Positions 1-35,739 of a DNA stretch of 35,739 bases are shown one piece after another. Under the pieces are notes generated by a model. That model was not told the origin of the DNA. It saw nothing but the letters and a program-made list of their open reading frames with translations, and did no database searches. Within the stretch, counting starts at the first letter, position 1. Each line of letters opens with the position of its first letter. The position numbers were made by a program, and so were the translations under genes. The DNA is taken from contig JADFSR010000037.1 in the NCBI GenBank assembly GCA_022560615.1, forward strand, positions 1 through 35,739, read 5' to 3'. Source of the stretch: Gemmatimonadota bacterium (GTDB lineage: Bacteria > Gemmatimonadota > Gemmatimonadetes > Longimicrobiales > Gaopeijiaceae).

Positions 1-2
1 GC

Positions 3-497
3 AGGGCCTTGCCGTTCTACGAGAACGCGGTGGCCGAGGCAACCGATTCCGTTCCGGAGATCGTCTTCGAAGTGGGACTGGCGTACGAGGAGATCCGTGA
101 TTGCCGTCATGCACTGATCTACTTCGAGCGGTTCCGGGAGATGGTGCGGCCGGGGGAGCGCGGCGAGGTCGATTGGTACATCGGAACGTGTGCTTTCAAT
201 CTGGCGCGCGAGCTACGCGGGCGCTCGGTGCTGGAAGAAGAAGAGCTGGAGCGGGCTCTCATCTTCATCGATCGCGCGGTGGAAGTCGGTGAACCACGCA
301 ACATTCAGGGTCAGGCCTGGTTTGAGAAGGGCGAGATTTTGGCCGAGATGGGGGAGTGTGAGCTCTCCATGGATGCGTATGCCCGGGTCCGCTACGCCGA
401 CCAGGCAGGGTCGCTCGTGGTGCGCGCCCAGCACGCGTTCGACCAGATCCGGTTCGGGCGTGGCTTGGAACAGCTGCGCGACGGGCGCTGTCGCTGA
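3..497 (+). CDS. TPR-repeat protein, C-terminal part (cut by window start)
   Basis: The reading frame is open to the left edge of the window, so only the last roughly 165 residues are visible. A TTG at 9 is unlikely to be the real start. The visible part is all-helical, with repeated tetratricopeptide-like signatures: VGLAYEEIRDCRHALIYFERF and AWFEKGEILAEMGECELSMDAYARV have the spacing of Gly/Ala-Tyr-Ala positions of TPR helices A and B. TPR domains are protein-protein interaction scaffolds, so no reaction can be assigned. The stop codon (495-497) lies 2 bp before the first long palindromic repeat, and the next gene encodes a BamD-like TPR lipoprotein. Without the N-terminus, localisation cannot be judged. 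Confidence 0.75.
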   Translation, partial: RALPFYENAVAEATDSVPEIVFEVGLAYEEIRDCRHALIYFERFREMVRPGERGEVDWYIGTCAFNLARELRGRSVLEEEELERALIFIDRAVEVGEPRNIQGQAWFEKGEILAEMGECELSMDAYARVRYADQAGSLVVRAQHAFDQIRFGRGLEQLRDGRCR

Positions 498-499
498 CC

Positions 500-910
500 C
501 TAGAAGGGTGATCGGAAAGGGGGGTGGGCCGCGCGACCCACGCCATACGGCTTGGGTGCCCCGTGCTTGCGCGCGTTCAGGCAAGGAAGGACGAGGAGTC
601 GTAGCTCTGCTACGGCGACGAGGAGAAACGAAGGATCAACCGCGCGGGCACCGACGCGAAGCGTTGGTCGCCACGTGCCCAACACAGAACGTGACAATAC
701 CTTACAAGCCGGTGGGTTGCGGTGGCACGGTCCCATCTCCGTCTTTGGAGCGCCTCGGACCACCGCCTTCGGCGGCGGTGCCCGCTACGGCTACACCTTC
801 GCCCCTCCGCGACCCGCGCAATGCGCGGGTGCCCTCTGGGGCCGTGGCACTCGGGGACCCGTGCGACAGCACGGGTGGCGGCTCGCCCCCCTTTCCGATC
901 ACCCTTCTAG
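500..910 (+). repeat. Palindromic repeat A, copy 1 (complete, 411 bp)
   Basis: The element is bounded by a perfect 25 bp terminal inverted repeat (500-524 and 886-910) beginning ctagaagggtgatcgg and ending in six G. Two G-T pairs extend the stem to about 30 bp. Inside are successive hairpins: 536-557, 601-613, 650-668 (8 bp stem, loop GAA), 761-780 (7 bp stem), 812-830 (8 bp stem, loop AAT) and 857-876 (8 bp stem, loop GACA). An inner arm pair at 721-735/837-850 encloses the hairpins at 761-780 and 812-830. A less structured linker at about 679-710 separates the left module (525-678) from the right module (711-885). It fills the space between a TPR gene and bamD. It contains no convincing gene. 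Confidence 0.93.
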
Positions 911-945
911 TCAGCCTGATGTGCTTCAGGACGCCCTCGAGGCGT

Positions 946-951
946 TATCTT
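946..951 (+). promoter_or_regulatory. Possible -10 box upstream of bamD
   Basis: TATCTT at 946-951 is identical to the -10 hexamer of the two better promoters at 8296 and 27763. No good -35 is visible at 17-18 bp. If used, transcription would begin near 958, giving a leader of about 70 nt before the bamD ATG at 1029. The box lies 36 bp past the end of repeat A copy 1. Confidence 0.28.
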
Positions 952-1028
952 TTGTGCTATGCCGTGCTCGCCTAGCCGGCCTCGTTTCATGGAGCAACCA
1001 CGTTGCCGCGTCCAGTGTATCCAGCCCG

Positions 1029-1778
1029 ATGCGTTCTCATAAACGACGATTCTTTCTCCTTGCTGTGACTTTGCTCGCTGCCGCGGCGTGCGGCGGCCCG
1101 GGCAATAGGTATCAGGGCATGGACGCCGAAGCCCTGTTTCGGCTGGCGACGGAGGAATACTCGGAGAACGACTTCGGAAACGCCGCTGAGGCAGTGGATC
1201 GGCTACTGCTCTCCTATGCGGACTGGGAGCGCTTGCCGGACGCCCGCATGTTGCTTGCGCACGCCCATTACGGCGACCGCGACTACCTTACGGCCCGCTC
1301 CGAATACGTGCGATTCCTCGACCGGTACGGCGGGCACGCGGACGCGGTGATCGCCGCGTTGGGCGTCTGCCGGTCGCTCACGGCGCTGTCGCCAGACATG
1401 CCGCGCGATCAGGTTTTCACGCGCGACGCCATCGTTGTCTGCCGCAACGTATTGCTCGACTACCAAGGGACTCCTCAGGCGCTCGAGGCCGCCGAGCTCG
1501 CGAACAGGATGCGGCTGAAGCTGGCGGAGAAGGAATACCTGACCGCCGACTTCTACTTCCGTCGCAAGCTGTACGACGCGGCGATCAAGTACTACGAATT
1601 TGTGGCCAACCTTTACGCCGAGACTGATTTCGCACCCAAGTCGCTTGCGGGAATCTATTACGCGAACGTGGCCATCGGATACGAGGACGAGGCCGAGGCC
1701 GCAAAACAACGCCTGCTCGACCGGTATCCGGAGTCTCCAGAGGCCGCGGCTCTGCGGACGAATGGGTCGGGGTCCTGA
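1029..1778 (+). CDS. bamD: Outer-membrane assembly lipoprotein BamD (YfiO-like)
   Basis: This 249-residue protein matches the usual BamD length (about 245). The ATG at 1029 is chosen because it opens a lipoprotein signal: basic MRSHKRR, a hydrophobic run FFLLAVTLLAAAA, then Cys in LAAAAC followed by GG. The frame extends upstream through the palindromic repeat, but that stretch is not protein-like. The mature part is a series of TPR helices, for example EALFRLATEEYSENDFGNA, AHYGDRDYLTARSEYVRF and DFYFRRKLYDAAIKYYEFV. The last resembles the ...ERYLKKGAYVAAVNRF... region of BamD. BamD binds BamA and helps fold beta-barrel proteins such as LptD, which is encoded further along. The 3' end overlaps nadD by 17 bp. 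Confidence 0.87.
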   Translation: MRSHKRRFFLLAVTLLAAAACGGPGNRYQGMDAEALFRLATEEYSENDFGNAAEAVDRLLLSYADWERLPDARMLLAHAHYGDRDYLTARSEYVRFLDRYGGHADAVIAALGVCRSLTALSPDMPRDQVFTRDAIVVCRNVLLDYQGTPQALEAAELANRMRLKLAEKEYLTADFYFRRKLYDAAIKYYEFVANLYAETDFAPKSLAGIYYANVAIGYEDEAEAAKQRLLDRYPESPEAAALRTNGSGS

Positions 1779-2385
1779 CGCGCCCGGCGTAGTTCCGCTC
1801 CGCCTCGGCCTCTTCGGGGGCACGTTCGATCCTCCCCACAACGGTCACGTCGCGGTAGCGAAGGACGTCGCGGACGCTCTCCAGTTGCATCGCCTGCTTT
1901 GGATTCCGGCGGGTGAGCCACCACACAAGTCGCAGCAGGACATTACCCCTGCGTCGCTTCGCCTCGAGATGGTATTCGCCGCCGCCGCCGCCGATGCGCG
2001 CTTCGAGGTGAGCGAGGCCGAGACGGAGCGAGTGGGTCGGTCGTACACGGTCGACACGCTGCGCGCGCTGCGTCGCAGATTCCCGCACGCCACGCTGTAC
2101 TTCATCGTCGGTGCGGACGAATACGATGCGCTCGGCGGCTGGCGAGAACCAGAGCAGATCCTCGAGCTCGCCCGCCTTGCGGTCGTGGATCGGGAGGGAG
2201 CGCGCGCGGCGGACACCATACCGGACGTTGCGGGCGCTGACGCTGCGGACTTCGTTCCGGTCGAGCGGATCGACATCTCGTCCACCCAGGTCCGGGACCA
2301 CGTGGCCGCTGGGCACGACGCGGCGGATCTCGTCCCGCCAGCAGTTGCGACGATCATCGAGCGCGAGGGACTCTACCGCCGCTGA
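1762..2385 (+). CDS. nadD: Nicotinate-nucleotide adenylyltransferase
   Basis: The enzyme joins nicotinate mononucleotide to AMP from ATP, giving deamido-NAD in NAD synthesis in the cytoplasm. The 207-residue product carries the nucleotidyltransferase signature FGGTFDPPHNGH at residues 18-29, with the HxGH-type ATP-binding motif, and the second family motif ISSTQVR at residues 172-178. WIPAGEPPHK, YFIVGADEYDAL and GWREPEQI are also typical of NadD. The ATG at 1762 lies inside the end of bamD. No other start precedes the Rossmann strand, so the overlap is probably real and implies coupled translation. Length is normal for the family. Confidence 0.96.
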   Translation: MGRGPDAPGVVPLRLGLFGGTFDPPHNGHVAVAKDVADALQLHRLLWIPAGEPPHKSQQDITPASLRLEMVFAAAAADARFEVSEAETERVGRSYTVDTLRALRRRFPHATLYFIVGADEYDALGGWREPEQILELARLAVVDREGARAADTIPDVAGADAADFVPVERIDISSTQVRDHVAAGHDAADLVPPAVATIIEREGLYRR

Positions 2386-2431
2386 TCAATTAGATTCCGC
2401 GCACGTGCAAATCTGTCTTCAACACCTGCGT

Positions 2432-3424
2432 ATGAGCGAATTCTCAGACCGTGCCGTCCTCGTGACCGGCGGGGCTGGTTTCATCGGCTCGCACCTGGTC
2501 GAACGCTTCCTCTCCGAGGGCGCGGCCGTTCGCGTCATCGACGACTTTTCCACGGGGAGTCGTGAGAACCTTGCGCCGTTCATGGATCGCATCGACTTGC
2601 ACGAGCAGTCCATCACAGATCCGGCGGCGTGCGCGGCGGCGTGCGTGGGCGTCGACTACGTCCTGCACCAAGCGGCTCTGCCCTCCGTGGCGCGTTCCGT
2701 CGCCGACCCGACGGCGACGCATGACGTCAGCGCGACCGGCACGCTCAACATGCTCGTCGCGGCCAACGACGCCGGGGTCCGACGACTCGTCTACGCGGGA
2801 TCGTCATCGGCCTATGGCGACACGCCGACGCTGCCCAAGCGCGAGGGGATGGCGTCGATGCCTCGCTCCCCTTACGCGGTGGCGAAGCTCGCGGGGGAAC
2901 ACTACGTGCAGCTGTTCCCGCACCTGTTCGGGCTCGAGACCGCGGTACTCCGCTACTTCAACGTTTTCGGGCCCCGACAGGACCCGAACTCCGTGTACTC
3001 CGCCGTGATCCCTCTCTTCATCAACGCCGCGCTCGGCAGACACGCACCGACGATCAACGGGGACGGTGGTCAGACGCGCGACTTCACGTACATCGACAAC
3101 GTTGTCGATGCGAACCTGCGCGCGTGCACCGCGCCGGCCGAGGGCGTGAGCGGCGAGGTCTTCAACGTGGGCTGTGGGGAACGCATCAGCGTGACGGACC
3201 TGTGGCAGGCGATTCAGGCAGCGCTCGGCATCGAGCTCGAGGCGCGGTACGGTCCGGCTCGCGCCGGAGACGTGCGGGACTCGCTCGCGGACCTGACGAA
3301 GATCTCCGATCGCTTGGGGTATGGAGTGAAGGTCTCCTTGCGCGAGGGAATCCGACTTACGGCCGATTGGCTACGGAGCCAGGGGAGTGCCGCGATGGTC
3401 GGTTCCGGACAAGCCGAGGCGTAG
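2432..3424 (+). CDS. NAD-dependent sugar-nucleotide epimerase/dehydratase (extended SDR)
   Basis: This 330-residue extended short-chain dehydrogenase has an N-terminal NAD-binding glycine motif, TGGAGFIG, at residues 12-19. The active-site pair is Tyr148-x3-Lys152 in SPYAVAKLAGEHY, with the upstream serine in YAGSSSAYGD. RYFNVFGPRQDPNSVYSAVIP and DGGQTRDFTYIDNVVDAN are typical of the GalE/WbpP-like group that acts on UDP-hexoses or UDP-N-acetylhexosamines. The exact substrate cannot be read from sequence. The product probably feeds lipopolysaccharide or capsule synthesis. The TAG stop (3422-3424) is formed by the first three bases of repeat A copy 2. A paralogue lies at 9493-10464. Confidence 0.9.
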   Translation: MSEFSDRAVLVTGGAGFIGSHLVERFLSEGAAVRVIDDFSTGSRENLAPFMDRIDLHEQSITDPAACAAACVGVDYVLHQAALPSVARSVADPTATHDVSATGTLNMLVAANDAGVRRLVYAGSSSAYGDTPTLPKREGMASMPRSPYAVAKLAGEHYVQLFPHLFGLETAVLRYFNVFGPRQDPNSVYSAVIPLFINAALGRHAPTINGDGGQTRDFTYIDNVVDANLRACTAPAEGVSGEVFNVGCGERISVTDLWQAIQAALGIELEARYGPARAGDVRDSLADLTKISDRLGYGVKVSLREGIRLTADWLRSQGSAAMVGSGQAEA

Positions 3425-3680
3425 AAGGGTGATCGGAGAGGGGGGTGTGCCTAGCACCAGGATGAAATGAACAGACGAGTGTGTGGGTTGCGGTGGCACG
3501 GCCCCACCTCCGTCGTTGGAGCGTCTCGGACCACCGCCTTCGGCGGCGGTGCCCGCTACGGCTACGCCTTCACCGCTCCGCGACCCGCGCAACGCGCGGG
3601 TGCCCTCTGGGGCCGTGCCACCCGGGGACCCGTGCGACAGCACGGGTGGCGGCCCACCCCCCTCTCCGATCACCCTTCTA
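3422..3680 (+). repeat. Palindromic repeat A, copy 2 (259 bp, lacks the left module)
   Basis: A perfect 26 bp terminal inverted repeat occupies 3422-3447 and 3655-3680. It has the same sequence as copy 1 except that AAA/TTT is replaced by AGA/TCT on both arms, so pairing is retained. The left terminus runs straight into the central linker (about 3450-3480), and the whole left module is absent. The right module holds a perfect 15 bp inner stem (3492-3506/3608-3622, GGTGGCACGGCCCCA) enclosing hairpins at 3532-3551 and 3583-3601 (8 bp stem, loop AAC). Outside the inner stem is a hairpin at 3628-3647 (8 bp stem, loop GACA). The element supplies the stop codon of the upstream epimerase and abuts the tsaE ribosome-binding site. 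Confidence 0.94.
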
Positions 3681-3685
3681 GGAGG
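3681..3685 (+). promoter_or_regulatory. Ribosome-binding site of tsaE, abutting repeat A
   Basis: GGAGG lies 8 bp before the tsaE ATG at 3694 and begins at the base after the right terminal repeat. It supports the chosen start. It also means that opening or folding of the terminal stem could affect tsaE translation. Confidence 0.7.
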
Positions 3686-3693
3686 TAGGCCGC

Positions 3694-4158
3694 ATGCGCC
3701 TGGACGAGGCGAGCCTCGCCCGTTGGGGCGAGAGAATCGGCGAGACCGTCGAGACGCCGGTAGTGCTGGGCCTCCAGGGCGAGCTCGGAGCGGGAAAGTC
3801 CGTGCTCGCCCGTGCGATCGGGAAGGGCGCCGGCGTGCGCGCAGCGATGCCGTCTCCCTCGTTCAACCTTCTCTTCCGATATCCCGCACGACTCGGCAGG
3901 GAGGTCGTGCACTTCGATCTGTACCGTGTGGCTGCCCCGGACGAGTTGTGGGAGTTGGGCTGGCAGGGCCTCGGTGCCGACCAAGAGATCGTGATCGTCG
4001 AGTGGCCGGAGCGTGCCGACTCACTGATGCCCGCGGACCATTGGCTCATCGAGCTCTCCGTCACGCCGGGCAAGTCCGAGCTTCGAGACATCGCGGTGCG
4101 CCGGGTCGGTGCGCCCCCCGATCTCCCGGGTTTCCCGATGTCGGTGGCGGGACTGTGA
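3694..4158 (+). CDS. tsaE: tRNA t6A-modification ATPase TsaE
   Basis: TsaE is the P-loop ATPase that works with TsaB-TsaD to install N6-threonylcarbamoyl on A37 of ANN-decoding tRNAs. The 154-residue protein has Walker A GELGAGKS at residues 29-36 (Lys35), the conserved SPSFNLLFRY segment (family S/T-P-T/S-F), HFDLYR and EWPER, all hallmarks of this small family. Length is normal. The start follows GGAGG at 3681. Its stop overlaps the tsaB start in GTGA, so the two are translationally coupled. tsaD is not in the window. Confidence 0.95.
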   Translation: MRLDEASLARWGERIGETVETPVVLGLQGELGAGKSVLARAIGKGAGVRAAMPSPSFNLLFRYPARLGREVVHFDLYRVAAPDELWELGWQGLGADQEIVIVEWPERADSLMPADHWLIELSVTPGKSELRDIAVRRVGAPPDLPGFPMSVAGL

Positions 4159-4865
4159 GCGGCGAAGCCGGCGCCACCCTAGACCCGGAGAGTTTGTATG
4201 TCGGATTCGACACCTCGGGCTTCATCGGCTCGGTAGCGGTGGCGCAGGGCACAGACGTATTGGCGCGCGCGACGCTGGGCGATCGCGGTGAGCACGCTTC
4301 CAGGCTCGTTCCCACGATTGCTGACGTGCTGGAAGAAGCGGGCATCGATCGTGGCGAGTTGAGTGGCGTCGTCGTCGGTGAAGGCCCCGGTTCGTTCACC
4401 GGTGTACGAGTCGCTGCCGCGACCGCGAAGGGGCTGGCGCACGCACTGGACTGCCCCATCTGGGCGATTTCGAGTCTCGTAGCGGCCGCTCTCTCGGTGG
4501 AGGGCAGCGGCATCCGCTACGTGCTCTTCGATGCGCGTAGCGACCGTGTGTACGGGGCCTGCTACGGGATTGGCGGCATCGGGGTCGAGACGATCATCCC
4601 GCCCCACGGTGCCGCCCTACGAAAAGTGCTCGCCAACGCGGTGCCGCCTGGGGCTGTCTTCCTCGGCGAGGGAGCGGACCGACATCGACACGCGATCGAG
4701 AGCGCCGGTTTCCCGGTGGCCACGGGGCCCGTGGTCCATCCGTCGGCGGACGGCCTCTTTCGATATCTGGCGTTGCATCCCGACGCATCTCCGGTCGCGG
4801 CACTGGCACTCTGGGAGCCGCGCTACATCCGTGAATGGCAACCGGACAAGGCATGGAGCGGGTAG
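4155..4865 (+). CDS. tsaB: tRNA threonylcarbamoyladenosine biosynthesis protein TsaB (YeaZ)
   Basis: TsaB is the inactive ASKHA-fold partner that dimerises with TsaD in t6A synthesis. The N-terminus YVGFDTSGFIGSVAVAQG resembles the ASKHA phosphate-1 loop. The family's most conserved stretch, VVVGEGPGSFTGVRVAAATAKGLA, is present near residues 72-95. Start GTG at 4155 overlaps the tsaE stop (GTGA). The open frame extends much further upstream, but that would run through tsaE in another frame and through the repeat. The 236-residue length is normal. The C-terminal LALWEPRYIRE resembles the usual L.P.Y.R end. rimI begins inside its 3' end. Confidence 0.94.
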   Translation: MSGEAGATLDPESLYVGFDTSGFIGSVAVAQGTDVLARATLGDRGEHASRLVPTIADVLEEAGIDRGELSGVVVGEGPGSFTGVRVAAATAKGLAHALDCPIWAISSLVAAALSVEGSGIRYVLFDARSDRVYGACYGIGGIGVETIIPPHGAALRKVLANAVPPGAVFLGEGADRHRHAIESAGFPVATGPVVHPSADGLFRYLALHPDASPVAALALWEPRYIREWQPDKAWSG

Positions 4866-5317
4866 ACGCCGGTCCTGATGTCCTCATCCGCCCGATGGAG
4901 CCGGAAGACGTCGAGACCGTGCTCGGCATCGAGAGCCGGGCATTCACGACGCCTTGGCAAGCCGACACGTTCCTGAGCCTCATCGGGCGCCCCGGCTCCG
5001 AGCTGTGGGTGATAGAGCACCCCGTCGCCGGCATTCTCGCGTACGCGGTTCTCTGGTGCATCCTCGACCAGGCCGAGCTCGCCAACATCGCCGTCCGGTC
5101 CGACTACCGAGGGCAGGGGTACGCGTCGAGGCTGCTGGAGCGCATTCTCCAGATCGCCCGAGACCGCAAAGTAGAGACGATTTATCTCGAGGTACGTGCG
5201 TCGAACACGCGGGCTGTGGAACTCTACGAGCGGTTCGGATTCTCGCGGGTCGGTGTGCGCAAGAACTACTACGGCGAGCCGAAAGAGGATGCGCTGGTGA
5301 TGAGAGTGTTGCTGTAG
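4835..5317 (+). CDS. rimI: Ribosomal-protein-alanine N-acetyltransferase RimI
   Basis: This GNAT-fold acetyltransferase of 160 residues would acetylate the N-terminus of ribosomal protein S18, using acetyl-CoA. The acetyl-CoA binding motif A is LANIAVRSDYRGQGYASRLLERI (R-G-Q-G-Y-A pyrophosphate loop). It is followed by motif B-like YLEVRASNTRAVELYERFGF and the RimI-typical VGVRKNYYGEPKEDALVMRVLL end. It is clustered with tsaE-tsaB, as in many bacteria. Start ATG 4835 overlaps tsaB by 31 bp. An in-frame ATG at 4853 would shorten the protein by six residues and cannot be excluded. A palindromic repeat begins 6 bp after its stop. Confidence 0.93.
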   Translation: MATGQGMERVDAGPDVLIRPMEPEDVETVLGIESRAFTTPWQADTFLSLIGRPGSELWVIEHPVAGILAYAVLWCILDQAELANIAVRSDYRGQGYASRLLERILQIARDRKVETIYLEVRASNTRAVELYERFGFSRVGVRKNYYGEPKEDALVMRVLL

Positions 5318-5322
5318 GTCGG

Positions 5323-5476
5323 CCCGTGGCCGCGAGACGCGCCGCTCTCCGCTCTGGGGATCGGTAGGGGGGCCTCGGATTAGGGTCCTTCGTCATCGTT
5401 CGTCGGGGGGGCTGGTTCGAGGCTTCATTCACGCCGATCCGACGCCGCTGCGAGCAGCATGTCTCGCGGCCGCGGG
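5323..5476 (+). repeat. Palindromic repeat B, copy 1 (154 bp)
   Basis: The outer inverted repeat is 5323-5338/5461-5476 (cccgtggccgcgagac, 16 bp with one G-T pair). An inner stem GGATCGG/CCGATCC lies at 5358-5364/5434-5440. It aligns along its whole length with 19758-19915, in the same orientation. Shared blocks include CTCTGGGGATCGGTAGGGGGG and CGCCGCTGCGAGC. It begins 5 bp after the rimI stop. The insertion sequence begins about 1 bp beyond its right end. No gene is evident in it. Confidence 0.88.
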
Positions 5477-5580
5477 TCGCTAGCCGGAAGTTCCCCGTCC
5501 GGGAGTGGCAGAACCTTGTTGCGGTTACAGGGTTTTGGGCTTATGGCGAGGTACAGCGTACTGGGAACAGTGTTGTCTCT

Positions 5581-7302
5581 CTAGAGGCGGTATGAGATGT
5601 CGAGGAGCTCGAAGGCGCGCGTCTGGAGTGGCGTGGGCTGAGCATACTGCTCGAACTCGACGTGGGTGTTGCCCATGCGCACGGTGTTCTTGGTCAGCGT
5701 CGCGAGGCTCTTCATGAGCGAGCGAAAGCTCTGGACGGGAAGGCCGTCCTCGGTGCGCTTGCGCCGCACCTTCTCCTCGGCGGCCTGGGAGCGAGCGGCC
5801 GGCTCCACGACGGAGGTTTTGCGTGCCTTGGCCGCTGCGGTATCGTGGTCGGTGAAGAGGATCGGAGCGAGGTCGCGCTCCATGTGCAGCCGCACGTAGA
5901 GCGCGAGCATGCAGAGGAACACGTGGGCCCGGACCCGGTCTACACGTCGGTGGCGGATCGGCCCGACCTCGAGCGCGAAGTCCTTCGAGATGCGGAAGGC
6001 CTGTTCGACGCGAGATAGGCGCTTGTAGGCCTCGACGACGGCCTCGCTTCCGAGTTCCTCGGCTGAGACGCTGGTGCGTAGCACGTAGATCCCGTCCAGT
6101 GCCGCCTCCTGGGCAACGGACTCGTCGTCACGCTCGAAAGTAAAGGCGTGCTCGGTGATCTCGTAGCGGAAGTGCTTGCCCATCTTCGAGCGGCCCAGGA
6201 TCCTGCCCACCCGGACCCCGATCTTGTCCTTGCCCCTGAGCGCTCTCTTCTCGCGCCGTGTGGCCTCGACCACCACCTCGAGCTTCTCCTCCGTGACACG
6301 CAGGAGCTCCTCGCGCGTGCGTGCCCGGTCCTGTGCCAGCAGCGGGTTGTAGCAAGCGATGAGTCGCTCACCGGGGAAGTCCGGCGACGTGATCTCCGCC
6401 AGATCCTGATCGTCGAACAGCGAGAGCTGAAGCGGGCCCTCCGCCGCGAGCTTGCGGATCGTGGGGGCCCGCAGCGAAGTGATCCAGTCCAGCCCCCGCG
6501 GCCTGAGCTCCTCCTCGATCCGCGCGCTGGTGAGCATGCCCCGGTCTCCGACCACGACCATACGCTCGAGACCCCAACGCTCCTGCACGCGCTCGAGCAC
6601 CGTGCTCACCGTCGCTGGATCGCCCGTGTTGCCCGCGAACACCTCGACAGCCACCGGCAGACCCTCCGGTGTCGTGAGCAGTCCGAAGAGCAGCTGGCGC
6701 TCACTCTTGCCCCGCTTCGGCCGCCCGTAGACCGCCAGCGGACACGTCCGACTCTCGAACGGTACCGTCGTCACGTCCCACAGGATCAGCTGACCCTCCT
6801 CCAGGTGACGACGGGCCAGCTTCCCCTCGATCCGCTTCTGGCCTCGCACCAACCAGTCCAGCGCCTCGTACAGATCATCGGCGTCCGCGTCCTCGACCCC
6901 CAGAGCCTCGCCCAGCGAGTTCGTCGCCGTGTCGCCTCCGAGCTGGCGGGCGGTGGCGAGCTTCGAGCATGGCTCGATCACGCGGGCACAGATCATGGCC
7001 AACGCCAGATCCCGTTTGGGGTGTGGGCGGCTGGACAGCAGCTGGGGTAGCCCGAGCTTGCGCATCGTGCCCAGCACGGCCGCCACGTGTCCGTGGGGCT
7101 GGGCCCGTAGGATCTGGAAGGCTTCTGAGGCAGGGACCAGCGTTTGTCCCTTGAGCGTGGCACGGATCGCCTCGATGGCCTCAGGGGGCAGTGCGGAGAG
7201 ATTGGCCAAGGTTCGCTTCTTGACCTGGTCGCCGACGCGGTAGGACTCGCGCAGTAAGACGGCGGGCGGCGAGTTGCGGTTGGGCACGACGTCGATGTAC
7301 AT
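5581..7302 (-). CDS. IS1634-family DDE transposase
   Basis: This 573-residue cut-and-paste transposase begins MYIDVVPNRNSPPAVLLRES and continues VKKRTLANLSALPPEAIEAI, the highly typical N-terminus of IS1634-family enzymes. The RNase H-like core shows candidate catalytic acids in LILWDVTTVPFE (first Asp), MVVVGDRGML (second Asp) and LSRVEQAFRISK (Glu). The frame is intact, so the element may be active. A GTG at 7308 would add two residues. I prefer the ATG at 7302 because it matches the family N-terminus and lies at the predicted transcription start. No Shine-Dalgarno sequence precedes either. Confidence 0.95.
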   Translation of the reverse strand: MYIDVVPNRNSPPAVLLRESYRVGDQVKKRTLANLSALPPEAIEAIRATLKGQTLVPASEAFQILRAQPHGHVAAVLGTMRKLGLPQLLSSRPHPKRDLALAMICARVIEPCSKLATARQLGGDTATNSLGEALGVEDADADDLYEALDWLVRGQKRIEGKLARRHLEEGQLILWDVTTVPFESRTCPLAVYGRPKRGKSERQLLFGLLTTPEGLPVAVEVFAGNTGDPATVSTVLERVQERWGLERMVVVGDRGMLTSARIEEELRPRGLDWITSLRAPTIRKLAAEGPLQLSLFDDQDLAEITSPDFPGERLIACYNPLLAQDRARTREELLRVTEEKLEVVVEATRREKRALRGKDKIGVRVGRILGRSKMGKHFRYEITEHAFTFERDDESVAQEAALDGIYVLRTSVSAEELGSEAVVEAYKRLSRVEQAFRISKDFALEVGPIRHRRVDRVRAHVFLCMLALYVRLHMERDLAPILFTDHDTAAAKARKTSVVEPAARSQAAEEKVRRKRTEDGLPVQSFRSLMKSLATLTKNTVRMGNTHVEFEQYAQPTPLQTRAFELLDISYRL

Positions 7303-7309
7303 GACCACT

Positions 7310-7337
7310 AATATATGATATACACATGGCGTGTCAA
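7310..7337 (-). promoter_or_regulatory. Transposase promoter
   Basis: On the - strand TTGACA (7337-7332), a 16 bp spacer and TATATT (7315-7310) form a near-consensus sigma-70 promoter. The predicted transcription start is at about 7303, next to the ATG at 7302, so the message would be essentially leaderless. An inverted repeat TGTCTA-caaat-TAGACA (7358-7374) lies about 21 bp upstream of the -35. Confidence 0.72.
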
Positions 7338-7496
7338 GACAAGAAGCATCGCTTACATGTCTACAAATTAGACAAGACTTACTGCCGCTAACTGTGCTTC
7401 TCGCTGGGACTTACAGCGCTGGAACCCTAGCCTGGGCCGGGTAACTTCCGGCTAGCGCGAGGTTGGGTCCCATCGTGCTATCCCGCCGCCCACCGA

Positions 7497-8219
7497 GTGG
7501 AGCGACCGTGCTCCGTGACTTCCTCTCCTCCAGAGCTTCCGGCCCCCGCCGCGCCCCGCTGCGACTTCGACCGGCCGCGCGAACGCCTGCGATCCCTCGG
7601 ACCGCGCGGCCTGACCGTATCCGAGCTGCTCGCGATCCTGGTAGGCAGCGGAACGTCCGGCAGGTCCGCGGTCGACATCGCACACGCCATCTCCCGTGAC
7701 ATGGCGGGGTCCCTCCAGCGCCTCGCCGCGCTCGACGTCTCAGAGCTGGAGCACATGCCGGGCGTGGGGCGCGCGACCGCGGCCCGCATCGTTGCGGCGC
7801 TCGAACTGGGACGACGCGCCGCGACGCAGACACAGAGCGACTCCGACCGCATCCGGGGCCCGGCCGACGTCTTTCGCCGCATGGGCCCGCGCCTGCACGA
7901 TCTGCCGCAGGAGGAGTTCCACACGCTGCTCCTGAACGCCCGGCACCGGGTCCTACGCGAGGTTTTCGTGACGCGCGGCATCCTGGACGCGTCGCTCATC
8001 CACCCGCGCGAGGTCTTCAGACCCGCGGTGGGGGAGGGAGCGGCGGCGCTTATTCTCGTGCACAATCACCCGTCCGGCGACCCGACGCCGTCCGCGGAAG
8101 ACCGCGCAGTGACCCGCCAGCTCGTCGACGCGGGGCGCGTGCTCGGGATTCCCGTACTTGATCACGTGGTGGTAGGGAGAGGGGGCTACCGGTCACTGAT
8201 GGAGCGAGAAGATGGTTAG
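7497..8219 (+). CDS. radC: RadC/JAB-domain protein
   Basis: This 240-residue member of the RadC (DUF2466) family has a helix-hairpin-helix at about residues 78-100 (VSELEHMPGVGRATAARIVAALELGRR) and a C-terminal JAB1/MPN metalloprotease-like domain. The JAMM zinc motif HNHPSGDPTPSAED has His189, His191 and Asp202. The Glu typical of the family may be that of EVFRPA, just upstream. Despite the old name, a direct role in DNA repair is doubtful and the substrate is unknown. The start is uncertain: GTG 7497 gives the length used here, and GTG 7515 is possible. The IS right end lies 40 bp upstream, so the native promoter region may have been disrupted. Confidence 0.92.
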   Translation: MERPCSVTSSPPELPAPAAPRCDFDRPRERLRSLGPRGLTVSELLAILVGSGTSGRSAVDIAHAISRDMAGSLQRLAALDVSELEHMPGVGRATAARIVAALELGRRAATQTQSDSDRIRGPADVFRRMGPRLHDLPQEEFHTLLLNARHRVLREVFVTRGILDASLIHPREVFRPAVGEGAAALILVHNHPSGDPTPSAEDRAVTRQLVDAGRVLGIPVLDHVVVGRGGYRSLMEREDG

Positions 8220-8271
8220 CGCTCCCATAAGCGTTTCGGGGAAACATATGAAGTCAATTTGAAAAAACGCG

Positions 8272-8301
8272 TTGACCTCGAGCGGGGAGGAAAGGTATCT
8301 T
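8272..8301 (+). promoter_or_regulatory. Promoter of the LysM-protein gene
   Basis: TTGACC (8272-8277), an 18 bp spacer and TATCTT (8296-8301) match the layout of the promoter at 27739-27768. Transcription would start near 8308, giving a leader of about 47 nt that includes the hairpin at 8316-8330. Confidence 0.65.
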
Positions 8302-8315
8302 CCGCCAGTGTTCAT

Positions 8316-8330
8316 GGGGCGAAAAGCCCC
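8316..8330 (+). promoter_or_regulatory. Leader hairpin in LysM-protein mRNA
   Basis: GGGGC-GAAAA-GCCCC forms a 5 bp stem about 8 nt after the predicted transcription start. It is followed by unpaired sequence and an AAGGAG ribosome-binding site at 8344-8349. It has no U-run, so it is not a terminator. It may protect the 5' end of the mRNA. I do not recognise a known riboswitch. Confidence 0.5.
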
Positions 8331-8354
8331 GTCCTACTTGCCGAAGGAGCCCGC

Positions 8355-9371
8355 ATGGTTCGCTCGGCCGCGATCATACTCTCCATTCTGATTCTGCCAG
8401 GAATTGCCCTCGCCCAGCAGGCGCAGGGGAACCATAGCGTCGTCGACGGCGACACGCTGTGGGACCTCGCGCAGCAATACTATGGAGACCCCTTCGACTG
8501 GCGCCGTATTTGGGAGGCCAATCGGGCGGACATCGCCGACCCGAACCTGATTCTACCGGGTCAGGTGCTCGTCATCCCCGGTACGGAGCCTACGACGGAG
8601 GTCACGGACGTCGTCGTAGCGTCGCCGGATCCCGTGGACCCCGCGGACGTTCCGACGATCTTCGTTCAAGACAGGTCGGTCGTTCGCGGTGGCGTGGTGA
8701 GGGCAGGGAGCATCGACTACCTGGCGGTGCCGCGCGACTTCGTCTTCTCCGCTCCGTGGCTCACCCACCTCGAAGGTGACCCGCCGCACACTGGAGTGCT
8801 CGAGGGTTCGGCAGGCGGCACCAACCGCGGCGTCACGGTGCGCTCCTACGAGCGCGTCCGCGTCGCGATGGACGTCCCTGCACGGGTCGGTGAGCGGCTG
8901 CAGATCTTCAAGGTTGACCGCACGATCGAGGACGTGGGCCGCGTGGTTCAGCCGACGGGGGTAATGACGGTGTCCTCGGTGGTCGATGGTGGCGTCATCG
9001 GCGTGATCATCAAAGAGTATGGCCGTATCCTGCCAGGTCACTTCGTCGGACCGATGCCGGCGTACGATCTGTCCGTCGGGGAGTATGCCGATCCCGTGAG
9101 CGGGGGAAACGCAGCGATGGTGATGGGCTTCGCGACTGGGGCTTCGCTGCAGGACATCGGGCACGTCGCCTTCCTCGACCTCGGCACCGACGACGGGATC
9201 GTGCTCGGTGACGAGTTCACCCTCTACAACGCTTCCGATACCGACGCAGTGGAGGGAGTGCTCCAGGTAGTCGGACTGGCTGACGAGACCTCTGCGGCCC
9301 GTGTCATCACAATGCGGGATGCGGTCTTCGAGCAGGGGGTCGTAGTGCGCCTCACCAAGAAGATGCGCTGA
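8355..9371 (+). CDS. Secreted LysM-domain protein
   Basis: The ATG at 8355 is chosen because AAGGAG lies 5 bp upstream and a clear signal peptide follows (MVRSAAIILSILILPGIALAQQ, cleavage probably after ALA). The frame is open upstream, but that part overlaps the promoter. A single LysM domain spans about residues 27-75: HSVVDGDTLWDLAQQYYGDPFDWRRIWEANRADI..PNLILPGQVLVIP, the usual peptidoglycan-binding fold. The remaining 260 residues have no family I recognise and look beta-rich. Total length is 338. The protein is probably periplasmic or outer-membrane-associated, binding the cell wall. The gene has its own promoter and a terminator at 9445-9480, so it is probably monocistronic. Confidence 0.85.
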   Translation: MVRSAAIILSILILPGIALAQQAQGNHSVVDGDTLWDLAQQYYGDPFDWRRIWEANRADIADPNLILPGQVLVIPGTEPTTEVTDVVVASPDPVDPADVPTIFVQDRSVVRGGVVRAGSIDYLAVPRDFVFSAPWLTHLEGDPPHTGVLEGSAGGTNRGVTVRSYERVRVAMDVPARVGERLQIFKVDRTIEDVGRVVQPTGVMTVSSVVDGGVIGVIIKEYGRILPGHFVGPMPAYDLSVGEYADPVSGGNAAMVMGFATGASLQDIGHVAFLDLGTDDGIVLGDEFTLYNASDTDAVEGVLQVVGLADETSAARVITMRDAVFEQGVVVRLTKKMR

Positions 9372-9444
9372 TTGGTGACGCGAGGAGACTCCGAGCCCTC
9401 GCCTCCTTCCTGTACTTCTACCACGGGCTGCTACGCAACCCAAG

Positions 9445-9480
9445 AGTCCCCGCCGGTCCCGTCCGGTGGGGACTTTCTTC
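9445..9480 (+). terminator. Rho-independent terminator after the LysM-protein gene
   Basis: A 12 bp stem, agtccccgccgg (9445-9456) with ccggtggggact (9463-9474) and one G-U pair, has a 6-base loop and is followed by TTTCTTC. It ends only 12 bp before the ATG of the next epimerase. That gene must therefore depend on read-through or on a promoter overlapping the hairpin. Confidence 0.8.
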
Positions 9481-9492
9481 GATGAGACAGCG

Positions 9493-10464
9493 ATGACAGA
9501 ACCGAAACGGAGAGTGTTGGTGACCGGAGGCGCCGGTTTCATCGGCAGTCACATCGCGGATGCGTATCTGGCGGCAGGCGACGAGGTCTGGATCGTGGAC
9601 AACCTTTCCTCGGGCCGGCGGGACAACGTTCCAGATGCAGCCCACTTGGTCGAGATGGACATCCGATCGGCGGACGAGGTCCGCGATCTCTTCCGCGAGG
9701 TCCGCTTCGATCTGGTGAATCACCACGCGGCCCAGATCGACGTGCGCGTGTCCGTGACCGATCCTGCGAAGGACGCCGCGATCAACGTGCACGGCTTGCT
9801 CAACCTCACCGAGGCGGCGATCGAGGTGGGCACTCGGCGCTTCGTGTTCGTGAGCAGCGGCGGCGTGGTATACGGCGAACCGGAGTTGATTCCGACGCCC
9901 GAAACGGCGCCTAAGGGTCCGCTCTCGCCCTACGGCGTCACCAAGCTCACAGGCGAGTTCTACCTCAACTACTACAGGTGCGTCCGGGGCCTGGACTACG
10001 TCGCGCTTCGGTACTCGAACGTGTTCGGCCCGCGCCAGGATCCGCATGGTGAGGCGGGTGTAGTAGCGATCTTCTCGACACGGTTGCTCGACGGGGCTGC
10101 GCTCACGGTCTTTGGAGATGGCGAGCAGACGAGGGACTACGTCTTTGTGCGAGACGTCGTATCTGCCAACATGCTGGTCTCGGACCTCGAGTTGCCCGAT
10201 TCGGGCGATCTCGACGATCGGGCTTTCAACGTCGGGACGGGGGTCGGTACGAGCGTCAACAGCCTCGCGGACGTACTCGAGTCGGTCGCGTCGGTGCAGC
10301 CGGGGCGGAAGCACGAGGCTGAGCGTCCGGGGGAGCTCCTGCACAGCACGTTGAACGCGGACAAACTGAGGGCCCGAGGATGGGCTCCGGCGTATTCGTT
10401 GGAACAGGGCTTGCAAGAGACCTACACGTTCATCCGAGATCTGAGGGGGGGAGGCCCCGCATGA
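9493..10464 (+). CDS. NAD-dependent sugar-nucleotide epimerase, second paralogue
   Basis: This 323-residue extended SDR enzyme has TGGAGFIGSHIADAYL near the N-terminus and active-site Tyr147-x3-Lys151 in SPYGVTKLTGEFY. It also has VFVSSGGVVYGE, RYSNVFGPRQDPHGEAGVVAIF and GDGEQTRDYVFVRDVVSAN. It resembles UDP-glucose 4-epimerase-like proteins found in envelope polysaccharide pathways. Substrate specificity cannot be read from the sequence. The ATG at 9493 is preferred over a GTG at 9466, which lies inside the terminator hairpin. Its stop overlaps the tolQ start (ATGA), so it heads the tol operon. It is a clear paralogue of the epimerase at 2432-3424. Confidence 0.9.
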   Translation: MTEPKRRVLVTGGAGFIGSHIADAYLAAGDEVWIVDNLSSGRRDNVPDAAHLVEMDIRSADEVRDLFREVRFDLVNHHAAQIDVRVSVTDPAKDAAINVHGLLNLTEAAIEVGTRRFVFVSSGGVVYGEPELIPTPETAPKGPLSPYGVTKLTGEFYLNYYRCVRGLDYVALRYSNVFGPRQDPHGEAGVVAIFSTRLLDGAALTVFGDGEQTRDYVFVRDVVSANMLVSDLELPDSGDLDDRAFNVGTGVGTSVNSLADVLESVASVQPGRKHEAERPGELLHSTLNADKLRARGWAPAYSLEQGLQETYTFIRDLRGGGPA

Positions 10465-11183
10465 CCCTGGCGTCTCTATTGCTGTTCCAGGCGCGTCCGC
10501 CCACGAGTATCCTCGACATGGTGGTCGGTGGCACGCTCCCGACCCGGATCGTCTTGCTCATCCTCGTGGCGGCGTCACTCTTCACATGGTGGCTGATCTT
10601 CCACAAGTGGAAGCAGTTCCGAGAGGTCCGTCTGCAGGGCGACCGCTTCCTCGAGTACATGGAGCGCGCTCAGCGGCTCGATGACGCGTACAAGGCGATT
10701 CTTTCGCTGCCGGAGTCTCCGTACGGCCGGGTCTTCCGCCAGGGCGTGAACTTCTTCAGCGAGCTGCGCCCCGGCGCGCTCCGCGAGGGCGCGACACCTA
10801 CCGAGGGCCTCTCGCTGACTCAGCTCGAGGCGCTGAGGCTCGTGCTGGAGAAAGAGGAAGCAGAAGAGCGAGACGAGCTCGCGCACGGGCTCGGCTGGCT
10901 CGCGACCATCGGGTCGGTCGCCCCGCTCCTGGGGCTCATGGGCACCGTCATCGGCATCATGAACGCCTTCCTGGGCATCACGTCGGCCGGCTCGAGCAAC
11001 ATCATGGCCGTCGCACCTGGCGTCGCCGAGGCGCTCATCACGACGGTCGCCGGCCTCGCGGTCGCGATTCCCGCGGTGATCGCCTACAACCATTTCGTGG
11101 CACAGCTGAACCTGGTGAGCGGGGAGCTAGAGGGCTTCTCGAGCGAGTTCATCGGCACGCTGGCGCGGGAGGGTCTGATCTAG
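10461..11183 (+). CDS. tolQ: Tol-Pal proton channel subunit TolQ (MotA/TolQ/ExbB family)
   Basis: TolQ with TolR forms the inner-membrane proton channel that energises TolA. The 240-residue product has three predicted membrane segments: about residues 28-48 (RIVLLILVAASLFTWWLIF), then LGWLATIGSVAPLLGLMGTVIGIMNAF and GVAEALITTVAGLAVAIPAVIAYNHF. The last two hold the family's signature GSVAPLLGLMGTVIGI and the EAL..TTVAGLAVAIPAV motif. A GGGGAGG site precedes the ATG. The start overlaps the epimerase stop. Family members cannot be split into TolQ and ExbB by sequence alone, but the tolR-tolA-tolB-pal neighbours settle it. Confidence 0.94.
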   Translation: MTLASLLLFQARPPTSILDMVVGGTLPTRIVLLILVAASLFTWWLIFHKWKQFREVRLQGDRFLEYMERAQRLDDAYKAILSLPESPYGRVFRQGVNFFSELRPGALREGATPTEGLSLTQLEALRLVLEKEEAEERDELAHGLGWLATIGSVAPLLGLMGTVIGIMNAFLGITSAGSSNIMAVAPGVAEALITTVAGLAVAIPAVIAYNHFVAQLNLVSGELEGFSSEFIGTLAREGLI

Positions 11184-11220
11184 TGGGTGTTGCGCCCGCC
11201 GGAGCCGACCCGGTGGCGCC

Positions 11221-11652
11221 GTGAGCCTGGGAACCCGCCGACGGGCGCGCGGAAGCCGGTCGGACCTTCCGGTCAACGCGGAGATCAACGTCACCAGCCT
11301 GGTCGACGTGGCATTCACACTGCTCGTGATCTTCATGATCACGATGCCGATCATGCAGGGCGGTATCGAGGTATCGGTTCCGAAGGCGGACGTGCAGCCG
11401 CTGACGTCCCAGGATCGGCCCTTCTTTATTACGGTGATTGCGGACGGTACGATCTATATGGAGGAGAGCGTGGTCACGATCGAGCAACTCGTGTCCGGGC
11501 TAGCCCAGTTGCTGAGCGCCGGTACCATCGAGCGCGTCTACCTCCGGGTGGATTCGCTCGCGCCGTTCGGCCCGGTGCTGCGCGCGATCGCGACAACCGC
11601 CAACAGCGGGGTCGGCTGGTCCTTGGTCGGCGAGCCCTACACCGGGAACTGA
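11221..11652 (+). CDS. tolR: Tol-Pal proton channel subunit TolR (ExbD/TolR family)
   Basis: This 143-residue protein has a short basic cytoplasmic N-terminus, one membrane helix (SLVDVAFTLLVIFMITMPIM) and a periplasmic domain. The proton-conducting aspartate is Asp29 in NVTSLVDVAFTLL, and EVSVPKA follows, as in ExbD/TolR. The periplasmic part includes ITVIADGTIYMEESVV and VYLRVDSLAPFGPVLRAI. The GTG at 11221 is the only start in frame after an upstream stop. It lies 37 bp after tolQ and 6 bp before tolA. Confidence 0.93.
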   Translation: MSLGTRRRARGSRSDLPVNAEINVTSLVDVAFTLLVIFMITMPIMQGGIEVSVPKADVQPLTSQDRPFFITVIADGTIYMEESVVTIEQLVSGLAQLLSAGTIERVYLRVDSLAPFGPVLRAIATTANSGVGWSLVGEPYTGN

Positions 11653-11658
11653 CGAAGC

Positions 11659-12423
11659 ATGGCACGTCGCCCGGACCCGTTCGACAAGAGGAGCATGGCG
11701 GCTTCGTTCGGCGTGCACGCGAGCATCGTCCTCGTTTTCTGGCTGAGCGGTCTCGGGCGGAGTGAACCGATGGAGTTCATCACGTACGAGATCGTGCTGG
11801 TCTCGCCTCCGCCGTCTGTTCAAGCCGAGGTGACCCAGCCGGCGACGGAGGAGATGGTCGTCGAGCGCCCCGACCCCACGCCACCCGACCCAGAGCCCGA
11901 GCCTGAGGAGGACGTCGTGCCGGTGGAGGAGGAAGACGATCCGCCCCCCGACCCACCGGAGCCCGAGTCGACGCCGGTCGAAGAGCTGGCGGAAGAAGAG
12001 GAGACCACTGCCACTTCGCCGGAAGTCCCAAGCGAGGACGCCGAGGAGTCGGGTGAGGACATCAACGTGCGCATGGAAGGTCTGCGCCGAGACTATCCGG
12101 TGTACTACCGCGGCATCATCCGGCAGATCAACAACTGCTTTCGTCCGCCGCGTGACGGCCGCGACTGGGCGACCACCGTGTTTTTCTACATCGAGCGGGA
12201 CGGGTCGGTCTCCGGTGTCGAGTTCGTGGCGCGTTCCGGTAGCTTCGACTTCGACTTCAGAGCGATGGGTGCCATCGAGTGCGCGGGCAACGGGCGCTTC
12301 GGGCCGCTGCCCGAAGACTTTCAGTGGGACCGACTTCCGGTTCAATTCGACTTCAAGCCAGGTGGCGAGCCGCTCGGGGTAGTTCCCCGGTACGGCCGCC
12401 CGAGCGAGGTGACGAGCCAGTGA
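11659..12423 (+). CDS. tolA: TolA/TonB-type energy transducer
   Basis: This 254-residue protein has one N-terminal membrane helix (about residues 14-31, ASFGVHASIVLVFWLSGL). A Pro/Glu-rich, acidic linker of about 90 residues follows (PPDPEPEPEEDVVPVEEEDD type), then a C-terminal TolA/TonB domain (about 145-230). In that domain IIRQINNCFRPPRDG, FFYIERDGSVSGVEFVARSGS and AIECAGNGRFGPLP match the TonB_C/TolA_C pattern. Two cysteines there could form a disulfide. The linker is TonB-like, not the Lys/Ala coiled coil of enterobacterial TolA. Operon position makes TolA the likely role. The stop overlaps tolB (GTGA). Confidence 0.85.
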   Translation: MARRPDPFDKRSMAASFGVHASIVLVFWLSGLGRSEPMEFITYEIVLVSPPPSVQAEVTQPATEEMVVERPDPTPPDPEPEPEEDVVPVEEEDDPPPDPPEPESTPVEELAEEEETTATSPEVPSEDAEESGEDINVRMEGLRRDYPVYYRGIIRQINNCFRPPRDGRDWATTVFFYIERDGSVSGVEFVARSGSFDFDFRAMGAIECAGNGRFGPLPEDFQWDRLPVQFDFKPGGEPLGVVPRYGRPSEVTSQ

Positions 12424-13799
12424 GACTCATGAACGTGCGGGGAGGTGTGACCGGGGGCGCCGTGCTGTTGCTGGTGGGCGTGCTCACCTTAGGCGCTTCG
12501 GCGGCAAGCGCGCAGGAGCGGGAGTCCATTCCGGGCGTGAGCCTGGGCCTCGTCTACGAGAACGATACTCAGCCGGCGCTCGCGATCCAGCCGTTCACGG
12601 GGCGCTTCGGCGGTGCGGGGCTCTCTTCGCAGGTCGAAGCCATCATTGGGCGGGATCTGCGCAACTCCGACCGCTTCCAGGTCATGGACTCGCTGCCCGC
12701 CGGGCTCGTAGGCGACGTCGTCGACTACTCGCTGTGGGACCGTCTTGGGGCGGTTTGGCTGGTGACCGGTCAAGTCGAAGGCGCCGGGGAAGGCTACGTC
12801 TTGATCCTGGAGCTGCACGACGTCGTGTACCGTCGCACCGTCGAGCGGGGCCGCTTCCGGATCCCGGACCCGGCGGACGACGATTTCCGCATGGCGGTGC
12901 ATCGGGCTTCCGACGAGGCGGTGCTCTGGGCGACGGGCGATCCAGGCATGGCGGCGAGCCGCATCGCCTTCACGATGACGGACAGCGACAACAACACCGA
13001 CATTTATGTCATCGACGCAGACGGCGAGAATCTCCACCGGGTGACGAACTTCCGAGACATCACGTTGTCCCCGGCCTGGTCACCCGATGGCTCGAAGATC
13101 GCCTACGTGTCGTACAAGGTGACCGGCTTCCCTCGCATCTACGAGCGCAACCTGGCGACCGGCGAGGAGCGGATGCTGCCCGAGGTGCGGGGCGCAGGAG
13201 ACTACATCACGCCGGCGTACAGCCCCGATGGCTCGACGCTGGCGTTTTCGGTCTTGGGCAGCGGTCGCAGCGGGATCTTCACGTACAACGTGGAGCGGGA
13301 CTGCTGCCTCTCGTATCTCTCGGGTGGGCAGTGGTACGACATCTCGCCCACGTACTCGGCGGACGGCGATTGGTTAGCCTTCCAGACCGACCGTTTCGGG
13401 ACCCGCATTCCCCAGATCATGGTGATGCCCTCTGGGGGCGGCGAGGCGGAAACGCTGTCCCCCTACGAGTACGGCGGCCGGGGCTACTACACGTCGCCCG
13501 ACTGGTCCCCTGACGGGAATCTGGTGGCGTTCCACGGTGCGATCCGGCGCGGCACATACCACATCCTCGTTGCGGATATGGAGACCGACGGTAGGCGGCT
13601 GCGTCAACTCACATGGGAGGGGAACAACGAGGATCCGAGTTGGGCCCCGGACGCCCGGCATCTGGTATTTGCGGGTGAGCGGCGGTGGGGCTTCGGACTG
13701 TTCGTCGTGGACATCGCGACGGGTCGACTCCGGCCGATCCTGGCCGGGCGACGCATCGGGCTCCCGGATTGGTCTCCCGCGCTCCCACCGGTTGGCTGA
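12420..13799 (+). CDS. tolB: Periplasmic beta-propeller protein TolB
   Basis: TolB interacts with Pal and TolA in the periplasm. The 459-residue precursor has a signal peptide (hydrophobic GGAVLLLVGVLTLGASAASAQE). A TolB N-terminal domain follows (ALAIQPFTGRFGGAGLSSQVEAIIGRDLRNSDRFQVMD), then a C-terminal propeller of PD40/WD40-like repeats. At least five repeats are recognisable by SPDGSKIAYVS-type signatures: SPAWSPDGSKIAYVS, TPAYSPDGSTLAFSV, SPTYSADGDWLAFQT, SPDWSPDGNLVAFHG and DPSWAPDARHLVFAG. GTG 12420 overlaps the tolA stop, as in other pairs here. ATG 12429 is an alternative three codons later. Confidence 0.95.
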   Translation: MRLMNVRGGVTGGAVLLLVGVLTLGASAASAQERESIPGVSLGLVYENDTQPALAIQPFTGRFGGAGLSSQVEAIIGRDLRNSDRFQVMDSLPAGLVGDVVDYSLWDRLGAVWLVTGQVEGAGEGYVLILELHDVVYRRTVERGRFRIPDPADDDFRMAVHRASDEAVLWATGDPGMAASRIAFTMTDSDNNTDIYVIDADGENLHRVTNFRDITLSPAWSPDGSKIAYVSYKVTGFPRIYERNLATGEERMLPEVRGAGDYITPAYSPDGSTLAFSVLGSGRSGIFTYNVERDCCLSYLSGGQWYDISPTYSADGDWLAFQTDRFGTRIPQIMVMPSGGGEAETLSPYEYGGRGYYTSPDWSPDGNLVAFHGAIRRGTYHILVADMETDGRRLRQLTWEGNNEDPSWAPDARHLVFAGERRWGFGLFVVDIATGRLRPILAGRRIGLPDWSPALPPVG

Positions 13800-13862
13800 G
13801 CGCGGATCGGCGTGCGTACCCATCACACGACCGAAACCGCGAGCGAAAGTGCGCCGCGAACG

Positions 13863-13891
13863 TTGCGCCAGCACACTTTTTCGCCTATATG
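13863..13891 (+). promoter_or_regulatory. Possible promoter upstream of pal
   Basis: TTGCGC (13863-13868), a 17 bp spacer and TATATG (13886-13891) lie in the 203 bp gap between tolB and pal. This gap is the only large one inside the tol cluster, so an internal promoter is plausible. The hexamers are weak matches. Confidence 0.3.
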
Positions 13892-13935
13892 CCATGGGGT
13901 CTTTCCCAACCGAGAAAGCACATTAGCTTCGTTGC

Positions 13936-13962
13936 GGTGCTCACTCCTGTCGGAGTGGCACC
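13936..13962 (+). other. Hairpin in the pal leader
   Basis: GGTGC-t-CACTCC (13936-13947) pairs with GGAGTGGCACC (13952-13962) around a 4-base loop: 11 bp with one bulged T. No T-run follows, so it is not an intrinsic terminator. It would lie in the pal leader RNA and may affect stability or processing of the tol message. Confidence 0.45.
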
Positions 13963-14002
13963 CTCACGAACACAATACTGTTGGTTCAACCCGGGAGCAG
14001 GG

Positions 14003-14590
14003 ATGATCGTCCTCCGTTTCTCCGTCGCGGTTCTAGCCGCCACACTCGCCGTGGGCGCCTGCAAGGGTGACCCACCTCCCCCGCCGGGACCGCTGCCGGT
14101 GGATCAGGATTCGCTGAGCAATGACTCCGTGGCGGAGGCCGATGCTGAGCGGCGCCGCATCGAAGCTGAAGAGGCAGCTGCCATTGCCGAAGCCGCCGAC
14201 CTCGCAGAAAGGGTCGCCGCGGCGCTAGCCACACTCGAAGAGGCTGTATTCTTCGACTACGACGTCTCGGAAGTCCGGGCCGACCAGCAGGCGCTGCTAC
14301 GCCAAAAGGTCGACATCCTGCGGGCGAGCCCCGACGTGCAGCTGCGGATCGAGGGCCACGCGGACGAACGCGGTTCGACCGAGTACAACATGGCGCTCGG
14401 CAACCGACGCGCGTCGGCGGTTCGGGATTACCTGACGGGGTTCGGACTGTCGGAGAGTCGGTTCGCTATCGTCTCGTTCGGGGAGCAACGCCCACGCGAG
14501 AGCGGCTCGAACGAGGCCGCCTGGGCGCAGAACCGCCGGGGTGAGTTCATCCTTACCGCCGGCGCGAGCGCGATCAACCCCGGCGACTGA
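14003..14590 (+). CDS. pal: Peptidoglycan-associated lipoprotein Pal
   Basis: Pal is an outer-membrane lipoprotein that binds peptidoglycan and is positioned by Tol. The 195-residue precursor has a lipoprotein signal (MIVLRFSVAVLAATLAVGAC, lipobox VGAC) and a Pro-rich then Glu/Ala-rich helical linker. The C-terminal OmpA-like domain contains VFFDYDVSEVRADQQALL and IEGHADERGSTEYNMALGNRRA, which provide the diaminopimelate-binding Asp and Arg of this domain, and SFGEQRP. GGGAG is spaced 5 bp before the ATG. The frame is open upstream of the ATG but without protein character. A stable hairpin follows at 14608-14640. Confidence 0.95.
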   Translation: MIVLRFSVAVLAATLAVGACKGDPPPPPGPLPVDQDSLSNDSVAEADAERRRIEAEEAAAIAEAADLAERVAAALATLEEAVFFDYDVSEVRADQQALLRQKVDILRASPDVQLRIEGHADERGSTEYNMALGNRRASAVRDYLTGFGLSESRFAIVSFGEQRPRESGSNEAAWAQNRRGEFILTAGASAINPGD

Positions 14591-14607
14591 CGGCATGACC
14601 TTTGCGG

Positions 14608-14640
14608 GACCCCTCCTCCGGGACAGCCGGGGGAGGGGTC
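14608..14640 (+). promoter_or_regulatory. Hairpin enclosing the cpoB ribosome-binding site
   Basis: GACCCCTCCTCCGG (14608-14621) pairs with CCGGGGGAGGGGTC (14627-14640), giving 14 bp with one G-U pair and a 5-base loop. The right arm contains GGGAGGGG (14631-14638), the only good Shine-Dalgarno sequence for cpoB, whose first ATG is at 14642. There is no T-run, so translational control or coupling fits better than termination. Confidence 0.68.
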
Positions 14641-14641
14641 C

Positions 14642-15436
14642 ATGTATATGATGAGACGTACGCATCGCTCTGTGGCGGCCCGCGTCGTGTTGACGATGGC
14701 CGCCGCTGTCACGCTCGGATCCTGCGCGACGAAGGGTGACCTTCGCGATCTGCAGAGAGAGATCCGCATGCTGGCGGCACGGCAAGACACGCTGCTGACG
14801 CAGTTGCGCGTGGAGACCTTGTCCACTCAGGACAGCGTGCGCACCCAGTCCGATCAGATCTTCGACTTCCGCGGCGAGATCACTCGCCAGCTCCGTGAGA
14901 TCGGCCGGACGCTCGCGACGATCGAGGCGCTCGCTGGCCAGAACCAGCAGGCCATCGCCGGCGTTCGAGACCAGCTGGCGAATCTGCGCCGTGCCGAGCG
15001 AGCGCCGCCGCCGATCGCCACCGATGATGCGACGCAGGCGCTCGTGCGGGGCGGCGGTGGCGGCGACCCGGCGGAGCTGTACCGTGCGGCCCAGGAGCAG
15101 ATGTCGCGTGGTTTGCTGAACACAGCGCGCCAGGCGTTCGAGGGGTTCCTCGCGCGACACCCGAACCATGAGCTCGCGCCGGACGCGCACTACTTTCTGG
15201 CCGACATCCTGTACCAGCAGGAGAACTTCGAGGATGCGCTCGAGGCGTTCCAGGAAGTCCAGGCGCGGTTCCCGACGGCGGCTCGCGTTCCTGATTCGTT
15301 GTACAGGATCGCTCTGATCCAGATCGAGATGGACGACATGGACGACGCCGAGCAGACGTTGGAGCGCATCGTGAACACCTACCCCGGGACGATCACCGCG
15401 GAGCTCGCGGGGGACAAGCTCGACGAGATTCGGTGA
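14642..15436 (+). CDS. cpoB: Cell-division coordinator CpoB (YbgF) lipoprotein-like protein
   Basis: CpoB/YbgF links the Tol machine with peptidoglycan synthesis at the septum. The 264-residue product has an N-terminal signal with a lipobox (VTLGSC), so it may be a lipoprotein, whereas E. coli CpoB is soluble. A heptad-rich coiled coil follows (about residues 35-115, LRDLQREIRMLAARQDTLL and similar). The C-terminal TPR domain contains ELYRAAQEQMSRGLLNTARQAFEGFLARHPNHELAPDAHYFLADILYQQENFEDALEAF. In-frame ATGs at 14642, 14648 and 14651 compete for one ribosome-binding site, and the true start is uncertain by three codons. It completes the tol cluster. Confidence 0.88.
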   Translation: MYMMRRTHRSVAARVVLTMAAAVTLGSCATKGDLRDLQREIRMLAARQDTLLTQLRVETLSTQDSVRTQSDQIFDFRGEITRQLREIGRTLATIEALAGQNQQAIAGVRDQLANLRRAERAPPPIATDDATQALVRGGGGGDPAELYRAAQEQMSRGLLNTARQAFEGFLARHPNHELAPDAHYFLADILYQQENFEDALEAFQEVQARFPTAARVPDSLYRIALIQIEMDDMDDAEQTLERIVNTYPGTITAELAGDKLDEIR

Positions 15437-15512
15437 ACGCCGTCGCGTGGACCACCACTTCGGGCCGCCGCGCCCGTGAAGGGACGTGCGCCATTCGGCC
15501 TCCTTCGATCTG

Positions 15513-16010
15513 ATGAGATGCCCGCGGTGTGACGCCACCGAGAACCGGGTTGTCGATACGCGGGCGAGCCGGGGTGGCCGCGCGGTGCGCAGGCGCAGGG
15601 AGTGCACGGTCTGCGATGCGCGCTTCACGACCTACGAGTACATCGAAGAGCGTCCCGTCCAGGTCCTCAAGCGCTCCGGCGCGGTCGAGGACTTCGACCG
15701 CTCCAAGCTGATCGCCAGCGTGAAGATCGCTTGCGCCAAGCGCCCGGTCTCGGCGTCGGAGATGGAAGCGCTCGTCGGTGACATCGAGGACGGGCTCTCA
15801 CGGCAAGCAGGTCTGGAAATTCCCAGCGTGCAGCTCGGCGCCCTGGTCATGGAGCGGCTCAGCCCGATCGATCGCGTCGCATATGTGCGCTTCGCCTCCG
15901 TATACCGGAACTTCCAGGACGCCGGTGAGTTTCAAGAATTCGTCGACGAAATGACCGCTACTCAGAAGCTCGAGGCGCTCAGGAAGAACCAGGTGGAGTT
16001 TCCGTTCTGA
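15513..16010 (+). CDS. nrdR: Transcriptional repressor NrdR
   Basis: NrdR senses ATP/dATP and represses ribonucleotide reductase genes. The N-terminal zinc ribbon has Cys3, Cys6, Cys31 and Cys34 (MRCPRC...RRRRECTVCDARFTTYE). It is followed by an ATP-cone (VLKRSGAVEDFDRSKLIASVKIACAKRPVS...YVRFASVYRNF). Length is 165 residues, typical. The ATG at 15513 is chosen because the family always begins M-x-C-P; a GTG at 15486 would add nine unlikely residues. No nrd genes or convincing NrdR-box pairs were seen in the window, so its targets are elsewhere. The solo end of repeat A lies between it and tatC. Confidence 0.96.
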   Translation: MRCPRCDATENRVVDTRASRGGRAVRRRRECTVCDARFTTYEYIEERPVQVLKRSGAVEDFDRSKLIASVKIACAKRPVSASEMEALVGDIEDGLSRQAGLEIPSVQLGALVMERLSPIDRVAYVRFASVYRNFQDAGEFQEFVDEMTATQKLEALRKNQVEFPF

Positions 16011-16024
16011 GCCGCCGGCAGGCG

Positions 16025-16049
16025 CCCCCCTTTTCCGATCACCCTTCTT
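16025..16049 (+). repeat. Solo right end of palindromic repeat A
   Basis: Six C followed by ttttccgatcacccttct matches the right terminus of repeat A copy 1 except for one extra T and a degraded last few bases. No left terminus or internal module is present, because nrdR ends only 14 bp away. It looks like the remnant of a deleted or decayed copy. It ends 5 bp before the tatC ATG, where no Shine-Dalgarno sequence is visible. Confidence 0.82.
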
Positions 16050-16054
16050 GATAG

Positions 16055-16864
16055 ATGGCCAGTACGCGAAACCTGCGTGGAGAGATGCCGTTCCTCGATC
16101 ACCTCGAGGAACTCAGGTGGCACATTCTGTGGTCGGTGTTGTCTGTGACCGTGGGCGCGGTGATCGGGTTCGCTCTGGTCTACTACCTCGACGTGCTCGA
16201 GTTGCTGATCGCGCCGGTGCGTGCGGCGGCTGACGACCCCGACCTCAAGCTACAGTACCTCTCCCCTGCGGACTCCTTCTTCGTGACGCTGAGGTTGGCG
16301 ATCTACGCCGGCTTCATTATGGCGTTCCCGATCGTTGCGTATCACGTGTGGTCGTTTCTTTCGCCCGCTCTGGATCGGCGGGAGAAACGCCTCATCGTGC
16401 CTGCGCTGTATCTCGGCATGCTCCTGTTCATTGCGGGCATGGCGCTCGCGTATTTCGCGGCGCTCCCCGTAACGCTCCAGTTCTTCCAGAAGTTCCAGAC
16501 GGGATCCCTCCAAGCGAACTACGAGATCAACGCCACTCTCGGCTTCATCGTGAAGCTATTGCTGGCGTTTGGCTTTGTCTTTGAGCTCCCGATCGTGATC
16601 ATGGTGCTCAGCATGATGGGGTTGGTCACGCCCGGATTCCTCCGCAAGAAGCGACGACACGCGATCGTCCTCATCACCATCGTCGCGAGCTTCATCACCC
16701 CTGGTGACGTAGTCATGCTCACGGTCATGATGATGGTCCCGCTCGTGTTTCTTTACGAGCTCGGGATCTTTCTCTCGGTGCTCATCTACCGAGGGAAGGC
16801 GCAGCGTGAGAAGGAACTCGAGGCCGACCTAACGCCACCACCGGGTTCCGTAGAGGCGCAGTGA
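16055..16864 (+). CDS. tatC: Twin-arginine translocase subunit TatC
   Basis: TatC is the membrane receptor for twin-arginine signal peptides. The 269-residue protein begins with the family hallmark EMPFLDHLEELRWHI and has six predicted membrane segments. Conserved SPADSFFVTLRLAIYAGFIMAFPIVAYHVWSFLSPAL and RRHAIVLITIVASFITPGDVVMLTVMMMVPLVFLYELGI are diagnostic. The C-terminal tail is short and acidic. There is no ribosome-binding site, and the upstream DNA is a repeat remnant. The stop overlaps the lptD start (GTGA). The tatA gene is not adjacent but lies at 25451. Confidence 0.96.
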   Translation: MASTRNLRGEMPFLDHLEELRWHILWSVLSVTVGAVIGFALVYYLDVLELLIAPVRAAADDPDLKLQYLSPADSFFVTLRLAIYAGFIMAFPIVAYHVWSFLSPALDRREKRLIVPALYLGMLLFIAGMALAYFAALPVTLQFFQKFQTGSLQANYEINATLGFIVKLLLAFGFVFELPIVIMVLSMMGLVTPGFLRKKRRHAIVLITIVASFITPGDVVMLTVMMMVPLVFLYELGIFLSVLIYRGKAQREKELEADLTPPPGSVEAQ

Positions 16865-19743
16865 GCCGACGGGTAGTGACACGCCGGGCGCTGTGGCTGG
16901 CGGCGCTCGCGCTCGCGACCGCGTTCGGTCCGGCAGGCGCGCAGGAGCAGGTCGACTCGACGCGGCTCCGCATCAGAGAACGACTGGAGCGTCTCGGTCG
17001 CCCGCTTGGCTTCGACAGCGTCCTTTTCGTTCAGGATTCCCTGCGCGCGGCAGCGGCGCTGGAAGGTCGCCGACCGGGCGCGGGCACCGCGGGGGACTCC
17101 GTGGCGGCCGCTCTGCTCCGCATGCCTGGCTTCACCCTGACCGAGTACGACGCCGGCTCGGCGACCTTCGAAGCCGAGGACCGGGTCCTATTGTTGATCG
17201 CGCCAGAAGAGGGTCATGCGACCGTCACGCGGGAGGGGCTCGCGATCGCGGCCGACACCTCGATCCTGTTCGACGAGTCGTCGGGCCTGCTGCGCACGAC
17301 AGGGAACGCGACCTTGACGCCACCCCAGGGCGATCCGGTCGAGGCGGTCACCATGATCTACGACATGAACGAGGCCCGAGGCTCGGCCACCGGCACGAAG
17401 ACCACGTTTCTGGAGGGTGGCGCGCGCTGGCACGTAACCGGGGACATGCCGTTTGCGGCCGCCGATTCGACGTTCATGTCCCGCGCGCACTTCACTTCGT
17501 GCGAAATCGAGGAGCCTCACTACCACTTCGAAGCCAACGAGATCAAGATCGTAGGCGGCAAGGTGCTCGTCGCCCGCGGGGTGCGGCTCTACTTCGCGGA
17601 CGTGCCCGTGTTCTGGCTACCGTTCATCGCTCAGAGTCTCTCGCAGGGCCGGTCGTCGGGCCTGCTCACGCCGCGCTTCAGCGTAAACGATATCGTACGG
17701 ACGTCCGGCGGGTACCGCCGTCGCGTGAGCAACATGGGGTTCTACTGGGCGATGAGCGACTACTCCGACGCGCTCATGGCTCTGGACTGGTTCAGCGACA
17801 ACTTCCTCAGCCTCACGAGCTCGGTCCGCTATCGCTTCAACAGTCAGTTTCTCGACGGGAGCCTCAACTTTCGGCGGTATTGGAAGCAGGACGGCTCCAC
17901 CGAGCTCGCGCTGGACACGCGGCACCAATGGGACTTCGACGAGCGCACCCAGATGCGCATTTCGGGCCGATATGCGTCGAGCAACGACTTCGTTCGTGAG
18001 AATTCGTTCAACCCGGCCGAGGTGACCCAGTCGATCGACTCAGAAGGCGGCATCAACCGCCGCTTCGCTTGGGGTTCGCTCGCACTGGGTGCCAACCGAA
18101 AGCAGTACCTCTCGGACGACCGCACGGAGTGGACGCTGCCCTCGGCGAACCTCTCCCTTTCCACGATCACACTCTTCCAGGCTCCGCCGAACCGCGCCCG
18201 CTTCTACAACAACATGACGTGGTCCGGTAGCTCGAGCTTCTCGCGACGCACCCTGCAACGCATTCAGCCAGACACGTTCAGCTTCGCACAGGCGAACACC
18301 GCCAAGACGACGGGTTCGATCCGGAGCAGCTTGAGCCTCGGCAACCTGTCGATCTCGCAGAATCTCCAGCTCCGCGAGGACGCCACGCTCGGCGTTCCGG
18401 AAGCGTTGCTGCTCATCGGTGATTCGACGGCACCCATGACCGTGCTGACCGGGGCGCCCGCGAGGGATATTGCGCAGAGCGACCTGAGGTGGTCGTCCTC
18501 CCTCAATTACCAGCAGAAGCTCGTCGGCTCGACCACCATCACGCCGCGGATGACTCTGTCGGGCTCGATGTTCAGGGCCGACACCTCCTCGCTCGCGCCG
18601 AGCTTCGTGTCGGCGCCCTCCCGGATCGCGTTCGGAGCAACGCTGAAGACGGACCTCTATGGCATGGGTGGGGGCTTTGGACCGTTCGAGGCGATCCGCC
18701 ACAAGTTCTCTCCCTCGATCCAGTACGAGTGGAGCCCGTCCACGACGCCGACCGAGCTTCAGCAGCAGGTCTTCGGGTCACGCGCGCTCCAGCCCAAGAA
18801 CGCGGTCTCGATCACTCTGAATCAGACATGGGAAGCAAAGCGCAGGCAGGAAGAGGGCGACTCGTCCGTGGCATCGGCACCAGCGCTGCTCGACACCCTC
18901 GGATTATTGACTGCGTCCGGCACCGACCCGGACGGCCCTCGTGGCGTCCAGTCGGTTCCCCCGGTCACCTTGCTCGCTTTGCGCACCAGCGTGGTGCGCT
19001 ACGACTTCGTGGAGGCCGACTCGATCGGCAGCTTCCTGTCAGGGTTCCAAACGACCCGGCTCTCCAATCAGATCTCCTCGGACTACCTCCGCGGACTCTC
19101 GGTTTCGATGGATCACGAGCTCTTCAAGGACACCCAGGTCGAGGGCGAGCTCCAGCGTGAGTTCGCCCCCCACCTCTCGCAGGTGAACTTCTCGTTCTCG
19201 CTCGGCTCGAGTTCGTCGATCTTCCGCTGGCTCAGGGCCGTGACCGGAGGAGGGGGCGGAGATGCCCGCGAACCCGTTGAGGAGCCCGAGATCGTCGATC
19301 CGTTCCTGGCCACAGGCCCCACGGACGAGTCCTCGATAATACCGGGCGTCGGCGCGAGCGGCAGACCGACCCCAACTGCGACGCGCTCGCGTGGATCGGG
19401 GGGCGGGTGGAATGCGAACCTTTCGTACTCGCTACATCGTCCCCGCGGAGACGGGCGGCCAGTCAGCCAGATGCTGACCGGAACGGTAACGATGCGCCCG
19501 ACTGAGAATTGGGATTTGAGCTGGCGGACCGCCTACGACCTCGAGCGTGGCGCGTTCAACGACCACACGATCCGGCTCAGCCGGGACCTCCACCGCTGGC
19601 AAGCGAACTTCGACTTCCTGCAGACCGCGACGGGGAATTGGTCGTTTCGGTTCGAAGTATCGCTGTTGGACAACCGCGACTTGAAGTTCGACTACAGGCA
19701 ACGGAACCTGGACGCGGGGTTTCCGCGGAGCCGACGCTTCTAG
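16861..19743 (+). CDS. lptD: LPS-assembly protein LptD-like (OstA)
   Basis: LptD is the outer-membrane beta-barrel that inserts lipopolysaccharide at the cell surface. The 960-residue precursor has a signal peptide (ALWLAALALATAFGPAGAQE). An OstA/LptA-like jellyroll follows (about residues 90-250: TADTSILFDESSGLLRTTGNATL, ARGSATGTKTTFLEGGARWHV, CEIEEPHYHFEANEIKIV), ending at VRLYFADVPVFWLPFIAQ. A long C-terminal barrel rich in alternating aromatic strands completes it. Only one cysteine is present, so the interdomain disulfides of E. coli LptD cannot form. A Gly/Pro-rich insertion (about residues 796-850) interrupts the barrel. GTG 16861 overlaps the tatC stop. Repeat B begins 14 bp after the stop. 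Confidence 0.88.
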   Translation: MSRRVVTRRALWLAALALATAFGPAGAQEQVDSTRLRIRERLERLGRPLGFDSVLFVQDSLRAAAALEGRRPGAGTAGDSVAAALLRMPGFTLTEYDAGSATFEAEDRVLLLIAPEEGHATVTREGLAIAADTSILFDESSGLLRTTGNATLTPPQGDPVEAVTMIYDMNEARGSATGTKTTFLEGGARWHVTGDMPFAAADSTFMSRAHFTSCEIEEPHYHFEANEIKIVGGKVLVARGVRLYFADVPVFWLPFIAQSLSQGRSSGLLTPRFSVNDIVRTSGGYRRRVSNMGFYWAMSDYSDALMALDWFSDNFLSLTSSVRYRFNSQFLDGSLNFRRYWKQDGSTELALDTRHQWDFDERTQMRISGRYASSNDFVRENSFNPAEVTQSIDSEGGINRRFAWGSLALGANRKQYLSDDRTEWTLPSANLSLSTITLFQAPPNRARFYNNMTWSGSSSFSRRTLQRIQPDTFSFAQANTAKTTGSIRSSLSLGNLSISQNLQLREDATLGVPEALLLIGDSTAPMTVLTGAPARDIAQSDLRWSSSLNYQQKLVGSTTITPRMTLSGSMFRADTSSLAPSFVSAPSRIAFGATLKTDLYGMGGGFGPFEAIRHKFSPSIQYEWSPSTTPTELQQQVFGSRALQPKNAVSITLNQTWEAKRRQEEGDSSVASAPALLDTLGLLTASGTDPDGPRGVQSVPPVTLLALRTSVVRYDFVEADSIGSFLSGFQTTRLSNQISSDYLRGLSVSMDHELFKDTQVEGELQREFAPHLSQVNFSFSLGSSSSIFRWLRAVTGGGGGDAREPVEEPEIVDPFLATGPTDESSIIPGVGASGRPTPTATRSRGSGGGWNANLSYSLHRPRGDGRPVSQMLTGTVTMRPTENWDLSWRTAYDLERGAFNDHTIRLSRDLHRWQANFDFLQTATGNWSFRFEVSLLDNRDLKFDYRQRNLDAGFPRSRRF

Positions 19744-19757
19744 CTCTCTTGTGGTGA

Positions 19758-19915
19758 TCGGGGGTGCCGCGAGACACGCCGCTCTTCGCTCTGGGGATCG
19801 GTAGGGGGGCTCGGGGTTCGGGCCCTTCGTCTTGGTTCGCCGGGGGCGCTGGTTCGGGGCTTCCTCGACGCCGATCCAACGCCGCTGCGAGCGCCGTGTC
19901 TCGCGGCACCCCCGA
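19758..19915 (+). repeat. Palindromic repeat B, copy 2 (158 bp)
   Basis: A perfect 20 bp terminal inverted repeat, tcgggggtgccgcgagacac, spans 19758-19777 and 19896-19915. The inner stem GGATCGG/CCGATCC lies at 19795-19801/19871-19877. It aligns with 5323-5476 in the same orientation. The outer stems differ between the two copies, yet each remains self-complementary. It starts 14 bp after the lptD stop. Confidence 0.9.
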
Positions 19916-20180
19916 CTCGGCTGCTCTCTCCGGCGATGGTTCCGCGGACCATTGAGCACTTTGGCGGGCGGGCTTCGGGGTCGTTTGCGGTGTGGTGTGT
20001 CTTTGGGGTTTGCAGGAGTGTCCTCGTGGGGGGACGTTCTCGCTTTGCTCGAATTCTCCTAAAGCATTGTGTGACAACGGGTTACGTTTTGGCATGAGGG
20101 ATGCATTCTGACTTGTCGACAGTCGTACGGTGGGCTGCTTGGAGGACGGTGGGTCGCTGAGTCGAATGGGAGAGTGGACG
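19916..20180 (+). other. Intergenic region upstream of the lipoprotein gene
   Basis: These 265 bp between repeat B and the next gene contain no convincing open reading frame, RNA gene or strong promoter. The stretch from about 19965 to 20040 is T/G-rich on the + strand, and 20045-20115 is less GC-rich than its surroundings. A promoter for the lipoprotein gene probably lies there, but I could not pick hexamers with confidence. Confidence 0.4.
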
Positions 20181-21308
20181 ATGAGACGCGTGGCGGTGGG
20201 ATCTCTGGTGATGATGCTGGCCCTGGTGGGCTGCGACGATGACTTCATATTTGGTGTGGATGCGCCAGCGGCTCCCCGCGATGTCGAGGCGAGCTACTAC
20301 GCCGGTGTGGTGACGGTGAGCTGGGGGCTAGCCCCAGCTTGGAATGGGGAGGCCTTTCGCGTGTACTCCCGCCGCGTCACCGACGCTGATTACTTCTTGA
20401 TCGCCGAGGTGACGAGCTGCGCCTTCGGGCTCTGCTCGTACGAGGACGCGAACGTGCTCGAGGGCCAGACCTACGAGTACTACGTCTCGGCGGTGGACTT
20501 CGACACCGGGATCGAGACGGCGAGCGACTATTCTGTCGAGGTCTCAGTGCCTGCCGCGGTCCCTCCTCCGGCGCCCAATGCCTTCCGAGTGATCGCGCTC
20601 GACAACGCCAACTACCTGGCGTGGGGCAACGGATCGCGCGAGGCCGAGGACTTCTCGCACTACAAAGTCTATCTCGACGACGGAACCGGCACCGAGTTCT
20701 TGCTCGGTGAGACGGACTCTGAGGGCTTCCTGGACTTACTCGCCGAGAACGGTGCGACGTACACGTACTTTGCCACCGCCGTGGACACGGACGGTCACGA
20801 GAGCTCCGCGAGCTCGACCGCTGAGGGCACTCCCCGGCCTGACTTCCACGGCGAGTGGTTGTACGACCACTTCAGTCAGCCCGCGCTTTCGGGCTTCCGC
20901 TTCTCGGAGGACGAGAACACCAACCCGATCATGAGTGGTACGTCGTTGGACCGGCACTTCCGGCTCGAGGTCGACGACCTGGGGTGGTGGCTCGTTCCGG
21001 GCCCGCAGTCAGCGATCTATCCAGTGGGCTTCGAGACCACGTCTCTCAAGTGCGACGTGGCGGCCGACGCGGGATGCGTCGACGTGACGAGCGCGCCCAC
21101 GTCGGGTTACGTCACCCTGGACATGGCACTCGAAGCGCAGGCGAGCTATGTGCTGAGAGTGGTCGGCAACGACGGTGAGCTCCACTACGGTGTGATTCGC
21201 CTGGATCTGCTCGGCTACGACCAAGACGACAACGCGCTGATGATCTTCGACTGGGCCTATCAGGTCCAGGCTGGGAACCCTGACCTGGTTGAGTCGGTGG
21301 GGCGGTGA
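20181..21308 (+). CDS. Lipoprotein with fibronectin type III-like domains
   Basis: This 375-residue precursor has a lipoprotein signal: MRRVAVGSLVMMLALVGC, lipobox LVGC, followed by DDD. Two fibronectin type III-like segments follow. The first (about residues 30-120) has APRDVEASYYAGVVTVSWG, FRVYSRRV and YEYYVSAVD. The second (about 135-220) has NAFRVIALDNANYLAWGNG, HYKVYLDDG and YTYFATAVDTDGHES. A C-terminal region of about 150 residues is beta-rich and unrecognised. It is probably exported and lipid-anchored, and its role is unknown. The ATG at 20181 is preferred over those at 20130 and 20166 because it starts the signal, with GGGAGAG upstream. A hairpin terminator follows. Confidence 0.75.
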   Translation: MRRVAVGSLVMMLALVGCDDDFIFGVDAPAAPRDVEASYYAGVVTVSWGLAPAWNGEAFRVYSRRVTDADYFLIAEVTSCAFGLCSYEDANVLEGQTYEYYVSAVDFDTGIETASDYSVEVSVPAAVPPPAPNAFRVIALDNANYLAWGNGSREAEDFSHYKVYLDDGTGTEFLLGETDSEGFLDLLAENGATYTYFATAVDTDGHESSASSTAEGTPRPDFHGEWLYDHFSQPALSGFRFSEDENTNPIMSGTSLDRHFRLEVDDLGWWLVPGPQSAIYPVGFETTSLKCDVAADAGCVDVTSAPTSGYVTLDMALEAQASYVLRVVGNDGELHYGVIRLDLLGYDQDDNALMIFDWAYQVQAGNPDLVESVGR

Positions 21309-21341
21309 TGGGCTGAGGGGATCGATTCTGGTCTGGGTGGG

Positions 21342-21382
21342 GAGGCCCGGGCGCCGAACGGCGTCCGGGCCTCACTTCCTGT
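21342..21382 (+). terminator. Probable terminator after the lipoprotein gene
   Basis: GAGGCCCGGGCGCC (21342-21355) pairs with GGCGTCCGGGCCTC (21360-21373) around GAAC, 14 bp with one G-U pair. The tail ACTTCCTGT is only weakly T-rich. It stands 33 bp after the stop and 17 bp before the next palindromic repeat. Confidence 0.65.
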
Positions 21383-21389
21383 AGCTTTG

Positions 21390-21748
21390 GGGAGCCTCTG
21401 CACAAGTAGGGCACGCCGCGTTACGGTGCCACGGCTCCAGCGGGCACCCGCGCAGGGCGCGGGTCGCGGTGCGACGACGGCATAGCCGTCGCTACGGCTA
21501 GGCGCGCCAACGACGGAGATGGGGCCGTGCCACCGTAACCCACACACTGTTTAGTCATGGCACACATGGTGTTGGGCGCAGGGGGGTCGCGGCCCAATAG
21601 GTCGTCTCTCCTCCTCGGACCACCGCCTTCGGCGGCGGTGCCCGCCCTGCTACGACTCGTCGTCCTTCCTACTCTTGAACTCGCGAGATCGGGCACCCGC
21701 GCCGAAGGCGTGGGTCGCGCGGCGCGCCCTACTTGTGCAGAGGCTCCC
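21390..21748 (-). repeat. Palindromic repeat A', repeat A core with different termini (359 bp)
   Basis: A terminal inverted repeat of 31 bp with one mismatch (21390-21420/21718-21748) begins gggagcctctgcacaagtag. It is unrelated to the termini of repeat A. Read on the - strand, the interior has the same left module, linker and right module as repeat A. It shares the inner arm pair (21421-21439/21520-21538) and the 8 bp hairpin at 21446-21464 (loop AGG). At the position of the 761-780 hairpin it carries a different one (CGACGGC-ata-GCCGTCG, 21475-21491). The right terminus ends 4 bp before the ATG of the formimidoyltransferase gene. Confidence 0.92.
21739..21743 (+). promoter_or_regulatory. 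Ribosome-binding site inside the terminal repeat of A'
   Basis: AGAGG lies 9 bp before the ATG at 21753 and is the only Shine-Dalgarno-like sequence there. It belongs to the right terminal inverted repeat, so it would be paired when the repeat folds as RNA. Confidence 0.5.
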
Positions 21749-21752
21749 TAGC

Positions 21753-22694
21753 ATGGTCAGAGTGCTCGAGGCGGTGCCGAACTTCTCCGAGGGACGCGAT
21801 CTTTCGAAGGTGCGTGCGCTCGTGGACACCATCGCGGCCACCGGAGTGGAGGTGCTCGACTGGTCGGCGGATCCAGACCATCATCGCTCCGTGATCAGCT
21901 ACATAGGGGACCCCGACCTCGTGGTTCGTGCGTCGATCGCCGCGGCGGAGTTTGCGCGAGACCACATCGATCTGCGCGAGCATCAAGGGGTTCACCCGCG
22001 TGTGGGGGCGCTCGACGTGATGCCGCTGGTTCCCTTGCACGGTGTCGATATGGTGGACGCCGTTAACGCCGCGCACCGCGTCGGGAGCGCGATCGCCGAC
22101 CTCGGCGTTCCAGTCTTCTACTACGGATACGCTTCCGATCCTGCCGGTCGTGGCCTGGCCGAGCTGCGCCGAGGCGGGTTCGAAGGCTTCGCTGGTGGGT
22201 TCCCCGAGGACCGTCGCCCCCAAGTTCCAGCGTCGGCCGAACGCCCTCATGCGACCGCAGGGGTGACGTGTGTCGGCGCCAGGCGAGTCCTACTCGCGTG
22301 GAACGTTTTTCTGCGCGGAATCAGTCGTGATCAAGCCCGCGAAATCGCTTCGCAGCTCCGTGAGCGAGACGGCGGATTCGCGGGGTTGAGGGCTTTGGGA
22401 CTCCATCTCGCATCGCAGGACCGCGTCCAGATCTCGATGAACCTCGAGGATCCTGACGAAACACCACCGCTCGCTGTCTTCTCAGCCATAGAAAAGGCGG
22501 TACACGCGTGGGGTGGGGATGTCGTTGAAACCCAAGTGGTTGGCATGATTCCGGATGCCCTTGTGCTTCCGGCGGGGCAGGACAGATTACACATTCTTGA
22601 CCTGGAACCAGCCCGCGTTTTGTCCCACCGTGTCAGGATGCACGTGCAGGGACGTCTGGACACCGGAAGGCAGACTTCGGACGATGCGATATGA
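21753..22694 (+). CDS. ftcD: Glutamate formimidoyltransferase
   Basis: The enzyme transfers a formimino group between formimino-glutamate and tetrahydrofolate, usually in histidine breakdown. The 313-residue product shows the FTCD N- and C-subdomain hallmarks: LEAVPNFSEGRD at the N-terminus, DWSADPDHHRSVISYIGDP (catalytic His region), REHQGVHPRVGALDVMPLVPL, PVFYYGYAS and TCVGARRVLLAWNVFL. It matches the stand-alone transferase length, with no cyclodeaminase domain. The ATG at 21753 starts directly at the conserved sequence. The stop overlaps the following TPR gene (ATGA). No other hut genes are present, so its pathway context here is unclear. Confidence 0.93.
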   Translation: MVRVLEAVPNFSEGRDLSKVRALVDTIAATGVEVLDWSADPDHHRSVISYIGDPDLVVRASIAAAEFARDHIDLREHQGVHPRVGALDVMPLVPLHGVDMVDAVNAAHRVGSAIADLGVPVFYYGYASDPAGRGLAELRRGGFEGFAGGFPEDRRPQVPASAERPHATAGVTCVGARRVLLAWNVFLRGISRDQAREIASQLRERDGGFAGLRALGLHLASQDRVQISMNLEDPDETPPLAVFSAIEKAVHAWGGDVVETQVVGMIPDALVLPAGQDRLHILDLEPARVLSHRVRMHVQGRLDTGRQTSDDAI

Positions 22695-24061
22695 GCATTG
22701 AGACGCTCAAAGAACAGGCCCGACGCCATGAGCAGCGGGAAGAGTGGCAGGAGGCTCTGGATCAGTACGGGCTGGCGATCATGAAGCTGGCCAAAGAGGA
22801 GCAGCCGGATATCGGCCTGTACAACCGCGTAGGGGACCTCTACGTGCGCGTCGGCAACCTTGATGCCGCGGTCGAGCACTTCGAGCAGTCGGTCGACCTC
22901 TATTTGGAGACGTTCCTCCCCAACAACGCGATCGCGGTCTGTAAGAAGATCATTCGCAACGTGCCCGATCGGCACAGTGCCTATCTGAAGATGGGCCAGA
23001 TCCGTGCAGAACAAGGCTTTCTGCCGGACGCGCGCGCAAACTTCCTCACGTATGCCGAGCGGATGCAGCAGGCGGGCGATCTGGACGAGTCGTTCCGGGC
23101 GCTCGTGGAGTTCTGCGATCTGGCTCCGGACGACATCGACATCCGGATGATGGTCGCCGACCAGATGGCGTCACACGACCGAAAGGACGATGCCGTAGTG
23201 CAACTCTCGACCGCGTATCGCCACTTGATAGCCAAGGGTGCGGCCGACGAGGCGAGCGCCGTCGAGGCCAAGATCCGCGAGCTCGACGCCAGCACCGACG
23301 TCGGTGGGCTCCCCGTGATGACGAGTGCCGAGCTCGACGGTGATGGGCTGTCCGATGCGGACGATCTGATGGGGCACTTCTCGGACATCGCGATCGGTGA
23401 CTCCGATGATCAGGAGTCGGATAACGGCCGTGAGCTTCCGACGTTCGACGTGAGCGATGAACCAGGCGACGCCGCACCCGCCCCGGAGGAGGAGGATGCA
23501 TCGGAGGCAGAGGAAGCCGTTCAAGAGGCTGCGGCGAGCGAGGACTACATTGATCTGGGCTCGATGGTCCTCGGCGACGACGGCGGAGAGAAGTCGACGC
23601 GATTCACGGTTGCGTATGAAGAGCCGTCAGGAGATGAACAGGCGGACTTCGCCAAGATGCTCTCGCAGTTCAAGGACAAGGTTTCCGAGAACCTCGGCGC
23701 CGACGACGTTCAGACTCACCACGATCTCGGCACGGCATACAAGGAGATGGGTCTTCTCGAGGAGGCGGTCGGCGAATTTCAAGCTGCGCTTCGTGCCTCC
23801 GCGGACCACCTGCCCACATACGAGCTGTTGGGCCTCACGTTCATGGAGATGGGTCGGCCCGAGGCGACCGTGCACTCGCTCGAACGGGCACTCGAGGTCA
23901 AGTACGACATCGAGGAAGAATTGTTGGGCATCTACTACTATCTCGCGCGAGCGAATGAGGATTTGGGTAAGGCGGAGAGGGCAGTGGAGCTCTACGAAAA
24001 AGTGTTCTCCATTGATATCAATTTCGCCGACGTGACCGAGCGGCTTGGCGACCTACGTTGA
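22691..24061 (+). CDS. TPR-repeat protein with acidic central linker
   Basis: This 456-residue protein has no signal peptide. The N-terminal block of about 200 residues has helical TPR repeats (ALDQYGLAIMKLAKEEQPDIGLYNRVGDLYVRVGNLDAAVEHFEQSVDLYLE and others). A Glu/Asp-rich linker (about 220-300) and the stretch EDYIDLGSMVLGDDGGEKSTRFTVAYEEPSGDEQADFAKMLSQFKDKVSENL follow. A C-terminal TPR block closes it (THHDLGTAYKEMGLLEEAVGEFQAALRASADHLPTYELLGLTFMEMGRPEATVHSLERAL). I recall similar proteins being common in Gemmatimonadota-like genomes but know of no assigned function. It is co-translated with ftcD (ATGA overlap). The polyprenyl synthase starts 7 bp after its stop. Confidence 0.85.
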   Translation: MSIETLKEQARRHEQREEWQEALDQYGLAIMKLAKEEQPDIGLYNRVGDLYVRVGNLDAAVEHFEQSVDLYLETFLPNNAIAVCKKIIRNVPDRHSAYLKMGQIRAEQGFLPDARANFLTYAERMQQAGDLDESFRALVEFCDLAPDDIDIRMMVADQMASHDRKDDAVVQLSTAYRHLIAKGAADEASAVEAKIRELDASTDVGGLPVMTSAELDGDGLSDADDLMGHFSDIAIGDSDDQESDNGRELPTFDVSDEPGDAAPAPEEEDASEAEEAVQEAAASEDYIDLGSMVLGDDGGEKSTRFTVAYEEPSGDEQADFAKMLSQFKDKVSENLGADDVQTHHDLGTAYKEMGLLEEAVGEFQAALRASADHLPTYELLGLTFMEMGRPEATVHSLERALEVKYDIEEELLGIYYYLARANEDLGKAERAVELYEKVFSIDINFADVTERLGDLR

Positions 24062-24068
24062 GCGCAGG

Positions 24069-25088
24069 ATGCAGCCCTCGACCGACACCAGCGTAGGTCA
24101 AGCGGTCCAGGGGGGTGCGTCAGCCCTCTCCGCGATCCAGGCGCCTGTGCGCTCGGAGTTGGACCAAGTCGGCTCGGAGCTTCGCCGAATCGTGCTCTCC
24201 GACTTCGACATGATCGAAGAGGTCAACGAGCACCTCCTCTTCCTCCAGGGAAAGCTGTTCCGTCCCACGCTTCTCCTGCTTTCGAGTCGTGTCGGCGGAG
24301 AGCCCCACGACGATTCCCGTACGCTCGCGGCGGTTGTAGAGCTCGTGCACCTCGCGACGCTGGTTCACGACGACGCGGTCGACCACTCCGTGCTCCGTCG
24401 CGGGCTGCCGACCGTGAACGCCCTGTGGACTCATCAGGTCGCCATCATCATGGGCGACTATCTGTATTCGCGCGCCGTCACCGAACTCGCCCAACTCGGC
24501 AACCTGGATGCGCTCGCGGTGTTGGCAGGGGCCGCCAACGAGATGTCAGTCGGTGAGATGCGGCAGCTCACCTCGTACGACGCGCTCGACTTCACCGAGC
24601 AGGACTACTACCGGCTCATCGCAGCGAAGACTGCGTCGCTCATGTCGGCTTCGTGTGAAATGGGCTCGCTCGCTGGCGAAGCAAAGTCCAGGGAGCAGTT
24701 GGCGCGCTTCGGCCACAATCTCGGGATGGCGTTCCAGATCGTGGACGACCTGCTCGACTACACCGGTTCCGAAGCCGTCACCGGAAAGCCGAGGGGACAA
24801 GATCTTCGGGAGCACAAGGTTACGTTACCGCTCGTCGGCGCGTTGGCGAGCGCCACCGAGGCGGAAGAGCGCGAGATTCGAACCTTCTTCACTCGGGTCG
24901 CTCCCTCTGACGACGAGATCCGGCAGGTCATCGGAATCGTCACGGAAAGGGGTGGACTCGAGTATGCCAGGGGCCGAGCCGACTACTACGCCCGTCTCGC
25001 CCGGGCGTCGCTGACGGGCCTCACGGAGGGCCCCGCGGTGGATGCCCTATACGACGCCGTGGCCTACGTGGTGGATCGCAAGCGATGA
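24069..25088 (+). CDS. Polyprenyl diphosphate synthase (trans-isoprenyl, long chain)
   Basis: This 339-residue prenyltransferase condenses isopentenyl diphosphate units into the side chain of menaquinone or ubiquinone. The two Asp-rich motifs are present: DDAVD at residues 101-105 (LVHDDAVDHSVLRRGLPTVN) and DDLLD at 226-230 (MAFQIVDDLLDYTGSEAVTGKPRGQDL). KLFRPTLLLLSSR holds the usual K/R-x-R-P region. Chain length cannot be read safely. The small residue pattern before the first motif suggests a long product, as in HepT/IspB. The ATG at 24069 is preferred to a TTG at 24045 that overlaps the previous gene. Confidence 0.92.
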   Translation: MQPSTDTSVGQAVQGGASALSAIQAPVRSELDQVGSELRRIVLSDFDMIEEVNEHLLFLQGKLFRPTLLLLSSRVGGEPHDDSRTLAAVVELVHLATLVHDDAVDHSVLRRGLPTVNALWTHQVAIIMGDYLYSRAVTELAQLGNLDALAVLAGAANEMSVGEMRQLTSYDALDFTEQDYYRLIAAKTASLMSASCEMGSLAGEAKSREQLARFGHNLGMAFQIVDDLLDYTGSEAVTGKPRGQDLREHKVTLPLVGALASATEAEEREIRTFFTRVAPSDDEIRQVIGIVTERGGLEYARGRADYYARLARASLTGLTEGPAVDALYDAVAYVVDRKR

Positions 25089-25097
25089 GGGACGTGT

Positions 25098-25376
25098 ATG
25101 CTCGTTGACACCCGACGACGTGGCCTCATCCGCTTCACGTGGACTTTGGTGTTGGGCCTTACCCTTGGGGGGCTGCTCACGAAGCTTTCCGAGCTGTTCC
25201 TCCCAGAGAGCGCGGCGAGGGACTTTCTCGTGACGGCAGTCGATGCATCGATAGGACCGCTCTCGATCGATCTCGTGGTGGTGGCGTTCACGGTGGGCCC
25301 GATCTCTGTTACCCTGAACGTGTTGGCGCTGGTCGGGATCTTGATTGTTGCGCTGATTGTCCGCTCTTTGATCTGA
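25098..25376 (+). CDS. Small membrane protein of the DUF4321 type
   Basis: This 92-residue protein has hydrophobic segments at about 13-28 (FTWTLVLGLTLGGLLTKL) and 70-91 (LNVLALVGILIVALIVRSLI), with a beta-like middle (IGPLSIDLVVVAFTVGPISVTL). Size, the G-G-L-x-x-x-L motif in the first helix and the LSIDL...GP...TLNVL pattern recall DUF4321, a family without known function. It lies 9 bp after the polyprenyl synthase gene and 74 bp before tatA. I place it in the family from memory of its features. Confidence 0.7.
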   Translation: MLVDTRRRGLIRFTWTLVLGLTLGGLLTKLSELFLPESAARDFLVTAVDASIGPLSIDLVVVAFTVGPISVTLNVLALVGILIVALIVRSLI

Positions 25377-25450
25377 GAATCGGACGAGAACGGGGAACCA
25401 ACTGGATGGACAAAGAACGCGGGTCACGAACCCTCTGGAGGACTTGAGAG

Positions 25451-25726
25451 ATGGGTTTAGGCGGATTCGGAATGTGGGAGATGATCTTCATCTTCCTCGT
25501 GATCTTGCTGCTGTTTGGAGCCAAGAAGCTTCCGGAGATCGGCTCGGCCCTCGGGAAGGGCATTCGGGAGTTCAAGAGCTCGGTGCGGGAGATCGAGAAC
25601 GAGTTCAAGGCTCCCGATCGCCAGATTCACCGGTCGTCCCCTCCTCCCACTCCTGCCCAGCAGGACGACGAAGACGAAAAGGGAGACGATGACGGCGAAC
25701 CGCGGAGCCTGAGCGACCAGGACTGA
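25451..25726 (+). CDS. tatA: Sec-independent translocase subunit TatA/E
   Basis: TatA polymerises to make the protein-conducting path of the twin-arginine system. The 91-residue product shows the canonical layout. A short N-terminus and one membrane helix (MWEMIFIFLVILLLFG) precede the hinge and amphipathic helix AKKLPEIGSALGKGIREFKSSVREIENEF, followed by an acidic, disordered tail. GGAGG at 25437-25441 precedes the ATG by 9 bp. No TatB is obvious in the window, so TatA may serve both roles. It is convergent with the PpiD-like gene, with only 22 bp between their stops and no visible terminator hairpin. Confidence 0.95.
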   Translation: MGLGGFGMWEMIFIFLVILLLFGAKKLPEIGSALGKGIREFKSSVREIENEFKAPDRQIHRSSPPPTPAQQDDEDEKGDDDGEPRSLSDQD

Positions 25727-25748
25727 GGCCGACAGGATGGTGAATGCT

Positions 25749-27581
25749 CTAGAATACCGTCGGAAACTGGACGAAGTCCTCATCCTGCGGAGCGAAGACC
25801 TCGGCTCGGCGGTCGACGATACGCGCCGCAGCCCGTAGCGCGGCCATCCACACCTGGAGGCGTGTCTGCTGTAGAATCGCCGCCTGCGTCTGCCGTTGCT
25901 GGATCGTTTGCCCGAGCCATGCCGCGGAGTCTGCCTCCGCATAGCTCACTTGCTCGATGATGAACGCGTTCGCGGGCGTGGTGACGACCTCACTGATCTG
26001 GCCGGGCTGGAGTCCGAACGAAGCTCCGATCGCCGCATTCTGCCGTCCGAGCCGGGGTACGAATTGGTTGCGTGTGAACGGAGTCGGCGCGTCCACCTGG
26101 AGGCCGACGTCTTCGGCGACCTGGGTGAGATCTTCCCCCGCGGCGATGCGCTCCAACATGGCCTGACCGTCCATGATGGCCTGTTCCATCTTCCGATCGA
26201 AGCGGAGCGTCGACTCGATCGCGACTCGGGCGGCCTCCAGCGGCAGCACACCTTCGGGGGTGGTACTGATGAGCTCGAGCGCGTAGAACGCCTGGTCGGT
26301 CTCGAAGACCGGGCTCACATCACCGGGCTCACCTTCCAGGAACGCCCAGTCCGCTCCTTCAGAGATCTGCCCCGCGCCCCCCACGAAGGGGAAGTTCTCG
26401 GCGAGGTCCACCGTAGTGACCTCGAGGCCCACGTTGGCGGCCGCCTCCTCCAGCGGCATCACCTCCCCCATGTCCTCGAGCGAGTCGGCCAGCATGAGCA
26501 GCGCGATCTCGCTGTCGTCGGTGCGCTCGAAGGGGATCAGCACATGGCGCGCCTGGACGCTGTCGACGCCCCAGCGGTCCAGTACCTCGATGATGTGGTA
26601 CCCGAACGCAGTACGCACCGGCTCGCCGACCGTATTGAGCGGAGCCGCGAAGACCGTGCTGTCGAAGGCGCCGATCATGCGCCCTTTCGGGAAGACCCCG
26701 AGCTCTCCGCCGAGCGCAGCCGAACCCTCATCCGCGGACTCCCTCTGCGCGACTTCGGCGAAGTCGGCGCCGTCGAGGATCTCCTGGCGCACCGCCGCCG
26801 CGGTCTCGCCGGCAGCCACGGAATCCGCCGCGGTAGGGGTCTTGCCGAGCACGACGACCCTGACCGAAGCGCGCGCGGGTACGGCGAATTCTTCTTGCTT
26901 GGCCCGATAGTACGCCTCTATGTCGCCGTCTGAGATCTCGAAGTCGTTGTCCTCGTACCGCGTGGCCGGATCCAGCGCCACGAAGCGGATTTCGACCTGC
27001 TCGTTCTGATCGCGGAAGCGTTGCCAGAGTTCGGCGTCCGAGAGGTAGATCCCGCTCGAGACCTGCCGGAGCAGCTTTCCGCGCGGGATCACGTCCCGGT
27101 AATATGCCTCGAGCAGCAAGCGCTGGTCGTTCGGGAGAGAGGCGAGGAAGGTCTGATAACCCGTGATGTCGAACTGGCCCGTCTCCTCCGACGTGAATTG
27201 AGGCCGAAGGTCCGCGGGGGGGCTGAGCTGAGCGGCCTGGATGATCTCCTGGTCCGTGACCTTGATGCCTCTGCGGCGCAGCTCCTGCCGGATGAGAAGC
27301 TGGTTCACCACCTCGTCGAACGCAGCGTCTTCAATCTCTTTGACCTGCTGAGATGTGAGAGGCTGTTCCTGAGATCGCTGGATCTGGTCGCGGAGATTCT
27401 GGAAGGTCGCGCTCCAGTCGTCGTACGTGACCGCATCCCCGTTGACACGGCCGATTTCGCCGAAGCCACCGGAGCTCTGCCCAGTAATATCCATGCCCCA
27501 CGTGAACACCATGAGACCGACGAACGCGACCGCTACCGCGATCATGATCGGCTTCGTCGCGTTCCGCATTTGAGCCATCAT
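25749..27581 (-). CDS. PpiD/SurA-like periplasmic peptidyl-prolyl isomerase
   Basis: This 610-residue membrane-anchored foldase has a short cytoplasmic N-terminus and one membrane helix (about residues 11-29, PIMIAVAVAFVGLMVFTWGM). A SurA_N/PpiD-type helical chaperone domain follows (INQLLIRQELRRRGIKVTDQEI-type pattern near residues 90-115). A parvulin domain (about 245-340) includes FAEVAQRESADEGSAALGGELGVFPKGRMIGAFDSTVFAAPLNTVGEPVRTAFGYHIIEVLDR. A large C-terminal helical part may contain a second, degenerate parvulin-like region. Such proteins help exported and outer-membrane proteins fold. AGGAGAG lies upstream of the ATG at 27581, and nearby ATGs at 27578 and 27569 are alternatives. It is the only native - strand gene. 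Confidence 0.9.
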   Translation of the reverse strand: MMAQMRNATKPIMIAVAVAFVGLMVFTWGMDITGQSSGGFGEIGRVNGDAVTYDDWSATFQNLRDQIQRSQEQPLTSQQVKEIEDAAFDEVVNQLLIRQELRRRGIKVTDQEIIQAAQLSPPADLRPQFTSEETGQFDITGYQTFLASLPNDQRLLLEAYYRDVIPRGKLLRQVSSGIYLSDAELWQRFRDQNEQVEIRFVALDPATRYEDNDFEISDGDIEAYYRAKQEEFAVPARASVRVVVLGKTPTAADSVAAGETAAAVRQEILDGADFAEVAQRESADEGSAALGGELGVFPKGRMIGAFDSTVFAAPLNTVGEPVRTAFGYHIIEVLDRWGVDSVQARHVLIPFERTDDSEIALLMLADSLEDMGEVMPLEEAAANVGLEVTTVDLAENFPFVGGAGQISEGADWAFLEGEPGDVSPVFETDQAFYALELISTTPEGVLPLEAARVAIESTLRFDRKMEQAIMDGQAMLERIAAGEDLTQVAEDVGLQVDAPTPFTRNQFVPRLGRQNAAIGASFGLQPGQISEVVTTPANAFIIEQVSYAEADSAAWLGQTIQQRQTQAAILQQTRLQVWMAALRAAARIVDRRAEVFAPQDEDFVQFPTVF

Positions 27582-27644
27582 AGACGGCGTCTCTCCTACG
27601 ACCCAAGCTTAAGAGTTCGGAAAATGCTGAAAAAGAACCCAAAA

Positions 27645-27673
27645 AGGATAACGGCTCGTGGACCCGCTCTCAA
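27645..27673 (-). promoter_or_regulatory. Promoter of the PpiD-like gene
   Basis: On the - strand TTGAGA (27673-27668), a 17 bp spacer and TATCCT (27650-27645) give a good sigma-70-type promoter. Predicted transcription begins near 27638, leaving a leader of about 57 nt. It diverges from the promoter at 27739-27768. Confidence 0.6.
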
Positions 27674-27738
27674 CGGAGCGTGAGTGCCCAGACGGCCGTA
27701 TTCCGATACGTTGAGGACGCTCGGCAGTTCCCCTTTCG

Positions 27739-27768
27739 TTGACACTATTTCCAACGGCTCCGTATCTT
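27739..27768 (+). promoter_or_regulatory. Promoter of the TPR-aroQ-efp-acc operon
   Basis: TTGACA (27739-27744), an 18 bp spacer and TATCTT (27763-27768) precede the GTG start at 27826. Predicted transcription begins near 27775. The -10 and spacer length equal those of the promoter at 8272-8301. It would drive the run of genes up to lolA, which has no large gaps. Confidence 0.7.
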
Positions 27769-27825
27769 TGGGCGGCCTCGTAGCCCCTGACGAATCCCCC
27801 ATCCCATCCCGTTTTCGGAGTCACC

Positions 27826-28890
27826 GTGACCGAATCGCTCGAAGGGGAAATCCGCACCCTACGTTCTTTGTTCTGGTCGGACCGTGACCCGGATGGCCGC
27901 GGCTTCGCGCCACTCGCCGACGCGTATCGACGAGCCGGCGACACCAAGCAGGCGCTCGAGCTGCTCGGGGACGGCATGGACCGGCATCCGGATTTCACGC
28001 CGGGGCACGTCGTCGCGGCCCGGCTGTACGTGGAGCAGGGTCTCTTCACAGAGGCCGAGATTGCGGCTCGCCGGGTGCTCGATCTCGATCCCGAGAACGT
28101 GGACGCACTACGGTTGCTGGTCCGGGCGCTGGACGAGGAGGGGGAGGCGGTAGAAGCCGCGAAGGTGCGAGAGCAGCTAGCGACTCTCGAGCCCGAGCCC
28201 TCCGAGGACGAGATGCCCTCAGACGATTCGTCCGCCGTCGAGGAGGCGGTGCTCTCCTCCGAGGCCTTCGCCCCCGAGGAGCCCGAGGCCCAAGAAGACG
28301 TTGTCGAGTTCGATCCGTTCACGCTCGGCGGGGTCCTGGACGGGGAAGAAGAAGTCTTCGACTTCGGTGCGCTGGCACCGGATGAGCCGGAGGCGGTCGA
28401 GGAGAAGGTCTTCGACTTCGGCGCGCTGGCGCCGGACGAGCCCGCGCCAGACGAAGCTGCCGAGCAGATCCAGACGCGAACGATGGCTGAGCTGTACGTG
28501 ACTCAGGGCCTCACCGATCGGGCGATCGACGTGTACCAGCACCTGGTCGGCGCCTCCCCCGACGACGCGGGGTTACGGGCGCGTCTCGAGGAGCTAAGGG
28601 CCGGGGACCAAGAGACCGACGTCGCAAGCGGGGAGACCGGGGCACACACTCCCCATCCGCAAGCCGTCGAGCAGGCGCCCGAAGCTGACGAGAGCGACGA
28701 TGGCGAGGTTGAGACGCTCGCCCGCGACCTCGCTGCAAGCGGGGATGCCGAGCATGAGGTCGACACCCCGTTCGCCTGGGCCGAAGAGGTGAGCGAGGAG
28801 CAGGGCGACGTCGTCGACGGCCCGTCTATCGGGCGATTCTTTGATGACCTACTGAGCTACGGGCACGCATCGGAGCCGGAGGAGTCGTGA
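27826..28890 (+). CDS. TPR-repeat protein with acidic linkers
   Basis: This 354-residue protein has no signal peptide. N-terminal TPR-like helices (FAPLADAYRRAGDTKQALELLGDGMDRHPDFTPGHVVAARLYVEQGLFTEAEIAARRVLDLDPENVDALRLLVRALDEEG) are followed by an acidic linker. The linker holds a near-perfect tandem repeat of FDFGALAPDEP (about residues 178-205). A further TPR segment (TRTMAELYVTQGLTDRAIDVYQHLVGASPDDAGLRARLEELRAGD) and an acidic C-terminus complete it. GTG 27826 is chosen for its GGAG 5 bp upstream. It resembles in style the TPR protein at 22691. The stop overlaps aroQ (GTGA). Function is unknown; it is probably a scaffold or regulator. Confidence 0.83.
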   Translation: MTESLEGEIRTLRSLFWSDRDPDGRGFAPLADAYRRAGDTKQALELLGDGMDRHPDFTPGHVVAARLYVEQGLFTEAEIAARRVLDLDPENVDALRLLVRALDEEGEAVEAAKVREQLATLEPEPSEDEMPSDDSSAVEEAVLSSEAFAPEEPEAQEDVVEFDPFTLGGVLDGEEEVFDFGALAPDEPEAVEEKVFDFGALAPDEPAPDEAAEQIQTRTMAELYVTQGLTDRAIDVYQHLVGASPDDAGLRARLEELRAGDQETDVASGETGAHTPHPQAVEQAPEADESDDGEVETLARDLAASGDAEHEVDTPFAWAEEVSEEQGDVVDGPSIGRFFDDLLSYGHASEPEES

Positions 28891-29321
28891 GAATTGGAGT
28901 AGTGCACGGTCCCAACCTTAGGCTGCTTGGCCGGCGGGAGCCGGAGGTCTACGGCACCGAGACGCTGGAGGACGTGAACCGCATGCTCGCTGAGTTGGCA
29001 GACGAGCTGGGCGTCGAACTGGAGACGTTCCAGTCGAACCACGAGGGGGAGTTGCTCGACTTCATCGAGGACGCCGCGTCGCGCGTCGAAGCTTTCTTGA
29101 TCAACCCCGGCGCGTACACGCATACGTCGATCGCCTTGCGCGATGTGCTCACGGGTGTTGAGCGCCCATTCGTCGAGGTTCATCTCTCCAACACGGCGGG
29201 TCGCGAGCGTTTCCGGCGGCACTCCTACCTGGCACCTGTAGCGTCCGGTGTGGTTCTTGGCTTCGGTGTCCAGAGCTATCTTCTTGGGCTTCGGGGCCTA
29301 GTGGCACGCGCCCGCGGCTAG
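28887..29321 (+). CDS. aroQ: 3-dehydroquinate dehydratase, type II
   Basis: The enzyme removes water from 3-dehydroquinate in the shikimate pathway and acts as a dodecamer. The 144-residue product has the type II signatures: HGPNLRLLGRREPEVYG with catalytic Tyr22, FQSNHEGELLDFI, INPGAYTHTSIALRD and the catalytic-His motif VEVHLSNTAGRERFRRHSYLAPVASGVVLGFG. GTG 28887 overlaps the stop of the upstream TPR gene. Close pairing with efp and accBC downstream is common in bacteria. Length is normal. Confidence 0.97.
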   Translation: MRIGVVHGPNLRLLGRREPEVYGTETLEDVNRMLAELADELGVELETFQSNHEGELLDFIEDAASRVEAFLINPGAYTHTSIALRDVLTGVERPFVEVHLSNTAGRERFRRHSYLAPVASGVVLGFGVQSYLLGLRGLVARARG

Positions 29322-29363
29322 CCCGTCTTCACGAACATCAATGTTTTCAGGACACGAGGTTGC

Positions 29364-29930
29364 ATGGCGAGCACAGCGGATTTCCGTAACGGAATGGTTC
29401 TCGAGATCGAGGGAGATCTGTGGGCGATTGCGTACTTCCAGCATGTGAAGCCGGGGAAAGGCGGCGCATTCGTGCGCACCAAGCTCAAGAACGTCCTCTC
29501 GGGCGCGGTCGTCGAGAAGACGTTTCGTGCGGGTGAGAAGGTCAACGACGTTCGGCTCGAGCGGCGGCCCGTGAACTACAGCTATATGGATGGAGACCTG
29601 TACTACTTCATGGACGTCAACAGCTACGATATGATCCCGATTGCTGCGGATCTGCTCGGCGAGGATCAGCTCAAGTACCTCAAGGAGAACATGGCGTGCG
29701 AGGGGCTCGTGCACGATGACAAGGTCATCAGCGTCGAGCTCCCGAATTTCGTGGAGCTCGAGGTGACCAACACCGATCCGGGCTTCAAGGGTGACACGGC
29801 ACAGGGGGCCACCAAGCCCGCCGTCCTCGAGACCGGGGCCGAGATCCAGGTCCCGCTCTTCGTCGAAGAAGGCGATGTGCTGAGAATCGATCGCCGAGAG
29901 GACAAGTACATGTCCAGAGTAAACGCATGA
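29364..29930 (+). CDS. efp: Translation elongation factor P
   Basis: EF-P relieves ribosome stalling at polyproline stretches. The 188-residue product has the KOW-like N-terminal domain, with the tip loop [17 protein letters not shown]. Lys32 matches the lysine that is modified (beta-lysylated) in E. coli. It also has the two OB domains, with typical [18 protein letters not shown] and [46 protein letters not shown] precedes the ATG by 5 bp. The stop overlaps accB (ATGA). No modification enzyme (EpmA, EarP or similar) is seen in the window. Pro-rich proteins such as the TolA/TonB linker here would need EF-P. Confidence 0.97.
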
Positions 29931-30406
29931 TGGATCTCGATTTCCTCGAGCGGCTGATCAAGGCGCTCGACGAAAGCAGCATCGATTCGCTCGAGATCGA
30001 GCGGGGCGGCACTCGCGTGAGCCTGGCGAAGACGCCTCGGCAGCCGACGGTGGTTACGCCGCACGCTCCGGTTCAGTCGCTTGTGGCTCCCATGCCGGGA
30101 ATGGTGCCGGCCACTTCTGCGGAAGCGGCGGCTCCGTCGGCTGAACCTCCGCAGGTCTCGAGCAACCTGATCGACATCGAGTCGCCGATGGTGGGCACGT
30201 TCTACCGGGGGCCGGCGCCGGATGCGCCGCCCTATGTCGATACCGGCACGGATGTTGCGCCGGGTGACACCCTGTGCATCATCGAAGCGATGAAGCTCAT
30301 GAACGAGCTCGAGTGCGAGGTAAAAGGCGCCATCGTCGAGATCTGCGTCGAGAACGCGCAGCCCGTGGAGTATGGGCAGGTGCTGTTCCGCGTCGACCCG
30401 GCCTGA
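29927..30406 (+). CDS. accB: Biotin carboxyl carrier protein of acetyl-CoA carboxylase
   Basis: AccB carries biotin between the carboxylase and carboxyltransferase sites in the first step of fatty-acid synthesis. The 159-residue protein has an N-terminal helix-rich part and a Pro/Ala-rich mobile linker (about residues 38-80). The biotinyl domain has [24 protein letters not shown] (including the thumb-type insertion of AccB) and the biotin site EAMKLMNE, with Lys123 as the biotinylated residue. The ATG at 29927 overlaps the efp stop. A second ATG follows at 29930. It is paired with accC downstream. Confidence 0.97.
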
Positions 30407-30426
30407 GCGCGGCCAGAGAGACCCTC

Positions 30427-31791
30427 TTGTTCAAAAAAGTCCTCATCGCCAATCGCGGCGAAATCGCACTCCGTATCATTCGGGCGTGTCAGGAGCTCGG
30501 TGTGCAGACGGTCGCCGTATACTCCGAAGCGGATCGGGAGTCGCTTCACGTTCGCTTCGCGGACGAAGACGTGTGTATCGGCAAGGCGCCGGCCAGTGAC
30601 AGCTATCTCAATATCCCGCGCATCATTGCGGCGGCCGAGATCACGGGCTCGGAGGCAATCCACCCTGGCTACGGCTTCCTCGCGGAAAACGCCGAGTTCA
30701 GCGAGATCTGTGCCCGCTCCGATCTGACGTTTATCGGGCCGACGCCGGACCAGATCAGCTCGATGGGCGACAAGGCGAGGGCTCGCAGGACGATGATGGC
30801 GAGTGGAGTGCCCACCGTTCCGGGCTCGGACGGCATCATCGACGATGTGGCAGAGGCCAAAGCCGTCGCCGAAGAAATCGGCTTCCCGATCATGATCAAA
30901 GCGTCGGCCGGCGGCGGTGGCAAAGGAATGCGCATCGCCCAGGACGCGGAGTCCTTCGAGAAGCAGTTGCTCGCGGCGCAGACCGAGGCGGAGGTCAGTT
31001 TCGGCGATCCAGGCGTCTACCTAGAGCGGTGCATCGTCCGGCCGCGACATGTGGAGTTCCAGGTCTTTGGCGACACGCTCGGCACCGTCGTTCATCTCGG
31101 GGAGCGCGAGTGCTCGATTCAGCGCCGTTACCAGAAGCTGCTGGAGGAGGCGCCGTCTCCGGCGCTGACGCCCGAACTCCGCGAGCAGATGGGTGAGGCG
31201 GCGGTGCTCGCGGCGAAGGCCATCGACTACGTAGGTGCAGGCACCATCGAATTCTTGCTCGATCAGGACGGCTCGTTCTTCTTCATGGAGATGAACACTC
31301 GGATCCAGGTCGAGCATCCGGTGACCGAGGTCACGACGGGCTTCGACCTCGTGCGGGAGCAGATCCGCATCGCGGCGGGGGAGCCTATCTCGTTCCGCAT
31401 GAACGGCGCTGGCTTCCAGCACCGCGGTCATGCGATCGAATTCCGGATCAATGCCGAGGACCCCGCGCGCGACTTTGCACCATCGCCGGGTACGATCGAG
31501 ACGTTCCATCCGCCTGGCGGACCCGGTGTTCGGCTCGACACGCACGTATATGCGGGATACAAGGTGCCACCGCACTACGACTCGTTGATCGCAAAGCTGA
31601 TCGTGAGCGGTGCGACGCGCGCGGAGGCGATTGTCCGGGCCCGGCACGTGTTGGATCACTTCATCATCGAGGGAATCCCGACCACTCTGCCGTTCCTGCG
31701 GCGAATCGTCGTCGACGAGGCGTTCGTGAGGGGTGAGGTGGATACGGGGTTTGTCGCACGCATGATGGCCGAGGACGAAGCCGACGCATGA
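30427..31791 (+). CDS. accC: Biotin carboxylase subunit of acetyl-CoA carboxylase
   Basis: AccC uses ATP and bicarbonate to carboxylate biotin on AccB. The 454-residue protein begins [21 protein letters not shown] and has all three biotin-carboxylase parts: [16 protein letters not shown], the ATP-grasp loop [19 protein letters not shown], and [34 protein letters not shown] take TTG 30427 as start. AGAGAG lies 6 bp before it, it begins exactly at the family N-terminus, and the only upstream ATG in frame (30274) lies deep inside accB. The stop overlaps comB (ATGA). Confidence 0.96.
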
Positions 31792-32510
31792 GAGTCGATG
31801 TCCACTTCACGCGCGCTGAAGTCGATTCAGGGGCGCTAGTCGACGCGACCGCTGTGGTGATCAACGTCCTGCGGGCCACGACCTCGATCGTAGAGGCGCT
31901 CGCGAACGGAGCTGTTGGCGTCTACCCCACCACCTCCGCCGAAGACGCCGCGAAGCTCGCCGCGTCCTTGGGGCGGGAGGACACGCTCCTGTGCGGCGAG
32001 CGCAAGGGTGTAAAGGTCGATGGCTTCGATCTGGGGAACTCACCGGCCGAGTTCACGGCGGCGGTCGTCGATGGCAAGAAACTCGTGATGAGCACTCCGA
32101 ACGGCACACGGGTTTTTTCCTCCGCGTCGGAGGCGCAACGCGTGCTCGTGTGTGCTTTCACAAACCTCGGCGCCGTCGCCGCCGCGGTGGCGATCGACGA
32201 AACGCTGGCAGTGCTATGCGCAGGGCAGGAGGACCGATTCTCGATCGACGATGCGTTGTGCGCCGGGCACCTGATCCGTCGAGTGATCGAGGGCGGAATT
32301 GGCACGCTCGAACTCAACGACGCCGCCCGCGCGGCGCAAGCGCTTGCAGAGGAGCTCAACCCGGACCGGGCGTTCCTGGAAGGCATCAGCGCAGGCCGTG
32401 CCCTCGCGGACATCGGGTTGGCTGGGGATCTGGAGCTTTGCGGAGAAGTCGACCGGCATGACATCGTGCCTATGATGCGCGATCAGGCCATTACCTTGTC
32501 GGGAGCTTGA
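31788..32510 (+). CDS. comB: 2-phosphosulfolactate phosphatase family protein (ComB)
   Basis: The family is named for the Mg-dependent phosphatase that makes sulfolactate for coenzyme M in methanogens. The 240-residue product carries the conserved [34 protein letters not shown] and [12 protein letters not shown] segments, and ends near typical length. The bacterial members' role is poorly known: sulfolactate metabolism is possible, but no other coenzyme M or sulfolactate genes are visible here. It is translationally coupled to accC (ATGA) and lies 10 bp before ftsK, an envelope/division setting that gives no metabolic hint. Confidence 0.9.
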
Positions 32511-32520
32511 TAACGCCGAC

Positions 32521-34880
<2,360 letters not shown>

Positions 34881-34881
<1 letters not shown>

Positions 34882-35549
34882 TGCACGGTAGAGTCGCATG
34901 GGTGGGCGGACTGGCCCTGTCGATCGTCGGCATGGGCCCGCAGTCGGCTCTTGCGCAAGTGGTGGAGCCGCTCTCCCTGCTCGAGGAGACCGCTGCGTTC
35001 TACGAGGGCGTAACCCGGTTCTGTGCGGACTTCACACAGCACCTTTCCGTCCCGTTGCTCGGCGATGAGCGGACAGGGACCGGGCAGATGTGTCAGGCGC
35101 GCCCGAACAAGTTCGCGATGCGGTTCTCCGACCCTGAAGGTGACCTCGTGGTCGTCGATGGAGAGTGGATCTGGCTGTACTACCCGAGCCTAGACCCGAA
35201 ACAGGTCATCAGGTTCGCGATGGCGGATGGCGCCGGGGCCTACGACCTCCACAAAGAGTTCCTGGAGGATCCGGCCACCAAGTACGATGTCACATACGAG
35301 GCGCTGGACGAAGTCGCGGGACACAAGACGCACCGCCTGCGACTGGTCCCGCGCGCCCGATCCTCGTACGAGGCGGCGGTGATCTGGATCGACCAGCAAG
35401 AGCCCGTACTCCGTCAGGTCCGCATCGAGGACGAGAACGGTACCGTGCGGACGATCACGCTCGAGCGCATTGATCTCGACCCGATTGCGTTGGACGACGA
35501 CTGGTTCACGTTCACGCCGCCGCCCGGCGCCCAGGTCATTTCCAGATGA
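34881..35549 (+). CDS. lolA: Outer-membrane lipoprotein carrier LolA-like protein
   Basis: LolA ferries lipoproteins across the periplasm to the outer membrane. The 222-residue precursor has a signal peptide (WVGGLALSIVGMGPQSALAQ) and then the LolA fold: TRFCADFTQHLSVPLLGDERTGTGQMCQARPNKFAMRFSDPEGDLVVVDGEWIWLYYPSLDPKQVI, as in family members (F.A.F.Q, G......P..F...Y..P, DG...W.Y.P...Q). ATG 34881 overlaps the ftsK stop; a TTG at 34878 would add one residue. The pairing of ftsK with lolA is conserved in many bacteria and supports the call. Repeat A copy 3 begins at the base after its stop. Confidence 0.88.
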
Positions 35550-35739
35550 CTAGAAGGGTGATCGGAAAGGGGGGTGGGCCGCGCGACCCACGCCTGACGG
35601 CGCGGGTGCCCCGTGCTTGCGCGCGTTCAGGCAAGGAACGACGAGGAGTCGTAGCCGAGCGGGCACCGCCGCCGAAGGCGGTGGTCCGACGAGGAGAGAC
35701 GATGGATCAACCGCGCGGGCACCGACGCGAAAGCGTTGG
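35550..35739 (+). repeat. Palindromic repeat A, copy 3 (left part, cut by window end)
   Basis: The left terminus of repeat A (same AAA version as copy 1) begins at 35550, right after the lolA stop. It is followed by the left module: the ACCCACGCC...GGCGCGGGT hairpin, ACGAC-gagga-GTCGT, a CACCGCC/GGCGGTG hairpin (7 bp) absent from copy 1 but present in A', and the start of the GACGC-GAAA-GCGTT hairpin at the window edge. Identity to copy 1 is high except where copy 1 carries a shorter hairpin (601-613). The right half is outside the window. Confidence 0.92.

What the first reader, a model, noticed from the sequence alone, without database searches (positions are those of the whole stretch)
500..910. 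Dispersed non-coding repeat built as a long stem enclosing many hairpins
Three loci (500-910, 3422-3680, 35550-end) share termini and internal modules, and a solo terminus sits at 16025-16049. Complete copies have perfect 25-26 bp terminal inverted repeats. Inside, an inner arm pair encloses two hairpins and a third stands outside it, so the right module would fold as a multi-branched RNA. The modules lie at gene ends, in the gene direction. They resemble REP/BIME or MITE elements but are larger and more structured than a simple REP pair. I do not recognise them as a described family.
Basis: seen in the sequence. Interest (0 to 1): 0.85.

Follow-up and report, generated by a model that had tools for sequence, protein, structure and literature searches.

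The report
Structured mobile repeat with swappable ends
The repeat is a small gene-less jumping element of Gemmatimonadota bacteria that carries one deeply conserved, branched folded core while its transposon ends have been exchanged many times, which suggests the fold itself is being preserved; what the fold does is not yet known.

Summary
The window's genome (Gemmatimonadota) holds 51 complete copies and about 18 solo termini. They are non-autonomous transposable elements (MITE kind), 193-432 bp, ending TA...TA and usually sitting in C-TA-G. A same-genus genome lacks them at the sites compared. Three end types (C, D, E) match, at 19-21 of 22 bases, the ends of insertion sequences in related genomes that encode IS1182/IS5-like transposases.

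The surprise is the interior. One branched fold lies inside at least five, probably eight or more, end sets. A covariance model of one arm finds it in 44 of 395 Gemmatimonadota genomes (27 genera). In a 36-copy alignment, 53 of 71 interior pairs show compensatory double changes (0 of 500 shuffles reach this). Rfam has no match.

So REP/BIME does not fit and MITE does. Transposition and conservation of the fold are well supported. A function as RNA is inferred: copies between tandem genes lie in gene direction 27:7 in this genome, 14:6 elsewhere. Expression is untested.

The parts
500..910 (+). complete class A element, CTAG to CTAG (T1 + C1 modules), just after the stop of the upstream gene
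500..525 (+). left terminal inverted repeat, class A
885..910 (-). right terminal inverted repeat, class A
712..884 (+). C-arm module (core shared by all end classes)
3422..3680 (+). complete class A element with truncated T module (T5 + C1); its first three bases TAG are the stop codon of the gene 2432-3424
3483..3654 (+). C-arm module
16025..16049 (-). solo class A terminus between the gene ending at 16010 and tatC (16055)
21388..21750 (-). class B element (different terminal repeats, same interior modules; T to C runs on the - strand)
35550..35739 (+). class A element cut by the contig end, directly after the TGA of the lolA-like gene

Best explanation
It is a family of non-autonomous transposable elements of the MITE kind. 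They carry the ends of IS1182/IS5-like DDE insertion sequences and are moved in trans by such transposases. They insert at TA, preferably in CTAG, which at gene ends is often a TAG stop codon; the element's terminal G restores the stop, so insertion between genes is nearly harmless. The terminal repeats form the closing stem (P1) of one branched fold with a T-arm, a C-arm and extra hairpins. The interior fold has been kept by selection across the phylum while the ends were exchanged between transposon types. Most likely it acts as a self-contained RNA structure in the transcript of the genes around it. Shown: presence/absence at orthologous sites, end identity for classes C, D and E, and conservation of the fold. 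Inferred: the moving enzyme for classes A and B, and action as RNA.
For: 51 complete copies in one genome; absent at the sites compared in a same-genus genome, the cleanest keeping a single TA. Ends of classes C, D and E match 19/22, 21/22 and 20/22 bases of insertion-sequence ends in related genomes whose proteins best match IS1182 (below NCBIfam's cut-off) and hold DUF772 + DDE_Tnp_1. C before the left TA in 36 of 51, G after the right TA in 38 of 51. A TAG of the element is the neighbour's stop in 15 of 51 and 12 of 26. Interior covariation: 27 of 49 pairs in A2, 53 of 71 in A4, 0/500 shuffles, slid versions far lower. Model R1 in 44 of 395 genomes; 44 of 52 copies examined are bracketed by inverted repeats of many types. 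Orientation 27:7, p=0.0008. A U-G pair is invariant in 36 of 36 (columns 307-352).
Against: No autonomous element with class A or B ends was found. No expression data. The greater stability of the T-to-C strand in this genome (45 of 50) is not seen when other genera are added (15 of 26 relatives). Orientation bias elsewhere is weak (14:6). Several empty sites carry extra changes, so the TA duplication rests on about three sites. Covariation could partly come from DNA-level repair of imperfect palindromes.
Confidence: 0.72

Rival explanations
1. The fold matters as DNA: palindromes extrude as hairpins or cruciforms that the transposase uses as donor or target. IS1272 (IS1182 family) is reported to target and replace stem-loops (PMC5678879). 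Hairpins replacing hairpins would also explain the module and end swapping.
For: IS1182-like ends; hairpin modules exchanged at homologous loops; combinatorial mixing of ends and modules; IS1272 literature.
Against: Copies made of terminal repeats alone exist at 56 bp and 34 bp, so the interior seems not to be needed, unless they are deletion products. The cleanest empty sites keep one TA and show no evident lost hairpin. Invariant U-G pairs and the orientation bias point to RNA.
Confidence: 0.25
2. The covariation is not selected: template switching or gene conversion between the arms of imperfect palindromes keeps them complementary.
For: Terminal arms co-vary within copies, as such repair would give.
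Against: Repair would perfect the palindromes, whereas the interior keeps bulges, non-paired islands and an invariant U-G in 36 of 36. Unpaired islands are also conserved across genera.
Confidence: 0.15
3. A host-useful RNA (3' UTR stabiliser, insulator or processing site) domesticated from a transposon.
For: Gene-end location and orientation bias; ERIC and NEMIS precedents (PMC2229807).
Against: Sites differ between same-genus genomes, so no site looks conserved; no terminator-like U tract.
Confidence: 0.2
4. REP/BIME repeats moved by a RAYT tyrosine transposase.
For: Extragenic, palindromic, many copies.
Against: 193-432 bp with long terminal repeats, TA ends, DDE-type insertion-sequence ends.
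Confidence: 0.03

Closest known systems
Bacterial MITEs of the RUP / Correia-NEMIS / ERIC kind (PMC2229807)
   Same: no transposase gene, TA at termini, terminal inverted repeats, many intergenic copies, fold into long stem-loops; RUP shares ends with IS630-Spn1
   Different: GC-rich, 193-432 bp; one branched interior shared across a phylum and carried by many different end sets; ends are IS1182/IS5-like
IS1182-family insertion sequences, including IS1272 (PMC5678879)
   Same: terminal repeats of classes C, D and E; some members target palindromes
   Different: no transposase gene; sites look like TA insertion rather than stem-loop replacement
REP/BIME with RAYT (PMC3733652, abstract only)
   Same: extragenic palindromes near gene ends
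   Different: size, ends, target and likely enzyme type
TIMEs, mosaic Tn3-derived miniature elements (PMC4133298, abstract only)
   Same: non-autonomous elements that form mosaics
   Different: Tn3-type ends; no conserved branched interior mentioned in the abstract

Membership tests
MITE | no transposase gene, terminal inverted repeats | tested here: met
MITE | mobile: present/absent at orthologous sites | tested here: met
MITE | target site duplication | tested here: inconclusive
   about three sites fit a TA duplication; others carry extra changes
MITE | ends shared with an autonomous element | tested here: met
   classes C, D, E; not shown for classes A and B
IS1182-derived | class A and B ends match an IS1182 element | tested here: inconclusive
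   best 16/22 and 14/22; intermediates such as CTAGAAGCCTGATCGGAG exist
IS1182-derived | stem-loop-replacing insertion as in IS1272 | tested here: inconclusive
   cleanest empty sites show no lost hairpin
REP/BIME | 20-40 bp palindrome units | tested here: not met
   193-432 bp elements
REP/BIME | associated RAYT tyrosine transposase | not tested
Rfam families | score above the gathering threshold | tested here: not met
   (best hits E 0.41-0.69, far below cut-off)
ERIC/NEMIS-like function | co-transcribed with neighbours, RNase processed | not testable with these tools
   no RNA data

The most novel reading that the evidence does not exclude
The conserved unit is the interior: a phylum-wide structured RNA that spreads by borrowing the ends of many different DDE transposons and acts as RNA in the transcripts of the genes around it, or binds a transposase. 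That would be a structured-RNA parasite or regulator that changes carriers, with the transposon ends doubling as its closing helix.
Probability: 0.3. Interest if true: 0.9.

Novelty: new variant of a known kind. Interest (0 to 1): 0.72.

Why it matters
MITEs are usually treated as decayed transposons whose interior is free to drift. Here the interior is the conserved part and the ends are exchangeable, over 27 genera. That makes a testable case for selection on the fold of a mobile element, and gives a ready set of natural end/interior combinations for asking which part drives spread. The TAG-restoring insertion would let an element sit at gene ends with little harm.

Tried and rejected
REP/BIME: rejected on size, ends and target. 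Rfam families: none. Covariation inside the window's genome alone: 1 of 40 pairs, no support. Strand-specific stability as general proof of RNA: holds in the genus only, dropped. Intrinsic terminator: the one terminator-like site in the stretch scanned (930-946) lies outside the elements. Autonomous element with class A ends: scanned all loci then fetched for convincing pairs 0.7-3 kb apart, none. Solo class A termini as ends of full insertion sequences: no second end found; several sit at stop codons between ORFs. Longest-open-frame gene calls were useless in this GC-rich DNA and were replaced by a codon-usage caller.

Full report
WHAT IS THERE. The three loci and the solo terminus are real. 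A 15-base piece of the terminus occurs 61 times in the 4.5 Mb genome (at most 1 mismatch) and the reversed control never. The 260-base query 3422-3681 matches 104 pieces. Complete copies fall into four end classes in this genome: A CTAGAAGGGTGATCGGAAAGGGGGG (20 copies), B CTAGGGAGCCTCTGCACAAGTAGGG (3), C CTAGCAGCCCGTGGTAGAAGTACAG (16), D CTAGAAGGCTGTTGAAGAAGTACAG (12). All 51 carry pieces of the same interior. At least five contigs, the window's included, end inside a copy, so the count is a lower bound.

ANATOMY. Between the ends lie one of at least four T-end modules and one of at least two C-end modules, plus truncated forms. Modules and end classes combine in many ways. The C-end core is shared by all four classes and differs by an optional hairpin that replaces a 3-base loop. 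Terminal arms co-vary within copies: mean mismatch 1.6 against 2.1 shuffled, 48 of 20000 shuffles as low.

MOBILITY. The same-genus genome G001 lacks the copies at the sites compared in three stretches, where flanking blocks are 78-91% identical. The cleanest sites show one TA where the filled site has TA, or a near form, at both ends: C13:33078, a 34-bp mini copy near C19:73250, and, with small changes, C13:37782. C precedes the left TA in 36 of 51 and G follows the right TA in 38 of 51, so the favoured target is CTAG, a word rarer than expected here (443 against 704). In 15 of 51 copies and 12 of 26 copies elsewhere the element's TAG is the stop codon of the neighbouring gene; the window copy at 3422 is one of them. 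Some G001 sites, including those matching the window copies at 500 and 3422, show sequence that resembles a decayed terminus, so deletion in G001 cannot be excluded at every site.

CARRIER. The genome holds an IS1182-like gene (L090, 472 aa) with ends CTAGGAGCCCGTGG. Related genomes hold insertion sequences whose ends match class C (19/22), D (21/22) and E (20/22). Their proteins have DUF772 plus DDE_Tnp_1 and best match IS1182, below NCBIfam's own cut-off; two also exceed an IS5 cut-off. Hence 'IS1182/IS5-like'. Classes A and B reach only 16/22 and 14/22, and no carrier with class A ends was found.

THE INTERIOR IS THE CONSERVED PART. The class A end is found in 11 of 154 genomes of the order, and a scan of the named genome collection hit only Gemmatimonadota. 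A 31-copy alignment over end classes A-E and at least seven genera gave 50 of 80 pairs with compensatory double changes. With the terminal repeats removed it gave 27 of 49, with 134 double-change cells against 43 shuffled, and 6-9 pairs when slid. A covariance model of the C-arm found 44 of 395 Gemmatimonadota genomes, 27 of 138 genera, including other families of the class. Of 52 such copies, 44 were bracketed by inverted repeats, of at least eight recognisable types; six of the eight misses are at contig ends. A 36-copy alignment at 53% identity gave 53 of 71 interior pairs with double changes, 92.8% of cells paired, 0 of 500 shuffles, slid versions 16-29 pairs. The structure was predicted from the same alignment, which favours it over slid versions, and relatedness can inflate the comparison with shuffles; the effect is still large. 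Rfam has nothing.

DOES IT ACT AS RNA? For: orientation with tandem genes 27:7, p=0.0008; an invariant U-G pair and a mostly G-U pair on the T-to-C strand. Against or neutral: orientation elsewhere 14:6; strand stability not general; no expression data; no terminator. I hold RNA action as the leading but unproven reading. Gene calls are from a simple codon model written here, not a published caller, and copies that share descent are not independent.

LITERATURE. Bacterial MITEs with TA ends and structured transcripts are known (PMC2229807). IS1272 of the IS1182 family is reported to replace stem-loops (PMC5678879). No paper on such elements in Gemmatimonadota turned up in the held library, which lacks most subscription journals.

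VERDICT. A MITE superfamily of an unusual sort: exchangeable ends, conserved branched interior. Transposon nature is firm, conserved fold is firm, function is open.

Noticed in passing
window 5329-5470 and 19758-19915: A second repeat family, ~142 bp and 86% identical, the second copy with 27-bp terminal inverted repeats; also matched in G001 C115:80774-80908.
   Followed up: partly
window 5478-7457: IS1634-family insertion sequence (575 aa transposase) with ends CTAGCCGGAAGTT, next to the 5329 repeat; not seen at the matching G001 position.
   Followed up: partly
window 28345-28452: 54-bp in-frame tandem duplication (78% identical) inside the ORF 27826-28890.
   Followed up: no
L040:4114-5315: Apparent IS630-like insertion (CTAGTGTAGTGTTGC ends) absent from G001; not scanned against a family library.
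   Followed up: no
L152:1460-1515, L123, L040:16248-16281: Copies reduced to terminal repeats or nearly so (34-56 bp palindromes).
   Followed up: partly
L068, L069, L137, L141 and others: Isolated 16-bp class A termini, several at stop codons, where AGAAGGGTGA could also serve as a ribosome-binding sequence for the next gene.
   Followed up: partly
L231:1467-1777 and the other rows of alignment A4, columns ~128-190: Purine-rich conserved stretch (GACGACGAGTCGTAG...GAGGAGGAGAGACGA), partly unpaired, conserved across genera; possible protein site.
   Followed up: no

Follow-up and report, generated by a model that had tools for sequence, protein, structure and literature searches.

One core, several end types: a gene-less MITE-like element family in Gemmatimonadota

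Can the interior of a MITE be separated from its ends? MITEs are classed and assigned to transposases by their ends, and the question is raised by an element at 21390-21748 of a 35,739-nt stretch of Gemmatimonadota DNA (the window), which is the whole of contig C37 in a 4.5-Mb genome of 105 contigs. The interior of this element matches that of another repeat of the window, repeat A, and its ends are of another type. The reading developed here, which we consider likely, is that the core of a gene-less, MITE-like element (approx. 250 nt, in which a linker joins two stem-loop modules that are inverted relatives) has on several occasions been recoupled to other ends of approx. 20-25 nt, each type resembling the ends of a different DUF772 (IS1182/IS5-type) insertion sequence. 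The features of the window on which the comparison rests are as follows; end types are numbered T1 to T5, and core types are called alpha and beta.

21387-21751, - strand: whole element, T4 ends and alpha-type core, 365 nt including CTAG-like flanks, ends paired
21727-21751, - strand: T4 end on the module-1 side, CTAGGGAGCCTCTGCACAAGTAGGG, from end-pattern and paired-end searches
21387-21411, + strand: T4 end on the module-2 side, with TTGG in place of CTAG as its outer bases, from end-pattern and paired-end searches
21576-21702, - strand: module 1, a stem-loop with hairpin inserts, matched by covariance model R2 (module 1), E 2.7e-6
21540-21575, - strand: variable linker between the modules, read against alignment A1
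21420-21539, - strand: module 2, a stem-loop with a GTTACGG...CCGTAAC stem, from inverted-repeat matches to repeat A (I2, I5), boundaries set by eye
500-910, + strand: repeat A copy, T1 ends and beta-type core, from repeat search, genome search and paired ends
3421-3681, + strand: repeat A copy, T1 ends, module 1 mostly gone, from genome searches and paired ends
35550-35739, + strand: repeat A copy, T1 end, truncated by the contig end, from repeat search and genome search
16017-16048, + strand: lone T1-like end without a partner, direct repeat D6

The inner form of the T4 element, 21390-21748 (359 nt), was correctly delimited in the original prediction: its arms, 21390-21420 and 21718-21748, are complementary at 97% (31 nt). 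One neighbour of the element is an open frame with its stop at 21308; the other is a formiminotransferase gene (Pfam FTCD_N and FTCD), which starts with the ATG at 21753. The element stops one base before this ATG (window 21748-21755); thus, the entire immediate 5' leader of the gene is supplied by the element. A sister genome of the same genus (G001, contig C107) lacks the element at the syntenic place: its flanking sequence is collinear with that of the window at 85-87% identity, but the site is too diverged for a target duplication to be read. Judged by this presence and absence, the T4 element is mobile.

In a global alignment of the T4 element (- strand) with the repeat A copy at 500-910 (+), 257 of the 336 aligned columns are identical (76%), which bears out the predicted match to repeat A. 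The similarity is one of aligned modules and not of short, low-complexity GC hairpins: the local core score is 220.5, as against a mean of 32 and a maximum of 58 in 300 shuffles, so that a chance or low-complexity resemblance is ruled out. Homology begins abruptly, as predicted, the common core opening with GCCGCGCGACCCACGCC directly inside the end. The termini, which were said to share nothing with those of repeat A, are indeed of a different type; however, they are equal in length, both start with CTAG, and they agree at 12 of 25 positions. Nested insertion of one element in another is ruled out, as both ends pair and stand in the same place relative to the core. A far stronger match to the core of the T4 element than repeat A is a T2-ended copy elsewhere in the genome (C21:52329-52617), with 93% identity over 285 bp.

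The window also holds a second family of miniature repeats with other ends (TCGGGGGTGCCGCGAGACACGCCGCTC), the two copies of which (5329-5470 and 19766-19907) are 86% alike. A piece related to this repeat occurs in G001, which differs from the window at both places. The copy at 5329-5470 is directly adjoined by an insertion sequence (5478-7457) that encodes a DDE_Tnp_1 transposase of 575 aa between CGCTAGCCGGAAGTTCCCCG-like ends; this stretch is absent from G001.

End types and their boundary with the core

The window's genome (G000) was searched twice with DNA sequence and twice with end patterns; the best 40 of 123 and the best 40 of 114 candidates were scored, so that copy numbers are lower bounds. 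At least 47 gene-less elements with two recognisable ends (195-434 nt) were obtained. The 47 listed comprise 16 with T1 ends, which are those of repeat A, 15 with T2, 11 with T3, three with T4, one with T5, and one hybrid with a T4 end on one side and a T2 end on the other. The layout is common to all end types: an end of approx. 25 nt leads through a GGGCCGCG-like joint into the core. The hybrid copy (L006, on contig C8) is without most of module 2, and so is a T2/T2 copy of equal length (L013) that has the deletion joint in common with it.

Draft assembly could in principle have joined parts of different elements into mixed-looking ones, and several of the 105 contigs do end inside elements. 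Such chimeras are a highly improbable source of the pattern, since the two ends of one element are of the same type in 46 of the 47 and the same end types occur on the same core family in independent genomes.

The outermost bases of the 47 listed elements read YTA on the left and TAR on the right (Y in 41, R in 43). TA stands on both sides in 31 of them and the outer 4-mers are identical in 18, which suggests insertion in YTAR with duplication of TA. Elements also insert side by side: one T1 element adjoins a complete T2 end, with one CTAG common to both, and in G224 a T3 element adjoins another repeat with a common TA.

The border between end and core is sharp. In a position profile counted from CTAG (87 elements, 73 and 21 groups), elements that share an end type but come from different genomes agree at 0.86 over positions 5-20, as against 0.48 and 0.46 (two sides) for elements of one genome that differ in end type. 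At positions 26-33 the order is reversed, with 0.55 and 0.59 for the same end type in different genomes and 0.74 and 0.70 within a genome across types. Sequence that tracks the end thus gives way to sequence that tracks the genome at positions 21-25; at positions 34-44, where hairpin inserts shift the register, this profile has no clear difference. The reversal indicates that the exchangeable part measures approx. 20-25 nt, the size of a transposase-recognition end.

Core trees against end types

Within the genome of the window, a tree of 37 cores (elements of at least 300 nt only) separates alpha, with T2 and T4 ends (16 rows), from beta, with T1, T3, and T5 ends (21 rows), at 100/100 support. 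End labels change 12 times on this tree, as against a minimum of four, the types being mixed inside both alpha and beta. In particular, the core of the element at 21387-21751 pairs closest with a T2-ended copy (95/93 support). Even so, the types are more clustered there than at random (shuffled labels change 19.7 times on average); thus, recoupling has been occasional and not frequent.

Ninety-seven elements were collected in total, 50 of them from relatives, and three were dropped (one of another repeat family, one duplicate arm choice, and one contig artefact). On a tree of 83 cores from 17 genomes (elements of at least 265 nt only), the genome label changes 21 times (minimum 16) and the end type 26 times (minimum 5). 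Its starred branches alone force at least eight changes for T3, seven each for T1 and T4, four for T2, and three for T5; in G029, for instance, sister cores carry T1 and T4 ends (97/89 support). Elements with both ends are found in this set in nine genomes for T3, six each for T1 and T4, four for T5, and two for T2. Groupings by ends and by core are incongruent on supported branches, and together with the hybrid-ended copy this upholds the claim of the original prediction that the ends are separable from the core.

The main rival reading is concerted evolution: the end types would be old, separate MITE lineages, the cores of which were homogenised within each genome by gene conversion, with no swap of ends. 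We regard it as a serious possibility, though one that falls short of an even chance. Cores do cluster by genome, as the 21 changes against a minimum of 16 indicate, and conversion would stop at a border of heterology, which is where the switch at positions 21-25 lies. However, homogenisation is incomplete, as alpha and beta coexist in one genome with full support, and the hybrid-ended copy represents an exchange that took in an end. Moreover, the association of core and end differs between genomes: T3 goes with beta and T4 with alpha in G000, whereas T3 goes with alpha and T4 with beta in G014. These opposite associations argue for at least some true recoupling, on the swap and the conversion view alike.

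In a later draw of 20 places in 18 genomes, picked by module 2 alone, known end types recur. T4 ends are found without mismatch in G287 (exact at positions 5-20), T5 ends without mismatch in G037, which belongs to another family, and ends first met in G008 in G239, which belongs to yet another; five of the 20 places have no end pair, or a contig-end artefact only.

Substitutions off the type consensus were counted in 45 elements of the window's genome with matching ends, one mixed-type copy and L004, one end of which is too diverged, being excluded. Thirteen occur at both ends of the same element; the other 15 are one-sided. When right ends were redealt within types, two-sided substitutions averaged 1.4 and none of 10,000 trials reached 13. 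All 13 lie at positions 12-19, where only five of the 15 one-sided ones are found (Fisher 2.5e-4). These positions are likely a recognition box in which the two ends have to match; copying between the arms is insufficient on its own, because it would not keep to positions 12-19.

The excess of two-sided, private substitutions and their confinement to this box also speak for a different history, in which the ends follow the drifting specificity of a transposase by point substitutions, so that types converge and are not exchanged. This is quite unlikely. The types stand 5-11 of 16 positions apart, yet they recur near-letter-perfect in many genomes, as the exact T4 ends in G287 illustrate, and no graded intermediates between types were seen among the classed elements of the 83-core set.

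Matching insertion sequences and the exchange of ends

Thirty DUF772 transposase loci were found in the window's genome and its relatives, and the 16 with a usable pair of inverted repeats were compared with the end types. In nine, both ends fit one type with 2-9 mismatches per 32, the next best type having 10-17; the other seven fit none of the types. T1-like ends (L142, L148) accompany IS1182-family transposases above the NCBIfam cut-off, and T4-like (L136, L137), T5-like (L147), and two T3-like pairs (L132, L134) accompany transposases above the cut-off of the IS5 model; a T3 fragment (L133) and a T2-like locus of the window's genome (L138) fall below both cut-offs. The T1 partners are the weakest matches, with 7 and 9 mismatches per 32. 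T1-T5 thus resemble the ends of different Gemmatimonadota insertion sequences of the IS1182 and IS5 families (NCBIfam NF033551, NF033581).

In three cases, one genome holds both an insertion sequence and an element of equal end type (T3 in G016, T5 in G030, T4 in G051). The T2-like insertion sequence L138, the only one in the window's genome found to resemble an end type, provides a weaker same-genome case, being imperfect at 7 of 32 positions. For T1, T3, and T4, the window's genome yielded no complete partner; several repeats there are truncated by contig ends. In contrast to the insertion sequences, the elements have no transposase, and blast of the core against the 16 insertion-sequence bodies gave only two matches of 26-29 nt (E 0.006); an origin of the core by deletion from one of these 16 bodies is ruled out. 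From the likeness of the ends we infer that each transposase moves the elements wearing its ends, and the element is probably movable by more than one transposase.

Recoupling could proceed as follows. Transposase X, which would target CTAG-like sites, would act in trans on elements with ends of type X; if this transposase died out, copies that had gained another pair of ends would carry the core onward. In the preferred route of exchange, an element would insert into the CTAG of a second one, or the template would be switched. Resolution by template switching or deletion at a short common sequence (AAG at positions 18-20, or GGGCCGCG just inside) would then leave a new end on an old core. One end would be exchanged at a time, followed by the spread of copies with matching ends. 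Single-end events are favoured because one hybrid copy exists and elements insert side by side. As a counterpoint to recoupling, hybrid ends occur in just that one of the 47 listed copies.

The core and its place among miniature elements

Alignment A1 samples 13 genomes with one to three elements each, 22 in all, chosen from those collected and free of hairpin inserts. It is predicted to fold into an end stem and two long stem-loops, with double-sided changes in 62 of 95 predicted pairs. Agreement between genomes is 0.66 and 0.67 in the modules and 0.21 in the linker (40 elements, a gap against a letter being counted as a difference), and in several genomes the linker has shrunk to a few bases. 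At five loci (L226, L225, L080, L097, L085) all that is left of it between the modules is CCC-TTC(G)-GGG, which resembles a tetraloop cap. Module 1 contains three tandem GA/GA steps, present in 15, 21, and 21 of the 22 elements, and on folding, its forward strand is the more stable of the two by 5 kcal/mol (p 0.0012); for module 2, no strand difference in folding stability was found. Applied to the opposite strand, the module-1 covariance model finds all 13 module-2 places listed for the window's genome (E 1.2e-6 to 5.7e-5); therefore, the modules are inverted relatives, one lying in sense on each strand. In pairwise comparison, the left module scores above all shuffles against the reverse complement of the right in one of five elements only.

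The module-2 model has matches in 33 of 298 Gemmatimonadota genomes, namely 24 of the same family (the window's genome included), one of another family of the order, and eight more of the class. A search of 84,980 species genomes with a module-2 DNA pattern returned 34 stretches, all titled Gemmatimonadetes, Gemmatimonadota, Gemmatimonadales, or Longimicrobiales.

Small hairpins vary within the modules. A near-perfect hairpin of 32-33 nt, TCGGACCACCGCCTTCGGCGGCGGTGCCCGCT, is present or absent by copy in the loop of either module (window 755-786, 3526-3557, 21613-21645, and 35658-35689, and many other loci), and other small hairpins stand at fixed places in the module stems. These hairpins may be independent units that move or are copied by themselves. 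In G037, a 169-nt element (L086, L243, L244) consists of the inner part of module 2 alone with imperfect CTAGTGTACCGTTGCAGAAGTCCCG ends; the same genome also holds two-module T5 elements.

It has been predicted that the core is the functional part of the element, as the conservation of the modules over the linker and the near-invariant tandem GA motif suggest. In the strong form of this idea, selection would act on the core as a structured nucleic acid, either RNA or single-stranded DNA, for which the ends would be a mere vehicle; we hold this reading possible but doubtful. Module conservation, the double-sided changes in predicted pairs, the GA/GA steps with the strand bias of module 1, and the one-module relatives with other ends in G037 all point that way. 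However, DNA palindromes also yield double-sided changes, module-deleted copies exist, and the core corresponds to no known RNA family: the window has no Rfam match at the gathering score, and in five loci there was a single match, far below threshold. A bolder version, which we put forward as speculation and think rather unlikely, is that of a selfish, folded pair of modules surviving by change of vehicle, which repeatedly replaces both of its approx. 20-nt ends and so makes use of any transposase of the IS1182 or IS5 family that happens to be present. Its stem-loops with the triple tandem G-A helix would take an active part, e.g., as a cruciform that holds the ends together or is bound by a host or transposase factor.

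In most respects, the elements are ordinary MITEs: they are short and multicopy, lack a transposase gene, and have terminal inverted repeats. They depart within the MITE kind in that their ends do not define the family, one core family carrying at least five end types. This is as unusual as originally predicted, but it has a precedent in the CMITEs of Acropora corals. The available text describes these as MITE families whose TIRs differ while their internal region, the origin of which is unknown, is highly conserved; one of the families has ends in common with an autonomous element (PMC2872659). In both groups, the internal region is more conserved between families than the TIRs. However, according to the same text, CMITEs are animal elements of approx. 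100 bp with a 75-base internal region, piggyBac-like ends, and a TTAA target, whereas the elements described here are bacterial, start with CTAG-like sequence, and probably duplicate TA; thus, they are not CMITEs, though they work like the CMITE group. Moreover, seven of the first eight TIR families of CMITEs go with internal variants, and the available text does not assign numerous end types to different transposases, unlike in the present case (PMC2872659).

Among bacterial systems, MITEPsy1 of Pseudomonas syringae has IS5-type ends, inserts at CTAG or YTAA, and has been shown to transpose (PMC3189936, available text). It is 100 nt long, with one end type and a 4-nt target duplication, whereas duplication of TA in YTAR fits the elements described here better. 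As far as the available texts go, MITEPsy1 is closest to them by ends and target, and the coral CMITEs are the closest published pattern. In inverted-repeat-replacing transposition, the IS1182-family transposase of IS1272 acts on stem-loops and replaces them; as described in the available text, the entire target stem-loop is replaced, which alone would not give a kept core with new ends (PMC5678879). TIMEs, miniature elements derived from Tn3, are likewise non-autonomous with mosaic contents, but the available account gives them constant ends and a variable interior, the reverse of the present arrangement (PMC4133298). A literature search that covered few subscription papers turned up neither this group of elements nor any other bacterial core that comes with several end types, and the main text of a review of prokaryotic MITEs (PMC10969869) does not contain the words chimer-, modular, or cross-mobili-.

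Because the ends are replaceable, the core can outlive any one transposase, which would help explain the long persistence of gene-less elements. With paired substitutions at positions 12-19 and matching insertion sequences identified, the family also constitutes a natural experiment on the specificity of transposases for ends. Finally, the conserved modules raise the question of whether the interior of a MITE does anything.
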